Shown here: positions 1 through 64,000 of the stretch, one piece after another
Numbering within the stretch: position 1 is the stretch's first letter
How the letters are laid out: every line of letters begins with the position of its first letter
Assembly: GCF_000720765.1 (NCBI RefSeq)
Contig: NZ_JODC01000012.1
Coordinates: forward strand, 1-64,000
Direction: 5' to 3'
DNA length: 64,000 nucleotides
From: Streptomyces sp. NRRL S-646
Lineage (GTDB): Bacteria; Actinomycetota; Actinomycetes; Streptomycetales; Streptomycetaceae
Program-made: the position numbers and the translations under genes
The notes under the pieces: generated by a model
What the model was told of the DNA's origin: nothing
The model's database searches: none
The model's input: only the letters and a program-made list of their open reading frames with translations

Positions 1-324
1 GTCTTGCGTTTCCGACTCTATCAGACCGTTTCCCGATCCGATTTCCTCGGTGCTTTCCAGGTTCCCGCTTTCGCGTTTCCCTTTCCGGCGGCTCCGACTT
101 TATCAGAAGTTTCGAGCCGGACTGACCGGCCGCTCATTTTCCGATTCATCGGGAGTGGCTTCTTCGAAATCGATGTTTCCGAGAAGCAGACAGACACTCA
201 CTGTTGCCGACCGGACTAGATCCAGTTCCAGGCAACTGTTCGAATCTACCTCCCCACTTGGTCCGTGTCAACGGCTCCTGTGGGGCGAAGGAGAGACTAA
301 CAGGTCAGGAGGTGCGGCCGCACA
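1..324 (-). promoter_or_regulatory. rRNA operon promoter array reading out of the window
   Basis: No protein gene fits here. On the minus strand there is a near-consensus sigma-70-type promoter: TTGACA at 266-271 and TAGATT at 243-248, separated by 17 bp. Two further blocks of the form TCTGATA(A/G)AGTCGGA lie at about 94-107 and 12-25; they resemble the repeated -10 regions of the multiple Streptomyces rrn promoters. The AT-richer leader ending GGAAACGCAAGAC at the window edge is typical of sequence just before the 16S rRNA gene. The 16S gene itself is not in the window, so the assignment rests on recognition of the leader and is an inference. Confidence 0.75.
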
Positions 325-1332
325 TCAGGCGGCCGTCGGCACCGTGGCGCTGCGCTCGGCTGCATCGACGTCACCCGTCTCTCCGGCACGGGCCGCTCGG
401 CCGCCCAGGACGAAGACGTACACGAGGAACGCGAGCTCTACAGCGACCCCGATGCCTATTCGAGCCCACGTGGGCAGGCCCGACGGGGTGACGAAGCCTT
501 CGATGGCGCCTGAGACGAAGAGGACGAGCGCGAGACCGATCGCCATGCCCACGGCGGCGCGGCCCTCCTCGGCGAGGGCCGTGCGTCGGGAGCGGGGGCC
601 CGGGTCTATGAGGGTCCAGCCGAGGCGAAGGCCGGTGCCGGCGGCCACGAAGACAGCGGTCAGTTCGAGCAGGCCGTGTGGGAGGACGAGGCCGAGGAAG
701 GTGTCGAGCCTGCCGGCCGAGGACATCAGCCCGAAGCCGACCCCGAGGTTGAGCATGTTCTGGAGGAGGATCCAGAGGACGGGCAGGCCGAGGAAGACGC
801 CCAGGATCAGGCACTGGGCGGCGGCCCAGGCGTTGTTCGTCCAGACCTGGGCGGCGAAGGACGCCGCAGGGTGGCTCGAGTAGTACGTCTCGTACTGCCC
901 CCCTGGGCGGGTGAGTTCACGCAGCTCGCTGGGTGCCGCAATCGTGGCCTGCACCTCTGGGTGGGTGCCTATCCACCAGCCCAGGAGGACGGCGACGACG
1001 GTGGACAGAAGCGCTGTGGGGATCCACCAGCGGCGCGATCTGTAGACCGCAGCAGGGAATCCCTGCGTCAGGAAGCGGATGACGTCTCGCCAGGAGGCGC
1101 GTCGGGTGCCTGTCACTGCGCTACGCGCGCGTGCCACGAGCTGGCTGAGGCGTCCGGTCAGCTGGGGGTCCGGGGCGCTGGACTGGATCAGAGAGAGGTG
1201 GGTGGCTGTGCGCTGGTAGAGCGCGACGAGTTCGTCGGCCTCCGCGCCGGTGAGACGGCGTTGCCGCCCGAGGAGGGCGTCGAGGCGATCCCATTCGGCT
1301 CGGTGGGCAGTGACGAAGACGTCGAGGTCCAT
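325..1332 (-). CDS. SpoIIM-like (stage II sporulation protein M / DUF95) membrane protein
   Basis: A 335-aa protein with a soluble N-terminal region of about 100 residues (opening MDLDVFVTAHRAEWDRLD) followed by about five hydrophobic segments near residues 105-123, 165-195, 210-232, 263-283 and 293-313. The segment HGLLELTAVFVAAGTGLRLG is the family hallmark. In Bacillus SpoIIM is part of the engulfment machinery; actinobacterial members are usually next to RDD-family membrane proteins, as here, and have no proven role. It is divergent from the RDD gene with 129 bp between starts, so the two probably share a promoter region. ATG start with GAGGAG upstream. Confidence 0.85.
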   Translation of the reverse strand: MDLDVFVTAHRAEWDRLDALLGRQRRLTGAEADELVALYQRTATHLSLIQSSAPDPQLTGRLSQLVARARSAVTGTRRASWRDVIRFLTQGFPAAVYRSRRWWIPTALLSTVVAVLLGWWIGTHPEVQATIAAPSELRELTRPGGQYETYYSSHPAASFAAQVWTNNAWAAAQCLILGVFLGLPVLWILLQNMLNLGVGFGLMSSAGRLDTFLGLVLPHGLLELTAVFVAAGTGLRLGWTLIDPGPRSRRTALAEEGRAAVGMAIGLALVLFVSGAIEGFVTPSGLPTWARIGIGVAVELAFLVYVFVLGGRAARAGETGDVDAAERSATVPTAA

Positions 1333-1461
1333 CGGTTTGCCTGCTCCTCGGCTGTTCGTCGGCGGCTCGTCGTGGGGTCAGCTTTTCGTACTGCGGCGCG
1401 ATGCGCCCTCAGCTTGGCAGACTGACCGTTCACGGGGCAGGCCAGGGGAAGGACTACGGGC

Positions 1462-2499
1462 GTGAGTGAGCTTGTGACGGGCGAGGCGGTGGCGCTGGAG
1501 TTGCGCCCCGCAAGGCTGCCCAGCAGGGCGCTTGCAGTGTTGCTCGACCTGGTCGTGGCCATGGTCGTCTACGTGGTGCTGACCATCGCTCTGGTCGCTG
1601 CCACCGCTTCGCTGGACGACGCGGCACAGATCGCGGTGTCGATCGCGACGTCCGTTCTGGTGCTGGTGGGCGGGCCGATCGCGGTCGAGACGCTCAGCCA
1701 TGGGCGGTCGCTAGGAAAGTTGGCGTGTGGGCTGCGGGTAGTGCGGGACGACGGGGGGCCGATCCGGTTCCGGCATGCGCTGGTTCGGGGTGGGATCGGT
1801 GTGGTCGAGATCGTGATGACGTTCGGGGTCGTCGCCTGCATCGCATCCCTTGTGTCGGCTCGGGGACGTCGGCTCGGCGACGTGTTCGCCGGGACTCTCG
1901 TCGTTCGGGAAAGGGTGCCTGCGGTGCGGACGGGCTTCTTGCCTCCGCCGCCGCCCTGGCTGGCCGGGAGGTTCTCCGGGCTTGATCTGTCTGCGGTTCC
2001 CGACGGGTTGTGGCTCGCCATCCGTCAGTACCTGTCGCGCATGCAACAGCTGGACCCGCAGGTCGGCGGGGCGATGGCGCAGCGGCTCGCCTCGGATCTC
2101 TCGGCGCGTACGGGTACGCCGGTGCCGCAGGGGGTTCCGCCGGCGGCGTATCTGGCGGCTGTGGTGCAGGAGCGGCAGGCCCGGGAGGCACGACGGACCT
2201 TCGCGAATGGATCCGCGGTGGGGAGCCCGGCTGCGAGTGGGTGGCCTGCGGGTGCATTGCGCCCGGCTGGTTCGCCTGGCTCCTACGAACCTCCCGCCGG
2301 CTTCCCTCCGGTGACGGCACCGCCGGCTGCTCATGCGGCGCAGACGGCTGCCGTCGGACGGCAGGCTGAGGGGCCGACGCAGGAAGCTCCGGCACATGAG
2401 ACGGCGCAGACCGCGGAGCAGCATGCGTCGTCGAGCCACCGTCCAGCCGGCAACGGGGGCGGAACCACCGAGTCCACCGGGTTCGTGCCACCGGCGTAG
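1462..2499 (+). CDS. RDD-family membrane protein
   Basis: A 345-aa protein. The RDD domain covers about residues 1-170, starting with the conserved Arg/Asp segment RALAVLLDLVV, and has three to four membrane spans. The rest is a cytoplasm-type tail rich in Pro, Ala, Gln and Gly. The function of RDD proteins is not established; transport of small ions or solutes has been suggested. GTG start with a purine-rich AGGGGAAGGA upstream. It pairs divergently with the SpoIIM-like gene, a conserved actinobacterial pairing. A hairpin follows the stop. Confidence 0.85.
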   Translation: MSELVTGEAVALELRPARLPSRALAVLLDLVVAMVVYVVLTIALVAATASLDDAAQIAVSIATSVLVLVGGPIAVETLSHGRSLGKLACGLRVVRDDGGPIRFRHALVRGGIGVVEIVMTFGVVACIASLVSARGRRLGDVFAGTLVVRERVPAVRTGFLPPPPPWLAGRFSGLDLSAVPDGLWLAIRQYLSRMQQLDPQVGGAMAQRLASDLSARTGTPVPQGVPPAAYLAAVVQERQAREARRTFANGSAVGSPAASGWPAGALRPAGSPGSYEPPAGFPPVTAPPAAHAAQTAAVGRQAEGPTQEAPAHETAQTAEQHASSSHRPAGNGGGTTESTGFVPPA

Positions 2500-2520
2500 G
2501 GCCGTGGCGGCCGCCGTAGG

Positions 2521-2541
2521 AGCCGCCTGGCCCAGGCGGCT
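2521..2541. terminator. hairpin terminator between convergent genes
   Basis: Perfect 9-bp inverted repeat (AGCCGCCTG / CAGGCGGCT) with a 3-nt loop, placed between the stop of the RDD gene and the stop of the convergent unknown gene. It has no T-run, as is usual in Streptomyces. Confidence 0.6.
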
Positions 2542-2582
2542 CTATCCGCGTGTTCCCCCTGCAACGCATGCGAACGTCTCGC

Positions 2583-3197
2583 TCAGGTGAATGTGGACGG
2601 CGGCGATTCGAGGTCTTCGAGCTCGATGCCGGGCGCGGCGAGCACCACGTCACCGGCGATGTGTACGGCGTACTGCTCGCCCGTGTCCAGGGCTGTGACC
2701 TGGTATTCGTCCACGGCCAGGGGGGCGTTGTCAGTGGCGTGTGTTTCTCTGTTCACCAAGGCCCAGGACTGGTCCACGGTGCGCGGGGCGAGGACAGGGT
2801 CGGTGAAGGTGACGAGGCGTACGCGGGTTGCTGTGGCGGAGGGGGTGAGGCGCAGGAGACGGGTGGTGGCGATGAGGAACGCGGGGGATGTGCCGGTGAA
2901 GGCGTGGGCGCGCACGTTGCCTTCGGTGGCATGTGTTCCGGTCGGGTCTGTCCGGACCCAGGTGACGCCGTCGAGGGCGGCACCGCGGACCTGCCAGCCT
3001 GCGGCGTGCAGCTCGAGACGGATGGGGCGCCCCAGCTCGTCGAGGGCGAGGTCGACGGAGCCCCGGTGATCGCCGGCGGGGGTGGTGAGTTGGGACACGT
3101 AGCGCCAGCCGGACGGTCCGGGGGCGCAGTGGAAGTGCTCTTCTGCGAGGGGGGTGTGATCGTGCGGATCGTGGAGCGAATAACGGCCGCGGGGCAT
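2583..3197 (-). CDS. conserved protein of unknown function
   Basis: A 204-aa soluble protein starting MPRGRYSLHDPHDHTPL. I chose this ATG because an upstream in-frame extension to 3248 is Pro/Arg-rich and unlike a real N-terminus. No signal peptide or membrane span. The repeating pattern of short hydrophobic stretches (IRLELHAAGWQVRGA, VRLVTF, YAVHIAGDVVLAAPG) suggests a beta-sheet protein, perhaps similar to lipid-binding barrels, but I do not recognise the family with confidence. It lies downstream of ahcY on the same strand, beyond a strong hairpin, so it may be transcribed separately. Confidence 0.7.
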   Translation of the reverse strand: MPRGRYSLHDPHDHTPLAEEHFHCAPGPSGWRYVSQLTTPAGDHRGSVDLALDELGRPIRLELHAAGWQVRGAALDGVTWVRTDPTGTHATEGNVRAHAFTGTSPAFLIATTRLLRLTPSATATRVRLVTFTDPVLAPRTVDQSWALVNRETHATDNAPLAVDEYQVTALDTGEQYAVHIAGDVVLAAPGIELEDLESPPSTFT

Positions 3198-3251
3198 GGG
3201 GGTCCTGGGTCTTGACGGGCTGGTCCGGCCGACGGGCCGCAGAGCCAAAGG

Positions 3252-3286
3252 GGCAGGCCCCCGGCACGGGGGTGCGGGGGCCTGCC
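3252..3286 (-). terminator. hairpin terminator downstream of ahcY
   Basis: A 12-bp perfect stem (GGCAGGCCCCCG / CGGGGGCCTGCC) with an 11-nt loop, about 70 nt past the ahcY stop on the minus strand. Confidence 0.65.
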
Positions 3287-3316
3287 TCGGAGGAACTGCT
3301 GCTGGTGAGCGCGTCA

Positions 3317-7063
<3,747 letters not shown>

Positions 7064-7072
7064 CCGGCTCAG

Positions 7073-7099
7073 GGCCCGCGCCCGTCGAGGGCGCGGGCC
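7073..7099 (+). terminator. hairpin terminator after the PTS gene
   Basis: Perfect 11-bp stem GGCCCGCGCCC / GGGCGCGGGCC with a 5-nt loop, beginning 10 nt after the stop. Confidence 0.7.
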
Positions 7100-7170
7100 A
7101 GCACAGCCGGTTCACAGCCGGCGGCTACCCTCTGCGCGGCGCGGATGTTCCGCGTGGGGAGGGAGTGGCG

Positions 7171-7840
7171 ATGAGCAGGGCGCGGAAGCTCGGGATCTGG
7201 GCCGGGGTGCTGGGGCCGCTGGGGGTCGTGCTGGTGGTTGCGGCGCTGGTGAGCCTGTGGACGGGCTACCACGGCACCACGGTGGCCGGCGACAGCATGT
7301 CGCCGACGTACACACAGGGGCAGCAGCTGGTGTACGAGCGCATGGACGGGACCGGGGTGCGGCGGGGCGACGTCGTGCTCTACTCGGCGCCGGAGCGCTA
7401 CCAGGGCGCCGTCGTCATGCAGCGCGTCATCGGTGTCGGCGGCGATCACATCGTCTGCTGTACGGGGGAAGGGCGAGGGTGAGCGGCTCCTAGTGAACGG
7501 CAAACCGCTCGACGAGCCGTACCTGGCAGGCGGCATCGCCGACGGGATGCACCAGACGTACGCCGTGAAGGTGCCCGAGGGCCGGCTCTTCCTGCTCGGT
7601 GATCACCGGTCGAACTCGCGGGACTCGCGGGCCTTTCCCGACGATCACGGCGGCACCGTCCCGGTGAGCGCGGTCCAGGGCCGTGTGACGGACGACTACA
7701 CCGGGCCGGCCCTGCTCGGGGTGGCCGCGCTGGTGGGGGGCTTGATGGCGCTCACGGGGCTCGGCCTGGGGATCGCGGCCGTGGCCGTACGGAAGCGGAT
7801 CGTGGTGCCCCCGTCTGTGCCCTGGGCCGTGCAGGTGTGA
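7171..7840 (+). pseudogene. signal peptidase I (S26 family), frameshifted
   Basis: Membrane-anchored serine protease that removes signal peptides from exported proteins. Frame one (ATG 7171, GGGGAGGGA upstream) gives a signal anchor, the catalytic-Ser box GDSMSPTY and VVMQRVIGVGGDHI, then stops at about 7482. The next frame continues GERLLVNGKPLDEPYL, box E (GDHRSNSRDSR) and a C-terminal membrane span, ending at 7840. Removing one G from the run of five at about 7464 restores a single frame, so the break is one base. Where classical signal peptidases have the general-base Lys before RVIG, this one has Gln. It may be a sequencing error or a recent mutation. Confidence 0.8.
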
Positions 7841-7844
7841 CGGC

Positions 7845-7872
7845 GGGGCCCACCGAGTGTTCGGCGGGCCCC
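7845..7872. terminator. hairpin between convergent genes
   Basis: Stem GGGGCCC-CCGA / TCGG-GGGCCCC with one mismatch, between the signal peptidase gene and the convergent CDF exporter gene. Confidence 0.55.
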
Positions 7873-7909
7873 GTCGTCGTACGGCGAAGTGCCGTACGGC
7901 GCAGTGGTG

Positions 7910-8890
7910 TCAGTGGTCGGCAGGGTGCGGCGCCGGTCCGCCGGGCGTGGCCTCGCGGTCGGGGCCCTTCGCCGCCTCGGCCTCGCTGTAGATGTCCGGC
8001 TCGAGGTAGATGACACGGGCGATGGGGACCGCGGCGCGGATGCGGGCCTCGGCGGCGTTGATGGCGGAGGCGACCTCGGCGGCCGTGTCGTCGTGCTGGA
8101 CGGCGATCTTGGCTGCGATCAGCAGTTCCTCGGGGCCGAGGTGGAGCGTGCGCATGTGGATGATGCCGGTGACGGTGTCGCCGTCGACGATGGCCGCCTC
8201 GATCTGCTTGACCTCGTCGATCCCGGCGGCCTCGCCGAGGAGGAGGGACTTGGTCTCGGCGGCGAGGACGAGGGCGATCAGCACGAGCAGGACGCCGATG
8301 CAGACTGTGCCGATGCCGTCCCAGACGCCGTCGCCGGTGAGCAGGGCGAGGCCGACACCGCCGAGCGCCAGGACCAGACCGATCAGGGCGCCGAAGTCCT
8401 CCAGGAGGACCACGGGCAGCTCGGGCGCCTTGGCGCGGCGGATGAACTGCGACCAGGACAGCTTGCCGCGCAGCTCGTTCGACTCCTTGATGGCCGTCTT
8501 GAAGGAGAAGCCTTCGGCGATGATCGCGAAGACGAGGACACCCACCGGCCAGTACCAGTGCTCCACGTCGTGCGGGTGGCGGATCTTCTCGTAGCCCTCG
8601 TAGATGGCGAACATGCCGCCGACCGAGAAGAGGACGATGGAGACGAGGAAGGCGTAGATGTACCGCTCGCGGCCGTAGCCGAAGGGGTGCTGCGGGGTGG
8701 CCTCGCGCTGCGCCTTCTTGCCGCCGATCAGCAGCAGGAACTGGTTGCCCGAGTCGGCGAGCGAGTGGACGCCCTCGGCGAGCATCGACGACGAACCGCT
8801 GAACGCGAACGCCACGAACTTCGATGCCGCAATCGCGAGGTTGGCGCCGAGTGCCGCCACGATCGCCCTGGTGCCGCCTGACGCACTCAT
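7910..8890 (-). CDS. cation diffusion facilitator (CDF) family metal exporter
   Basis: A 326-aa membrane protein with about six membrane spans and a cytoplasmic C-terminal domain, exporting divalent cations (Zn, Co or Fe type) against protons. The first metal-site motif is visible as EGVHSLADSGNQ (His and Asp four apart); the second membrane site reads LLEDFGALIGL, with Glu-Asp instead of the more common His/Asp. This resembles the subgroup that includes eukaryotic ZnT9-like proteins, so the metal is uncertain. ATG start with AAGGGA upstream. It is downstream of manA on the same strand. Confidence 0.85.
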   Translation of the reverse strand: MSASGGTRAIVAALGANLAIAASKFVAFAFSGSSSMLAEGVHSLADSGNQFLLLIGGKKAQREATPQHPFGYGRERYIYAFLVSIVLFSVGGMFAIYEGYEKIRHPHDVEHWYWPVGVLVFAIIAEGFSFKTAIKESNELRGKLSWSQFIRRAKAPELPVVLLEDFGALIGLVLALGGVGLALLTGDGVWDGIGTVCIGVLLVLIALVLAAETKSLLLGEAAGIDEVKQIEAAIVDGDTVTGIIHMRTLHLGPEELLIAAKIAVQHDDTAAEVASAINAAEARIRAAVPIARVIYLEPDIYSEAEAAKGPDREATPGGPAPHPADH

Positions 8891-9026
8891 CTGTCCGCGT
8901 TGTCCCTTCGCCTTCGTACGTATGCCGTCCGGGGTCCCGCCTCGTCGCGGCTTTGCCCGTCCTTTGCCGGTGGGCCATTCTTGCAGCCCTGCCCGACGAC
9001 GGCGCGTCAGGTATCCACAACCCCGG

Positions 9027-10178
9027 TCATACGATCACAGTGGCCCGGAAGACCGTACCCGCTCCGGACACCTCGGCCTTCTCGCCCGCCGGGACGAAGA
9101 CCGACTGGCCGGGGCGCAGTTCGTGTTCGCCCGCATGCACAGAACCGGCCGTGCAGAGCAGGATCTGCGGGGTGGCGCGGGTGAGGTCGTGGGCGGAGCC
9201 GCCCTCGGGGAGGACATAGCGCGACAGCCGGAATTCGTCGATCGGGGTCTCGTAGACCTCTTCGCCGTCCGGGGACGCCTCGGGGCGCAGCACGCCGGGG
9301 TCACTGGCCTCGAAGCGGACGATGCGCAGGAGTTCGGGGACGTCGACGTGCTTGGGGGTCAGGCCGCAGCGCAGGACGTTGTCGGAGTTGGCCATGATCT
9401 CGACGCCGAGACCGTTGAGGTAGGCGTGCGGGATGCCGGCGCCGAGGAAAAGGGCCTCGCCGGGCTGCAGGCGGACGTAGTTGAGGAGCATGGCGGCGAT
9501 GACGCCCGGGTCGCCCGGGTAGTGGTGGGCGATGTCCGCGTAGGGCGCGTAGTCGCCGCCGAGGCGGGTGCAGGCGGCCGCGGCTTCGGCGACCGTGTGG
9601 TGCATCTCCTCGGGGTCGGCGGTGAGGATCGCCGTGAGGACCTCGCGCAGGGCGGCGTCCTCGGGGTGGGCGTGCAGCAGGTCGACGTACGGCTTGAGGG
9701 AGTCGACACCCAGGCCGTCCAGCAGGTCAGCGGCCTGGAGCGGGTCGCGGAAGCCGCAGAGTCCGTCGAACTCGGTGAGCGCGCAGATCAGTTCGGGCTT
9801 GTGGTTGGCGTCCTTGTAGTTGCGGTGCGGGGCGTCGACGGGGATGTTGCGGCGCTCCTCGTCCTGGTAACCCTCCTTCGCCTGGGCCAGGTTGGGGTGC
9901 ACCTGGAGGGAGAGGGGGGCGCCGGCGGCGAGGATCTTGAGGAGGAAGGGCAGGCGGGGGCCGAACTTGGCGACGGCGGCCGGGCCGAGTTCCTTCTCCG
10001 GGTCCGCGTCGACGACCTCGACGAGCGTGCCGCGTCCGGTGCGCGAGGGGGCGCCGGGGTGGGCGCCCATCCACATCTCCGCCTGCGGTTCACCGCTCGG
10101 TTCGACACCGAGCAGGTGCGGGATCGCGGTGGTCGAACCCCAGGCGTAGGGGCGGACGGTGTTGTCGAGGCGGTCCAT
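9027..10178 (-). CDS. manA: mannose-6-phosphate isomerase, class I
   Basis: A 383-aa zinc enzyme interconverting fructose-6-P and mannose-6-P, the entry to GDP-mannose synthesis. Zinc ligands are visible in PLSLQVHPN (Gln, His), DANHKPELICAL (Glu) and further on in the cupin region near IPHAYLNGLGVEIMANSDN, the signature of type I phosphomannose isomerases. Length is normal for the family. It sits in a mannose module with a SIS-domain isomerase-like protein, a Trm112-like protein and manB, all on the minus strand with short gaps. Confidence 0.93.
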   Translation of the reverse strand: MDRLDNTVRPYAWGSTTAIPHLLGVEPSGEPQAEMWMGAHPGAPSRTGRGTLVEVVDADPEKELGPAAVAKFGPRLPFLLKILAAGAPLSLQVHPNLAQAKEGYQDEERRNIPVDAPHRNYKDANHKPELICALTEFDGLCGFRDPLQAADLLDGLGVDSLKPYVDLLHAHPEDAALREVLTAILTADPEEMHHTVAEAAAACTRLGGDYAPYADIAHHYPGDPGVIAAMLLNYVRLQPGEALFLGAGIPHAYLNGLGVEIMANSDNVLRCGLTPKHVDVPELLRIVRFEASDPGVLRPEASPDGEEVYETPIDEFRLSRYVLPEGGSAHDLTRATPQILLCTAGSVHAGEHELRPGQSVFVPAGEKAEVSGAGTVFRATVIV

Positions 10179-10253
10179 GCTGTGTCTTCGTCTCCGTATG
10201 TACGCCGCGCTCGGCGGGCGCTGGTCAGTAGGCGCGGGTTGCGCGGGTCAACG

Positions 10254-11384
10254 TCAGGCCCCCGAGGCAAGCGCCAGGTAAACGGCGGCGAAATCCGTGA
10301 TGGCGATCAGTTCGGCGAGGGTCTCCAGTTCGCCGCCGGGTTCCGGTTCCAGTTCGCTGATCGGCGTGTCGTGGCTGAGGGCCAGGTCACGAGCGGCGGG
10401 GGCGGCGGTGAGGCCTTCGATCGGGCGGTCGCGGAGCAGCACCACGCGCGCGTGCAGGGCGGGCGCTTCCTCTACGCGGTCGCGGAAGAAGTCGTCCGGG
10501 TCGGCGCTGGCGGCGAGCGGACCGGCCAGCAGGGCGCCGTGTGCGGCGAGTGCCTCGGGGAGCTCGGCGACGACCGCCGGGCGGCCCGCGAGTTCGGCGA
10601 GGGCGGCCGCGAAGCGCCGTCCCGCGGGGCCTGCCGAGACGCCCTCGGTCCATACGACGGGCAGCGTGTCCGCGAGTTCGGCGGCGAGCGTCTTGGCGGG
10701 GTTGCTGTAGGTCGCGATGGCGGGGCCGCAGCGTTCGGCGATGTGGTCGAGACGGTCGGCGATCTTCTCGACGGCCTCCGGCGGGGCGGTGACCAGGCCG
10801 GTGCGGTCGAGGAGGGCGAGGAGGGGCGTGAGCAGGGCCCACAGGACGCCGGGGGCGGAGGCGGCGAGCTCCTGCCCTTCCTCCTCGTAGGGGGCTGTAG
10901 CCATCGGCACGAAGAGGCCGTGGGCGCCTTCCACCGCCTCGGTGAGCGGGGTGCGGGCGGGGGCGACGGCGACGACCGTGCAGCCGCGGCGGTAGGCCGC
11001 GTCGGTGAGCAGGGACAGGCCCGGTTCGGTGCCGTCCGGGGTGGTGATCAGGAGCAGGTCGACGCTGCCGGCCCAGCCCGGGAGTTCCCAGCGCAGGGCG
11101 CCCGCGGCGGGGGCGACGCCGGTGGGGGCGAGCCGGATGACGGGACTGCCGGGGCCGGCGAGCGTGCCGAGGAGGTCGGCCACGCAGATCGCTGCGGCGC
11201 CGGGGCCAGCGATGAGGACCGCGCGGGGGCGGCCGTCGGGCTTGAGGTCGTCCACGCCGGCCTCTGCGGCGTGCCGGGCGGCCGTGCGGACGCGGGCGCC
11301 TGCCTCGGCGGCGCCGCGGAGCAGGCCGCGGCGGTCGGCCTCCGAGAGGGCCTCGGGAGTGTCGAGCAGCGATTCGTCGAGCAT
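10254..11384 (-). CDS. SIS-domain protein, PGI/PMI-like
   Basis: A 376-aa protein related to the bifunctional phosphoglucose/phosphomannose isomerases of archaea and actinobacteria. Two SIS (sugar isomerase) folds are suggested: one around residues 50-150 (RAVLIAGPGAAAICVADLLGTLAG, VDLLLITTPDGTEPG) and one around 200-330. The SIS fold binds phosphosugars. Its conserved position between manA and manB suggests a role in the mannose-6-P/fructose-6-P pool, but I cannot confirm the catalytic Glu/His residues, so an isomerase activity is inference. Confidence 0.8.
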   Translation of the reverse strand: MLDESLLDTPEALSEADRRGLLRGAAEAGARVRTAARHAAEAGVDDLKPDGRPRAVLIAGPGAAAICVADLLGTLAGPGSPVIRLAPTGVAPAAGALRWELPGWAGSVDLLLITTPDGTEPGLSLLTDAAYRRGCTVVAVAPARTPLTEAVEGAHGLFVPMATAPYEEEGQELAASAPGVLWALLTPLLALLDRTGLVTAPPEAVEKIADRLDHIAERCGPAIATYSNPAKTLAAELADTLPVVWTEGVSAGPAGRRFAAALAELAGRPAVVAELPEALAAHGALLAGPLAASADPDDFFRDRVEEAPALHARVVLLRDRPIEGLTAAPAARDLALSHDTPISELEPEPGGELETLAELIAITDFAAVYLALASGA

Positions 11385-11506
11385 GGGCGGCAGCCTCCGA
11401 TCGCCGGGGGTTCTTTGTGTGCGCGCCGGGGTCGTACCCGCGGCGGGGGCTTCCTGCGCGGGTGCCCTTTGCGGGCGCCTTCTTGCGCGGGTGGCCGGGC
11501 TCGGCG

Positions 11507-11707
11507 TTACGCGGGGCGGCGGGCCTCGTCGACGAGCAGGACGGGGATGCCGTCGCGGATGGGGTAGGCCAGGCCGCAGTCCTTGCCCGTGCAGACCAGC
11601 TCGGTTTCCTGCTCCTTGGTTTCCTGCCCCTCGGTTTCCTGCTCCTTGAGCGGGGCGTGGCAGGCCGGGCAGGCGAGGATCTCCAGGAGGCCGGCTTCGA
11701 GCGGCAT
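11507..11707 (-). CDS. Trm112-family zinc-ribbon protein with repeat expansion
   Basis: A 66-aa protein starting [20 protein letters not shown]. Cysteine pairs (CPAC and CTGKDC) form the zinc ribbon of the Trm112/YcaR family, whose members activate methyltransferases or act as small accessory subunits. Between the two pairs is an expanded acidic stretch [15 protein letters not shown] encoded by three 15-bp direct repeats (11603-11647); family members I recall have about one copy here, so the protein is some 10 residues longer than usual. It is encoded between the SIS gene and manB. Confidence 0.85.
11603..11647 (-). repeat. 15-bp tandem repeat inside the Trm112-like gene
   Basis: Three adjacent units of GGTTTCCTGCTCCTT on the + strand (middle unit GGTTTCCTGCCCCTC), encoding Glu/Thr/Gln/Lys-rich residues in frame. 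Because the unit is a multiple of three, copy-number change would lengthen or shorten the loop without breaking the protein. Confidence 0.9.
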
Positions 11708-11839
11708 GGGTGTGTCCCTTCGGGGGTGCGCGCGTGTGCGTGTGCGGATGTGCCTGGTCAGCGTACCGCCGTGGGGGGCGGGGTGCCGGGGTTGGGACGG
11801 GGTCGGGTCGGGTGGCTGTGGGAGGGGATCGCCCCCGCC

Positions 11840-12029
11840 GCCCCTACCCGTCCCGTCCCAGGGGCGCGGCCCCTTCGGCCCCGCCAGGGGGCTCCGCCCC
11901 TGGACCCCCTGTCGGTCTGAACGGCCTCGTCCTCAAACGCCGGACGGGCTGAAAACTCGAACGCCGGACGGGTTGAAAGACTTCAGACACCGGACGGGCT
12001 GAAAGACTCAGACACCGGACGGGCTGGGC
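11840..12029. repeat. interspersed repeat A, copy 1, degenerate tandem
   Basis: Fills most of the 325-bp gap between the Trm112-like gene and manB. It opens with GC-rich hairpin-forming sequence (11855-11910), then AACGGCCTCGTCCT followed by four ~25-bp units sharing (A/C)ACxCCGGACGGG(C/T)TG, starting near 11931, 11956, 11981 and 12007. Other copies in the window are at 16531-16603 and, inverted, 49431-49506. I know this motif as a common intergenic element in Streptomyces genomes. It lies just downstream of the manB stop and may end transcription. Confidence 0.8.
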
Positions 12030-12032
12030 GGT

Positions 12033-13397
12033 TCACCCTCGGATGATCGCCAGAGCCTCGTCCCGGATCTTCGTCATCGTCGCCTCGTCCCTCGCCTCTG
12101 CGTTCAGCCTGAGCAGCGGTTCCGTGTTGGAGGGGCGGACGTTGAACCACCAGTCGGTGGAGGTGACCGTCAGGCCGTCGAGTTCGTCGAGGGCGATGTC
12201 CTCGCGGGCGCCGTACGCCGCCTTGATGGCCGCCAGGCGGCCGGCCTGGTCGGCGACCGTGGAGTTGATCTCGCCGGAGCCTACGTAGCGGTCGTACTCG
12301 GCGACGAGTTCGGAAAGCGGGCCGTCCTGGCCGCCGAGGGCCGCGAGGACGTGGAGGGCGGCCAGCATGCCCGTGTCGGCGTTCCAGAAGTCCTTGAAGT
12401 AGTAGTGCGCCGAGTGTTCGCCGCCGAAGATCGCGCCCGACTTGGCCATTTCGGCCTTGATGAAGGAGTGGCCGACTCGGGTACGGGCCGGGGTGCCGCC
12501 GTGTTCGCGCACCACCTCGGGGACCGACCAGGAGGTGATCAGGTTGTGGATGATCACGCCCTTGCCGCCGTTCCTGGCCAGCTCGCGCGCGGCCACCAGG
12601 GCCGTGATGGCGGACGGTGGGACCGGGTCGCCGTGCTCGTCGACGACGAAGCAGCGGTCCGCGTCGCCGTCGAAGGCGATGCCCAGGTCGGCGGACTCCT
12701 CGCGCACGCGCTGCTGCAGGTCGACGAGGTTCGCCGGGTCCAGCGGGTTCGCCTCGTGGTTCGGGAACGTGCCGTCGAGTTCGAAGTACATGGGTACGAC
12801 GGTCAGGGGCAGGCCCGCGAAGACCGTGGGGACGGTGTGGCCGCCCATGCCGTTGCCCGCGTCGACGACGACCTTCAGGGGGCGGACGGAGGTCAGGTCG
12901 ACGAGGGAGCGGAGGTGGGCCGCGTAGTCCGACAACGTGTCGCGCGAGGTGATGGTTCCCGGCTCGGCTGCCGGCTCGGGAGCGCCCGACTCGCTCCACT
13001 GCTCGGCCAGTTCGCGGATCCGGGACAGGCCCGTGTCCTGGCCCACCGGCGCCGCGCCCGCGCGGCACAGCTTGATGCCGTTGTACTGCGCCGGATTGTG
13101 CGAGGCCGTGAACATCGCGCCCGGCAGGTTCAGGGCGCCCGAGGCGTAGTAGAGCTGGTCGGTCGAGCACAGGCCGATCTCGGTCACGTCGACGCCCTGT
13201 GCGGCCGCCCCGCGCGCGAAGGCGCGCGACAGGCCCGGCGACGAAGGCCGCATGTCGTGGCCGGTCACGATCGCGTCCGCCCCGGTCACCTGGACGAAGG
13301 CCGCCCCGAAGAGCTCGGCCAGCGACTCGTCCCACTGGTCCGGGACCACCCCGCGTACGTCGTACGCCTTCACGATCTGCGACAGATCAGCAGCCAC
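12033..13397 (-). CDS. manB: phosphomannomutase
   Basis: A 454-aa alpha-D-phosphohexomutase converting mannose-6-P to mannose-1-P, the precursor of GDP-mannose. The phosphoserine loop TASHNPAQYNGIK, the metal-binding DGDADRCF and the C-terminal phosphate-binding RPSNTEPLLRLN motif are all present in the expected order. I place the start at the GTG at 13397 because AGGAGG lies 7 nt upstream; the TTG at 13403 is only 1 nt from it. It heads the manB - Trm112 - SIS - manA group. Confidence 0.92.
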   Translation of the reverse strand: MAADLSQIVKAYDVRGVVPDQWDESLAELFGAAFVQVTGADAIVTGHDMRPSSPGLSRAFARGAAAQGVDVTEIGLCSTDQLYYASGALNLPGAMFTASHNPAQYNGIKLCRAGAAPVGQDTGLSRIRELAEQWSESGAPEPAAEPGTITSRDTLSDYAAHLRSLVDLTSVRPLKVVVDAGNGMGGHTVPTVFAGLPLTVVPMYFELDGTFPNHEANPLDPANLVDLQQRVREESADLGIAFDGDADRCFVVDEHGDPVPPSAITALVAARELARNGGKGVIIHNLITSWSVPEVVREHGGTPARTRVGHSFIKAEMAKSGAIFGGEHSAHYYFKDFWNADTGMLAALHVLAALGGQDGPLSELVAEYDRYVGSGEINSTVADQAGRLAAIKAAYGAREDIALDELDGLTVTSTDWWFNVRPSNTEPLLRLNAEARDEATMTKIRDEALAIIRG

Positions 13398-13568
13398 GGC
13401 CAACCCTCCTGAAGTCCTATCGGTCGCCTCAAACTACCCGTACCGGTTGGCCGAGCGCTGCGCGGACTCAGAGTGGACTCCCAGCCGTAACCTCAGGTCA
13501 GAGCAGGGTGAGAAACCGGGAAGAACCGGGGCAGGATCCGGGAAGAGCGGGACAGGGTCCGCCACGGG

Positions 13569-15186
13569 TCAGGGCAGCATCCAGTCCAGGACCGGTGAGC
13601 TCTGGCCCACCACGATCAGGCACATCACCAGCAGCAGGCCTACGCTCCAGGGCAGCACCTTGCGCAGGAGGTCCCCCTCGCGGCCCGCGAGGCCCACGGC
13701 CGCGCACGCGATGGTGAGGTTCTGCGGCGAGATCATCTTGCCGAGGACGCCGCCCGAACTGTTGGCAGCGGCCAGGAGTTCGGGCGACAGGCCGGACTCG
13801 CGGGCCGCGGTCACCTGCAGGGCTCCGAAGAGCGCGTTGGCCGAGGTGTCCGAGCCGGAGACCGCCACCCCGAACCAGCCCAGGACGGGTGACAGGAAGG
13901 CCAGTCCGGCTCCCGCAGCCGCCACGAAGTGGCCGATGTGGCCCGCCTGTCCGGAGAGGTTCATGACGTACGCCGAGCGCCAGCACGGACGTCACGGTCA
14001 GGATCGCGAACCTCAGCTCGTGCACGGTCGCCAGCCACTCCTTGACGGCCACGCGCGCGTGCACGCCGAGTACGACCGCCGTGCAGACTCCGGCGAGCAG
14101 CACGAGCGTGCCGCCCGTCGACACGATCGGCCAGGTGAAGGCATTGCCGCCGACCGGCTTCCCGTCCGGCCCGGCGACATCCAGGTACGGCCGGTCGTAC
14201 GTCTGCGTCACCCGGGCCAGCCGGTCCTTGACCGCCGGGATCTGCGCGACCCAGAAGATCGCGACGATGAGCGCGTACGGGGCGTAGGCGCGCAGGACTT
14301 CGCGCCGCGGGTCCTCCTCGTCCAGCTCCCCGCTGCGTACGCCGGTCAGCACGGACGTGCGCACCGACTCGGTGGCGGGCACGCGCGCGTGCGGCACGGC
14401 GACCAGGGCGCCCGCGCCCGCCAAGGACGCGCCGATGTCGGCGAGTTGTGCGGAGACGTAGTTGGAGGTGGCGAACTGGGCGACGGCGAAGGCCACTCCG
14501 CACACCAGGGCGGGCACCCAGGTCTCGCGCAGGCCGCGCCGCCCGTCCACGAGCCGGACCAGGACGAGCGGCACCACCAGTGCCAGCAGCGGCGTCTGAC
14601 GCCCCACCACGGAGGCCACGGAGTCCAGCGGCAGCCCCGTCACCTGCGCGAGGGTCACGACCGGTGTGCCCATCGCCCCGAACGCGACCGGGGCCGTGTT
14701 GGCGACGAGCGCGACGACCGCGGCGCGCACGGGGTCGAAGCCGAGGGCGACGAGCATGACGGAGCAGATCGCGACCGGCGCACCGAATCCGGCGAGGGCC
14801 TCCAGGAGCGCGCCGAAGCAGAACGCGACCACGAGCGCCTGGATGCGCGGGTCGTCCGAGAGCCGTGCGAAGGAGCGGCGCAGGATGTCGAAGTGCCGGG
14901 TGCGGACCGTCATGCGGTACACCCACAGGGCGTTGACCACGATCCACAGGATGGGGAAGAGGCCGAAGACGGCCCCCTGGGCGGCGCTGGAGAGCGTTTG
15001 GTCGAGCGGCATGCGGTAGGCGAGCCGGGCGACCAGAACGGCCGCGAGAAGCCCTGTCAGGCCTGCCAGATGCGCTTTCGTGCGCACTCCGCCGAGCAGG
15101 ATCAGGACGATCAACAGGGGCAGGACCGCGACGAGGGCGGACAGGCCGAGCGAGTCGGCGACGGGTTCCATTTCCTGGACGTACAC
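13569..15186 (-). pseudogene. L-lactate permease (LctP family), frameshifted
   Basis: A proton-coupled lactate/glycolate permease with about 12 membrane spans. The first frame (GTG 15186, AGGGAGG 6 nt upstream, VYVQEMEPVADSLGLSALVA) reads well to LTVTSVLALG near 13980, then becomes non-membrane sequence. A neighbouring frame carries the missing end, MNLSGQAGHIGHFVAAAG to SSPVLDWMLP, stopping at 13569. One surplus base in GGCGTAC near 13975 explains the break, so the lesion is a single-base frameshift (real or sequencing error). Together the two parts give a normal full-length permease of about 540 residues. Confidence 0.8.
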
Positions 15187-15320
15187 GGGCGCCTCCCTGG
15201 ATTCCGGCATGCGGAAAGCGATTTCCCGCCGGTGGCATCACCGGAATGGCCGTGTCCGCGACAAGGGCGCGTCAACGGGTGTGCATCACTGGGCGGAACG
15301 GGAGGATTGGACGGAGGCGC

Positions 15321-15698
15321 TCAGTTGTCCGGAGACCGCAGTACCCGCAGATGCCCGCGCCGCGCGACCTCCATCGGGTCCGCCGTGCGCGCCCCGCCAC
15401 CGCCGGCGCCTGCCGCCCGCTCCTGGGGGCGGGCCGCCTCGCGCACCGCATTGGCAAGCGCTTCCAGGTCGTCGCCGCTGGGGCGGGCCGGAGCGGAACC
15501 GTCGAGCAGTCGGACGACCTCCCAGCCGCGCGGGGCGGTGAGGCGCTCGGAGTGCTCGGCACACAGGTCGTAGCAGTGGGGTTCGGCGTAGGTGGCGAGC
15601 GGGCCGAGGACCGCGGTCGAGTCGGCGTAGACGTACGTCAGCGTCGCGACGGCGGGACGGCCGCAAGCGGTGCGCGAACAGCGACGTACAGGGCTCAC
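15321..15698 (-). CDS. DUF3499 family protein
   Basis: A protein of about 125 aa, opening VSPVRRCSRTACGRPAVATL. The pairs CSRTAC and CYDLC look like a small zinc ribbon, followed by a helical region and an Ala/Gly-rich tail. DUF3499 is conserved across Streptomyces and related genera but has no assigned function. The start is uncertain: the GTG at 15698 lacks a clear ribosome site, and the upstream frame (RRGPLKSAVPSNV) is open and conserved-looking, with the next clear ATG at 15827. It is divergent from the zincin-like gene. Confidence 0.8.
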   Translation of the reverse strand: MSPVRRCSRTACGRPAVATLTYVYADSTAVLGPLATYAEPHCYDLCAEHSERLTAPRGWEVVRLLDGSAPARPSGDDLEALANAVREAARPQERAAGAGGGGARTADPMEVARRGHLRVLRSPDN

Positions 15699-16038
15699 GA
15701 CGTTGGACGGTACCGCACTCTTGAGCGGGCCGCGACGACTCTCCCCCAGGTCACTCCACCGTGTCGTACTGTGAAACACCCCACACACTTCCCGTGGAAC
15801 ACGCCGCTGACCTGCACGGACGCGCATTCACACGGCCTCGCGCACCCCTTCGCCCGATCAACACACCGTACAAACACCGTCAATTGCCCCAAGATCGCCG
15901 GTCTCGGAGAGATACGGAAACGAGCCCAACCTTGGCTGGAATGGTCATCCTGCGACAGGCCGTCCAGGGGGGTCCGAGGCACTCCGGCCGGCCGCGTGGG
16001 GCACGGCGTGCGGTCCCGGCGGGGACTACGCTTCACCA
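15699..16038. other. divergent intergenic region
   Basis: About 340 bp between the DUF3499 and zincin-like genes. It is somewhat richer in A and C than its surroundings (for example around 15770-15900). No promoter, RNA or small gene that I can defend. Its left end may encode an N-terminal extension of the DUF3499 protein. Confidence 0.4.
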
Positions 16039-16491
16039 GTGATGGACAACCCCGTACCGCCCCGTGCCGCCCGCCCCGGGCCCCGCCGTCGTGATCGCCA
16101 CGGCCGGGGCATGCGCGGCCCGATCGCGCCGCCCCAGGTACCGCTCGCCGCGAGCCGTGCAGAGGCGTTCGCGGATCTGGTGCAGGACTCCGTGGAGCGA
16201 CTGGAACGGCGGTGGCCGCAGCTCGCCGAGATCGATTTCCTCGTCCTGGAGGTGCCGCGTCTGGACGGCCCGGCCGAGGCCTGGAGCGACGAGGCGGTGC
16301 CGTTGGGCGGCACGATTCCCTCCCGGGAGGGGCGGCCGGCACGGGTGGTCGTGTACCGGCGGCCCGTGGAGATCCGTACGAAGGGGCGCGACGAGCGGGC
16401 GGCTCTGGTGCACGAGGTCGTTGTCGAGCAGGTCGCCGAGTTGCTGGGGCTCACTCCGGAGACGGTGGATCCGCGGTACGGCGAGGACTGA
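16039..16491 (+). CDS. zincin-like metallopeptidase-family protein (DUF1025)
   Basis: A 150-aa protein with a basic N-terminus (PGPRRRDRHGRGMRGP) and the family core at about residues 40-150. Zincins of this family usually show HExxHxxGxxD; here the corresponding segment is HEVVVEQVAELLGL, which keeps His-Glu but has Glu where the second His should be. Whether it can still bind zinc is doubtful, so the peptidase label describes fold rather than proven activity. It precedes an interspersed repeat A and a convergent DUF5719 gene. Confidence 0.75.
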   Translation: MMDNPVPPRAARPGPRRRDRHGRGMRGPIAPPQVPLAASRAEAFADLVQDSVERLERRWPQLAEIDFLVLEVPRLDGPAEAWSDEAVPLGGTIPSREGRPARVVVYRRPVEIRTKGRDERAALVHEVVVEQVAELLGLTPETVDPRYGED

Positions 16492-16530
16492 GCCGGCGTT
16501 CAGCTGGCACCCGGCGGTGGTGTGGCCCTG

Positions 16531-16603
16531 CTGGGGGCTGCCGCCCCCAGACCCCCGCTTCGGCCTGAACGGCCTCGTCCTCAAACGCCGGACGGGCTGA
16601 AAA
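16531..16603 (+). repeat. interspersed repeat A, copy 2
   Basis: A perfect hairpin CTGGGGGC / GCCCCCAG (16531-16550) followed by CCTGAACGGCCTCGTCCT and CAAACGCCGGACGGGCTGA (16583-16601), matching the first unit of copy 1. It lies between convergent genes and probably acts as a terminator for one or both. Confidence 0.8.
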
Positions 16604-16634
16604 ATCAAGCCCAGGCCGGCGCCTCGAAGTGCCG

Positions 16635-18197
16635 CTATTTCTGCAGCACAGACAGGTCCTGGTCCGCCTCCGGTACCGCCACCGTCCCCCGGTCGTCCGG
16701 GAGTGTCTGGACCGTGAAGCCCGGGACTCCCTCCTCGGTCGCCGCCAGTGTGCGTGCCGCGTAGACCGGGCCGCCGGACAGGGGCTCGACCGTCAGGGCG
16801 TAGGTGCCCTGCAGGCCGCTCGGGACGGGGGCGGCGATGTCCTGGGTGGTGCCGGCCTTGATCGTGTACGTCTTCGAGACCGCGGTGCCGCCGTCGCTGC
16901 CCGCGGACGCCGTGACCTTCACCTGGGCGGTGCGGGTGGGTGCCGCGAGGGACAGCGTGGTGCCCTTTCCGCTGTTGTCGGCGGACGTCGCGCGCGTGCC
17001 CACCGGGCTGGTGGCCGGGATGAACGCCGTCTCCTGCTTGTCGCCCTTGCCCCGTACGACGCGCAGCGCGGCGACCACCGGCACGGACTTGTCGGTGGGG
17101 GTGAGGACCAGGGAGCCCGCCTCGCCGCGGGTGACGGGGCCGAGGTCGACGGCGTTGGTCATGCCGGCCTTCACGTGCAGCGTCTCGTTCCCGGCGGGGG
17201 TGATCTGCCCGGACGGGGAGGCGAGCCGCACCTTGAGGTCGGCGTCCGCGTCGCCGGGCGTGAAGGCGATCAGGCGCACGGACGTGGCGTCCTTGGGGAT
17301 GCCGGGCAGGACGAGGCTGCCCGCCGGGTCCGTGGACGCGGCCAGCCAGTCGCCGCCGACCTTGTCGTCGAGAGCCTGCACGGCGGCGCCCACGCGTCCG
17401 CTGCGGACGTTCACATGCACCGTGAGGTTGGTCTGCTTCTCGTCGGTGAGCGTGGACAGCAGAACCGGGTCGCTGGAGTGCGGTGCGACGGTGATGCCCT
17501 CCCCCACGGTCGACTTGAGGGCGCCGTCCTTGCCGTAGAGCTCGATGTCGACGACGGCGGCGGAGTCGTCCGGGTTGGTGAGGTGGACGTAGTCGGTGCG
17601 GGCGGCGTCCGTGCTGGCGCCCGGGAACCAGAACTCGGTGTCGGGCGCGGTGCAGTTGACGCCCTGGAGGCCGCGTCCGGTGCCCGCGGCGACCTCGGTG
17701 GTCTCCTGCACCGCCCAGCCGGGCGCGAACCTGCCCTCGGCGGTGCCGACGAGCGCGGGTGTACCGGAACCGGAGGTGTCGCCCGTGACGGGCTTGCCGG
17801 GCTCCTTGGGCGTGAGGACCGGCTTGTCGGTCTTCGGCTTGTCGGTCTTCGGCTTGTCGGTCTTCGGCTTGCCGGCCTTCTTCTTGCCGCTCTTCTTGCC
17901 GTCGGTCTTGCCGCTGTCCCCCGTTCCGTCGGCCGACTGCTCGGTGGCGGACCGGAGTTGGGCCGTGCCGTCGCCTCCCGCGCCCTTCGTGACGGGCGTG
18001 AAGGAGGTGTACGACGTGTCGGCGAGGTCGGAGGTGCTGGGCTGCGGGCACAGCAACGTGGTGCGTTCCACGGGCAGTTCGGCGGCCGCCTTGGCGGTGT
18101 CCGCGCCGGAGGCGCCCGGCGCGGTGAGCGAGGCGAAGCCCGTGATGGCGGCGAGCGCGGCCGTGCCGGCGATCAGGGAGATGGTGGTGCGGTTCAC
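16635..18197 (-). CDS. DUF5719 family exported/membrane-anchored protein
   Basis: A 520-aa protein with an N-terminal signal or anchor (TISLIAGTAALAAITGFASL, residues 4-23), a Lys/Pro-rich linker around residues 105-125 built of KPKTD repeats, and a long beta-rich extracellular part (about 140-520). No catalytic motif is visible. Its GTG start overlaps the stop of the upstream giant glycosyltransferase by 4 nt (GTGA), so the two are translationally coupled and probably act together at the envelope. In actinobacteria this protein is found with that glycosyltransferase; its function is unknown. Confidence 0.8.
   Translation of the reverse strand: MNRTTISLIAGTAALAAITGFASLTAPGASGADTAKAAAELPVERTTLLCPQPSTSDLADTSYTSFTPVTKGAGGDGTAQLRSATEQSADGTGDSGKTDGKKSGKKKAGKPKTDKPKTDKPKTDKPVLTPKEPGKPVTGDTSGSGTPALVGTAEGRFAPGWAVQETTEVAAGTGRGLQGVNCTAPDTEFWFPGASTDAARTDYVHLTNPDDSAAVVDIELYGKDGALKSTVGEGITVAPHSSDPVLLSTLTDEKQTNLTVHVNVRSGRVGAAVQALDDKVGGDWLAASTDPAGSLVLPGIPKDATSVRLIAFTPGDADADLKVRLASPSGQITPAGNETLHVKAGMTNAVDLGPVTRGEAGSLVLTPTDKSVPVVAALRVVRGKGDKQETAFIPATSPVGTRATSADNSGKGTTLSLAAPTRTAQVKVTASAGSDGGTAVSKTYTIKAGTTQDIAAPVPSGLQGTYALTVEPLSGGPVYAARTLAATEEGVPGFTVQTLPDDRGTVAVPEADQDLSVLQK
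17821..17880 (-). repeat. 15-bp tandem repeat inside the DUF5719 gene
   Basis: Three perfect units of GGCTTGTCGGTCTTC (+ strand) plus one variant GGCTTGCCGGCCTTC, coding for repeated Lys-Pro-Lys-Thr-Asp in the linker between the membrane anchor and the extracellular domain. Confidence 0.9.
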
Positions 18198-21100
18198 TGC
18201 TGACTCCCGTCGGGGCGCTCAGGGGCGTGCGGGTGCGGCTGCGCAGGGTCGTACGTCGGGTCGTAACCCTGCTGGTACGACGGGTCGTACGCGGTCTGGT
18301 CGTACGCCCCCTGGGAGGAGCCGCCGTACGCGTACGGGTCGTACTGGCCGCCCTGGTACGGGTCCGCCTGGTACGTCTGGTCGTAGGTGCCCGCCGGGTA
18401 CTGCTGGGTGCCCTGGTACTGCTCGTTGCCGTAGCTGCCGTAGTCGGCGCCCTGGTAGCCCGCCGCATCCCAGTCGCCGTAGGACTGCTGATGCGGGACC
18501 GCCACCGGTGTCTCCTCCGCAGGAGGAGACGGGAACTCCTCGCTCCGGCCCGCCTCTTCGGCCTCGGCCTCCGCCTGGGCGCGCAGACGGCGGGCGCGGC
18601 GGCCCTCGCCTGCGACGGCCTCGGCGGGTACGGCCGGCTCCTCGGGGAGGTCGTCGTCGATGTCGCGGCGCCGGCCGGGCAGCGCCAGGACGACGAGGAC
18701 GACGGCCAGGAAGCCCTGCGCCCACAGCCAGGCGGTGTGTGTGATCGGGTCGTCGAAGGTGACGTCCAACTTGCCGCCGGAGGCGGGGAGTTGGAAGCCC
18801 TGGGCCCAGCCGTCGAGCGTGGTGCGGGTGAGCGGCCTGCCGTCCAGGGTGGCCGTCCAGCCCTCGGCGGCGGTGTCGGCGAGGCGCAGGACGCGGCCGC
18901 CGGTGCCGGAGGGGACCGTGGTGTGGATCTCGACGGGTCCGGCGGCGACGGGCTGCGCCGCCCCGGAGCCGGAGGCGGGGACGATGGTGGCGCGCGCGAC
19001 CTCCTGGTCGACCCGCCACAGGGCGCTGCCGCCCTGCTGGCTCAGGCGGGAGAGGCCGGGGGTGGCGTCCAGGACACGGGTGACCTCGCGGGGCGCGCCC
19101 TTGTGGACGAGGACGTAGCGGACGGCGAACTTGCCGAGCTGGTCGGCCTGGTCGGCGCCGGAGCCGGCGACGAGGTTGGCGACGACCTTGTCGAGTCTGG
19201 CGTTCTCGCCGTCGGCCGCGGCGCTCTCGGCGTCGCCGAGCCGGGCGCCGGAGCCGCGGACCAGGGTGTAGCCGACGCGGGCCGTGGAGTCGCTGTCGAG
19301 CACGAGCGTGCGTGCCTGGTCGCGGGTGCCGCTCTCCTCGGCGACGAACGCGGGGACCTGCACGGGGTCCTGCCGCTCGACCGGTCCGTCGGCGCCGCGG
19401 ATCATCCAGCCGAAGGCGATGACCAGCGGGCCCGCGAGCGCGGCGAAGGCTATGAGTGCGGCAACCGGCTGGCGCCAGCCGAAACTCTGCTCGGCCACAC
19501 GCGCGCGTGCACCGTCGGCGCCGAGGACGGCGGCGGTCAGGAGGGCGAGGCCGTAGACGAGGGTGGCCGGGCCGGCCCAGGTCGAGCTGTTGGACAGGAC
19601 CGCAAAGACGAGGCCCACCAGGGCGACCGCCCAGGCCGTCCAGATTCCGAACTGGCGCTCCGAGCGCAGCAGGGCGGCCAGCGCGGCCAGGACGACGCCG
19701 ATGAGCATCAGCCCGCTGACCGTGCCCGGGCCGCCGGGGCTCACGCCGAGCAGGTCGAGGGCGGAGGCGGCCGAGGGGCCGTAGTCGAGCCCGGCCTCCT
19801 TGAAGAAGCCGAACGGGAGCAGCGACAGCGACCAGGGTGCGAGGACCAGCAGGGGCGTGCCGAGCTGGGCCAGGAAGCGCAGGCCGTGGGCGGTGAGGCC
19901 GGTGCGCCGCACGGCCGGCAGCGCGAGACCGAGGACCAGCGCGACGGGCCAGACGATCGGGGTGAACGCCGTGGTGATCGTCAGCAGCAGCGTGTACGCC
20001 CAGGTGGCGCGCCAACTGCCGGGCGCGCCCGACTCGTTTGCGAGGCCGCTGGCGGCGATGCCCGCGCGCGCGATGAGCGGCAGCAGCACGGCCAGTACGG
20101 CGGTGCCGATGCGGCCGCCCGCGAGCGCGCCCGTGGCGGCCGGCAGGAAGGCGTAGACGACGGCGGCCCACGCGCGCAGCAGACGCGACTCGACGAGCGG
20201 GCGGGAGGCGAAGTACGCGGTGACGCCGGCCAGCGGCACCGAGCACACGAGCAGGACCGTGACCGCGAGCCCGGTCGAGCCGAACAGCACGGAGGCGAGC
20301 ATCGCCACGATCGCGAGGTACGGCGGCGCGGACGGGGTGCCGCCCGCGCCCACGGCGTGCCAGGAGTCGAGGTAGCGCGACCACAGCTCACTGGAGTCGG
20401 CCGGGGCGGGCAGCAGGGCGCCGCCCGCGAGCGCGCCGCCGCCGAGCAGTGCACGGCAGGCGACCAGCGAGACGAACAGCAGCACCAGGAAGAGCATCGG
20501 GCCGGGCTTGCGGCCGATGCGCTTGAGGCGGGCGAACTGCTCGATCTCCAGGAAGTCCGCGTCGTCGCCGCCGGGCCCGGACTCGACCGCGCCGCCGTGC
20601 CGTCCGGCGCCGGAGGTCACTTCGGGGTCGGAGCGGCCGACGAGGTCGCCCGCGGCCTGTTCGACGGTGGCCCGTATGGTCGCGCCGGGCGGCGGGAACA
20701 GGGCGCGCAGTTCGCCCTTGTCGATCTGCGGGCTGCCGCGCCGGCGCCGTCCGGCGATGATCCGCTCGGGGCGCAGCAGCGTGCCCAGCAGGCCGCGGAT
20801 CTCGTCGACGGCCTGCCCGGGGACCTTGCCGACGAGGTAGGCGACGGTCCGCAGGAGCGTGCCGAGCACGAGGCGCACCAGCACCCAGGGCAGCGCGGCC
20901 GTACGCGTGTTGACCAGGAGGGTGTAGGCGGCGCCGGCCTTGTCCACCTTGTGCGGGGAGGCGACGGTGCGGCCCGAGCAGTCGACGGTGCGGCGCTCGC
21001 GCGAGGCGGCCTCGGCGTGTCGTACGACCGCCTCGGGGGCGACGAGGACGCGGTGGCCGGCGGCGGTGGCGCGCCAGCACAGGTCGACGTCGTCACGCAT

Positions 21101-21847
21101 CAGCGGCAGCCGGTTGTCGAAGCCGCCGAGCTGCTCGAAGACGTCGCGCCTGATCAGCATGCCGGCGGTGGACACGGACAGCACGGTCCGGACGTGGTCG
21201 TGCTGTCCCTGGTCCTGTTCGCGGCGGTCCAGACCGGTCCAGCGGCGGCCGGAGTTGGCGATGGTGACGCCGACCTCCAGGAGCTGGCGGCGGTCGTACC
21301 AGCCGCGGAGCTTGGGGCCCACGACGGCCACGTCGTCGCGGCCGAGCTCCAGTTCGTTCTCCACGACGCGCAGCAGCTGGGCCAGGGCGTCGGGTTCGGG
21401 CGCGCAGTCGTCGTGCAGCAGCCACAGCCACTGGACCGGCTCGCCGTGCGGGAGCTCCGGCATGTCGTACGCGTCGTCGCGCCAGCTGCGGGTGACCGGG
21501 TCCCAGCCGCTGGGCCGCTTCAGATAGGGCAGCTCGTCCGGGGTCAGGACGGGCGCGCTGCGTTCCGCCTCCTCGACGGCCTGGCCGAAGCCGGTGCGCC
21601 GGGCGAGGTGCAGCACGCGGTCGGCGCCGAGGGCGTCGGTGACCAGCTGGGCGGAGTCGTCCGCGCTGCCGGTGTCGGCGGCCACGGCGTACTGAACGGG
21701 GCGCTCCTGGCCGAGCAGCCCGGCGAGCGCGTCGGGCAGCCAGCGGGCGCCGTCGTGGGAGACGACGACCGCCGTCACCACGTGACGCGGAAACTCTGGT
21801 GTGGCAGCGAGGTCTTGGTGGGCTGCCGTGTGGCTGTGCGCGGACAT
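18194..21847 (-). CDS. large membrane glycosyltransferase, GT2 domain plus multi-span region
   Basis: A 1217-aa protein. An N-terminal GT2 domain (about residues 22-290) has VVTAVVVSHDGARWL, DTGSADDS and the HDDCAPEPDAL acidic motif. It is followed by about a dozen membrane spans (about 440-860), an extracellular beta-rich part (about 870-1070), a last span (WAQGFLAVVLVVLALPG) and a cytoplasmic tail ending in about 100 residues dominated by Tyr, Gln, Gly and Asp. It likely transfers a sugar from a nucleotide or lipid donor to an envelope glycan. ATG start; coupled to the DUF5719 gene by a 4-nt overlap. Donor and acceptor are unknown. Confidence 0.85.
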   Translation of the reverse strand: MSAHSHTAAHQDLAATPEFPRHVVTAVVVSHDGARWLPDALAGLLGQERPVQYAVAADTGSADDSAQLVTDALGADRVLHLARRTGFGQAVEEAERSAPVLTPDELPYLKRPSGWDPVTRSWRDDAYDMPELPHGEPVQWLWLLHDDCAPEPDALAQLLRVVENELELGRDDVAVVGPKLRGWYDRRQLLEVGVTIANSGRRWTGLDRREQDQGQHDHVRTVLSVSTAGMLIRRDVFEQLGGFDNRLPLMRDDVDLCWRATAAGHRVLVAPEAVVRHAEAASRERRTVDCSGRTVASPHKVDKAGAAYTLLVNTRTAALPWVLVRLVLGTLLRTVAYLVGKVPGQAVDEIRGLLGTLLRPERIIAGRRRRGSPQIDKGELRALFPPPGATIRATVEQAAGDLVGRSDPEVTSGAGRHGGAVESGPGGDDADFLEIEQFARLKRIGRKPGPMLFLVLLFVSLVACRALLGGGALAGGALLPAPADSSELWSRYLDSWHAVGAGGTPSAPPYLAIVAMLASVLFGSTGLAVTVLLVCSVPLAGVTAYFASRPLVESRLLRAWAAVVYAFLPAATGALAGGRIGTAVLAVLLPLIARAGIAASGLANESGAPGSWRATWAYTLLLTITTAFTPIVWPVALVLGLALPAVRRTGLTAHGLRFLAQLGTPLLVLAPWSLSLLPFGFFKEAGLDYGPSAASALDLLGVSPGGPGTVSGLMLIGVVLAALAALLRSERQFGIWTAWAVALVGLVFAVLSNSSTWAGPATLVYGLALLTAAVLGADGARARVAEQSFGWRQPVAALIAFAALAGPLVIAFGWMIRGADGPVERQDPVQVPAFVAEESGTRDQARTLVLDSDSTARVGYTLVRGSGARLGDAESAAADGENARLDKVVANLVAGSGADQADQLGKFAVRYVLVHKGAPREVTRVLDATPGLSRLSQQGGSALWRVDQEVARATIVPASGSGAAQPVAAGPVEIHTTVPSGTGGRVLRLADTAAEGWTATLDGRPLTRTTLDGWAQGFQLPASGGKLDVTFDDPITHTAWLWAQGFLAVVLVVLALPGRRRDIDDDLPEEPAVPAEAVAGEGRRARRLRAQAEAEAEEAGRSEEFPSPPAEETPVAVPHQQSYGDWDAAGYQGADYGSYGNEQYQGTQQYPAGTYDQTYQADPYQGGQYDPYAYGGSSQGAYDQTAYDPSYQQGYDPTYDPAQPHPHAPERPDGSQQ

Positions 21848-22031
21848 CGAGGTACGGGCCCCGGTTCGATGGACTGCGGTGGACGTCTGTGCCCTCTGGG
21901 GGCAGCGAGGCGTCTCGGACGAGCGACCACACTATCGGCTGGGCATTACGGCGGCCCGCCGCCTGTGGATAACCCCACCTGCGACGGGCCGTTCGAATCT
22001 GTTTCGGTTGTGTGGGGCGACGGCCGCCCGG

Positions 22032-22295
22032 TCAGATTGCGGCCTTCTTCAGACGGCGTCGTTCACGCTCGGACAGCCCGCCCCAGATGCCGAAGCGCTC
22101 GTCGTTGGCGAGGGCGTATTCGAGGCACTCGGAGCGGACTTCACAGGCCAGGCAGACCTTCTTGGCCTCACGGGTGGAGCCGCCCTTCTCGGGGAAGAAG
22201 GACTCGGGGTCGGTCTGGGCGCACAGCGCGCGCTCCTGCCAGCCGAGTTCCTCGTCCGCGTCGTCGACCAGCAGTTGCTGCACCAGCTCGGTCAT
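22032..22295 (-). CDS. whiB: WhiB, iron-sulfur developmental regulator
   Basis: An 87-aa protein starting MTELVQQLLVDDADEELGW. The four cysteines that bind a [4Fe-4S] cluster are Cys25, Cys48, Cys51 and Cys57 (CLACEVRSEC), and the GIWGG turn is followed by a basic DNA-contact tail (SERERRRLKK). WhiB works with WhiA to start sporulation septation in Streptomyces aerial hyphae. The sequence is almost identical to the S. coelicolor protein as I recall it. It has its own promoter upstream (see 22369-22398) and stands alone between the glycosyltransferase and the cysteine dioxygenase. Confidence 0.95.
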   Translation of the reverse strand: MTELVQQLLVDDADEELGWQERALCAQTDPESFFPEKGGSTREAKKVCLACEVRSECLEYALANDERFGIWGGLSERERRRLKKAAI

Positions 22296-22368
22296 GTGCG
22301 CCCCTCGTCTGTCTTTCGCGTCCCCGTGATGTAGCCGTTACCGATTCCGGCTGAACGACACGAGTGAA

Positions 22369-22398
22369 ATTACAAGTGTGCTGCTCCGGGCGAGTCAA
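22369..22398 (-). promoter_or_regulatory. whiB promoter
   Basis: On the minus strand, TTGACT (22398-22393) and TGTAAT (22374-22369) are separated by 18 bp, about 75 nt before the whiB ATG. It is a good match to the vegetative sigma consensus in a locally AT-richer stretch. Confidence 0.65.
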
Positions 22399-22936
22399 GC
22401 CGAGATCTGCTATTGAGCCCCTTATTCACTCTGCGGAACCAAGGCCATGCGGAAAGTGTTCAAATCGGCATAAACCTTGACATGCAGACGAGGCCCGGAC
22501 GGGCCTTCGACCCCGCGCAGAGCCTGTACGGGGAAGGACGCCCGCAGATCCGATCTCGTTCCACGCGCACCTCGAAGCAAACCGGATCACAGTCGGATCA
22601 CAGGACCGCAACGAGGTTTGAGCGCCATGTGTCCGGAGCAGCGCATGCACAAACCTTTCGCCTCCGACATCAACCGGATGAGGTGAACCATGTCCCACAT
22701 ACCGGGCGTCGAGTTGACAGCAAAGGTGTGAACCGCTGTCCTTGGGGGCATGCTCGCGAACTTGGCGCCCACCTCGACCCGCACCGCCGGGTCCCACGGT
22801 GCTGCCCGCGCTCGCTGTAGCTGTTGTTGCTGTTCCAGCTGTTGAGCCACACCTGCTCCGGCTGTAGGCCCTGTCGTCCGTGACGGGGCTCCCGTTCCCC
22901 TCTGACCTTCTTTCACTGAGGAACCACGCACCCCTT
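22399..22936. other. long divergent region between whiB and cysteine dioxygenase
   Basis: About 540 bp lacking a supported gene and noticeably less GC-rich than the flanks. It includes a small hairpin (AGGCCC-GGAC-GGGCCT, 22491-22506) and a TTGACA at 22714-22719 on the + strand without a convincing -10 partner. Further whiB promoters or a small RNA could lie here, but I cannot show one. Confidence 0.4.
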
Positions 22937-23449
22937 ATGAACAGCGACAACGACCTCCAGATCGCCGGCGACATCCTCGAAGTCCAGCACCTGCTGCAGC
23001 CCCCGCGCGAGCACCCGGCCACCGTCGCCGAGTTCGTGGGCCTGGCCCGCTCCATCGCCGCCGACCGCTCCCAGTGGGAGCACCTCGTCGAGTACGACGC
23101 GACGACACGCTGGTACCACCGGCTGCGCACCGGGCCGGGCTACGAGGTGTGGCTGCTGTCCTGGGTGCCCGGGCAGGGCAGCGGGCTGCACGACCACGGC
23201 CCCTCCTCCGGTGTGCTGACCGTCCTGGAGGGCACGCTGACCGAGCGGACCGGGCGGGGCACGCGCGCGTTGGGCGCGGGCGCGCAGCGGGTGTTCGCGC
23301 CGGGATATGTGCACGACGTCGTCAACGACGCGCTGGAGCCGGCGGTCAGCCTGCACGTCTACTACCCGGGCCTGACGGAGATGCCGATGCACTCCACCTG
23401 CACCGCGGCCCCCGCCGCGTACGACGAGGTGGACGTCGTAACCGCCTGA
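22937..23449 (+). CDS. cysteine dioxygenase family protein
   Basis: A 170-aa cupin starting MNSDNDLQIAGDILEVQHLL. It oxidises cysteine, or a related thiol, to the sulfinate using a mononuclear iron held by three His: His85 and His87 in GLHDHGPSSG, and His126 in GYVHDVVND. The rest of the core (VLTVLEGTLTER) fits the family, and the length is typical for bacterial CDO. The ATG follows GAGGAAC by about 12 nt. It ends 33 bp before fbiA on the same strand and may be co-transcribed with it, though the functions are unrelated. Confidence 0.85.
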   Translation: MNSDNDLQIAGDILEVQHLLQPPREHPATVAEFVGLARSIAADRSQWEHLVEYDATTRWYHRLRTGPGYEVWLLSWVPGQGSGLHDHGPSSGVLTVLEGTLTERTGRGTRALGAGAQRVFAPGYVHDVVNDALEPAVSLHVYYPGLTEMPMHSTCTAAPAAYDEVDVVTA

Positions 23450-23482
23450 CGCTTTGTCGTACCCGCCTGTAAGACTTGGCCC

Positions 23483-24442
23483 ATGCGCATTGTGGTTCTG
23501 GCAGGCGGCATCGGTGGTGCCCGGTTCCTGCGCGGTCTGAAGAAGGCCGTGCCGGACGCGGACATCACCGTCATCGGCAACACCGGGGACGACATCCACC
23601 TCTTCGGACTGAAGGTCTGCCCGGACCTCGACACGGTGATGTACACGCTCGGTGGCGGCATCAACGAGGAGCAGGGCTGGGGGCGGGCCGACGAGACGTT
23701 CCATCTCAAGGAGGAGCTCGCGGCGTACGGCGTGGGGCCGGAGTGGTTCGGGCTCGGCGACCGGGACTTCGCCACGCACATCGTGCGGACGCAGATGATC
23801 GGCGCCGGGTATCCGCTGAGCGCGGTGACGGAGGCGTTGTGCGACCGGTGGAAGCCGGGCGTGCGGCTGATTCCCATGACGGACGACCGGGTCGAGACGC
23901 ATGTGGCCGTCGAGGTCGACGGTGAGCGCAGGGCGGTGCACTTCCAGGAGTACTGGGTGCGGCTGCGGGCCTCGGTGCCGGCCGAGGCGGTCGTGCCCGT
24001 CGGGGCGGAGCAGGCCAAGCCGGCGCCCGGTGTGCTGGAGGCGATCGCGGAGGCGGACGTGGTGCTGTTCCCGCCCTCGAACCCGGTTGTCTCCGTCGGC
24101 ACGATCCTCGCCGTGCCCGGCATCCGTGAGGCGATCGCCGATGCCGGGGTGCCCGTCGTCGGCCTCTCCCCCATCGTCGGGGACGCGCCCGTGCGGGGCA
24201 TGGCCGACAAGGTGCTCGCGGCGGTCGGCGTGGAGTCGACGGCCGCGGCGGTGGCCGAGCACTACGGCTCCGGTCTGCTCGACGGCTGGCTCGTCGACAC
24301 CGTGGACGCGGGCGCCGTGGACCGGGTGGAGGCCGCCGGGATCCGGTGCCGGGCCGTACCGCTGATGATGACCGACCTCGACGCGACCACCCGGATGGCA
24401 CGTGAGGCCCTGGCACTGGCGGAGGAGGTGCGGGTGCCTTGA
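23483..24442 (+). CDS. fbiA: 2-phospho-L-lactate transferase, F420 biosynthesis
   Basis: A 319-aa CofD/FbiA-family enzyme that joins the phospho-organic-acid moiety (phosphoenolpyruvate or phospholactate, activated with GDP) to the deazaflavin Fo. The N-terminal [20 protein letters not shown] is the diagnostic phosphate-binding loop, followed by [19 protein letters not shown]. Length is normal. The stop overlaps the start of fbiB, so the two F420 genes are translationally coupled. F420 is used by many Streptomyces reductases. Confidence 0.93.
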
Positions 24443-25785
24443 GCGACGGGATGTCCGAGGGCACGGCCGCGCGCGGCGGCGGGGACAGCGCGGGTGGGTA
24501 CCGGGTCTGGGCTGTGGACGGGATTCCTGAGGTCGTGCCGGGGGACGACCTCGCCAAGTTGATCGCTGCCGCCGAGCCCGGGCTGGTCGACGGGGACGTG
24601 TTGCTCGTCACCTCGAAGATCGTGTCCAAGGCGGAGGGGCGGGTCGTCGAGGCGGCCGACCGGGAGGCCGCGATCGATGCCGAGACCGTGCGGGTCGTGG
24701 CGCGGCGCGGGGCCCTGCGGATCGTCGAGAACCGGCAGGGGCTGGTGATGGCCGCGGCAGGGGTCGACGCCTCGAACACCCCGTCCGGCACGGTGCTGCT
24801 GCTGCCCGAGGATCCGGACGCGTCCGCCCGGGCGATCCGGGAGGGGCTGCGGGACGCCCTCGGCGTCACCGTCGGGGTCGTCGTCACCGACACCTTCGGG
24901 CGGCCCTGGCGCTCGGGGCTCACGGACGTCGCGATCGGCGCCGCCGGAGTGCACGTACTCGACGATCTGCGCGGGGGCACGGACGCGTACGGCAATCCGC
25001 TCAGCGCGACGGTCGTGGCGACGGCGGACGAGCTGGCCGCCGCCGGCGATCTGGTCAAGGGCAAGGCCGCCGGGCTGCCCGTCGCCGTCGTGCGCGGGCT
25101 GCAGCACGTGGTGGCCGAGGACCACGGCGAGGGAGCGCGGGCCATGGTGCGCGGTGGGCGAGACGACATGTTCCGGCTGGGGACGTCCGAGGCGATACGG
25201 ACGGCCGTGACCCAGCGGCGTACCGTGCGGGCCTTCACCGACGAGCCCGTCGACCCCGGTGCCGTACGGCGGGCGGTCGCCGCGGCCGTGACCGCGCCGG
25301 CGCCGCATCACACGACGCCGTGGCGGTTCGTGCTGCTGGAGTCGCAGGACGCGCGGACCGGCTTGCTGGACGCCATGCGCGACGCCTGGATCGCCGATCT
25401 GCGGCGGGACGGGAAGAGCGAGGAGTCCATCGCCAAGCGGGTGCGGCGCGGGGACGTACTGCGCAATGCGCCGTATCTGGTGGTGCCGTGTCTGGTGATG
25501 GACGGGTCCCACGCCTATGGGGACGCGCGGCGGGACGGGGCGGAGCGGGAGATGTTCGTGGTCGCCGCGGGGGCGGGGGTGCAGAACTTCTTGGTTGCGC
25601 TGGCCGGAGAACGGTTGGGGTCCGCGTGGGTTTCTTCGACGATGTTCTGCCGGGATGTTGTGCGGGGTGTGCTGGGACTGCCCGAGGACTGGGATCCGAT
25701 GGGGGCGGTGGCGGTCGGGCATGCGGCGGAGGAGCCGCGGGCTCGGGCTGAGCGGGATGCGGAGGCCTTCATCGAGGTGCGATGA
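24439..25785 (+). CDS. fbiB: F420:gamma-glutamyl ligase with C-terminal flavin reductase domain
   Basis: A 448-aa two-domain protein. Residues about 15-250 are the CofE-type ligase that adds the glutamate tail ([34 protein letters not shown]). Residues about 255-448 are a nitroreductase-like FMN domain ([15 protein letters not shown]), which in actinobacteria reduces dehydro-F420-0. The start is probably the TTG at 24439, overlapping the fbiA stop, behind GGAGGAGGTG; the ATG at 24451 is an alternative. Confidence 0.92.
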
Positions 25786-25851
25786 ACACCCCCGCCGGGG
25801 AGGGCGCCTACGGATGTGGAGGGTTCGGGTCCTGTGTGCGAGTGCGGGCCT

Positions 25852-25914
25852 GTGGGGGCTGGTCGCACCCACGCGGCGGAGCCGCATGTCGGACACAGCC
25901 TCGCGCCCCTGAAG
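25852..25914 (-). repeat. interspersed repeat B, copy 1
   Basis: Contains GGCTGGTCGCACCCACG, CGGCGGAGCCGCA and ...ACAGCC..GCGCCCC, reading inverted relative to the copies at 53295 and 61229. It lies in the gap after fbiB, where no gene is visible. Confidence 0.75.
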
Positions 25915-25987
25915 GAGTTGTGCGCACCGGCAGTCGTATGTACCGCCTAGTCTCGTAGGGCAGCTCTCACCCCCTAGGAACTCAGCC

Positions 25988-27007
25988 TTGGCAGGACGAT
26001 TCGCTCCCCGGCCTTCGCGGCCCACTCGTACGACCGTGCGCGGTGGGCATGTTGCCGTACCGGCGCGCGGGAGTGTGCCGCCGCAGGCCGTGGCGCCCGG
26101 GCGGGTGCGGGTGGTCGTACCGGACGGGCCGCTTGATCTTGGTCTTGTGCTGGGACCGCTTCGGCGTGGTGGAGGGGATCCGACGTTTCGGGCCATGCCC
26201 GACGGGTCCGTGTGGCGGGCCAGTCTGACCCCCGGTGGGCCCGGGACGCTGCGGGTCTCCGTCCGTGGAGGCGAGGTGCGCGGGGAGGCCTGGGGGCCGG
26301 GGGCCGAGTGGTTGCTGGAGCGGTTGCCGGAGCTGCTCGGAGGCGCGGACGAGCCCGATGCGTTCGTACCGCGGCACCGGTTGGTGGCGCACACAGCGCA
26401 TCGTCGGCCTGGGCTACGGCTGACGCGGACCGGGCTGGTGCTGGAGTCGCTGATTCCGTCGGTTCTGGAGCAGAAGGTCACGACCGGCGAGGCGTACCGG
26501 GCGTGGCGGCTGCTGGTGCGGAAGTACGGGGAGCCGGCGCCGGGACCCGCGGCCGGCGGACGGCTGTGGGTGATGCCGGCCCCGCGGACGTGGGCGCTGA
26601 TCCCGTCCTGGGAATGGCACCGGGCCGGGGTCGACAACAAGCGGGCCTCGACCATCCTGCGTGCCGTGCGGGTCGCCGCCCGCTTGGAGGAGGCGGTGGG
26701 GATGGAGCCGGCGGCCGCGCAGGCGCGGTTGGAGGTCGTGCCGGGGATCGGCCCCTGGACGTCGGCGGAGACCGTGCAGCGCAGTCATGGGGCGCCGGAT
26801 GCGGTGACCGTCGGGGATCTGCATCTGCCGGGCATTGTGGGGTGGGCGCTCGCCGGGGACCGGGATGCGGACGACGCGGCGATGCTGGAGTTGTTGGAGC
26901 CGTATGCGGGGCAGCGGCATCGCGCCGCGCGGTTCATTCTGCTGAGCGGGCGTACGCCGGCGCGGCGGATGCCGAAGATGCCCAAGACCGACATCGGACG
27001 GCTCTGA
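25988..27007 (+). CDS. DNA-3-methyladenine glycosylase 2 (AlkA-like, HhH-GPD)
   Basis: A 339-aa base-excision enzyme that removes alkylated purines. Helix-hairpin-helix and catalytic region: LEVVPGIGPWTSAETVQRS then VGDLHLPGIVGW, where the Asp of VGD is the catalytic residue of the family. ESLIPSVLEQKVTTGEAYRAW is the usual first part of the domain. The N-terminal 120 residues form the AlkA-type beta domain. Start uncertain: the TTG at 25988 has AGGA 8 nt upstream; a few internal GTG codons are possible. It follows fbiB after a repeat and may be separately transcribed. Confidence 0.87.
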   Translation: MAGRFAPRPSRPTRTTVRGGHVAVPARGSVPPQAVAPGRVRVVVPDGPLDLGLVLGPLRRGGGDPTFRAMPDGSVWRASLTPGGPGTLRVSVRGGEVRGEAWGPGAEWLLERLPELLGGADEPDAFVPRHRLVAHTAHRRPGLRLTRTGLVLESLIPSVLEQKVTTGEAYRAWRLLVRKYGEPAPGPAAGGRLWVMPAPRTWALIPSWEWHRAGVDNKRASTILRAVRVAARLEEAVGMEPAAAQARLEVVPGIGPWTSAETVQRSHGAPDAVTVGDLHLPGIVGWALAGDRDADDAAMLELLEPYAGQRHRAARFILLSGRTPARRMPKMPKTDIGRL

Positions 27008-27182
27008 CGCCGGCCTGCGCCCCGGTGAACCCGACTCGCCGGGCGAACCCGGTGACACGGCACGGACGAATCAGCCCGCGTTCACCGGTCGCTCGAAGAA
27101 CGTCTCCAGGACGACCGTCGCCTGCGTGCCGCTAGACCCCCCTCGATGGCGTACAGGCGTCGTAGCACGTCCTGGAGCGTGA

Positions 27183-28265
27183 CTACTGGTCCGAGGAGAA
27201 CCGCACCGACCCCGCGGGGATCTGCGCGTCGCACCACACCCGTACGCCGTCGCGCAGTTCGTTGTCGGCGCCGATGACGGCGCCGTCGCCGATGACCGTG
27301 CCGGTGAGGACGGAGCGTTCGCCGACGCGGGCGCGGGTGCCGATGAGGGAGTCGGTGATGACGGCGCCGGGTTCGATGACGGCCCCGGGAAGGATGGTCG
27401 AGCCGAAGACCCGCGCGCCCTCCGCCACGAACGCGCCCTCGCCCACCACGGTTCCGCCCGTCAGCTTGGCGTCCGGGGCGACCCTCGCCGTCGGCAGGAT
27501 CAGGCGGTCGCCGCAGCGGCCGGGGACCGCGGGGGACGGGGCGCGGCCGAGGACGAGGTCGGCGGAGCCGCGGACGAAGGCCGCGGGGGTACCGAGGTCC
27601 AGCCAGTACGTCGAGTCGACCATGCCCTGCAGGTGGGCTCCGGCCGAGAGGAGGTCGGGGAAGGTCTCGCGTTCGACCGAGACCGGGCGGCCCGCGGGGA
27701 TCGTGTCGATGACCGAGCGACGGAAGACGTACGCCCCCGCGTTGATCTGGTCGGTGACGATCTCCTCGGGGGTCTGCGGCTTCTCCAGGAAGGCGAGGAC
27801 ACGGCCGGTCTCGTCCGTGGGGACCAGGCCGTAGGCGCGTGGGTCCGTGACCTTGGTGAGGTGGAGGGAGACGTCGGCGCCCGTCTTCTGGTGGGTGTCG
27901 ACCAGGGCGCGGATGTTCAGGCCGGTGAGGATGTCGCCGTTGAAGATGAGGACCGGGTCGTCGGGGCCCGAGTGGAGGCGGGACGCGACGTTGCGGATGG
28001 CGCCGCCCGTGCCGAGGGGCTCCTCCTCCGTCACGTACTCGATGTGCAGGCCCAGGGAGGAGCCGTCGCCGAAGTACGGCTCGAAGACCTCGGCCAGATA
28101 GGACGTGGCCAGGACGATGTGGTCGACGCCCGCCGCTCTGGCTCTCGCCAGCTGGTGGGTGAGGAACGGGACGCCGGCCGCACGGACCATGGGCTTCGGG
28201 GTGTGGACCGTGAGCGGGCGCAAGCGCGTGCCCTTGCCGCCGACCAGGAGGATCGCTTCTGTCAC
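27183..28265 (-). CDS. NDP-sugar pyrophosphorylase, mannose-1-phosphate guanylyltransferase type
   Basis: A 360-aa nucleotidyltransferase with the loop LLVGGKGTRLRPLT at the N-terminus, GGAIRNVASRL and an EKPQTPEE lysine motif, followed from about residue 245 by a left-handed beta-helix of hexapeptide repeats (GEGAFVAEGARVFGSTILPG and on). This layout is that of GDP-mannose (ManC/GmppB-like) or glucose-1-P nucleotidyltransferases. With manA and manB in the same neighbourhood, GDP-mannose synthesis is the best guess, not proven. GTG start with GGAAGCAG upstream. Confidence 0.85.
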   Translation of the reverse strand: MTEAILLVGGKGTRLRPLTVHTPKPMVRAAGVPFLTHQLARARAAGVDHIVLATSYLAEVFEPYFGDGSSLGLHIEYVTEEEPLGTGGAIRNVASRLHSGPDDPVLIFNGDILTGLNIRALVDTHQKTGADVSLHLTKVTDPRAYGLVPTDETGRVLAFLEKPQTPEEIVTDQINAGAYVFRRSVIDTIPAGRPVSVERETFPDLLSAGAHLQGMVDSTYWLDLGTPAAFVRGSADLVLGRAPSPAVPGRCGDRLILPTARVAPDAKLTGGTVVGEGAFVAEGARVFGSTILPGAVIEPGAVITDSLIGTRARVGERSVLTGTVIGDGAVIGADNELRDGVRVWCDAQIPAGSVRFSSDQ

Positions 28266-28440
28266 CTGTCGTCTCTGCTTCCTGCCGGGACCGGCCGAAC
28301 TGTCTTTCGGCCGGCCAGTTTATGCAGACCGTCGTGTGGTGATTTGGATGGTCGTGCGGCGTTCGCCGTTCCACCCGGTGCCCCGCTGTGGCGTGACTAA
28401 CTCCTCCGTGCCCAACTCCCTGGCGGGTTGCGGCGGTCGC

Positions 28441-29946
28441 TCAACGGCGGCCCTGGTAGCGCGCCGCGGTGGAGCGGACAGTGCCGAGCTTTCGGTAGAG
28501 CTGCCAGCCCGGGCACGCCGTCGGGTAGCCGTCACGGTGGCCGGAGATCACATTCATTCGGACGTTCTTACCCTTTCGGTAGAGATTGCCACCGCTCGAC
28601 TTCAGATATGTCTTTCCGCGCGGATTGGCACCGTAGAGGCCCAGTTTCCAGGCCGTGAGCCGGGCGATGGCCTTCAGGGCGGCCGCGGGCGGCTTGTTCT
28701 TGCTGAAGTTGCCGATGACGGCGATGCCCATGCTGTTGTTGTTGAAACCGAGGGTGTGGGCACCCCTGACCGCCTTCGCCACTCCCCCGGCGCGGCCCTC
28801 GTAGATGGTTCCGCACTTGTCGACGAGGAAGTTGTAGCCGATGTCACGCCAGCCCATGCTCACAACGTGGTAGCGGTAGATGGCACGGATGACGGAGGAG
28901 GCCTGCGAACAGCGGTAGGTGTTGCCGGACGACGTGTGGTGCACGAACGCCGCCTTGACCTTCTTCGTGTAGGCGAACCCCCTCTCGCGCAGGTCCTCGT
29001 CCGCGCCCCAGCCCCGGCGGGTGACGATGCGGGGGCGGGGGCCGATGTGCGGCTTCTTGCGCTGACCCTCCGTCAACTCGTGCCCGCGCAGAGTCCGCAT
29101 CTCCCGCTCGGTCGCGGACCGGCTCAGCGCGGGGATCACGGTGGCGCCGAGCGGGACGAGATCGGCGTTGGCGGTGGAGGAGGCCAGGGCCTCGGCCGAC
29201 TCGGAGTTGCCGGGCCCGGTGACGGGGGGCCCGGCCTGACTGCCGTGCGGCACGAGCGGTGCCGTACCCCGCATCGGGACCTCGTCGCCCCCGTCGTCCG
29301 GGTCTCCCGGGTCGCCCGGGTCCACGAGTTCCACACGCAGGCCCGAGGGGAGGGCGGAAGCGGCCGGGACGGCGCGGGTGCTCGGAGTGTGGCCTTCGGT
29401 ACGGCGTCCGCCCTCGGGCTGGACCCGGACCTCCACGGCGTCCGAGTCGCCCACCCACAGCGGTGCGGTGGAGCCGCGGACGCGGCCCGAGGTGCGCTCG
29501 GCGGAGCCGGGGTCGGCCGCGTCGTCGTTGTGCGTCTCGAGGCTGCGCCAGCCGGACCAGACGCCGTTGCCGGTCGCGCGGGTGCGGACCTGGACCTGGC
29601 CGTGCAGTGCGGTGTCCGGGTTGTCCCAGATGACGCCGACCATCGAGAAGCGCCGTACGTCCCGGCGGGTCAGGCCCTGCTCCGCGAGGCCCGTTGAGGC
29701 CGTGGAGCCGAGGGCGCGGGTGAAGGGCGTCAGCGGCGCGAGGGGCAGCGACTGGGTGCTGCCGCGGATGTCGGGCCGGGCGGGCGCCGGCGCGGATCCT
29801 GCGCCGGCGAGCGCGGCCCTCGCCGTCGCCACGGGGACGGGCAGGGTCAGCGGAAGGGCGAGGGCGGCCGCGCAGGCGACGCCGATCGAGGAGGCGATCG
29901 AGGAGGCAAGGAATCCACGCATGCTCCTGATGTTGGACATAGTCAT
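28441..29946 (-). CDS. secreted peptidoglycan-recognition protein / N-acetylmuramoyl-L-alanine amidase
   Basis: A protein of about 501 aa. A signal peptide (residues about 8-40, SSIGVACAAALALPLTLPVP) is followed by a variable beta-rich region with an acidic low-complexity stretch (DPGDPGDPDDGGDE) and a C-terminal amidase_2/PGRP domain (about 310-501). Zinc ligands are visible: FVHHTSSGN, GAHTLGFNNNS, and the Cys of TACPGWQLYRKL; the catalytic Tyr is in GYNFLVD. It should cut the amide between muramic acid and the stem peptide. The start could also be the ATG at 29940. It is divergent from the TIGR03089 gene. Confidence 0.88.
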   Translation of the reverse strand: MTMSNIRSMRGFLASSIASSIGVACAAALALPLTLPVPVATARAALAGAGSAPAPARPDIRGSTQSLPLAPLTPFTRALGSTASTGLAEQGLTRRDVRRFSMVGVIWDNPDTALHGQVQVRTRATGNGVWSGWRSLETHNDDAADPGSAERTSGRVRGSTAPLWVGDSDAVEVRVQPEGGRRTEGHTPSTRAVPAASALPSGLRVELVDPGDPGDPDDGGDEVPMRGTAPLVPHGSQAGPPVTGPGNSESAEALASSTANADLVPLGATVIPALSRSATEREMRTLRGHELTEGQRKKPHIGPRPRIVTRRGWGADEDLRERGFAYTKKVKAAFVHHTSSGNTYRCSQASSVIRAIYRYHVVSMGWRDIGYNFLVDKCGTIYEGRAGGVAKAVRGAHTLGFNNNSMGIAVIGNFSKNKPPAAALKAIARLTAWKLGLYGANPRGKTYLKSSGGNLYRKGKNVRMNVISGHRDGYPTACPGWQLYRKLGTVRSTAARYQGRR

Positions 29947-30051
29947 ACATATCTGTCCATCCCGGAATTGACGGACCGTCGGTTTTCGTTCCTCCGAACC
30001 GGTGGCCCCACCAAGGGGTGCGCGAGCGGTCGCCCGCGTACCCTTGCGCGG

Positions 30052-30807
30052 GTGAACGCCACCGACCGCACCCCTGCCGACCTGCTGCGTTCCGCGCTCG
30101 CCGCGGACCCCGGACGCCCCCTGGTGACCTTCTACGACGACGCCACGGGCGAGCGCGTCGAACTGTCTGTGGCCACCTTCGCCAATTGGGTGGCCAAGAC
30201 CGCCAATCTCCTCCAGGGCGACCTCTCCGCGGCCCCCGGCGACCGGGTCGCGCTGCTGCTGCCCGCGCACTGGCAGACCGCGGTGTGGCTGCTGGCGTGT
30301 GCGTCGGTGGGGGCGGTCGCCGATGTCGGCGGGGATCCGGCGGCGGCCGACGTGGTGGTGAGCGGGCCGGACACGCTGTCCGCCGCGAGGGCCTGTCGGG
30401 GGGAGCGGGTTGCGCTCGCCTTGCGGCCGCTGGGTGGTCGCTTCCCACAGGCGCCGGACGGCTTCGCCGATTACGCCGTGGAGGTGCCGGGTCAGGGGGA
30501 TCGGTTTGTTCCGTTCGCGCCGGTGGATCCCGACGAGGCCGGGCTGATCGTGGCCGGGCGGGAGTTCAGTGGGGCGGAGGTTGTCGAGCGGGCTCGGGCG
30601 GAGGCGGCGGGGCTGGGCCTTGCCGGGCCGGGGTCGCGGATCCTGTCCGGGTTGCCGTACGACACCTGGGAGGGTCTGAATGCAGGGTTGTACGGGCCGC
30701 TTGCCACCGGGGGGTCTGTGGTGTTGTGCCGGCATCTGGAGCAGTTGGGGGAGGATGCGCTGGCCGCGCGGATCGAGAGTGAGCGGGTGAGCGTGGTGCG
30801 CCGCTGA
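30052..30807 (+). CDS. TIGR03089 family protein
   Basis: A 251-aa protein (GTG start, VNATDRTPADLLRSALAADP) resembling the N-terminal third of AMP-binding (acyl-CoA synthetase-like) enzymes: PLVTFYDDATGERVELSVATF and VALLLPAHWQTAVWLLACASVG. It lacks the AMP-binding signature and C-terminal lid, so adenylation is unlikely. The family is conserved in actinobacteria next to LCP genes and its role is unknown. It is followed by repeats B and C before the first LCP gene. Confidence 0.85.
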   Translation: MNATDRTPADLLRSALAADPGRPLVTFYDDATGERVELSVATFANWVAKTANLLQGDLSAAPGDRVALLLPAHWQTAVWLLACASVGAVADVGGDPAAADVVVSGPDTLSAARACRGERVALALRPLGGRFPQAPDGFADYAVEVPGQGDRFVPFAPVDPDEAGLIVAGREFSGAEVVERARAEAAGLGLAGPGSRILSGLPYDTWEGLNAGLYGPLATGGSVVLCRHLEQLGEDALAARIESERVSVVRR

Positions 30808-30835
30808 GGGGTTGCTTTTCCGGTGCAGGTCCGTC

Positions 30836-30930
30836 GTGGCTGGTCGCTCCCCCACTCTCGGCTTCGCTCGAGCGGGGGGACCCCCATCGCGGCGGAGCCG
30901 CACATTGATACAGCCCCGCACCCCTCAAGG
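30836..30930 (-). repeat. interspersed repeat B, copy 2, interrupted by repeat C
   Basis: Repeat B boundaries (GTGGCTGGTCGC on the left, CGGCGGAGCCGCA and CAGCCCCGCACCCCT on the right) flank a block at about 30848-30889: CTCCCCCACTCTCGGC, TTCGCTCGAGC and GGGGGGACCCCCATCG. In copy 1 of B the same junction holds only about ACCCACG, so repeat C looks inserted into, or substituted within, B. Confidence 0.75.
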
Positions 30931-31035
30931 CGGTGCAGTCACCCGGATGGATCAGCACCGGACGCTTCCACCCGCCTCTCCACGCCATGCTCGTAAGGAC
31001 TGCATGTTCCTACGCCATGAGGGGTGGAGCCGCAC

Positions 31036-32280
31036 GTGAAAGGGCTGGTACGGCGGCGTCGGCGGCGGTGGGTGCGGTACGGGGGGCTTGCGGTTGCTGC
31101 CGTGGTGGTGGGGGCCGTCGCGGGCGGGTGGGTGGTGTACGCGAAGCTCGACGGGAACATCAGGGCCGACGATGCGGCGGCCCGGGAGCTCGCCCGGTAC
31201 GAGAAGGAGCGGCCCACCTCGCTCGTCAAGGGCGCGCAGAACATCCTGCTGATCGGGTCGGACACCCGGTCCGGGGACGGGAACGCGCAGTACGGGCGGG
31301 ACTCGGGGACCGAGCGGTCCGACACGACGATCCTGCTGCATCTCTCCGCCGGGCGGCACACCGCCACCGCGATCTCGCTGCCCCGTGACCTGATGGTGGA
31401 CATCCCCGCCTGTCTGCGGTCCGACGGGAACCGCTCCGAGGCGATGTTCGCGATGTTCAACTCCGCCTTCGAGACGGGTGGTTCGGCCTGCACCATCCGG
31501 ACCGTGGAAAAGCTGACGAACATCCGTGTCGACCACCACATCGTCGTCGACTTCCACGGCTTCAAGGAGATGGTCGACGCGGTCGACGGCGTCCAGGTGT
31601 GCCTGACGAAGCCGATCGACGACAAGGCGGCCAAGCTGAAGCTGCCCGCCGGACGGGTCACGCTCGACGGCGAGCAGGCCCTCGGCTACGTGCGCGCCCG
31701 CAAGACGCTCGGCGACGGCAGCGACACCGACCGGATGGACCGTCAGCAGCAGTTCCTCGGGGCGCTCGTCACCAAGGTCCAGAGCAACGACGTACTGCTG
31801 AACCCGGTGAAGCTCTATCCCGTGCTGGACGCCGCCACCTCGTCGCTCACCACCGACCCGGGGCTGGCGAGTCTGCGCGGGCTGTATCAACTCGTGCGCG
31901 GACTGCGCGACATCCCCACGAAAGCGGTGCAATTCCTCACGGTTCCGCGGGAGTCGTACCTCTACGACGCCAATCGCGACCAGCTCGTGGAGCCGGAGGC
32001 GGAGAAGTTGTTCGAACGGCTGCGCAGGGACGCGCCGTTGGCGGTCGCGGCGGAAGTTCCACGGGATTCCGACTCAAAGAGTCGCAATTCGGCCACGCGT
32101 GGCCTGGATAACTCGTACGGATATTCGGGCGGGGATTCGTATGAGCAGTCGCACGACTACGGCGCGTACGGACACGGCGACGGGAAGTCGGGCGGAAAGC
32201 GGTCCGGCGGGGCTTCGGCGTCCAGTTCGCCCGCACCGACGTTCCGCGGGAACACCGCCGACGAGGACGGCTGCAGGTAG
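31036..32280 (+). CDS. LCP (LytR-CpsA-Psr) wall-polymer ligase, number 1
   Basis: A 414-aa protein with a short basic cytoplasmic N-terminus, one membrane span (GGLAVAAVVVGAVAGGWVVY, about residues 14-33) and an extracellular LCP domain (about 65-310). LCP landmarks: NILLIGSDTR, RSDTTILLHLSAGRH, ISLPRDLMVDIP, VDFHGFKEMVDAVDGVQVCL and GEQALGYVRARK. LCP enzymes move glycopolymers from lipid carriers to peptidoglycan. No LytR_C domain; the C-terminal 70 residues are a Ser/Gly/Tyr-rich tail. I chose the GTG at 31036 for its spacing from GAGGGGTGGAG. Confidence 0.9.
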   Translation: MKGLVRRRRRRWVRYGGLAVAAVVVGAVAGGWVVYAKLDGNIRADDAAARELARYEKERPTSLVKGAQNILLIGSDTRSGDGNAQYGRDSGTERSDTTILLHLSAGRHTATAISLPRDLMVDIPACLRSDGNRSEAMFAMFNSAFETGGSACTIRTVEKLTNIRVDHHIVVDFHGFKEMVDAVDGVQVCLTKPIDDKAAKLKLPAGRVTLDGEQALGYVRARKTLGDGSDTDRMDRQQQFLGALVTKVQSNDVLLNPVKLYPVLDAATSSLTTDPGLASLRGLYQLVRGLRDIPTKAVQFLTVPRESYLYDANRDQLVEPEAEKLFERLRRDAPLAVAAEVPRDSDSKSRNSATRGLDNSYGYSGGDSYEQSHDYGAYGHGDGKSGGKRSGGASASSSPAPTFRGNTADEDGCR

Positions 32281-32494
32281 GGCGAGCATCAACGCGACGA
32301 ACAGCCGTCCCAAGAAAACCCAAGGAAATGGGCGGATTGCCCAGTTGTAGGGACGTGGAATTTGTCACCGACGTCGCTCCACGCCGAACTGGCCGGATAG
32401 TGTGAGCGATCCGGTGCACCGGTCCGCCAGGTCCTTCCTGGGGTCGCGCACTGTGTGACCGAGACCCGAGCGTCTTTGAGGGGGAAGGCGCCGC

Positions 32495-34246
32495 GTGGCC
32501 CAAACGGAGGATTCGGAAACCGTGGACGCGCAAAGCCGTGGGCGGGCGGAGAACATCGACCCCGCAGACCAGTGGGTGCTCAATCCGAACACCGGCGAAT
32601 ACGAACTGCGACTGACTCCTTCCGCACCGCAATCGGCGGTGCCCCGGCCGCGCAGATCCGCCCCCCGTGGCGCGAACGGCGCGGCGCGCGGCCGTACGGC
32701 GACTCCGCAGGCCCCGGGCCGCGGGGTGCCGCCGCAAAGGCGCCGCCGCGGCGCGCCCGAGGAGCCGCTGCCGGGGCGGCGCGGCCGGCGGCCGGTGCAG
32801 AAGAAGTCGAAGGCGAAGAAGGTCCTGCTGTGGACCGGTGGCACCATGGCGTTCGTGCTGGTCGCCGCGGCCGGCGCCGGGTACCTCTACATCAAGCACC
32901 TCAACGACAACATCACGTCCGTCTCCGACGACGGCGCGAGCACCGGTGGCTTCAGCAAGGGCAAGGCAATCAACATCCTGCTGATCGGCACCGACAAGCG
33001 CACCGGCAAGGGCAACGAGAAGTACGGCGACAGGAACAGTGTCGGTCACGCCGACACCACGATCCTGCTGCACCTCTCCAAGGACCGCTCGAACGCGACG
33101 GCGCTGAGCATCCCCCGGGACCTGATCACCGACATCCCGGACTGCCCGACCACCCAGGCCGACGGCTCCCAGAAGGTCATCGCGGGCACCAGCAACGTCC
33201 GCTTCAACACCAGCCTCGGCCAGGACGACCGTACGCCCAGCTGCGTCGCGCGCACGGTCACGGAGCTGACCGGCATCAAGCCGGACAACTTCATGGTGGC
33301 CGACTTCAACGCGGTGAAGACGCTGACCACCGCGGTGGGCGGCGTCGACGTCTGTCTCGGCAAGGACATCAACGACCCGGACTCGCACCTGAACCTGAAG
33401 AAGGGCATGCAGCACATCGCGGGCGAGACCGCACTCGCCTTCGTGCGCACCCGGCACGCGGTGGGCTTCGGCGGCGACCTGAGCCGGATCACGCTGCAGC
33501 AGAACTTCCTCAGCGCGCTGATGCGCAAGCTGAAGTCGAACGACACGCTCACCGACCCGACGAAGATGATCAAGGTGGCCGAGGCGGGCACCAAGGCGCT
33601 GACCGTCGACGACAACCTCGACAGCATCGGCAAGCTGAAGGACCTCGGCCTGGAGCTGGGCAAGCTCAACCCGAAGAACCTGACGTTCACCACGGTGCCG
33701 GTGATCGACAACCCGGCCGAGAAGGTGCACGCGACCGTCGTCCTCAAGCCCGGCGCGGCCCAGCCGGTGTTCGACGCGATCAAGAACGACGTCTCCTTCA
33801 CCGCGGTGAAGGAGAAAAAGAAGAAGGAGGCGGCCGCGGTGGCCGCCCGCCTCAAGGGCACCAAGTCGGAAGCCTCCGCGGTGCGGGTGCGGGTCCTGAA
33901 CGGCGGCGCCGAACCCGGCAGTGCGCAGGCCGAGCTCGAGTACCTGCAGAACGAGGCGGGCGTGCTGAAGTCCGAGAACGCCGGCAACGCGGACGCGCAG
34001 CTGAGCAAAACGACGCTGGAGTACGCCCCGGACCAGGCCGACCAGGCGCGCCGGCTGGCCGCCATCCTGGGGCTGTCCGGTTCCGCGATGAAGCCCGGCA
34101 AGAGCGTGACCAACTCACAGGGTCTGCCCGCCATCACGCTGACCCTCGGCAAGGACTTCCCGGGCGCGGGCGATTCCTTCACCGCGGCGAGCAAGGCGCC
34201 GGACGTGGACAAGACCACGGCCGACAAGGTTGAGTGCGCCAAGTAG
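32495..34246 (+). CDS. LCP protein number 2, with LytR_C domain
   Basis: A 583-aa protein. A long disordered cytoplasmic N-terminus (about 110 residues, Arg/Pro-rich) precedes one membrane span (TGGTMAFVLVAAAGAGYLYI, about 115-134). The LCP domain (about 160-400) shows NILLIGTDKR, HADTTILLHLSKDR, LSIPRDLITDIP, GGVDVCLGKDI and GETALAFVRTRH. A LytR_C domain follows (about 460-570, SAVRVRVLNGGAEPGSAQA). GTG start behind GAGGGGGAAGG. Part of a same-strand run of LCP genes, most likely wall teichoic-acid or glycan ligases with overlapping roles. Confidence 0.9.
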   Translation: MAQTEDSETVDAQSRGRAENIDPADQWVLNPNTGEYELRLTPSAPQSAVPRPRRSAPRGANGAARGRTATPQAPGRGVPPQRRRRGAPEEPLPGRRGRRPVQKKSKAKKVLLWTGGTMAFVLVAAAGAGYLYIKHLNDNITSVSDDGASTGGFSKGKAINILLIGTDKRTGKGNEKYGDRNSVGHADTTILLHLSKDRSNATALSIPRDLITDIPDCPTTQADGSQKVIAGTSNVRFNTSLGQDDRTPSCVARTVTELTGIKPDNFMVADFNAVKTLTTAVGGVDVCLGKDINDPDSHLNLKKGMQHIAGETALAFVRTRHAVGFGGDLSRITLQQNFLSALMRKLKSNDTLTDPTKMIKVAEAGTKALTVDDNLDSIGKLKDLGLELGKLNPKNLTFTTVPVIDNPAEKVHATVVLKPGAAQPVFDAIKNDVSFTAVKEKKKKEAAAVAARLKGTKSEASAVRVRVLNGGAEPGSAQAELEYLQNEAGVLKSENAGNADAQLSKTTLEYAPDQADQARRLAAILGLSGSAMKPGKSVTNSQGLPAITLTLGKDFPGAGDSFTAASKAPDVDKTTADKVECAK

Positions 34247-34254
34247 TGACCTGA

Positions 34255-34294
34255 CAGGCCTGTCGTACGTCTAACAGGGCGTACGGCAGGCCTG
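34255..34294 (+). terminator. hairpin terminator between LCP genes 2 and 3
   Basis: A 15-bp stem (CAGGCCTGTCGTACG / CGTACGGCAGGCCTG, one G-T pair) starting 8 nt after the LCP-2 stop. Confidence 0.65.
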
Positions 34295-34326
34295 ATGCAT
34301 GGGCGCAGGGTGGGGAGGACGGGGAG

Positions 34327-35967
34327 ATGGCGCAGAGCAGCGTGCAGGGGGAAGGGACGTTCCGGGGCGTTCCGCACACACGTGAACCCGAGCGGGACGG
34401 CCGGCGCGACGGCGGCGGGCGGGGCGGCGGCCTGCACGGCAGACCGGCCAGTCGCGGGCCCCGGCGGGGGCGCCGGGTGCTCAGATGGTCGGCGACCACG
34501 CTCTCGGTGCTGATACTCGGCACGGCCGGCGCCGGATACCTGTACTACCAGCACCTCAACGGCAACATCCAGAAGGGCGAGCGCAGCAGCGGCGACGGCA
34601 AGGCTCAGAAGACCGCTCCGAACGCGGCGGGGCAGACGCCGCTGAACATCCTGCTGATCGGCTCGGACAGCCGTAACTCCGACGAGAACGTGAAGCTCGG
34701 CGGCGCCAAGTACGACCGCGGCACCCCGCCGCTGGGCGATGTGCAGATGCTGATCCACCTCTCCGCGGACCGCAAGAGCGCCGCCATGGTGAGCATTCCG
34801 CGTGACACCCGGGTCGACATCCCCCAGTGCCGGGACCCGAAGACCGGCAAGACGTATCCCGAGACCACCAAGATCATCAATGAGTCGCTGGCCCGCGGTG
34901 GCGCCGGCTGCACGCTGGCCACCTGGGAGAAGCTCACCGGGGTCTACATCGACCACTGGATGACGATCGACTTCTCGGGTGTGGTGCGGATGGCCGACGC
35001 CATCGGCGGCGTCGACGTCTGTGTGAAGCAGAACGTATGGGACCACCCGACGGCCGCCGTGCCCGGCGGCTCCGGCCTGAAGCTGACGGCCGGCACCCAC
35101 AAGGTCGAGGGCAAGCAGGCCCTGCAGTGGCTGCGCACCCGGCACGCCTGGGGCAGCGACCTGATGCGGGCCAGGGCCCAGCACATGTACCTCAACTCGA
35201 TGATCCGCACGCTGAAGAACCAGAACGTCTTCACCGACACCGGGCGGCTGACCGACCTCGCCGAGGCGGCCACGAAGTCCCTGAAGGTCTCCGAGGAGAT
35301 CGGCACCGTCAAGAAGCTGTACGACCTGGGCATGCAGCTCAAGTCGGTGCCCACGGACCGCATCACCTCGGTGACGATGCCGAACGTCGCGGACCCGCAG
35401 AACTCCGACCACGTCGTGCCGGACAGCACGGGCGCCGCGAAGCTCTGGGAGATGCTCCGCGACGACGTACCCCTCGACAACAAGGGCAAGGCCTCGGACG
35501 CGAAGCAGACGACCGCCAAGGAGGCGGCGACGAAGGCCCCTTCGGCGCCGGACGGCGACATCGGCGTCGTGGTGCAGAACGCCACCGGGACCTCCACCCT
35601 CGGCCCGGTCGCCGGACGCGCGGGCACGGTCGCCGAGGAACTCGTGCAGAAGGGGTTCACCAAGGCGTCCAAGGACGCGACCACGGGGCTCTCCGCGGAC
35701 AAGACCGTCGTGCGCTACCCGAGCGCGGAACTGGAGGGCGACGCCCAGCGCATCGCCAAGTCGCTGGGGATTCCGCTGAGTTCCGTGCAGAGGTCGACGG
35801 ACGTCTCCGGGGTCACCGTCGTGGTCGGCGCCGACTGGCGCACCGGCACGGCGTATCCGAAGCAGTCCAGGCCCAAGGCCGGCGAACTGCCCGGCAACGC
35901 CGACGCCATCAACGGCTCGGACAAGAGCCAGTGCATGGACGTGTACGCGCCCTACCGCTGGAGCTGA
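34327..35967 (+). CDS. LCP protein number 3, with LytR_C domain
   Basis: A 546-aa protein opening MAQSSVQGEGTFRG. It has a basic Gly-rich N-terminus, one membrane span (TTLSVLILGTAGAGYLYYQH, about residues 57-76), an LCP domain (about 100-345: NILLIGSDSRNS, DVQMLIHLSADRK, VSIPRDTRVDIP, GGVDVCVKQNV, GKQALQWLRTRH) and a LytR_C domain (about 415-510, VVVQNATGTSTLGPVAG). Its N-terminus and domain plan match LCP-4 so closely that the two look like a tandem duplication. ATG start preceded by GGGGAG. Confidence 0.9.
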   Translation: MAQSSVQGEGTFRGVPHTREPERDGRRDGGGRGGGLHGRPASRGPRRGRRVLRWSATTLSVLILGTAGAGYLYYQHLNGNIQKGERSSGDGKAQKTAPNAAGQTPLNILLIGSDSRNSDENVKLGGAKYDRGTPPLGDVQMLIHLSADRKSAAMVSIPRDTRVDIPQCRDPKTGKTYPETTKIINESLARGGAGCTLATWEKLTGVYIDHWMTIDFSGVVRMADAIGGVDVCVKQNVWDHPTAAVPGGSGLKLTAGTHKVEGKQALQWLRTRHAWGSDLMRARAQHMYLNSMIRTLKNQNVFTDTGRLTDLAEAATKSLKVSEEIGTVKKLYDLGMQLKSVPTDRITSVTMPNVADPQNSDHVVPDSTGAAKLWEMLRDDVPLDNKGKASDAKQTTAKEAATKAPSAPDGDIGVVVQNATGTSTLGPVAGRAGTVAEELVQKGFTKASKDATTGLSADKTVVRYPSAELEGDAQRIAKSLGIPLSSVQRSTDVSGVTVVVGADWRTGTAYPKQSRPKAGELPGNADAINGSDKSQCMDVYAPYRWS

Positions 35968-36128
35968 TCTTCACCGATCCGCACAGGGAACTCCCAACTG
36001 ACTGCACAATGATGAGGCGCGCTCACGTCCGAGGGGTTTCAGGGGGACGGCGCGCCCTCTCATTCGCCTGATCCGGGGGGACGGGCAGCGGGGAGGTCCG
36101 GCATGTCCAGGGGTGGGAGGGCAGGGAG

Positions 36129-37760
36129 TTGGCGCGGAGCAGTGTGCGCGGAGAGGTTCCCGCGGTCGAGGACACGATGTCCCTGACACCGCGGGAGCGG
36201 GACGCGACGGCCGAGCACGGCCGGCACGGCGGCGGCAGACGCAGAAAGGGCCCGGACGGCGACGGGAAGCGCCGCAGACGGCGTGTCCTGCGCTGGGCGG
36301 CGATGATCCTGGCGGTGGTGATACTCGGCACGGCGGGGGCCGGCTATCTCTACTACCAGCACCTCAACGCCAACCTCAAAAAGGATGCCCTCAACATCGG
36401 CGACGAGAAGGACAGGGCGGCCAGGTCGAAGGCCAACGCGGCCGGTCAGACGCCGCTGAACATCCTGCTGATCGGCTCCGACGCCCGGGACTCCAAGGAG
36501 AACCAGAAGCTCGGCGGTGCCAAGGACACCTTCAACACCGCGCCGCGCGCCGACGTCCAGATGCTGCTGCACGTCTCGGCGGACCGCACCAACATGTCGG
36601 TCGTCAGCATGCCGCGCGACACGCTCGTGAACATCCCCAAGTGCACGGATCCCGACAACGGCAAGGTCTACGGGGCGCTCACCTCGACGATCACCAACGA
36701 CTCCCTGGGCCGCGGCGGCCCCGGCTGCACGGTGGCGACCTGGGAGAAGCTGACCGACATCCACATCGACCACTTCATGATGATCGACTTCGCGGGCGTG
36801 GTGTCCATGGCGGACGCCATCGGCGGCGTACCGGTCTGTGTGGACGCCAACATCCGCTCCAAGTCGTCCGACGGCCACGGTTCGGGCCTGAAGCTGAAGG
36901 AGGGCACCACGTACGTCAAGGGCATCCAGGCCCTGCAGTGGCTGCGCACACGGTACGGCTTCGAGGACAACACGGACATCGCCCGGGCCAAGGCCCAGCA
37001 CCAGTACATGAACGCGATGGTCCGCCAGCTGCGCGAGAACGCCACGCTCGGCAACCCGAACGAGCTCCGCAAGCTCGCCGAGACGGCCACCAACGCACTG
37101 ACCGTCGACGACGGCCTCGGCACCGTGGCGAAGCTGTACGACCTGAGCAAGGAGCTCAGGAAGGTCCCCACCAAGCGCATCACCATGACGACGATGCCCT
37201 GGCAGTACTCCACGACGAACAGCGGCCGGGTCGTGCCGAAGCCGGGTGACGCGGCGCAGCTGTTCCGGCTCGTCCGCGAGGACATCGCGCTGGACGGCAA
37301 GGACAAGAAGAAGTCCGCCGGCACGAAGGCGTCCTCGGACCCGGCCGCGGCGAACGACCGGATCGCCGTACAGGTGCAGAACGGCACCAGGTCCGGCACG
37401 CAGCTCGCGGTCACCGGACGGGCGCGTACGATCGCCCAGCTGCTCGTCGGCAAGGGGTTCACCGAGGCGGTGGCGGACACCACGACGGTCCTCAGCGAGG
37501 AGAAGACGGTGATCCGCTATCCGAGCGCGGACCTGGAGGGCGACGCCCAGCGGGTCGCCAAGTCGCTCGGGATTGCGCTGAGTTCGGTGAAGAAGTCGAC
37601 CGAGGTCTCCGGGGTCACACTGGTCGTCGGCGCGGACTGGCGCTCCGGAACGACGTACACGGCCCCGGCGGACGACGACACAACGCCGGCGTCCGCCCAG
37701 GTCATCAACGGCTCGGACAAGAAGCAGTGCATGCACGTGAACCCGGCCTACACCTGGTAG
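36129..37760 (+). CDS. LCP protein number 4, with LytR_C domain
   Basis: A 543-aa paralogue of LCP-3. I choose the TTG at 36129 because the resulting start (ARSSVRGEVPAVED) aligns with the LCP-3 N-terminus and GGCAGGGAG lies just upstream. The membrane span is AAMILAVVILGTAGAGYLYY (about 58-77). The LCP domain has NILLIGSDARDS, DVQMLLHVSADR, VSMPRDTLVNIP, IGGVPVCVDANI and GIQALQWLRTRYG, followed by LytR_C (VQVQNGTRSGTQLAVTG). It is the last gene before a convergent GT2 glycosyltransferase. Confidence 0.9.
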   Translation: MARSSVRGEVPAVEDTMSLTPRERDATAEHGRHGGGRRRKGPDGDGKRRRRRVLRWAAMILAVVILGTAGAGYLYYQHLNANLKKDALNIGDEKDRAARSKANAAGQTPLNILLIGSDARDSKENQKLGGAKDTFNTAPRADVQMLLHVSADRTNMSVVSMPRDTLVNIPKCTDPDNGKVYGALTSTITNDSLGRGGPGCTVATWEKLTDIHIDHFMMIDFAGVVSMADAIGGVPVCVDANIRSKSSDGHGSGLKLKEGTTYVKGIQALQWLRTRYGFEDNTDIARAKAQHQYMNAMVRQLRENATLGNPNELRKLAETATNALTVDDGLGTVAKLYDLSKELRKVPTKRITMTTMPWQYSTTNSGRVVPKPGDAAQLFRLVREDIALDGKDKKKSAGTKASSDPAAANDRIAVQVQNGTRSGTQLAVTGRARTIAQLLVGKGFTEAVADTTTVLSEEKTVIRYPSADLEGDAQRVAKSLGIALSSVKKSTEVSGVTLVVGADWRSGTTYTAPADDDTTPASAQVINGSDKKQCMHVNPAYTW

Positions 37761-37790
37761 TCCGGGTTCGACAGGGACGGCCCCCGGTGC

Positions 37791-38819
37791 TCAGTTGGAG
37801 GCGAGCACCGCGGGGCGCCGGGAGGCGATGACCTTCCTCGCCAGCGCCTTCGGGCTGGTCAGGAAGCCCCAGCCCCACGACATGTGCATGGTGGCGAGAG
37901 CCACCGGGATCTGCAGCCGCGCCTTCAGCGGCAGGCCCTTGCCCGCCGGGACGGAGCCCAGGGCTATGGCCGCGAGGTAGCCGCCGGGGATCACAAGACC
38001 CCAGGGCGTCAGCGCCGCGCCGACCACGAGACCGGCCGCGATCGCCAGGACCGCCGTCGGCGGCGCGAGGTAGCGCAGGTTGATGGAGCCCTCGTGGTAG
38101 CGGGCGACGACGTGCCGCCAGCGGCCGTAGTCCTTGTACTGCTTGGCGAGGGCTTTGACCGACGGCCGCGGCCGGTACGACACCTTCAGCTCCGGCGAGA
38201 ACCAGATCAGCCCGCCGGCCTCGCGGATCCGGAAGTTCAGCTCCCAGTCCTGGGCGCGGATGAACTCCTCGTTGTACCCGCCCTGCTGCTCCAGCGCCTC
38301 GCGCCGGAACACCCCGAGGTAGACGGTCTCGGCCGCCTGGGCCTCGCCACCGGTGTGGAAGGCGGCGTTGCCGACGCCGATCTTCGAGGTCATGGCGGCG
38401 GCGACCGCGTGCTCCCAGTCGTTCTCGCCCTCGGCGTGCATGATGCCGCCGACGTTCTGCGCGCCGGTCTCCTCCAGGAGCCGTACGGCCGTCGCGATGT
38501 AGTTCGGCGAGAGCATGCCGTGCCCGTCGACGCGGACGACGATCGGGTGCCGGGAGGCCTTGATCGCGGCGTTGAGGGCAGCGGGCGTACGGCCGGCCGG
38601 ATTGGGGACGGTGTGGACGCGCGGGTCTGCGGCCACGAGCTCGGCGGCGATCTCGTCCGTGCGGTCCGAGGACGGACCGAGGGCGAGGACGACCTCCATC
38701 TCGCCGGCGTACTCCTGCGCGAGGATCGCTTGGACGGCTCCGCGCAGATGCCGCTCCTCATCGAGGACAGGCATGATCACAGAAACGGCGGGGAGCGGCG
38801 CGTCGGGGTTGGCGTTCAT
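37791..38819 (-). CDS. GT2 family glycosyltransferase
   Basis: A 342-aa enzyme opening MNANPDAPLPAVSVIMPVLDEERHLR. The GT2 fold covers about residues 10-235: LGPSSDRTDEIA (nucleotide binding), VRVDGHGMLSPNYI (DxD-like metal site) and the QDWELNFRIREAGG catalytic-base region, followed by two or three C-terminal hydrophobic segments (TAVLAIAAGLVVGAALTPWG and on) that attach it to the membrane. It probably adds a sugar to a lipid-linked envelope glycan. Placed inside the LCP block, it is a likely supplier of substrate for those ligases; this is inference from position. Confidence 0.87.
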   Translation of the reverse strand: MNANPDAPLPAVSVIMPVLDEERHLRGAVQAILAQEYAGEMEVVLALGPSSDRTDEIAAELVAADPRVHTVPNPAGRTPAALNAAIKASRHPIVVRVDGHGMLSPNYIATAVRLLEETGAQNVGGIMHAEGENDWEHAVAAAMTSKIGVGNAAFHTGGEAQAAETVYLGVFRREALEQQGGYNEEFIRAQDWELNFRIREAGGLIWFSPELKVSYRPRPSVKALAKQYKDYGRWRHVVARYHEGSINLRYLAPPTAVLAIAAGLVVGAALTPWGLVIPGGYLAAIALGSVPAGKGLPLKARLQIPVALATMHMSWGWGFLTSPKALARKVIASRRPAVLASN

Positions 38820-38946
38820 CGCCCGTTACGTTACCGCGAACGGGGGACACCTTTGCGCCCCGCCGGGGCGGTGGCCCGGGCCACAGATCGTATCGGCCTA
38901 CGGTGCTCACGGTCCCACGTACGGCCGTCGCCCGGAGGTGTCCCCC

Positions 38947-40428
38947 TTGCCCACGCAGCCTCGGTCCGCCGCGCCCGCCCCTCCGCAGCGCCGCCCCCAG
39001 CCCGCGCGCACCCCACCGCCGCGCGGGCCGCGGCCTCCCGTACCGCGGAGGAAGCCGCGCTGGGTGATGCGGGCGGCGACGACCCTGTCCGTGGTCGTCC
39101 TCGCCTCCGCCGGGATCGGGCATGCCGTGGTCACCAGCCTGGATGCGGGCATCGCCCGGGTCGACCCGTTCAAGGACATGAAGAACCGCCCCAAGGCCGG
39201 TCACGGCATGAACGTCCTGCTGGTCGGCACCGACGGCCGCGACCGGATCAGCGAGGAGGAGCGGCACCGCTACCACCTGGGCGGCGAACCCTGCCACTGC
39301 ACCGACACGATCATGATCGTGCACATCTCGGCGGACCGGGAACGGGCGACCGTCGTGAGCCTGCCGCGCGACTCGTACGCCATGACGCCCGCGCACACCG
39401 ACGACAAGACCGGCAAACGGATCCCCGGCCACCCCATCAAGATCAACGCGGCGTACGCCGAGGGCGGCCCGAACCTCACCGTCCAGACCGTCGAGGACAT
39501 GACCCATGTGAAGATCGACCACTATCTGGAGGTCGACTTCACCAGCTTCATGAAGACGGTGGACGTGCTCGGCGGAGTCTCCGTCTGCACCGCCTTCCCC
39601 CTGAAGGACACGTACACCGGACTCGACCTCCCCGCCGGGACGCACGTCCTCAACGGCGGACAGGCCCTGCAGTTCGTCCGCGCCAGACATCTGGACGCGG
39701 CCTCCGACCTCGGCCGGATGAAGCGCCAGCAGCGGTTCCTGGCGGCGCTCATCGAGCGCGCCACGTCCTCCGGGATCCTGCTGAACCCGATGAAGTTCCG
39801 GGACGTGACGCGGGCCGTGCTGGGGTCGGTGCGTGCGGACAAAGGTTTCGGCACGGACGAACTGCTCGACCTCGGGCGGGCGATGCGCAACTTCTCCCCC
39901 TCGTCCTCGGAGTTCACGACGGTGCCCATCGGGCAGATGGGGTACGTCGTGCCGGGCATCGGCGAGACGCTGAAATGGGACACCGCCAAGGCCGAGCGGC
40001 TCTTCCAGTCGCTGCGCGACGACAAGCCGCTGGCCGTGCGCCCGTCCCGCCCCCAGCCGGTGCCGGTCGAGGTGGACCCGCAGCAGATCCACGTCCAGGT
40101 CGAGAACGGCACGCCCACGGAGGGACTCGGCAAGCGCGTGGACGCAGCCCTGGCGGCGACGGGCTTCCGCACGACCCGGATGCCGGCGGACGCGGAGGAC
40201 CACAGCCTGAAGCGGACGGTCATCGTCTACGACCCCGGGTGGGACCGGTCCGCGAAGGCGCTGGCCACCGCGCTGCCCGGGAGCGAGCTGCGGGAGGTGC
40301 AGGGGCTCGGGCCGACATTGAAGGTGATCGCGGGGGCCGACTTCAAGCAGGTGCGGCAGGTGCGGGCGGAGGCCGCGGACCAGGGGGAGCCCGGAGTGAT
40401 GACGGGGGACCAGGAGATGTGCTCGTAA
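38947..40428 (+). CDS. LCP protein number 5, with LytR_C domain
   Basis: A protein of about 493 aa. The start is placed at the TTG at 38947, 8 nt after GGAGG; a GTG at 38938 is the alternative. Pro/Arg-rich N-terminus, one membrane span (AATTLSVVVLASAGIGHAVV), LCP domain (NVLLVGTDGRDR, TIMIVHISADRERA, VSLPRDSYAMTP, LGGVSVCTAFPL, GGQALQFVRARH) and a C-terminal LytR_C-like domain (IHVQVENGTPTEGLGKR). It is divergent from the GT2 gene, whose start is about 125 bp away. Confidence 0.88.
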   Translation: MPTQPRSAAPAPPQRRPQPARTPPPRGPRPPVPRRKPRWVMRAATTLSVVVLASAGIGHAVVTSLDAGIARVDPFKDMKNRPKAGHGMNVLLVGTDGRDRISEEERHRYHLGGEPCHCTDTIMIVHISADRERATVVSLPRDSYAMTPAHTDDKTGKRIPGHPIKINAAYAEGGPNLTVQTVEDMTHVKIDHYLEVDFTSFMKTVDVLGGVSVCTAFPLKDTYTGLDLPAGTHVLNGGQALQFVRARHLDAASDLGRMKRQQRFLAALIERATSSGILLNPMKFRDVTRAVLGSVRADKGFGTDELLDLGRAMRNFSPSSSEFTTVPIGQMGYVVPGIGETLKWDTAKAERLFQSLRDDKPLAVRPSRPQPVPVEVDPQQIHVQVENGTPTEGLGKRVDAALAATGFRTTRMPADAEDHSLKRTVIVYDPGWDRSAKALATALPGSELREVQGLGPTLKVIAGADFKQVRQVRAEAADQGEPGVMTGDQEMCS

Positions 40429-40447
40429 CCCGAACGGACCTGTGCTG

Positions 40448-40474
40448 CGACCCCTGACGGAATGTCGGGGGTCG
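40448..40474 (+). terminator. hairpin terminator after LCP number 5
   Basis: An 11-bp stem, CGACCCCTGAC / GTCGGGGGTCG (one T-G pair), with a 5-nt loop, 20 nt past the stop. Confidence 0.6.
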
Positions 40475-40596
40475 TGCGCTGTGCGGCAAAGGTGCGGATT
40501 GTTGGCTTCCGCCCGATGGCGCGCGGCGCCCGGCAGGCGTAGGAACAGAAGGGCACGGGGCCCACCCCCGGGCCCCTCTGCCTCTCAGGAGGAGCC

Positions 40597-40959
40597 ATGA
40601 CCCAGCCCGGAACCATGACCGCCATGAGCAAGGAGATGCAGGACTGCGTCCAGGCGTGCATGTCCTGCCACACCGTCTGCGAGGAGACCATGAGCTCCTG
40701 CATGCAGATGGGCGGCCAGGCCCAGATGCAGATCATGCGCGCGCTCATGGACTGCTCCGAGACGACCCGTATGTGCGCGGACATGATGATGCGCCGCTCA
40801 CCCATGGCGGCCGAGATGTGCGCGATGTGCGCCAAGGCGTGCGACATGTGCGCCGAGGCGTGTATGTCCATGCCGGACGACAAGCAGATGATGCGGTGCG
40901 CGGAGGCGTGTCGGCGGTGTGCCGAGATGTGTCGTTCGATGTCGGGCGCCACTATGTGA
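40597..40959 (+). CDS. cysteine-rich four-helix copper-storage (Csp-like) protein
   Basis: A 120-aa protein with 16 cysteines and an unusually high Met content. Cysteines recur as CxxxC/CxxC along helices (CVQACMSCHTVC, MCAMCAKACDMCAEAC, CAEACRRCAEMC), as in the Csp family of four-helix bundles that bind many Cu(I) ions inside the bundle. With no signal peptide it would be the cytosolic (Csp3-like) type, buffering copper. Strong ribosome site (AGGAGGAGCC) before the ATG; single-gene unit with its own hairpin terminator. Confidence 0.88.
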   Translation: MTQPGTMTAMSKEMQDCVQACMSCHTVCEETMSSCMQMGGQAQMQIMRALMDCSETTRMCADMMMRRSPMAAEMCAMCAKACDMCAEACMSMPDDKQMMRCAEACRRCAEMCRSMSGATM

Positions 40960-40978
40960 CGAGCGCCTGAGCGAGTAT

Positions 40979-41007
40979 CAAGGGCACCCGCGCGCTGGGT
41001 GCCCTTG
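40979..41007 (+). terminator. hairpin terminator after the copper-storage gene
   Basis: Perfect 11-bp stem CAAGGGCACCC / GGGTGCCCTTG with a 7-nt loop, 20 nt past the stop. Confidence 0.75.
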
Positions 41008-41070
41008 GTCATGTGCGGGCGGGGCTGCTGGCGTTGGACGGTGCCCGGCGTTGGTGCAGGCCGGGGCGGT

Positions 41071-41258
41071 GCGCGGCCCGGCGGTGCGGGGTGCGCGGCC
41101 CGGCGGTGCGGGGTGCCGCCTGCGCCCACCCGTGCCGCCCTAGGCGGCACGAATGCCCGCAGGCCACGGCAGACACAGTCGCCCGCAGGCTACGGCGGGC
41201 ACGGCCGCCTGCGGGCTACGGCGGGCACGGTCGCCCGCGGGCTACGCAGGGGCGGCTA
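41071..41258. repeat. two tandem repeats and a palindrome between csp and the HAD gene
   Basis: First, a 22-bp unit (GCGCGGCCCGG then CGGTGCGGGGT) occurs twice exactly (41071-41092, 41093-41114). Then comes a palindrome GTGCCGCC-CTA-GGCGGCAC (41133-41151). Last, four 26-bp units opening GCC(C/T)GC(A/G)GGC(C/T)ACG start at 41155, 41181, 41207 and 41233; the last overlaps the stop codon of the HAD gene. No coding potential is visible. The palindrome may terminate the leftward HAD transcript. Confidence 0.8.
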
Positions 41259-41885
41259 CGTCGTGAAGAGTGGTTCCAGGGCCCGTTCCAGGTCTGTCGC
41301 CGTGCGGAAGTGCACCGGCTGCATTCCCAGGGCTGCCGCCGCCTCGGTGTTCTCCTCTGTGTCGTCGATGAACAGGCAGCGTTCGGGGCGTACGCCCGCC
41401 AGGTCGGCCGCGAGGCGGTAGATGCGCGGGTCCGGCTTGGCGAGGCCGACGCGGGCGCTGTTGACGACCTCGTCCGCGAGGTCGGCGAGGCCGAGCGCGG
41501 TGAGGTCGTCCTCGAGGCGGACGGTGGCGTTGCTGACGAGGACGAGCGGCACCCGGGTGCGCGCCCGGCGCAGCAGCGCGACCACCGTCTCGTCGGCCGT
41601 GAAGGGCGACTCCAGCAGGGCCGTGCCCAGGTCCCAGGCCGTGGCTTCCGGAACCAGCCCGGACAGGCCCTCGGCGATGGCCTGCACCCACTCCTGCAGG
41701 TCGACCCGGCCCAGCAGCACCGGCAGAGCGGTCTCCCGCGCGAAGGCGACCTTCGCGGTGGTGCCCTCGGCGAGCCCGGCGGCCCGCTCCAGGGCGTGCA
41801 GCCCGGAGGGGTCGTAGGACCGGATCACGTTGTCCACGTCGCAGAGCACCGCGTCGAACGGTGCTCTGCCAGGCCGCTCAGTCAC
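41256..41885 (-). CDS. HAD family hydrolase
   Basis: A 209-aa HAD phosphatase-type protein (GTG start, TERPGRAPFDAVLCDVDNVI). Motif I is CDVDNVIRSYD, motif II LVLVSNATVRLE, motif III KPDPRIYR and motif IV IDDTEENTEAA, so all four are present; the second Asp of motif I follows the expected DxD pattern. The substrate is unknown. It overlaps the stop of the upstream LCP-6 gene by 8 nt and is therefore coupled to it, suggesting a role near the envelope pathway or simple hitch-hiking. Confidence 0.88.
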   Translation of the reverse strand: MTERPGRAPFDAVLCDVDNVIRSYDPSGLHALERAAGLAEGTTAKVAFARETALPVLLGRVDLQEWVQAIAEGLSGLVPEATAWDLGTALLESPFTADETVVALLRRARTRVPLVLVSNATVRLEDDLTALGLADLADEVVNSARVGLAKPDPRIYRLAADLAGVRPERCLFIDDTEENTEAAAALGMQPVHFRTATDLERALEPLFTT

Positions 41886-43179
41886 CCGCGACCGTGACCT
41901 TCTGGTCGTTGTTCAGCTCGTCCACCAGCGTCTTGACCTTCGCCTTGTCCCAGACGAGGTTGCCGCCGGTGGAGCCGGAGATCGGCATGTTCATCGACGT
42001 GCCGTCACCGCCGCTGACGCCCTTCATCGCCCAGAACATGGACGCCAGGTCCCACAGGCTCATGTCCTTGTCGACGGTGAGCGAGTCCAGGCCCGCGCCC
42101 ATGGTGGGGTACAGCTTGAAGGGGTTCAGGACCGTCGACGGGGTCGCCACCTGGTGCGCCAGGGCGGAGAGGAACTTCTGCTGGTTCTTGGTGCGCTGCA
42201 GGTCGGAGGTGGCGAAGGCGTGCCGGGTACGGACGAAGGCCAGGGCCTGCTCGCCGTTGAGCGTCTGCTCGCCCGACTTGAAGTCGGCGCCCGAGTACTT
42301 GTCCTTGAAACCCTTGTCGATGTTGATCGTCACGCCGCCGACCGCGTCCACGATGTTCGCGAAGCCTGCGAAGCCGATCTCCACGTAGTGGTCGATGTGC
42401 AGGCCCATGTTGGCCTCGACCGTGCGGACGAGCAGCGTCGGCCCGTCCTCCGCGTACGCCGCGTTCAGCTTCGTCTGCCGGCCCGTGGCCGGGTAGGTCT
42501 TGCCGGAGGTCGACCCCTTGTAGGAGGGGATCGTCACGTTCGAGTCGCGGGGCAGCGATATGAGCGTGTCGCCGCTGTCGCCGACGTGCAGGATCATCAT
42601 CGAGTCGGTCCGCTTGCCCTCCGCGGACCCGGTGTGCAGCTGCTTCTTCTGCTCGGAGGACAGCCCGGCCCGGCTGTCGGAGCCGACGATCAGGTAGTTC
42701 GTGCCGTCGCCCGTCGCCGGCCGGTCGATGACCGTGGACAGGTCGACGTCCCGGTGCAGCTTGCCGTCGGCCCAGAAGTACGTGGCGACCGACGTCACGG
42801 CCAGCGCCGTGACCAGGGTTATCGCCGTCCACTTGATACGGCGCCGCCAGTTCGGCCGCGGCCGGTACTCGCCCGGGTCACCGGGACCGCCCGGCCCTCC
42901 GCCGCCGGGCGAGCCGTAGACGTGGCCGGTGTTGTAGCCGCTGTCGTAGCCGTCGTTCGCGGTGTCGGCGCCGCCGTACCCCTGGCCGTTGACGTACGAG
43001 GGCTGCTGGGGCACCCCGCCGCCGTACGGCTGGGCGGACGGGCCGGAGCCCCCGTACGCGCCCGAGGCAGGCCGGCGGACCTGCCGCATCGCGCGGGCAC
43101 CCTCAGGGTGTGCGCTCGCGCTGCCGCGTCCGTACCGGTTGCGGTTGTCGTCGGACCATGCCTCGGGCCAATCGTTCAT
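41878..43179 (-). CDS. LCP protein number 6, without LytR_C
   Basis: A 433-aa protein starting MNDWPEAWSDDNRNRYGRGS. The long cytoplasmic part (about 110 residues) is rich in Gly, Tyr, Pro and Asn; one span follows (AITLVTALAVTSVATYFWAD). The LCP domain has YLIVGSDSRAGLS, DSMMILHVGDSGDTL, ISLPRDSNVTIP, IVDAVGGVTINIDKG and GEQALAFVRTRH. It runs opposite to LCP 1-5 and ends without a LytR_C domain. The Tyr/Gly-rich N-terminus resembles the tail of the giant glycosyltransferase at 18194. Confidence 0.9.
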   Translation of the reverse strand: MNDWPEAWSDDNRNRYGRGSASAHPEGARAMRQVRRPASGAYGGSGPSAQPYGGGVPQQPSYVNGQGYGGADTANDGYDSGYNTGHVYGSPGGGGPGGPGDPGEYRPRPNWRRRIKWTAITLVTALAVTSVATYFWADGKLHRDVDLSTVIDRPATGDGTNYLIVGSDSRAGLSSEQKKQLHTGSAEGKRTDSMMILHVGDSGDTLISLPRDSNVTIPSYKGSTSGKTYPATGRQTKLNAAYAEDGPTLLVRTVEANMGLHIDHYVEIGFAGFANIVDAVGGVTINIDKGFKDKYSGADFKSGEQTLNGEQALAFVRTRHAFATSDLQRTKNQQKFLSALAHQVATPSTVLNPFKLYPTMGAGLDSLTVDKDMSLWDLASMFWAMKGVSGGDGTSMNMPISGSTGGNLVWDKAKVKTLVDELNNDQKVTVAGD

Positions 43180-43298
43180 GGGGCCCAGTGTGCAGGGAGC
43201 AGCCATGCCCTTCACAAGAGTCGTAGGAAAATCAGGGCACGGCTGTTGCGAAGCCAACACAAAGTCCGCGGATGTCACCTCGGCATAAGGTGGAGGCC

Positions 43299-43865
43299 AT
43301 GACAGACCAGGCCCCCGCCACGGAATCGGATACTCCGGATATACCGGAGGTCCCTGGCAAGCCCACCTCGGCGTCCCGGACCACGCTCAGTCACATCATG
43401 ACGCACAACGACACGAACCTTCTGGGCACGGTGCACGGTGGCGTGATCATGAAGCTGGTGGACGATGCGGCGGGCGCGGTGGCCGGCCGGCACAGCGGCG
43501 GCCCCGCCGTCACGGCGTCGATGGACGAGATGGTGTTCCTGGAGCCGGTCCGCGTCGGCGACCTGGTCCATGTGAAGGCCCAGGTCAACTGGACCGGCCG
43601 GACGTCGATGGAGGTCGGGGTCCGGGTCCTGGCCGAGCGCTGGAACGAGTCGACCCCGCCCACCCAGGTCGGCTCCGCCTACCTGGTCTTCGCCGCGGTG
43701 GACGCCGACGGCAAGCCCCGCCGGGTGCCGCCGGTGCTGCCGGAGACGGAGAAGGACAGGCGCCGCTACCAGGAGGCCCAGATCCGCCGCACCCACCGGC
43801 TGGCGCGGCGGCGGGCGATCGTGGAGCTGCGGGAGAAGCGGGCGGCGGAGGGGCTCGACGACTGA
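43299..43865 (+). CDS. hotdog-fold acyl-CoA thioesterase
   Basis: A 188-aa protein (ATG with GGTGGAGG upstream). The hotdog core has TLSHIMTHNDTNLLGTVHGG, where Asn-Asp and the conserved HGG sit at the substrate tunnel, and KLVDDAAGAVAGRH, as in YciA/BFIT-type thioesterases. The C-terminal 45 residues are charged (RRRYQEAQIRRTHRLARRRA), a feature of this actinobacterial subgroup. It hydrolyses acyl-CoA to free acid plus CoA; chain-length preference unknown. It is convergent with the acyl-CoA dehydrogenase gene, and the link to fatty-acid turnover is plausible. Confidence 0.87.
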   Translation: MTDQAPATESDTPDIPEVPGKPTSASRTTLSHIMTHNDTNLLGTVHGGVIMKLVDDAAGAVAGRHSGGPAVTASMDEMVFLEPVRVGDLVHVKAQVNWTGRTSMEVGVRVLAERWNESTPPTQVGSAYLVFAAVDADGKPRRVPPVLPETEKDRRRYQEAQIRRTHRLARRRAIVELREKRAAEGLDD

Positions 43866-43877
43866 GCCGAAGCGCAC

Positions 43878-43907
43878 GACAGCCCCCGGCAGACACCGGG
43901 GGCTGTC
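43878..43907. terminator. bidirectional hairpin terminator
   Basis: Perfect 12-bp stem GACAGCCCCCGG / CCGGGGGCTGTC with a 6-nt loop, midway between the convergent thioesterase and acyl-CoA dehydrogenase genes. Confidence 0.8.
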
Positions 43908-43931
43908 GCATGAGCGAGGAACCGCGGAGTG

Positions 43932-45089
43932 CTACGGCAGGTTCCGCGCCATCACGATCCGCTGGACCTGGTTGGTGCCCTCGTAGATCTGGGTGATCTT
44001 CGCGTCGCGCATCATGCGCTCCACCGGGTAGTCACGGGTGTAGCCGTAGCCGCCCAGCAGCTGCACCGCGTCCGTGGTGACCTCCATGGCCACGTCCGAC
44101 GCGAAGCACTTGGCGGCGGCGCCCTGGAAGGTCAGGTCCTTGTCGCCGCGCTCCGAGGCCGCCGCGGCCTGGTACGTGAGGGCGCGGGCGGCGGAGACCT
44201 TCATGGCCATGTCGGCCAGCATGAACTGGATGCCCTGGAAGTCGGCGATCGGCTTGCCGAACTGCTTGCGCTCCTGGACATAGCCCTTGGCGTAGTCGAG
44301 GGCGCCCTGGGCGACACCGAGGGCCTGCGCGGCGATGGTGATGCGGGTGTGGTCGAGGGTCTTCATCGCCGTGGCGAAGCCGGTGCCCTCCTCGCCGATC
44401 ATGCGGTCGGCGGGGATGCGGACGTTGTCGAGGTAGACCTCGCGGGTCGGGGAGCCCTTGATGCCGAGCTTCTTCTCCGGGGCACCGAAGGAGACACCCT
44501 CGTCCGATTTCTCGACGACGAAGGCCGATATGCCCTTCGAGCGCTTCGAGGGGTCCGTCACCGCCATCACCGTGTAGTACTCGGAGACGCCCGCGTTGGT
44601 GATCCAGCGCTTCACGCCGTTGAGGATCCAGTGGTCGCCGTCGCGCACCGCCTTCGTCTTCATGCCGGCCGCGTCCGAACCCGCGTCCGGCTCGGAGAGG
44701 CAGTACGAGAACATCGCGTCGCCCTTGGCGAGCGGGCTCATGTATTTCTTCTTCAGCTCCTCGGAGCCGGAGAGGATCACGGGGAGCGAGCCGAGCTTGT
44801 TCACGGCCGGGATCAGGGACGAGGAGACGCACACGCGCGCGACCTCCTCGATCACGATGACCGTCGCCAGCGCGTCGGCGCCCGCGCCGCCGTACTCCTC
44901 GGGGACGTGCACCGCGTGCAGGTCGTTCGCGACCAGGGCCTCCAGGGCTTCCTGCGGGAAGCGGGCCTCCTCGTCCACGACGGCGGCGTACGGCGCGATC
45001 TTCGCCTCGGCCAGTGAACGGATCGCGTCGCGGAGCATGTCGTGCTCCTCGGACGGGCGGTACAGGTCGAAATCAGCCGATCCGGCCAA
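43932..45089 (-). CDS. acyl-CoA dehydrogenase
   Basis: A 385-aa FAD enzyme of normal length for the family. Signatures: CLSEPDAGSDAAGMKTKAVR (FAD/substrate region) and the C-terminal QLLGGYGYTRDYPVERMMRD. The catalytic Glu is in QIYEGTNQVQRIVMAR near the end, as in short/medium-chain acyl-CoA dehydrogenases. It introduces the first double bond of fatty-acid beta-oxidation or acts on a branched acyl-CoA. TTG start (GGAGCGTGAG upstream) gives MAGSADFDLYRPSEEH. Confidence 0.92.
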   Translation of the reverse strand: MAGSADFDLYRPSEEHDMLRDAIRSLAEAKIAPYAAVVDEEARFPQEALEALVANDLHAVHVPEEYGGAGADALATVIVIEEVARVCVSSSLIPAVNKLGSLPVILSGSEELKKKYMSPLAKGDAMFSYCLSEPDAGSDAAGMKTKAVRDGDHWILNGVKRWITNAGVSEYYTVMAVTDPSKRSKGISAFVVEKSDEGVSFGAPEKKLGIKGSPTREVYLDNVRIPADRMIGEEGTGFATAMKTLDHTRITIAAQALGVAQGALDYAKGYVQERKQFGKPIADFQGIQFMLADMAMKVSAARALTYQAAAASERGDKDLTFQGAAAKCFASDVAMEVTTDAVQLLGGYGYTRDYPVERMMRDAKITQIYEGTNQVQRIVMARNLP

Positions 45090-45140
45090 GGTTTCTCACG
45101 CTCCAAGGACGCTTCTGACGCACTGTGGTGATGGCGCTAA

Positions 45141-45155
45141 TTACCGTTAAGTAAC
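45141..45155. promoter_or_regulatory. possible operator upstream of acyl-CoA dehydrogenase
   Basis: TTACCGTTAAGTAAC contains inverted TTAC/GTAA arms and lies in an AT-rich patch 52-66 bp before the acyl-CoA dehydrogenase start and about 125 bp before the UDP-glucose dehydrogenase start. Such short palindromes are typical targets of TetR-type fatty-acid regulators, but no regulator gene is adjacent. Confidence 0.3.
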
Positions 45156-45278
45156 TCAAATTTTAGGGGGCGGTCCACGGGAGTGATACGTGAGCTTGGC
45201 GACAGCGGGAAAGCTGCCCGTGGAACCGCCCGACTATGCTCGGCTCCGCACTACCCACGTCCCCCTTCTGGAGCACTC

Positions 45279-46622
45279 ATGGCCCTCAAGATCACCGTGA
45301 TCGGCATCGGCTATCTCGGCGCGACACACGCCGCCGCGATGGCCGAGCTGGGCTTCGAGGTGCTCGCCCTGGATGTCGTACCGGAGAAGATCGAGAAGCT
45401 GGCGCGGGGCGAGGCCCCGATGTTCGAGCCCGGCCTCGACGAGCTGCTGCGCAAGCATGTCGCCGGGATCGAGGGGTCCACCGGGCGGCTCCGCGTCACC
45501 ATGGACTGGGCCGAGGTGGGGGCCTTCGGCGACGTCCACTTCCTGTGCATCAACACCCCGCAGAAGCACGGCGAGTACGCCTGCGACATGTCGTACGTCG
45601 ACTCCGCCTTCGCCTCCCTCGCCCCGCATCTGACCAGGCCCGCCCTGGTCGTCGGCAAGTCGACCGTGCCGGTCGGGTCCGCCGACCGGCTGGCCCGCTT
45701 CCTCGTCGAGAACTCCCCGGCCGGCGAGGACGCCGAGCTGGCCTGGAACCCCGAGTTCCTGCGCGAGGGGTTCGCCGTGGACGACACCCTGCACCCCGAC
45801 CGGATCGTGGTCGGCGTGCGCAGCGAGCGGGCGGAGAAGCTGCTGCGCGAGGTGTACGCGACGCCGCTGTCCGAGGGGACGCCGTTCGTCGTCACCGACT
45901 TCCCGACCGCCGAGCTGGTGAAGACGTCCGCCAACTCCTTCCTCGCCACCAAGATCTCCTTCATCAACGCGATGGCGGAGATGTGCGAGGCCTCTGGTGG
46001 CGACGTCACCAAGCTGGCGGAGGCCATCGGCTACGACGACCGGATCGGCAAGAAGTTCCTTCGGGCCGGCATCGGGTTCGGCGGCGGCTGTCTGCCCAAG
46101 GACATCCGGGCCTTCATGGCGCGCGCCGGTGAGCTCGGCGCCGACCAGGCGCTGACCTTCCTGCGCGAGATCGACTCGATCAACATGCGGCAGCGCGGGC
46201 AGATGGTGGAGCTGGCGCGGCAGGCACTCGGCGGCGGGCCCTTCCTGGGCAAGCGGGTCGCCGTGCTCGGCGCCACCTTCAAGCCGGACTCGGACGACGT
46301 ACGTGACTCCCCCGCGCTGAACGTCGCCGGCCAGATCCACCTCCAGGGCGGCCAGGTCACGGTGTACGACCCGAAGGGCATGGACAACGCCCGCAAGGTC
46401 TTCCCGACGCTCGGCTACGCCGACACGGCGCGGGAGGCCGTGCGGGGCGCCGACGTGGTGCTGCATCTGACCGAGTGGCGGGAGTTCCGCGAGCTGGACC
46501 CCGCGGCGCTCGGCGAGGTCACGGCGGCCCGGGTGATCCTGGACGGGCGCAACGCCCTGGACCCGGAGCTGTGGCGCAAGGCGGGCTGGACGTACCGGGC
46601 GATGGGGCGCCCCACGGCCTGA
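45279..46622 (+). CDS. UDP-glucose 6-dehydrogenase
   Basis: A 447-aa NAD-dependent enzyme oxidising UDP-glucose to UDP-glucuronate, a precursor of envelope sugars. Rossmann motif ITVIGIGYLGATHAAAMAEL at the N-terminus, catalytic Cys in GIGFGGGCLPKDIRAF, the helix with ANSFLATKISFINAMAE, and a second nucleotide-binding region VAVLGATFKPDSDDVRDSPA. Length is normal. The ATG is chosen over upstream in-frame codons because the family starts at this Rossmann strand. A strong hairpin follows. Confidence 0.93.
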   Translation: MALKITVIGIGYLGATHAAAMAELGFEVLALDVVPEKIEKLARGEAPMFEPGLDELLRKHVAGIEGSTGRLRVTMDWAEVGAFGDVHFLCINTPQKHGEYACDMSYVDSAFASLAPHLTRPALVVGKSTVPVGSADRLARFLVENSPAGEDAELAWNPEFLREGFAVDDTLHPDRIVVGVRSERAEKLLREVYATPLSEGTPFVVTDFPTAELVKTSANSFLATKISFINAMAEMCEASGGDVTKLAEAIGYDDRIGKKFLRAGIGFGGGCLPKDIRAFMARAGELGADQALTFLREIDSINMRQRGQMVELARQALGGGPFLGKRVAVLGATFKPDSDDVRDSPALNVAGQIHLQGGQVTVYDPKGMDNARKVFPTLGYADTAREAVRGADVVLHLTEWREFRELDPAALGEVTAARVILDGRNALDPELWRKAGWTYRAMGRPTA

Positions 46623-46648
46623 TCTCTCTGACGAGACTCGTGCAGGAC

Positions 46649-46689
46649 GACGCCGGTTCGGCCGAGGCTCAGTCGGCCGAACCGGCGTC
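46649..46689. terminator. strong bidirectional hairpin terminator
   Basis: Perfect 17-bp stem GACGCCGGTTCGGCCGA / TCGGCCGAACCGGCGTC, loop GGCTCAG, followed by TTGTT, between the convergent UDP-glucose dehydrogenase and CGNR genes. Confidence 0.85.
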
Positions 46690-46731
46690 TTGTTGCATTC
46701 TGCACCACTGGCACCCGGTGCGGCCGCTGAA

Positions 46732-47232
46732 CTACTTCGCCCGGTACCGGCGCATTTTCGCGCGCGCCCCGCACACCTGCATGGAGCACCAGCGGCCGCG
46801 GCCGGCCGGGCTGCGGTCGTAGTACGCCCAGTGGCAGGTGACCGACTCGCAGGCCTTGAGGCGGGTCCAGGTGCCGTCGACGAGGGACTGGGCGACGGCG
46901 GCGGCGATACGGGAGTGCAGTGGGCCTGCGTCGGCGGCGGCGAGGGCGGCCGAGCCGTCCGCGGGGTCGACCGTCAGGCGCAGGGGTGCGGACGACAGCA
47001 GGTCGTCCAGGGGCGTGACCCGGGCGTGCGGCGGATGGCCCGCGTGGGCCAGCAGCGCGGCTCGCAGTGATTCGCGCAGTTCGCGTGCCGCGGGGACCTC
47101 GTCCTCGGTGAGGCCGAAGGGCGCGCGGCCGTCCGCCGTGTCGAGGGCGTCGGCCCCCGACTCGATGTCCAGCGTGTTCACCAGGGACTCCACCAGAGCC
47201 AGGCTCCCCGGTGCGGCCGTCCGCTCACTCAT
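46732..47232 (-). CDS. CGNR zinc-finger protein (putative transcription regulator)
   Basis: A 166-aa protein. An N-terminal ABATE-type region (LVESLVNTLDIESG, residues about 9-125) is followed by a C-terminal CGNR-like zinc finger with two cysteine pairs: CESVTCHWAYYDRSPAGRGR, then WCSMQVCGARAKMRRYR. CGNR proteins are believed to be stress-linked transcription factors. It is divergent from the first VOC gene, and the shared 114-bp gap contains a symmetric array of GTTAC/GTAAC half-sites (47267-47326), suggesting autoregulation. Confidence 0.87.
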   Translation of the reverse strand: MSERTAAPGSLALVESLVNTLDIESGADALDTADGRAPFGLTEDEVPAARELRESLRAALLAHAGHPPHARVTPLDDLLSSAPLRLTVDPADGSAALAAADAGPLHSRIAAAVAQSLVDGTWTRLKACESVTCHWAYYDRSPAGRGRWCSMQVCGARAKMRRYRAK

Positions 47233-47266
47233 GGCTGCGCGCCACCTCCCGAATTTCCCTTGCGAC

Positions 47267-47326
47267 GTTACCTCCTATGCGGGAGCATGCAGTAACCGTT
47301 ACCTGTTGCCCGGATCTACGGGTAAC
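47267..47326. promoter_or_regulatory. symmetric GTTAC/GTAAC half-site array (candidate CGNR operator)
   Basis: Four 5-bp half-sites: GTTAC 47267-47271, GTAAC 47292-47296, GTTAC 47298-47302 and GTAAC 47322-47326. The middle pair forms GTAACCGTTAC, and the outer two flank it at nearly equal spacing (20 and 19 bp). They sit in the divergent promoter region of the CGNR and VOC genes. Confidence 0.5.
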
Positions 47327-47346
47327 GTCGTCTTCGAGGAGGAGTC

Positions 47347-47706
47347 ATGGCTCTCGCCAAGCTGGGTGCCGTAGTCCTGGACTGTCCCGACCCCGCCGCG
47401 CTCGCCGGTTTCTACGCCGGGATCCTGGGCGGCACCGTCGAGGCCGAGGAGGGCTGGGCCGACCTCACCACCCCCGACGGCCGGGCGCTGGCCTTCCAGG
47501 CCTCCCCCGGTTTCGTCGCCCCCGAGTGGCCCGCGCCCGACCACTCGCAGCAGTTCCACCTGGACCTGACCGTCGACGACCTGGACGCGGCCGAGGCGGG
47601 TGCGCTGGCTCTCGGCGCCAAGCCGCTGGACGCCGACGACCGCTCGCGGACCTGGCGGGTTTACGCGGATCCGGCCGGGCACCCGTTCTGTCTCTGCGCC
47701 TGCTGA
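47347..47706 (+). CDS. VOC (glyoxalase/bleomycin-resistance fold) protein 1
   Basis: A 119-aa single-domain VOC protein (MALAKLGAVVLDCPDPAALA) with the typical FYAGILGG opening and a HPFCLCAC end. Metal-ligand positions are only partly matched, so enzyme activity is unclear; many such proteins bind or modify small hydrophobic compounds. Strong GAGGAGG ribosome site. It is followed 14 bp later by a paralogue and faces the CGNR regulator, which may control both. Confidence 0.85.
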   Translation: MALAKLGAVVLDCPDPAALAGFYAGILGGTVEAEEGWADLTTPDGRALAFQASPGFVAPEWPAPDHSQQFHLDLTVDDLDAAEAGALALGAKPLDADDRSRTWRVYADPAGHPFCLCAC

Positions 47707-47720
47707 ACCGGGAGGACACC

Positions 47721-48110
47721 ATGCCAGTGGCCCGCTTCCGCTCCGTCGTCCTCGACTGCCCCGACCCGCGCGGCCTCGCCCGTTTCTACGCGGGCGTCGC
47801 GGGCGGTACGCCCGAGGAGGAGGACCCCGACTGGGTCGTCCTGCACGTCCCCGGCGGGCCCCGGCTCGCCTTCCAGCGGGCGGAGGGCCTCACCCCGCCC
47901 GAGTGGCCGCGCGCGGACCGCAACTCGCAGCAGTTCCACCTCGACTTCGACGCCGGGTCGACGTGGGAGGAGATCGACGCGGCGCACGAGAAGGTGCTGG
48001 CACTGGGGGCGCGGCCGCTGGACCTGGAGGACCGGGAGAAGAAGGACTTCCAGGTGTACGCCGACCCGGCCGGGCATCCGTTCTGCCTGTGCCGGATCAG
48101 CGAGCCGTAG
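47721..48110 (+). CDS. VOC protein 2, paralogue of the preceding gene
   Basis: A 129-aa VOC protein starting MPVARFRSVVLDCPDPRGLA and ending DPAGHPFCLCRISEP. The similarity to VOC protein 1 over its whole length (shared VVLDCPDP, FYAG, SQQFHLDF, YADPAGHPFCLC) indicates tandem duplication. GGGAGGACACC precedes the ATG. Its 3' end overlaps the end of the convergent dipeptidase-like gene by 14 bp, so the two transcripts must overlap. Confidence 0.85.
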   Translation: MPVARFRSVVLDCPDPRGLARFYAGVAGGTPEEEDPDWVVLHVPGGPRLAFQRAEGLTPPEWPRADRNSQQFHLDFDAGSTWEEIDAAHEKVLALGARPLDLEDREKKDFQVYADPAGHPFCLCRISEP

Positions 48111-49227
48111 ACCGGCCGTCGAGTTCCGCGATCGTCGCCGTCGAGGGCTCCCGGCGCTGCTGGAGCGCCCGGGCCGTGAAGTCGGCGGTGCGCAGGACGC
48201 GCTGGACGTTTCCCCAGGTCAGCAGGGCGATGTCGGGCTCGGACCAGCCGCGGTGCAGGAGTTCGGCGATGAGGTGCGGGTAGCAGGAGGCGTCGCCCAG
48301 GTCCTGGGGGTGGGCGGTGCCGGCGTCGTAGGTGCCGGACAGGCCGACGCACTCAGGTCCCGCCACCTCGCGCACATGGTCGAGGTGGTCGGCGACGTCG
48401 TTGACGGAGGGGCCCGTCTGTTCCGGCGTCAGCGGCACCATGCACAGGCCCTTGGCGGTGCCCACCCGGGCGAGCAGCTCGTCGGAGAGGTTGGCCGGGT
48501 GGGGGCGCAGGGTGCCGGCGGCGGAGCGGGTGAACAGGACCGGCGCCCTGGAGACCGCCAGGGTGCGGTCGACGGTGTCGGCGGAGGCGCCGGAGAGGTC
48601 GGCGAGCACACCGAGCCTGTTCATCTCCCGCACGACTTCCTCCCCGAACCGGGTGAGCCCGTCCTCGCTCGCCCAGGACACCCCGGACAGCGTGAGGATG
48701 CGCAGGCCGAGGGTGTACAGGGCGCGCAGGATGCCGAGGGAGTCGCCGAGCGCGGCGGCTTCGGCGGGGCCGAGCAGGAGGGCGATACGGCCGCAGTTGT
48801 GGGCGTCGGTGGCCTGCCCGGCGGTGCAGACGATGCGCAGCCCGTCGGGGTGGGCCCGCATCACGGTGTTCACGAGGTCCAGCTGCTCCAGGGTCTCGAC
48901 GACGATCTGCTCCCCGGTGATGCCTTCCGGCAGGTGCAGCGAGCAGAAGAGCATGCCCACATGCCCTTCCTGCAGCCGCGGCACGTCCGTGTCGACGTCA
49001 CTCTCGCCGAGTTCCAGGTCGTACCAGGACAGATGCCGGAGGGCCCATGGGAGCCCGCTGTAGCCGTCGGCGACGGGATGGACGGCGAGGATGGCGTGGG
49101 CGCGCTCCATCGGGGCGGCGCCCGGATCGGAGACGGGCTTGTACGGCCCGGCCTGGAAGGCTTCCGGCAGGCCGATGCCGTCAAGCTCCCCGACGGTGTG
49201 CAGTTCGTCGTCCTGGAGGTCTGCCAT
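48097..49227 (-). CDS. degenerate M19 (renal dipeptidase) paralogue, probably not a zinc enzyme
   Basis: A 376-aa protein with the full M19 barrel (MADLQDDELHTVGELDG). It parallels the intact dipeptidase at 49669 but lacks its metal ligands: the HND of [12 protein letters not shown] is AVHPVADGYSGLPWALR here, with Tyr-Ser-Gly at that position; DLSHVAATT becomes DLSGASADT; FSHSSSR becomes FTRSAAG; and GIGGDYDG becomes GLSGTYDAG. Such a protein could be a substrate-binding or regulatory pseudoenzyme. It is uninterrupted and of normal length, so it is under selection rather than a pseudogene. Confidence 0.82.
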   Translation of the reverse strand: MADLQDDELHTVGELDGIGLPEAFQAGPYKPVSDPGAAPMERAHAILAVHPVADGYSGLPWALRHLSWYDLELGESDVDTDVPRLQEGHVGMLFCSLHLPEGITGEQIVVETLEQLDLVNTVMRAHPDGLRIVCTAGQATDAHNCGRIALLLGPAEAAALGDSLGILRALYTLGLRILTLSGVSWASEDGLTRFGEEVVREMNRLGVLADLSGASADTVDRTLAVSRAPVLFTRSAAGTLRPHPANLSDELLARVGTAKGLCMVPLTPEQTGPSVNDVADHLDHVREVAGPECVGLSGTYDAGTAHPQDLGDASCYPHLIAELLHRGWSEPDIALLTWGNVQRVLRTADFTARALQQRREPSTATIAELDGRSTAR

Positions 49228-49668
49228 GGCGGGCTCCGTACGTCGTGAATCGTCCCCAAGGGGTACGGTCACCGTCGCACGGGGGCGCGGGGCGCTTCCT
49301 GGTGAGCGGGGCGTTCGGGGGTACGGGACCCGGCTCGGCGCTCCTGAGCCGCCTGGATGACCTCGTCCGGTCGCGTTCCGCGGTGAGGCCGGCGACCAAC
49401 CGCGGTCGGCCGATCGCGCGGGTCGGCTGTGACAGCCCGTCCGGCGTTTGGGGACGAGGCCCGTTCAGGGCCGACAGCCGGGGCCTGGGGGCGGCAGCCC
49501 CCAGAGAGGGCGACACCGACGCCGGGCGACCACAGGGCCGGCGCCGGTCGCGGTCGCGCCCTCTCCCGTACCGCTCGCCACGCCGGACAGGGTGACGCGG
49601 CTGCGTCGGGGCGCTCCGATGTACGTGGGCGGGGCGGGCGGCCACACCGAACGCCCCGCCCTCGACGG
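49228..49668. other. gap between the two dipeptidase genes, holding inverted repeat A
   Basis: About 440 bp with no gene. The only recognisable content is repeat A copy 3 at 49431-49506. The rest is GC-rich sequence without a convincing promoter. Confidence 0.5.
49431..49506 (-). repeat. interspersed repeat A, copy 3, inverted
   Basis: Inverted relative to copies 1 and 2: CAGCCCGTCCGGCGTTTGG followed by GGACGAGGCCCGTTCAGG and the hairpin CTGGGGGC..GCCCCCAG at 49495-49503. Confidence 0.75.
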
Positions 49669-50862
49669 TCAGCCGTCCAGCGACTCGATCGTCGCGTTGG
49701 ACGCCGGGCGGGTCGCCTGGAGCTCGCGCGCCACGTCCTCCGCCGCGCCCAGTACCCGTACCGAGTTCTGCCAGGTCAGCTTGGCCAGGTCGGGCTTCGA
49801 CCAGCCTCTGTCCAGGAGTTCGGCGATCAGGTTCGGGTAGCCCGAGACGTCGTTCAGGCCGTCCGGGGTGAAGGCCGTGCCGTCGTAGTCGCCGCCGATG
49901 CCGAGGTGGTCGATGCCGGCGACCTCACGCATGTGGTCCAGGTGGTCGGCGACCGTCGAGACCGTGGCGACCGGGCGCGGGGTGCGTTCCTCGAAGGCGC
50001 GGTGCACCTTCATCGCCTCGGGGGTCGTGTCGAGGTGGTGGAAGCCCTGGGAACGCAGGTTCTCGTCCGCCGCGGCCGTCCAGTCCACGGCGGCCTGGAG
50101 CACGAACTTCGGCACGAAGGTCACCATCGCCACCCCGCCGTTGCCCGGCAGGCGTTCGAGGACGTCGTCCGGGATGTTGCGCGGGTGGTCGCACACGGCA
50201 CGCGACGAGGAGTGGGAGAAGATCACCGGCGCGGACGTGGCGTCCAGCGCGTCCCGCATCGTCGTCGCCGCCACGTGCGACAGGTCGACCAGCATGCCGA
50301 GGCGGTTCATCTCCCGGACCACCTCGCGGCCGAAGGCCGACAGACCGCCGACGTTCGGCTCGTCGGTCGCCGAGTCCGCCCACGGGTTGTTGTCGTTGTG
50401 GGTGAGCGTCATGTAGCGCACGCCCAGCCCGTACAGACCGCGCAGCGTGCCGAGCGAGCAGGCGATGGAGTGGCCGCCCTCCGCTCCCATGAGGGAGGCG
50501 ATACGGCCCTCACCGCGCGCCCTCTCCATGTCGGCGGCCGTCAGCGCGGGCGCCAGGTCCGCGGGGTAGCGCGCCAGCAACTGCCGTACGCAGTCGATCT
50601 GTTCGAGCGTCGCGGGCACCGCGTCCGGCAGGTCCGAGGGGACGTACACCGACCAGTACTGCGCACCGACGCCGCCCTCGCGCAGGCGCGGGATGTCGGT
50701 GTGCAGATATGCGTTCTGGTGTGCGGCGATGTCGCGGGCGTCGAGGTCGTAGCGGACCTGCTTGCGCAGCGCCCAGGGCAGGTCGTTGTGGCCGTCGACG
50801 ACCGGGAACTCGCGCAGGAGCTCCCGGGCCGCCGACGACGAGGCGGAGGTCATCGCCGTCAC
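49669..50862 (-). CDS. membrane dipeptidase (M19 family)
   Basis: A 397-aa zinc dipeptidase with all metal-binding motifs: [13 protein letters not shown] (HxD), [14 protein letters not shown] (His), [16 protein letters not shown] (His) and [12 protein letters not shown] (Asp). It hydrolyses dipeptides, including D-amino-acid-containing ones in some members, and may act in peptide salvage. The GTG start at 50862 overlaps the purE stop by 4 nt (GTGA), so it is translationally coupled to purE; an ATG at 50853 is possible. Its neighbour downstream is a degenerate copy. Confidence 0.88.
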
Positions 50863-51449
50863 TTCCGCGAGCCGAAGCCGAAGCCGTTCGAGCCCTCGAC
50901 CTTGGTGCGCAGGCGCTTGCCCTTCTCGGTGGCCTGGTCGTTCAGTTCCTGCTGGAACTCCCGCATGCGGCCGAGGAGTTCGTCGTCCTGCGTGGCCAGG
51001 ATGCGGGCCGCGAGCAGGCCGGCGTTGCGGGCGCCGGCGACGGACACGGTCGCGACGGGCACGCCGGCCGGCATCTGCACGATCGAGAGGAGGGAGTCCA
51101 TGCCGTCCAGGTACTTCAGCGGCACCGGGACGCCGATGACCGGCAGCGGGGTGACGGAGGCCAGCATCCCGGGGAGGTGGGCGGCGCCCCCGGCGCCCGC
51201 GATGATCACCTTGAGCCCCCGCTCGGCGGCCTGCTCGCCGTACGTGATCATCTCTCGCGGCATGCGGTGCGCGGAGACGACGTCGACCTCGTAGTCGATC
51301 TCGAACTCGTCGAGGGCCTGGGCGGCGGCCTCCATGACGGGCCAGTCGGAGTCCGAACCCATGACGATGCCCACGACCGGGCCGGAATCAAAGGGGTGCG
51401 CGTCAGCGCTCGTTGAGGGGCGGTGGTCGGGTGACGGGAGGGCGCTCAT
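50859..51449 (-). CDS. purE: N5-carboxyaminoimidazole ribonucleotide mutase
   Basis: A 196-aa enzyme of purine synthesis converting N5-CAIR to CAIR. The N-terminus is a ~25-residue extension, then [19 protein letters not shown], the substrate-binding loop with the catalytic Ser-Asp, followed by [16 protein letters not shown] and [19 protein letters not shown]. Its ATG overlaps the purK stop (ATGA) and its own stop overlaps the dipeptidase start, so purK-purE-dipeptidase is a tightly coupled operon. The C-terminal tail is charged. Confidence 0.95.
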
Positions 51450-52585
51450 TCGGTGATCGTGCCTCTCAGGTAACCGGCTGCGTGACGTGCGCGCTCGAGG
51501 ACGTCGTCCAGGTCGTCGCCGTAGGTGTTGACGTGGCCCACCTTGCGGCCGGGCTTCACGTCCTTGCCGTACATGTGGATCTTCAGCCGGGGATCGCGGG
51601 CCATGCAGTGCAGATACGCGGAGTACATGTCCGGGTAGTCCCCGCCGAGGACGTTGACCATCACGGTCCACTTGGTGCGCGGCCGCGGGTCGCCGAGCGG
51701 GAGGTCGAGGACCGCGCGGACGTGGTTGGCGAACTGCGAGGTGATCGCGCCGTCCTGGGTCCAGTGGCCGGAGTTGTGCGGGCGCATCGCGAGCTCGTTG
51801 ACGAGGATGCGGCCGTCGCGGGTCTGGAACAGCTCGACGGCGAGGTGGCCGACGACGTCCAGTTCCTTGGCGATGCGCAGCGCCATCTCCTCCGCCTGCA
51901 GGGCGAGGGGCTCGTCGAGGTCGGGCGCGGGCGCGATCACGGTGTCGCACACGCCGTTCACCTGCTGGGACTCGACGACCGGGTACGCGACCGCCTGGCC
52001 GTGCGGGGAGCGCACGACGTTCGCCGCCAGCTCCCGTACGTAGTCGACCTTCTCCTCGGCGAGGACCGGGACGCCGGCGCGGAACGGGTCCGCAGCCTCC
52101 TCCGCGGACTCGACGACCCACACGCCCTTGCCGTCGTAGCCGCCGCGGACGGTCTTGAGGACGACCGGGAAGCCGTCGCCCTCCGCCGCGAAGGCCACCA
52201 CGTCGGCCGGGTCGCTCACGATCCGGTGCCGCGGGCACGGCACCCCGATCGCGTCGAGCCGCGCGCGCATCACGCCCTTGTCCTGGGCGTGCACGAGCGC
52301 ATCGGGGCCGGGGCGCACGGGGATGCCGTCCGCCTCCAGCGCCCTGAGGTGCTCGGTGGGTACGTGTTCGTGATCGAAAGTGATCACATCGCAGCCCCTC
52401 GCGAACTCACGCAGCGTGTCGAGGTCGCGATAGTCGCCGATGACGACATCGCCGACGACCTGCGCCGCGGAGTCCTGAGGGGTGTCACTGAGGAGCTTGA
52501 ACCTGATGCCGAGCGGGATGCCTGCCTCGTGTGTCATACGAGCGAGCTGGCCTCCGCCGACCATGCCGACTACCGGGAACGTCAC
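51446..52585 (-). CDS. purK: N5-carboxyaminoimidazole ribonucleotide synthase
   Basis: A 379-aa ATP-grasp enzyme that makes N5-CAIR from AIR, bicarbonate and ATP. N-terminal [16 protein letters not shown]-grasp core with [13 protein letters not shown], and the magnesium/ATP residues in [19 protein letters not shown]. Length is normal. GTG start. It is the first gene of a purK-purE-dipeptidase operon, with ATGA overlap to purE; a promoter should lie in the 195-bp gap shared with the divergent GtrA gene. Confidence 0.95.
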
Positions 52586-52781
52586 GCCCCTAGGGTATCG
52601 GCCGCGCCACCCTGGCCGGTTTCCGGCCGTTTCCGGGGCCTCTTACCCCCGCCTTTCCGGGCTTTTCCGGTCCTCTTCCCGACCTCTATCCGACCTGTGA
52701 ACACAACCACGGGCGTTTGAGAAGGGGGGTGGTTAGCATGGCTGAGTTGACGAAACCGACCGAATGGGGGCCTGCACGGCC

Positions 52782-53294
52782 ATGGGACATGGTTCCGGCG
52801 GGCTGCGAAGGCTCGCACACGAGGTTGCCAAGTTCGGTGCGGTGGGTGCCCTGGGCACCGTCGTGAACTTCGGAGTCTCCAATCTGCTCTGGCACCTCAC
52901 GAGCCTGCAGGCCGTACGCGCCAACGTGATCGCCACCGTGGTCGCGATCGGCGTCAACTACCTGGGCTTCCGCTACTTCACCTACCGTGACCGCGACAAG
53001 AGCGCCCGGACCAAGGAGCTCTCGCTCTTCCTGGCCTTCAGCGCGGTCGGCCTGGTGATCGAGAACGGCATCCTGTACGCGGCCATCTACGGCTTCGGCT
53101 GGGAGAGCTCGCTGCAGCGCAACATCTTCAAGGTCGTCGGCATCGGGCTCGGCACGCTGTTCCGGTTCTGGTCGTACCGCACGTGGGTGTTCAAGGCACT
53201 GCCCGCCCACGAGGCCGTCGCAAGCGCCGAATCGTTCCTGGAGGCCCAGGCCGCCGAGGCCGACCGCCCGAAGCCCGAGGCACGCGTCAGCTGA
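52782..53294 (+). CDS. GtrA-family membrane protein
   Basis: A 170-aa protein with four predicted spans (VAKFGAVGALGTVVNFGVSN; VRANVIATVVAIGVNYLGF; LFLAFSAVGLVIENGILY; NIFKVVGIGLGTLFRFWSY), the shape of GtrA/DPMS-like proteins that help move lipid-linked sugars across the membrane. The tail (AEADRPKPEARVS) is hydrophilic. Start is uncertain between ATG 52764 and ATG 52782; neither has a strong ribosome site. The stop abuts repeat B copy 3. Confidence 0.85.
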   Translation: MGHGSGGLRRLAHEVAKFGAVGALGTVVNFGVSNLLWHLTSLQAVRANVIATVVAIGVNYLGFRYFTYRDRDKSARTKELSLFLAFSAVGLVIENGILYAAIYGFGWESSLQRNIFKVVGIGLGTLFRFWSYRTWVFKALPAHEAVASAESFLEAQAAEADRPKPEARVS

Positions 53295-53373
53295 GCGCCC
53301 CAAAGGGGCGCGGGGCTGTGACATGTGCGGCTCCGCCGCGCGGGCACGACCAGCCACGATGGCGCCGCAGACG
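53295..53373 (+). repeat. interspersed repeat B, copy 3, with terminator-like hairpin
   Basis: Begins with the hairpin GCGCCCCAAAGGGGCGC immediately after the GtrA stop, then GGGGCTGTGACATGTGCGG, CTCCGCCGCG and CGACCAGCCACGATG. It separates convergent genes and likely terminates both. Confidence 0.8.
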
Positions 53374-53439
53374 ACAGACGGCACATCGCGGAACTCCCTG
53401 GCGGAGCGTTTGGGCACCCCCCAGCGGAGCGCAGAGCGC

Positions 53440-54714
53440 TCAGCGGACCATCGGTTCCTCGTCCTCCGCCGGCGGCCGCTTCAGCGGCGTACGCGACAGG
53501 AACAGGCCGAACACCGGCGGCTGAGTCTGCAGCATCTCCAGACGGCCGCCGTCCGCCTCCGCCAGGTCCCGCGCCACCGCCAGCCCGATGCCCGTCGAGT
53601 TCCGTCCGCTGATCGTGCGCTCGAAGATCCGCGCACCGAGGTCGGCGGGCACGCCCGGCCCCTCGTCGGTGACCTCCACGACCGCCTGGTTGCCGGTCAC
53701 CCGGGTCCGCAGCGCCACCGTGCCCCCGCCGTGCATCAGCGAGTTCTCGATCAGCGCCGCCAGAACCTGCGCGACCGCGCCCGGCGTGCCGACCGCCTGA
53801 AGATGCCGCTTGCCGGAGCTCACGATCGCCCGCCCCGTCTGGCGGTAGGCGGGCCGCCACTCGGCGAGCTGCTGCTGGATGACCTCGTCGAGGTCGAAGG
53901 AGACGGCGCTGCCGGTGCGGGGATCGCGCGCGTTGGTCAGCAGCCGCTCCACCACGTCCGTCAGCCGCTCGACCTGGGTGAGGGCGACGTTGGCCTCCTC
54001 CTTCACCGTGTCCGGGTCGTCGGTGAGGGTGATCTCCTCCAGCCGCATCGACAGCGCGGTCAGCGGCGTACGCAGCTGGTGGGAGGCGTCGGCGGCCAGG
54101 CGCCGCTCGGCGGTGAGCATACGGCCGATGCGCTCGGCGGAGGAGTCGAGGACGTCCGCCACCCGGTCCAGCTCGGGAACGCCGTACCGCTTGTGGCGGG
54201 GCCGCGGGTCGCCGGAGCCCAGCCGCTCGGCGGTCTCCGCGAGGTCGGTGAGCGGGGAGGCGAGCCGGTTGGCCTGCCGGATCGCCAGCAGTACGGCGGC
54301 CACCACGGCGAGCAGCGCGACCAGCCCGATGATCAGCAGCGTCCGGCCGACCTCCCGGCTCACGGTCGAACGCGGCTCCTCGACGACGACCCGCTCGCCC
54401 TCCTCGCCCGTCGCCCGCCCGCGGATGACCTCACCCTCGGGCTTGGTCCCGACCGCGATGGCCGACTGCCCCGGGATCTCGATCACGGCGTACCGCTCCC
54501 CCGTGACCTGCCCCTTCAGCACCTCCGCGCTGACGGCCCCGGCCCCGATGAGCCGGCTGTCCACGATGCTGGCCAGCCGCTGCGCCTCGGAGCTCACCCG
54601 CTCCTGGGCGCTGTTGCTGATGGTCCGCGTCTCGACAATGACGAGAGACACACCGAAGACGGCGATGACCACGAGCACGACGGCAAGCGTGGACTGGATG
54701 AGACGACGACGCAC
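53440..54714 (-). CDS. sensor histidine kinase of a two-component system
   Basis: A 424-aa kinase. Two spans (LIQSTLAVVLVVIAVFGVSL, residues about 5-24, and RTLLIIGLVALLAVVAAVLL, about 123-142) bracket a small extracellular sensor domain of about 95 residues. A HAMP linker is followed by HisKA with the phospho-His in ADASHQLRTPLTALSM, then the ATPase with ALIENSLMHGGG (N box), DEGPGVPADLGARIF and TGIGLAVARDLAEADGG. GTG start. It follows the response-regulator gene by about 100 bp on the same strand. The signal is unknown. Confidence 0.92.
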   Translation of the reverse strand: MRRRLIQSTLAVVLVVIAVFGVSLVIVETRTISNSAQERVSSEAQRLASIVDSRLIGAGAVSAEVLKGQVTGERYAVIEIPGQSAIAVGTKPEGEVIRGRATGEEGERVVVEEPRSTVSREVGRTLLIIGLVALLAVVAAVLLAIRQANRLASPLTDLAETAERLGSGDPRPRHKRYGVPELDRVADVLDSSAERIGRMLTAERRLAADASHQLRTPLTALSMRLEEITLTDDPDTVKEEANVALTQVERLTDVVERLLTNARDPRTGSAVSFDLDEVIQQQLAEWRPAYRQTGRAIVSSGKRHLQAVGTPGAVAQVLAALIENSLMHGGGTVALRTRVTGNQAVVEVTDEGPGVPADLGARIFERTISGRNSTGIGLAVARDLAEADGGRLEMLQTQPPVFGLFLSRTPLKRPPAEDEEPMVR

Positions 54715-54821
54715 GGGGGCCCTCCGGGCAACGGTTTACGACGACCAGTGTGCCTGTGGGCGCCTGAAAACGCCGGGCCGGGGCAACGCCAAAGCCGCCC
54801 CGGCGCAACGCGCGTAGCCGC

Positions 54822-55499
<678 letters not shown>

Positions 55500-55558
55500 G
55501 AGGTGATGGTAGTCCGCTCTTGACAGGTGCTGTGGTGTGATCGGCACCCATGATTCTT

Positions 55559-55761
55559 ACCTTTGGAGGCTGCGGGGCGAACCTGTGTCTGTGCGGTGCG
55601 ATCCCCGAAGAGACCTTGGAAAAGGTGTGTATGGTTCCACCTCCACCTGTGATCCGCGTCTCAAGTCCTTCCATATCCGGCAGTGTCCTGCCGTATGGTG
55701 AAACAACGCCTGTAGCACTGCGGGGACCTTTGGCAAGCATTTGACGCCGAAGGTCTCTTTT
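55559..55761 (+). promoter_or_regulatory. candidate attenuator leader of the POT transporter gene
   Basis: Within the 300-bp leader is an intrinsic-terminator-like hairpin: GACCTTTGGC (55725-55734) pairs with GCCGAAGGTC (55746-55755), one G-T pair, followed by TCTTTT (55756-55761), about 40 nt before the transporter start. The 3' arm can also pair with two earlier segments, ACCTTTGG (55559-55566) and GAGACCTT (55610-55617, matching AAGGTCTC at 55750-55757). Another hairpin (CGGCAG-TGTC-CTGCCG flanked by CCATA/TATGG) lies at 55671-55698. The set of exclusive pairings is what an attenuator or riboswitch has; the ligand or trigger is unknown. Confidence 0.5.
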
Positions 55762-55800
55762 GTGTGCGGTAAACCCCCACCAGCACAGCAAGGAACGACC

Positions 55801-57339
55801 ATGGCGTCCAGCCTGACGAAGGACTCGGTCCGCCCGGACACCCCCGGCTCCGAGAAGACCTTCTTCGGCCACCCCCGCGGACTGGCCACTCTCTTCATGA
55901 CCGAGATGTGGGAGCGATTCTCCTACTACGGCATGAAGGCCCTGCTCACCGTCTACCTCCTCTCCGGCGGCCCCGGTGCCGGCAAGGGGAGCATGGGCGG
56001 CGGCCTCGCTATGGACGTGGCCACCACCACGGTGATCGTCTCCGTCTACTCGGCGATGGTGTACCTGCTCGCCATGCCCGGCGGCTGGCTCGGCGACCGC
56101 GTCTGGGGCCCGCGCAAGACAGTGACCATCGCGGCCGTCACGATCATGGCCGGCCACATCACGCTGGCGCTGCCCGGCGGTCAGGCCCCGTTCTTCGCGG
56201 GTCTGGCGCTGGTCGCGGCCGGCTCGGGTCTGCTCAAGGCCAACATCTCCACGATGGTGGGCCATCTCTACGACGGCCCGGACGACCCGCGCCGTGACGG
56301 CGGCTTCACGATCTTCTACATGGGCATCAACGCCGGTGCGTTCTTCGCCCCGTTGGCCATCGGCACCGTCGGCCAGGAGGTCAGCTGGCACCTGGGCTTC
56401 GGCATGGCCGCGGTCGGCATGGCGATCGGCCTGGCCGCGTTCCTGCTCGGCACCCGCAACCTGAGCCCGAAGAGCAGCGTCGTCCCCAAGCCCCTGGCGG
56501 CCGAGGAGCGCGCTGCCTGGCTGCGCAAGGGCCTGCTCTGGCTGATCGCCGCGACCGTCTTCTACGGCGTCGTCGGGTTCACCGGCCACTTCACCCTGAA
56601 CTGGGCGATGATCCCGCTCACCGTCATCGGTCTGGTCATCCCGGCCGGTGTGCTGCTGCGCATCAAGCGGGACAAGGAGCTCAACGCCACCGAGCAGTCG
56701 AAGATGACCGGCTACATCTGGTTCTTCGTCGCGGCCGCCGTGTTCTGGATGATCTACGACCAGGGCGCGTCCACCGTCCAGGCGTTCGGCGAGGGCAAGG
56801 CCGCCCACTCGATGCTCGGCTTCGACTTCCCGACCTCCTGGTACCAGTCGCTGAACCCGCTGTTCATCATGGCGCTGGCCCCGGTCTTCGCCTGGGTCTG
56901 GGTGTGGCTGAACCGCAAGGGCCAGGAGCCCAGCACCATCGTGAAGTTCTCGATGGGTCTGGTCCTGATCGGCGTCTCGTTCTTCTTCTTCCTGATCCCG
57001 CTGGCCATGGCGGCGAACGGCACCGCGGTCAGCCCGATGTGGCTGGTGGGCATCTACTTCATCCAGACCGTGGGTGAGCTGTGCCTGTCGCCGGTGGGTC
57101 TGTCGGTGACGACGAAGATGGCTCCGGCCAAGTACGCCAGCCAGATGATGGGCGTGTGGTTCCTCGCGGTCACCGCGGGCGACTCCATCACCGGCCTGCT
57201 GTCCAACCCGGCCATCGCCGGAGTCGACCTCGGCGGCACGGGAGCCGTGTTCGGGGAGGCGGCCCTCGCGGCCTTCGCCGGCTTTGCGGTGTGGATGTAC
57301 CGCCGGAAGGTCAAGGCGCTGATGGGCGACGTGCACTGA
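55801..57339 (+). CDS. POT-family proton-dependent peptide transporter
   Basis: A 512-aa MFS peptide permease with the family signatures MTEMWERFSYYGMKALL (ExxERFxYY, proton coupling) and FTIFYMGINAGAFFAPLA (GINxG). About 14 hydrophobic spans; it imports di- and tripeptides with protons. The ATG is preceded by AAGGAACGACC. A hairpin-bearing leader precedes it. In S. coelicolor, as I recall, a POT gene occupies the same place beside this two-component system. A strong terminator follows. Confidence 0.92.
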   Translation: MASSLTKDSVRPDTPGSEKTFFGHPRGLATLFMTEMWERFSYYGMKALLTVYLLSGGPGAGKGSMGGGLAMDVATTTVIVSVYSAMVYLLAMPGGWLGDRVWGPRKTVTIAAVTIMAGHITLALPGGQAPFFAGLALVAAGSGLLKANISTMVGHLYDGPDDPRRDGGFTIFYMGINAGAFFAPLAIGTVGQEVSWHLGFGMAAVGMAIGLAAFLLGTRNLSPKSSVVPKPLAAEERAAWLRKGLLWLIAATVFYGVVGFTGHFTLNWAMIPLTVIGLVIPAGVLLRIKRDKELNATEQSKMTGYIWFFVAAAVFWMIYDQGASTVQAFGEGKAAHSMLGFDFPTSWYQSLNPLFIMALAPVFAWVWVWLNRKGQEPSTIVKFSMGLVLIGVSFFFFLIPLAMAANGTAVSPMWLVGIYFIQTVGELCLSPVGLSVTTKMAPAKYASQMMGVWFLAVTAGDSITGLLSNPAIAGVDLGGTGAVFGEAALAAFAGFAVWMYRRKVKALMGDVH

Positions 57340-57358
57340 CGCACCGCCGTACAAACGG

Positions 57359-57395
57359 CTGAAGGCCGCCGCACACGATGTGCGGCGGCCTTCAG
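57359..57395. terminator. strong hairpin terminator
   Basis: Perfect 16-bp stem CTGAAGGCCGCCGCAC / GTGCGGCGGCCTTCAG with loop ACGAT, between the convergent POT and small secreted protein genes. Confidence 0.8.
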
Positions 57396-57411
57396 CGATT
57401 TGGTCCGTCGG

Positions 57412-57774
57412 TCACTTCGTCTCGACCGACCAGGACCGGGTGAAGCTGCGGAACCCGCACATCACCGTCGACTTCTCACCGGGCTTCTTCCAGGGACCCC
57501 ACAGGTACCACGGGATGGTGTGCTCGGCGCCGGTGCCCGTGCCACGGACCACGTCGCAGACGAGCTTGACCCGGTGCTTGTGCACGGTCTTGCCCGAAGC
57601 GGACTTCTTGCACGACGACGTGGCCTTCGGCCGGCCGAGGTCGAGGTGCACCACTGAGGTGCACTTGTACTTGGCTCCGGCCGCCTCCGCGGTGCCCGCC
57701 GTGGCCAGGCCGGTCCCCGTCGCCATGAGAACGGCGGCGAGCGCGGCGCCCGCCGTCTTCTTCCCCCAGGTCAT
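57412..57774 (-). CDS. small secreted protein with four cysteines
   Basis: A 120-aa protein with a signal peptide (MTWGKKTAGAALAAVLMATG to about residue 31, TAEAAGA cleavage region) and a mature part with exactly four Cys (KYKC, ATSSC, KLVC, TVMC), consistent with two disulfides. It is basic (KPGEKSTVMCGFRSFTRSW). The Streptomyces neighbourhood contains small secreted proteins of this type, with no known function. ATG start with AGGAAGC-type purines upstream. Confidence 0.75.
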   Translation of the reverse strand: MTWGKKTAGAALAAVLMATGTGLATAGTAEAAGAKYKCTSVVHLDLGRPKATSSCKKSASGKTVHKHRVKLVCDVVRGTGTGAEHTIPWYLWGPWKKPGEKSTVMCGFRSFTRSWSVETK

Positions 57775-57962
57775 TTGCTTCCTCTTTCACTTGCCTCACA
57801 ACGTGGTGGGCAATAGGTCTTTCACCTGCCACGTTGTTCAATGCGCAAACAATTTCTCGTGCTTGCTTACGCGAACGGAGAGGACGCTAAAGGACCTCCG
57901 GCCTTGGGAGCAAACTCATGCAGCAGATCTGAGCAAGAGTTGAGGAAGCATGGAAGGGCAGG

Positions 57963-59249
57963 TCAGCGGGGGTTTCGCCGCGGCATGAACGTGAACACCG
58001 CGCCGCCCAGCAACACCACCGTGCCCGCCACCAGGCCCAGGGCCTTCAGGGCGCCGTGGTCGCTGGAACCCGTCTCGGCCAAGCCGCCGCTCGACGATCC
58101 GCCGGACGACGAACCGCCCGAGGTCGACGAACCGCCCGACGCGCCGCTCGCCTGCTGTGTGGTGTCCAGGGTCAGGGAGACCTCCGTCCTGTCGGGCTTG
58201 CAGGTGGTCGTCGTGCCCAGGGCGTTGATCGTGAGGACGCCCGGGGACAGGGTCGACCTGCCGTCCGCGCCCGGCTTGTAGGTGCCCGTCAGGTCGGGGA
58301 TCTCGATGGGCTCGCCGGACTTGATGTCCTTGGAGTTCGTCGGGCCCTCGACGTGCACCGTGCCCTTGTCCGCGCCACCCAGGGCCACCTCCATCGACGG
58401 CTTCACCGAGCCCTTGGGGATGTCGGCCGGGCTGTCCATCACGGACTTCTTGAACTGCACGGTGAGGCCGAAACTCCCGCCGTTCTTCTTGGCGTTGATC
58501 TGGATGGGCGAGGTCGCCTTCTTCTCACCGATGGGCGACTGACAGGTGTACGGGATCTCGACCTCCTTGCCGGTGAAGTCGGTCTGGTCGCTGCCGGTGC
58601 CGTCACTGGCGGAGGCCGACGCGGACGGTGAGGACGACTGGGAGGCCGAGTCCGTCGGCTCCGGTGTCGTGCTCGACGAGCTTCCGCCGCCCGGCGACAC
58701 CTCGATCGTCGCCGCCTTCTGCACCGTCTCCTTCGGCGTGCACTTGGTGTCCGTCGACATGGCGTTGACGGTGTACGCGTCCGGGGTCAGCGTCACCTCG
58801 CCCGGCGCCGTCAGCTTCAGCGTGCCCTTCATGTCGGACAGCACCATGGCGCCGCCCTTGGGGATGGCCGGGTTCGTGCGCGTGCCCTGCATCGCGATGT
58901 CGGCGGCCTGCGCGCCGGCCGCCTTCAGCACCCCGGACGGCTGGACCGAGTTGGCGGGAAGGTCGATGATGTCCGGGTTCTTCGAGGCGGCCTGGACGAA
59001 CTTCCATACGACGTCCACCGTGTCGCCCACCTTCGCCGTGGCCGGCGCGGTGATCTCGACCTTCGTGGTGCCGTCGACGGGGGTGATGCCCGCGGGCGGC
59101 ACGCAGTGCGTCGCGAACGACACCTGAGCGGCCTGCGCGGGCCCGGCGGCCAGGCCCAGCAGGATGCCTGCCGAACCCAGTACCAGGGCGGCGCCCGCCG
59201 CACCCGCTCTCCCGCTGCCGACCGGTGTGACTCTCCTGCGCTTTCTCAC
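57963..59249 (-). CDS. secreted surface protein with tandem beta domains and LAETG sortase signal
   Basis: A 428-aa protein. A signal peptide of about 40 residues precedes two related domains (about 45-185 and 240-370) separated by a Ser/Thr/Pro/Glu-rich low-complexity linker. Each domain shows a Cys near both ends (second: TCQSPIGEKK to TTTCKP). The end is a Gly/Ser linker, LAETG (class E sortase signal, LAxTG), a hydrophobic span and the charged tail MPRRNPR, so it should be covalently anchored to the wall. GTG start at 59249 overlaps the preceding stop by 4 nt. The second domain is homologous to the protein at 61342. Confidence 0.88.
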   Translation of the reverse strand: MRKRRRVTPVGSGRAGAAGAALVLGSAGILLGLAAGPAQAAQVSFATHCVPPAGITPVDGTTKVEITAPATAKVGDTVDVVWKFVQAASKNPDIIDLPANSVQPSGVLKAAGAQAADIAMQGTRTNPAIPKGGAMVLSDMKGTLKLTAPGEVTLTPDAYTVNAMSTDTKCTPKETVQKAATIEVSPGGGSSSSTTPEPTDSASQSSSPSASASASDGTGSDQTDFTGKEVEIPYTCQSPIGEKKATSPIQINAKKNGGSFGLTVQFKKSVMDSPADIPKGSVKPSMEVALGGADKGTVHVEGPTNSKDIKSGEPIEIPDLTGTYKPGADGRSTLSPGVLTINALGTTTTCKPDRTEVSLTLDTTQQASGASGGSSTSGGSSSGGSSSGGLAETGSSDHGALKALGLVAGTVVLLGGAVFTFMPRRNPR

Positions 59250-60328
59250 GGGGGTCCCTTCCTGGTGGGAGTCGTAGGACTCGTCGGGCTGCCGTCCTGG
59301 TGCGGTGCGGAGAGCCGACCGGCCGTGCCCGGATCGGAGTCCGGGGTGAACCACGGCAGGGTCGAGTTCGAGGGGGGCTCCTGAGTAGCCGCCTTGGCGG
59401 TGAACTTCGGCATGTGCAGGGCCAGTTCGGGCAGGCGGAGGCCCCGGTGCCGCAGGCCGCCCGCGCGGCGCGGCCGTACCCGGTCCACGACCGCCATCCC
59501 CGCGCGGAACACCGCGGCCGGCACGACCACGCAGACCAGGAGCCAGAACAGGGTCACGCCCCACGGGCGGCCCACGCCCCAGGGCTGCTCGGCGAGGACC
59601 TTGCCGCCGTACTTGAGGGAGACGGTGTAGTCGCCGTGCGCTCCCGCCGTCAGCTCGACCGGGAGCTTGATCTGCGCCTTCTTGCCGGGTGCGATGGTCC
59701 CGCGCCACTCCTGGTCCTCCCACTGCGGGGCGAACACGCCATGAGAGGTGCCGAGTTGGAAGACCGGGTCCTTGATCGCGGTGGTGCCGGCGTTGCCGAC
59801 GGTGAAGACGAGGGTGCGTGAGGGCGGTGCGCCGAACCAGGTGAGCAGGCCGCTCGACCCGTCGAGCCGGGTGTCCGTGAGGACCGACAGACGCCCGCCG
59901 GACGGCTCGGCCGGCAGCGGTTCGACGGCGTGCCCGGCCACCTGGAAGACCGCGTCCGCCTGCGCCTTCGCACCCTCGACCGTCGCCACGTGCACCACGC
60001 ACGGGCACGGCACCGGCGGCTCCGCGACCGGCAGCTTCTTGCTGAAGGAGCCCTTGGCGTCGGTGGTGACGGCCCTTCCGTCCGAGTTGGCGCAGGAGTT
60101 GGTGCCGCCGGTCACCCCACGGGACGGCGTCGACTGTCCGCAGATCAGCATCATCAGCAGCGCGTGCGCACGCCAGCCACTGCCGCTGACGGTGATCGAA
60201 CCGCCGGTACCGGCCTGGGACTTGGAGAGCCTGACGGCCGGACCGTCCGCCGCAGCCGTGCCCGCCAGGGGCAGCAGGAGCAGCGCGAGCACCGCCACCA
60301 GCGCCGTGATCCGCAGCTTGCCGTTCAC
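59246..60328 (-). CDS. exported Ig-like/neocarzinostatin-like protein with C-terminal membrane span
   Basis: A 360-aa protein: signal peptide (ITALVAVLALLLLPLAGTAAA), a beta domain (residues about 30-140, SITVSGSGWRAHALLMMLIC, with several Cys) resembling the neocarzinostatin/Ig fold, a second beta region, then one membrane span (VTLFWLLVCVVVPAAVFRAG) and a Pro-rich cytoplasmic tail of about 75 residues. GTG start overlaps the preceding stop, and its stop overlaps the next start, so it is translationally coupled on both sides. Likely a membrane component of the same surface assembly. Confidence 0.8.
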   Translation of the reverse strand: MNGKLRITALVAVLALLLLPLAGTAAADGPAVRLSKSQAGTGGSITVSGSGWRAHALLMMLICGQSTPSRGVTGGTNSCANSDGRAVTTDAKGSFSKKLPVAEPPVPCPCVVHVATVEGAKAQADAVFQVAGHAVEPLPAEPSGGRLSVLTDTRLDGSSGLLTWFGAPPSRTLVFTVGNAGTTAIKDPVFQLGTSHGVFAPQWEDQEWRGTIAPGKKAQIKLPVELTAGAHGDYTVSLKYGGKVLAEQPWGVGRPWGVTLFWLLVCVVVPAAVFRAGMAVVDRVRPRRAGGLRHRGLRLPELALHMPKFTAKAATQEPPSNSTLPWFTPDSDPGTAGRLSAPHQDGSPTSPTTPTRKGPP

Positions 60329-61161
60329 GTCAGCGCTCCCGTCAACTCGACTTCCGTACGCGGGGGTTCGAGCGCCTCGCCGTCGGCCGTACGACGCCTG
60401 CGACGTCGTAGGCCTCGTACGAGAAGCGGCGCGCCCACTGCCGCCACCGCACCCGCGATCCCCGTCACCGCTCCCCACGGCACGAACCGCGCCGCCGCGC
60501 CGGCCGAGTCGTGAGCGCCGCCCGCCGCCGTCACGGTCAGCCGGACGTCGACCGATTCCAGGGCGGGGCGGCCGGGCCAGGGTTCGGCGAGGCTCAGGCG
60601 GTGGCCGGGGCGCAGGCGGACGGGCAGGGTGCGCGGGGCGCGGTCGAGGACCGGCCCGAAGACGCCGTCGGCGTGCACGGCGAGGCTCGGTACGAGGACC
60701 GTGGTGCCACGATTGACCAGGTCGTACGTGATGCGGTCACCGCGCACGGCGACGTGCTCGACGGTCAGCGCGGACAGAGCCGGTCCGCCCACCCGCAGCC
60801 GGACCGGAACCGCGGCCCGGCGGCCGTCCTGGTCACGGGCGACGATCTCGCCGCTGCGGTCGGCCCGCGCACTCACCGTGAACGGCACGTCGGCGCGAGT
60901 ACGGGCGGGCACCCGCACCCGGTCGGCGGCAAAGGTGACCGGGACACCACTGCCACTCAGCCGCACCGTGACGGCCCGCCCACTCCGATTGACCACGGAC
61001 ACCGCGTCCTGCAGAACCGCCCCGGGCGCACCTTCGGCATAGACGGAGGGCCGCGACCCCCCGGAGGGCACGAGCGCCCAGCCGTCGGCGGCCGAGGCCG
61101 CCGGGGCAGTACTCATGACCAGCAGCAGGGACACGAGCAGGACACGTGCAGCGGTCGACAT
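60325..61161 (-). CDS. exported Ig-like protein, similar to WxL-interacting (DUF916-like) proteins
   Basis: A 278-aa protein starting MSTAARVLLVSLLLVMSTAP: signal peptide, two beta-sandwich regions (VYAEGAPGAVLQDAVSVVNR, ADVPFTVSARADRSGEIVA), a C-terminal membrane span (AVTGIAGAVAAVGAPLLVRG) and a basic tail. The ordering (signal, Ig-like domains, span) and local context next to a small LPxTG protein resemble DUF916-type proteins that partner WxL surface proteins in Firmicutes; this resemblance is an inference from layout. TGGAG precedes the ATG; the stop overlaps the next gene. Confidence 0.75.
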   Translation of the reverse strand: MSTAARVLLVSLLLVMSTAPAASAADGWALVPSGGSRPSVYAEGAPGAVLQDAVSVVNRSGRAVTVRLSGSGVPVTFAADRVRVPARTRADVPFTVSARADRSGEIVARDQDGRRAAVPVRLRVGGPALSALTVEHVAVRGDRITYDLVNRGTTVLVPSLAVHADGVFGPVLDRAPRTLPVRLRPGHRLSLAEPWPGRPALESVDVRLTVTAAGGAHDSAGAAARFVPWGAVTGIAGAVAAVGAPLLVRGLRRRRRRTADGEALEPPRTEVELTGALT

Positions 61162-61228
61162 CCGGCGGCTCCAGCGGTCGTACGGCAGAGGTCTCGGCAG
61201 GGCGAGCGAAGTCCGCGACGGTTCGGCA

Positions 61229-61316
61229 GCGCCCCAAAGGGGCGCGGGGCTGTGACATGTGCGGCTCCGCCGCGTGGGCGCGACCAGCCACGATGAAGCC
61301 GCACACAACAGACGGC
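61229..61316 (+). repeat. interspersed repeat B, copy 4
   Basis: Hairpin GCGCCCCAAAGGGGCGC followed by GGGGCTGTGACATGTGCGG, CTCCGCCGCGTGGGCGCG and ACCAGCCACGATG, nearly identical over about 75 bp to copy 3. It splits the surface-protein locus between the genes at 60325 and 61342. Confidence 0.8.
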
Positions 61317-61341
61317 CCAACGCGGCACAGCCGACAAACCC

Positions 61342-62022
61342 CTACCGCCGGGCCACCTGATTCCTCCGCGTGATCCACAACGCCCCCGCCGCTCCGGCCA
61401 GGAGCACCGTGCCGCCGAGCGTGCCCAGCGCGATCGCGGAGTCGTCGGGCCCGGTCTGCGGAAGGGAGCCCCCGGAATCCGCACCGCTCTGGCTGGTCCC
61501 GCCGGAGCCACCCGCCGCCGTCACATCGAGGCTCAGCGCCGGCCCCGGGTTGTTCGACGGCGTGCACGTGGTCGTCGTACCGAGCGCCTTGATGGTGAGG
61601 ATGCCCGGGGTGAAGGTGACCTTGCCGTTCTTCTTCGGCGTGTACGTGCCCGTCAAGTCGTTGATCTTGATGGGGGTGTTGGCGGGGATCGCGGCCTGGT
61701 TGGCGGGTCCGGAGACGGACACCGTGCCGCTGTCGGCGCCGCCCAGCTTGATGGTGGCGCTCGGGTTCATCGCGCCCTTGCCCAGTTCGACGGGGCTGGA
61801 GGAGACGCCCTTCTGCCACGACATGGTGAGCCTGTAGCCGCTGCCGCTCTTGACGCCCTTGATGTCGATGGGCGAGACGGCGCTCTTGTTGCCGATCGGC
61901 GTCTTGCACTGGTAGTTGACGTCGACGACATCGGCCTCGGCTGCGGGGGCGGCGAGCAGCACCGCAGAGCCGGCCAGGGCCGCGGCGGACGCGAGCGCGG
62001 CGGTTCGATTCCGGTACGACAC
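61342..62022 (-). CDS. secreted surface protein with LPQTG sortase signal
   Basis: A 226-aa protein: signal peptide (to about residue 31, ending PAAEADV), one beta domain with two Cys near its ends ([11 protein letters not shown] and TTTTCTPS), a Gly/Ser-rich linker, LPQTG, a hydrophobic span and the tail RRNQVARR. The domain matches the second domain of the protein at 57963 (shared KTPIG/QSPIG, LGGADxGTVxVx[24 protein letters not shown]). GTG start behind GAGGGAG. It lies just downstream of the broken serS gene and may be transcribed from its T-box promoter. Confidence 0.85.
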
Positions 62023-62207
62023 GGTTCCGCTCCCTCTTCGAGATCCTCGGGTTCCTCTGCCATTTCCTGACGGCACATCAGATTCGGCCGTCAAGGTACG
62101 CCCGGCGTCTTGAGGAGGGAAGAGAAGATGCGCGCCGGAGTTGTGGGGATCCGGCGCGCACGGGAGGGGGTTCGAGTGGAGGGAGTGACCGTGGGTAACC
62201 CCGAGCT

Positions 62208-63503
62208 GGTGCGCTCGCAGGACGTCCGGCACACCCCACCGCCGCAGCACCTCCGGCACGGCCACCGTGCCGTCCGCCCGCTGGTGCTGTTCCAGGAGCG
62301 CGGGCAGCAGGCGGCTGGTGGCGAGGCCCGAGGCGTTGAGGGTGTGGACATGGACCGGTCTGCCGCCGCCGACCGGGCGATGGGGGTCCCCCCGTTCGAG
62401 CGAAGCCGAGAATGGGGGAGCATGGCCCCGCGCCGCGCCTGGTAGTCGCGGGCGTTCGACACCGAGCTGACCTCGGCGTACGCACCCAGGCTCGGCAGCC
62501 AGACCTCCACGTCGTACGTCTTGGCCTGGGCGGGGCTGGTGTCCCCGGCCGCGAGTTTGGTGAAGCGGTGGTGCAGGCCGAGTCCGGCGACCAACTCCTC
62601 GGCGCGGGCCAGCAGTTCGAGCTGGGCGGCGTCCGAGTCCTCGGGGCGCGTGTACTGGAAAAGCTCGACCTTGTTGAACTGGTGGCCGCGCAGGGTGCCC
62701 CGCTCCGCGGTGCGGTGGCCGCCGCTCTCCTTGCGGTAACAGGGCGTGTAGGCGACGTACTTGAGCGGCAGCTCCCGCTCGTCGAGGGTCTCGCCGCGGT
62801 GCAGGTTGACCAGGGCGGTCTCGGCGGTGGGGAGGAGGAAGTGATCGTCCACGCGGAAGACCTCGTCGGCGAACTTCGGGAACTGTCCGGCCGTATAGCC
62901 CGCCTCGTGGGTGAGCAGGTGCGGCGGCAGCACGAACTCGTAGCCCGCCCGGCGGTGGGTGTCGAGGAAGTGGTTGAGCAGCGCCCACTCCAGGGCGGCG
63001 CCCTCGCCGCGGTAGACCCAGTAGCCGTTCCCGGCGAGGGCCGCGCCCCGCTTGTAGTCGACCAGGCCGAGGTCCTCGGCGAGCTGGACATGGTCCTTTG
63101 CGGCGAAGTCGAAGGCGGGCAGGGCGCCGGCCGTCCGTACGACCCGGTTGTTCTCCTTGCCGCCCGCGACGACGTCGTCGTCCGGGAGGTTGGGCAGGGC
63201 GTCGAGGAAGTCCTGGTGCTGCCGTGCGAGCCGGTCGAGCCCGGCCTCGGCCTCCGCCAGCCGGTCGGCCAGGGTCCCGGCCGCGGCCCGGAGCTCCTCG
63301 GCGGCCTCGCCGGCCCGTCGTCGTACGGCGATGTCCGCCGAGATGCGCCGGCGCTCGCCGCGCAGCCGCTCCACGGCCGTCCGGGCCTCGCGGAAGTCGG
63401 CGTCCAGGGCGAGGAAGGCCGGGATGTCGGCGTCCACGGCGCGCTTGCGCAGGGCGTCGCGGACGGTGTCGGGGTGCTGTCGGATGAGGGTGACGTCGAG
63501 CAT
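62208..63503 (-). pseudogene. serS: seryl-tRNA synthetase gene broken by repeat C and a frameshift
   Basis: A class II synthetase for tRNA-Ser. Frame one (ATG 63503, behind GGAG) reads cleanly for about 358 residues: the N-terminal coiled coil (to about 105), [11 protein letters not shown] (serine binding), motif 2 ([20 protein letters not shown]) and [14 protein letters not shown]. It then enters repeat C and out-of-frame sequence. Motif 3 ([20 protein letters not shown]) appears just after the repeat in another frame, then PEVLRRW. No clean C-terminus is visible. The N-terminal codons look intact, so the lesion is recent or the product is a truncated synthetase lacking motif 3. Whether another serS exists elsewhere cannot be seen. 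Confidence 0.82.
62378..62420 (-). repeat. interspersed repeat C inside serS
   Basis: On the minus strand: CTCCCCCATTCTCGGC, TTCGCTCGAAC and GGGGGGACCCCCATCGC. It matches the block inside repeat B copy 2 at about 30848-30889. It separates serS motif 2 from motif 3 where ordinary SerRS sequence has about ten residues. Confidence 0.85.
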
Positions 63504-63785
63504 GGTGCGCGCTCCGTCCGGTTCTGCCGGAGCGGCACGCGCCGCCCCGGGGATGGTCCCTCGGGGCGTGGGCGAGAGGGTGCTCGCGGTGCCACCACGC
63601 CTTCACCGCCGTACGACGGTCTCGTTCGGGCCCGGTGACGGGGGCCGGCCGGCGGGGCATTTCCTCCCCGCACTCGGGAGTGGATTCGCCTCGGGACGCG
63701 AGGCCGCCGTCACACCTGCAGGCGGCTCTCTCGGCTCGCGTCGGTCTCGGGTACTTGTCTCCGTCAGCGCGTTGCCACGAGCGTA
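63504..63785 (-). promoter_or_regulatory. T-box leader of serS, serine specifier
   Basis: Leader on the minus strand. Stem I: GACGCGAG (about 63746-63739) pairs with CTCGCGTC (63701-63694); GACAAGTACC, AGAGAG and loop AGGTGTGA match the usual stem I pieces. The specifier loop shows GAATCCACTCC with TCC at 63684-63682, a serine codon followed by A. The T-box TGGCACCGCG is at 63594-63585 within a GGCGTGG/CCACGCC antiterminator-like stem, then hairpin GCCCCG-A-GGGA/TCCCCGGGGC (63567-63544). The serS GGAG (63515-63512) sits in a hairpin GCTCCGG/CCGGACGGAGC. No T-run is seen, so translational control, as in actinobacterial T-boxes, is likely. Confidence 0.8.
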
Positions 63786-63813
63786 GAGAGCACGCCCGGC
63801 CGGCGGAAACGAA

Positions 63814-64000
63814 TTACGCCGGGGCACCCAGTTCCGCCCACACGGTCTTGCCCGCCACTCCCGGCGTCCGTGCGACGCCCCAGTCCAGACAGAGCCGCTG
63901 CACGATGAACATGCCGTGCCCGCCGGGGCGGCCCGCGCGGTGCGGGGTGCGGGGGGCCGGCTGGCCCGGGCCCCTGTCCGAGACCTCGATGCGGATCACC
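63814..64000 (-). CDS. anti-sigma regulatory factor-type ATP-binding protein, C-terminal fragment
   Basis: The last ~61 residues of a protein cut by the window edge (its start lies beyond 64000). VIRIEVSDRGPGQPAPRTP and GRPGGHGMFIVQRLCLDWGV match the GHKL/HATPase_c fold (DxGxG and G-rich lid), and TVWAELGAPA is the usual C-terminal strand of the small RsbW-like ATPases common in Streptomyces. Such proteins bind ATP and partner anti-sigma or anti-anti-sigma factors. The gene runs leftward, ahead of the serS T-box leader. Confidence 0.75.
   Translation of the reverse strand, partial: VIRIEVSDRGPGQPAPRTPHRAGRPGGHGMFIVQRLCLDWGVARTPGVAGKTVWAELGAPA

Follow-up and report, generated by a model that had tools for sequence, protein, structure and literature searches.

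The 64,000-nt stretch of Streptomyces DNA analyzed here, referred to as the window, carries on its minus strand a leader of the T-box class followed by a gene for seryl-tRNA synthetase (SerRS), serS. The features of the leader and the gene are collected in Table 1. All of the T-box parts named in the original prediction (AGAGAG, GAAUCC, UGGCACCGCG and the hairpin) are present on this strand. The gene proposed as the target, serS, begins behind the leader with an AUG at 63503, and leaders with a UCC specifier go with this synthetase, here called SerRS2. New beside the original prediction are the nature and the state of the gene: this is the second serS of the genome and belongs to another lineage, and near 62420-62383 its reading frame breaks.

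A scan with the strict sigma-70 consensus gave no promoter at the leader. All of the 63 leaders compared have the hexamer TANNNT 6-14 nt upstream, a motif present in 60 of 3150 control windows farther upstream (1.9%); the 63 leaders are the 77 rows of the covariance model R1 minus 11 weak or truncated ones and three repeats. Since all 63 leaders carry this element, the RNA most likely begins at the foot of Stem I, with a predicted transcript start at about 63774.

Table 1. Positions in the 64,000-nt window of the T-box leader, its predicted helices and the serS gene.
Feature	Position	Strand	Basis or remark
-10 element TACGCT just 5' of the leader	63785..63780	-	TANNNT conservation
T-box leader, entire model match	63774..63562	-	Rfam match and R1 covariance-model match
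Stem I, long form	63762..63677	-	RF00230 alignment and covariation
AGAGAG in Stem I	63731-63726	-	Site of tRNA-elbow-binding motif
Apical GGUG in Stem I	63716-63713	-	Site of tRNA-elbow-binding motif
Specifier UCC (Ser)	63684..63682	-	Preceded by GAA at 63687-63685
Stem II	63671..63652	-	Consensus pairing and covariation
Antisequestrator H1, GCGUGG/CCACGC and GCGAG/CUCGC flanking the bulge	63600..63566	-	
T-box bulge UGGCACC inside H1	63594-63588	-	UGGCACCGCG starts at 63594
Central hairpin H2	63568..63543	-	CGC common to H2 and the 3' arm of H1
Hairpin H3 (GGGGCGGC/GCCGCUCC)	63548..63529	-	Would occupy the anti-Shine-Dalgarno
Possible Shine-Dalgarno sequestrator H4 (CGCUCCG/CGGAGCG)	63534..63510	-	
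Shine-Dalgarno GGAG, within hairpin	63515-63512	-	
serS start AUG	63503-63501	-	
Second serS (SerRS2), 470-aa ORF	63503..62091	-	Homology exits the frame at 62421; a second frame takes it up at 62382-62215
Dispersed-repeat core in the serS frame break	62410..62385	-	32 places in the genome, at most 2 mismatches

The T-box identity claimed in the original prediction is borne out. In a covariance-model search with cmscan, RF00230 matches 63776-63565 over the full model (positions 1-219) with 55.2 bits and an E-value of 6.1e-11. This score lies under the gathering score of 93, and cmscan at the gathering threshold returned no match in the whole window. At E<=10, RF00230 also matches in 10 of 14 control genomes, so that only the low E-value carries weight. 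All ten RF00230 matches at eight related loci are also below gathering, at 43-74 bits. A model built from 34 leaders, one of which is the window leader itself, scores the window leader at 200.3 bits. These 34 aligned leaders are what remained of 38 collected by a motif script (with L042-L044, L046 and L049 outside the set) after L012, L013, L034 and L041 were dropped for misplaced starts.

Across the aligned leaders, RNAalifold gives 55 consensus pairs, with paired cells at 97.8% in the alignment. Changes on both sides are found in 20 pairs; shuffles give 8.1, and none of 500 reaches the observed number, which falls to 3-5 when the pairing partners are slid. The conservation of Stems I, II and III is thus supported by covariation. 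The 111-nt expression platform is more stable than its own shuffles (z -3.80), and the whole 296-nt leader has no unusual stability against shuffles (z -1.59). Covariation, together with conservation across relatives, rules out a chance match. A separate match to PyrR201 on the plus strand inside serS, at 29.3 bits against a gathering score of 49, is taken as chance.

The genome (10.7 Mb, 163 contigs) holds a second T-box match of 42.3 bits before a start judged by eye to be ileS-like. This second T-box, and the account of ileS leaders in Seliverstov 2005 (PMC1262725), agree with the naming of ileS as the usual target in the original prediction.

The second serS gene and its relatives

The ORF matches the NCBIfam model TIGR00414 (serS) over residues 1-358 with 303.7 bits, against a cutoff of 301.65. 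The other serS of the genome, on contig C9, is 35% identical, and R1 finds no match in the 4.1 kb covered at its locus (L004). SerRS2 is closer in sequence to Clostridia-type SerRSs (50-59%) than to this other copy (35%). In a FastTree phylogeny of 112 rows, the leader-bearing SerRSs and a SerRS of Yinghuangia form one clade with support 1.0 among SerRSs of Clostridia and further bacteria; the rows were picked by similarity to SerRS2, with one housekeeping copy of this genome, a few strains present twice and a midpoint root. The Yinghuangia seranimata locus (L123) has a SerRS of the same clade and no R1 leader match.

A SerRS2 relative above 400 bits is found in 18 of 295 genomes of the genus, and the leader accompanies every one of the 16 full loci that reach 62% identity (L081-L096, the window's included). 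R1 at E<=1 found no leader at two loci of 52-56% identity (L097, L098) or at 12 loci of the 41-42% class (L099-L110). A blastn search of the same 295 genomes, the window's own included, returned 46 places at E <1e-20, which, read individually, comprise 16 serS leaders, two remnants and 28 aspS leaders spread over 27 genomes; weaker matches (E >1e-10), all of them short, are left out of this count. Across the class, R1 at E<=1e-4 matches in 26 of 394 genomes. The window's family and ten others are represented, and the lowest-scoring matches, at about 30 bits, are doubtful. These class-wide matches include the serS leaders of L058 and the window and a remnant in G067; two others precede ileS-like genes, and the remaining longer leaders precede aspS-like genes, the ileS-like and aspS-like genes being judged by eye. 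Six T-box-like leaders of other actinobacterial families (L074, L075, L077-L080) are about 80-165 nt long, carry GGUGUGGUGGCACCGCG, lie before aspS-like genes and mostly score weakly.

In the named collection, 11 of the best 80 loci are actinobacterial and 10 of these have the leader; leader-bearing names among the best 80 are S. viridochromogenes, S. cyaneochromogenes, S. alanosinicus, S. smaragdinus, S. kebangsaanensis, S. tateyamensis and Catenulispora rubra. The remaining 69 of these best 80 belong to Clostridia and further bacteria; their identity to P0001, a protein closely related to that of the window, is 50-59%. R1, run on 20 of those 69 loci, gave one match, L128 from a Bacillota MAG (41.4 bits).

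Four genomes (G040, G169, G240, G279) have a serS2 leader and an aspS leader on the same strand, separated by 2.8-3.0 kb (L035, L036, L037, L124), and each of the two T-boxes has its own specifier. In G288, a 73%-identical SerRS2 fragment covering residues 253-416 (G288:C17:52764-53252) lies 1.4 kb upstream of the aspS leader L017, and the two are probably a decayed serS-aspS pair. Leader remnants are present in G067 (L048) and G117 (L047), and the L048 leader abuts the last ~40 serS codons (residues 379-419).

The match of the window gene to P0001 (from L006) stays in a single frame up to residue 361 (62421) and continues in a different one from residue 363 (62382); the out-of-frame part is C-terminal and includes class II motif 3. 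The core of a dispersed repeat lies in the break, and the reversed-pattern control for this core gives 0 places in the genome. This core, CTCGGCTTCGCTCGA[AG]CGGGGGGACC, occurs twice in the window, at 62385-62410 and 30857-30882. No biosynthetic cluster was seen by eye around serS in the window. The gene is probably no longer functional in this genome, judging from its reading frame, and a sequencing or assembly error at the repeat may be the source of the break.

The state of the gene bears on whether the leader itself is a non-functional relic that has outlived a dead gene in this strain, an explanation whose chances fall somewhat short of even. The frame break at a dispersed repeat, with the C-terminal part in another frame, argues for it, as do the G067 remnant leader beside residues 379-419 and the frame changes or stops in other copies: among 24 leader-bearing copies the window, L089 and L121 are so affected, L089 and L121 by stops, and a tblastn-based scan of 295 genomes also flags stops in G146, G110 and G262. 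Against it, the window leader retains the specifier, the bulge and all pairs of H1-H4, the break may be an artifact of sequencing or assembly at the repeat, and 21 of the 24 copies have neither stop nor frame change in their matched segments. Within these 21, L088 and L090 differ between scans, being flagged for stops by the tblastn-based scan and not by the protein-to-locus comparison; L085 has an additional stretch within the same frame.

The expression platform

The leader region contains no terminator-like site and the Shine-Dalgarno sequence lies within a hairpin, so that control of translation is likely. The hairpin of the original prediction that can hide the serS ribosome site is recovered, with the GGAG hairpin retained in the group. 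The translational action proposed along with it is supported by this retention and by the lack of a terminator-like site; it is unproven in that the hairpin is without covariation and equilibrium folding of the window platform leaves the exposure of the Shine-Dalgarno as it was.

Four helices, H1-H4, can each form perfectly in the window, and successive helices share bases (H1/H2, H2/H3 and H3/H4). Their pairing was checked at 16 loci of the subgroup, of which 15 were scored and L122 was lost through the start-codon motif used in the scoring. H1 keeps 11 of 11 pairs in all 15 relatives, with both-side changes at three pairs in a wider set, and H3 keeps at least six of eight pairs in all 15, with two both-side changes. 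H2 keeps 10 of 10 pairs and H4 at least six of seven, each in 14 of 15 relatives, and neither shows covariation in the subgroup. When folding extends up to the anti-Shine-Dalgarno, H2 dominates without H1 and H3 dominates with H1 in 12 of 15 relatives, a count made without a shuffled control; the switch is not seen in L058, L087 and L090. The means are 0.77 for H2 and 0.20 for H3 without H1, and 0.14 and 0.85 with H1, and in the window H2 at 0.99 and H3 at 0.00 give way to H3 at 1.00 with H1.

The reading that we consider quite probable is a T-box that responds to uncharged tRNA-Ser(GGA) and, through a relay of H1-H4, governs translation of the second SerRS, its leader being homologous to actinobacterial aspS T-boxes, with a probable change of specifier from GAC to UCC, and the gene probably being non-functional in this genome. 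The specifier UCC would pair with the anticodon GGA of tRNA-Ser. If the tRNA is uncharged, its GCCA end, which is complementary to the UGGC bulge, would pair there and hold H1. H1 would then take bases of H2, leaving GGGGCGGC free to pair with the anti-Shine-Dalgarno as H3 before GGAG has been transcribed. With H3 formed, GGAG would be left open, an order of events that must be co-transcriptional. If the tRNA is charged, H2 would form first and leave the anti-Shine-Dalgarno free to mask GGAG, turning serS off.

Equilibrium folding of the window platform gives a Shine-Dalgarno exposure of 0.28 both with and without H1; the relay, if right, therefore acts during transcription. Imposing H1 on 11 subgroup platforms clearly opens the Shine-Dalgarno in L087 and L058, opens it slightly in L088 and closes it further in L082 and L084. 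H4 as drawn is scarce in free full platforms (mean 0.11, window 0.00), where other pairings mask GGAG. In a second group of serS leaders (L091-L095), the imposed antisequestrator opens the Shine-Dalgarno from 0.00-0.01 to 0.33-0.47, and the folding suggests that this group has the classical translational design.

The folding of the same platforms makes the freeing of the AUG a serious rival to the relay, though on balance an unlikely one. According to this explanation, the switch releases the start codon and not the Shine-Dalgarno; in the OFF state, GCGUGGU of the T-box arm would cover the AUG by pairing with ACCAUGC. This helix is present in the minimum free energy structure of the 111-nt platform, and with H1 the exposure of the AUG rises in 11 of 11 platforms (in the window from 0.28 to 0.73, in L058 by 0.01 only), compared with about three for the Shine-Dalgarno. 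However, CCAUGC is largely dictated by the protein start and the AUG rise may merely reflect the imposed constraint. Moreover, L087 is without part of the pairing, and the serS leaders of the second group have no such complementarity (by eye), yet their AUG exposure rises.

Transcription termination, as in Firmicutes serS leaders, is improbable as the mode of action. Firmicutes serS genes bear T-boxes (PMC2494555), a leader of Clostridium rhizosphaerae (L162) reaches 99.9 bits, above gathering, as the one found among eight non-actinobacterial SerRS loci scanned, and the GC-rich H2 could stall polymerase without a U-tract. The absence of a terminator-like site, a GGAG that a hairpin can mask across the group and the opening of the Shine-Dalgarno in L091-L095 with the antisequestrator imposed all argue against termination.

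The specifier and the origin of the leader

The host tRNA-Ser has the anticodon GGA and the 3' end ATCCTCC-G-CCA, and both the UCC specifier and the UGGC bulge are fully complementary to this tRNA with its G73 and CCA end. The specifier thus fits the downstream serS as well as the host tRNA. R1 was run on 75 loci, with the short forms L075-L080 and some duplicates left out, and gave 77 matches, comprising 28 with GAAUCC, 42 with GAAGAC, three of the ileS form, L128 with GAUCC and three unreadable ones. The non-repeated leaders are 26 with UCC and 40 with GAC. Of the 26 UCC leaders, 25 precede SerRS2, identified in 24 cases by tblastn or protein search and visually at L058; the last is a remnant. 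Wherever the frame behind a GAC leader was inspected by eye, the start is AspRS-like, and two genes behind them that were tested are for non-discriminating aspartate--tRNA(Asn) ligase. This partition, with UCC before serS and GAC before aspS, and the complementarity of the host tRNA-Ser(GGA) uphold the serine specifier of the original prediction. A specifier one base earlier, AUC, for a sensor of tRNA-Ile, has in its favor that AUC is contained in GAAUCCAC and that ileS leaders carry AUCAC at nearly the same place, but it is exceedingly improbable and is ruled out by the discriminator base (UGGC requires G73, which tRNA-Ser has, whereas bacterial tRNA-Ile has A73), by the downstream gene, which is serS, and by the GAC of the aspS leaders, which stands in the exact UCC register.

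The bulge varies among relatives. UGGU is found in several other aspS leaders and in the Catenulispora serS leader L129, and it could wobble-pair with G73. UGGA is found in three of the four aspS leaders neighboring serS2 (G169, G240, G279) and in L017. G73 is usual in tRNA-Asp, and the UGGA of the aspS leaders L017, L019, L026 and L027 would not pair with it. No tRNA genes were found near the serS-aspS pairs at L035, L036, L037, L124, L017 and L050, and a search for tRNA-Asp anticodon loops gave about equal matches in the reversed control, its pattern being too loose.

Within the genus, the leaders closest to the window leader precede aspS and are 71-76% identical to it in nucleotides over the aligned part. 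With the specifier masked, the actinobacterial serS leaders are scattered among aspS leaders in more than one place, with low support and far from L128, the only Firmicutes serS leader in this tree. In AU tests on 63 rows (25 serS, 38 aspS), the serS leaders as one clade are compatible with the data (p 0.62), as are the aspS leaders of the genus as one clade (p 0.19). The leader sequences fit a single origin of the serS leaders. The specifier change likely ran from Asp to Ser, since aspS leaders are more widespread, and the leader probably switched from GAC to UCC on coming to control a Clostridia-type SerRS. A transfer of a Firmicutes serS leader along with the gene is unsupported: among the few Firmicutes leaders compared, L162 has no R1 match and L128 is distant.

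A broader proposal has practically an even chance of being right in full. It would comprise an actinobacterial family of translational T-boxes, mostly below the Rfam cutoff, that read tRNA-Asp and then, once two specifier bases had changed, tRNA-Ser; a Clostridia-type SerRS gained by horizontal transfer that came under a resident Asp leader of altered specificity and not under a leader of its own; and one branch with an attenuator-like relay of four helices. The leaders described here would extend T-box sensing in Streptomyces-type bacteria to the tRNAs for serine and aspartate. Serine and aspartate leaders, which differ at the first two specifier bases in otherwise similar RNAs, would provide a natural test of specificity by the codon alone. 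The findings also suggest the re-use of a resident regulator on a foreign enzyme and an Rfam cutoff that misses actinobacterial T-boxes.

Comparison with known systems

The window leader is ordinary in kind, a T-box; as a variant it is marked by the combination, in Streptomyces, of serine specificity with a long Stem I and a likely translational mode of control, in a leader that was likely re-targeted. A literature search of titles and abstract openings, with the T-box database tables and most subscription papers outside its scope, found no serS or aspS T-box reported in Actinobacteria. T-boxes before serS are described for Firmicutes, and 32 T-boxes were listed in 12 of 19 genomes filed under Actinobacteria, 18 of them for Symbiobacterium (PMC2494555). 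T-box control of his genes in Corynebacterium and, in general, of various synthetases in Actinobacteria and Firmicutes is also described (PMC9413887). The T-box database, with 23,535 entries, includes a class II search of Actinobacteria, and switches of specifier codon among T-boxes have been described before (PMC7778990). The second divergent SerRS has a likeness, by description and not by sequence comparison, in the albomycin-type SerRS2 of Streptomyces (PMC9437257).

The nearest relatives of the leader are the actinobacterial aspS leaders, which are homologous along its length and differ by GAC for UCC and an AspRS downstream, the platform being compared by eye only. The Firmicutes serS T-boxes (RF00230) share the serine specifier and the serS target, with AAUCCAC and UGGC in L162, and they act by termination. 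The window leader is nearer to the actinobacterial aspS leaders than to those of Firmicutes, where R1, whose training set was exclusively actinobacterial, scores L128 at 41.4 bits and does not match L162.

Translational T-boxes are described before ileS (PMC1262725, PMC7583486, PMC10651847), and a few of them are known to have a long Stem I (PMC7583486). The shortened Stem I, a common and non-obligatory trait of class II, is absent from the window, where Stem I is long. The actinobacterial ileS translational T-boxes, with structures from Nocardia and Mycobacterium, resemble the window leader in having a bulge, an antisequestrator and a Shine-Dalgarno hairpin in place of a terminator (PMC1262725, PMC7583486, PMC10651847). 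The window leader differs from them by its serine specifier, the C in UGGN, the long Stem I with AGAGAG and GGUG, and the relay from H1 to the Shine-Dalgarno predicted in its subgroup.
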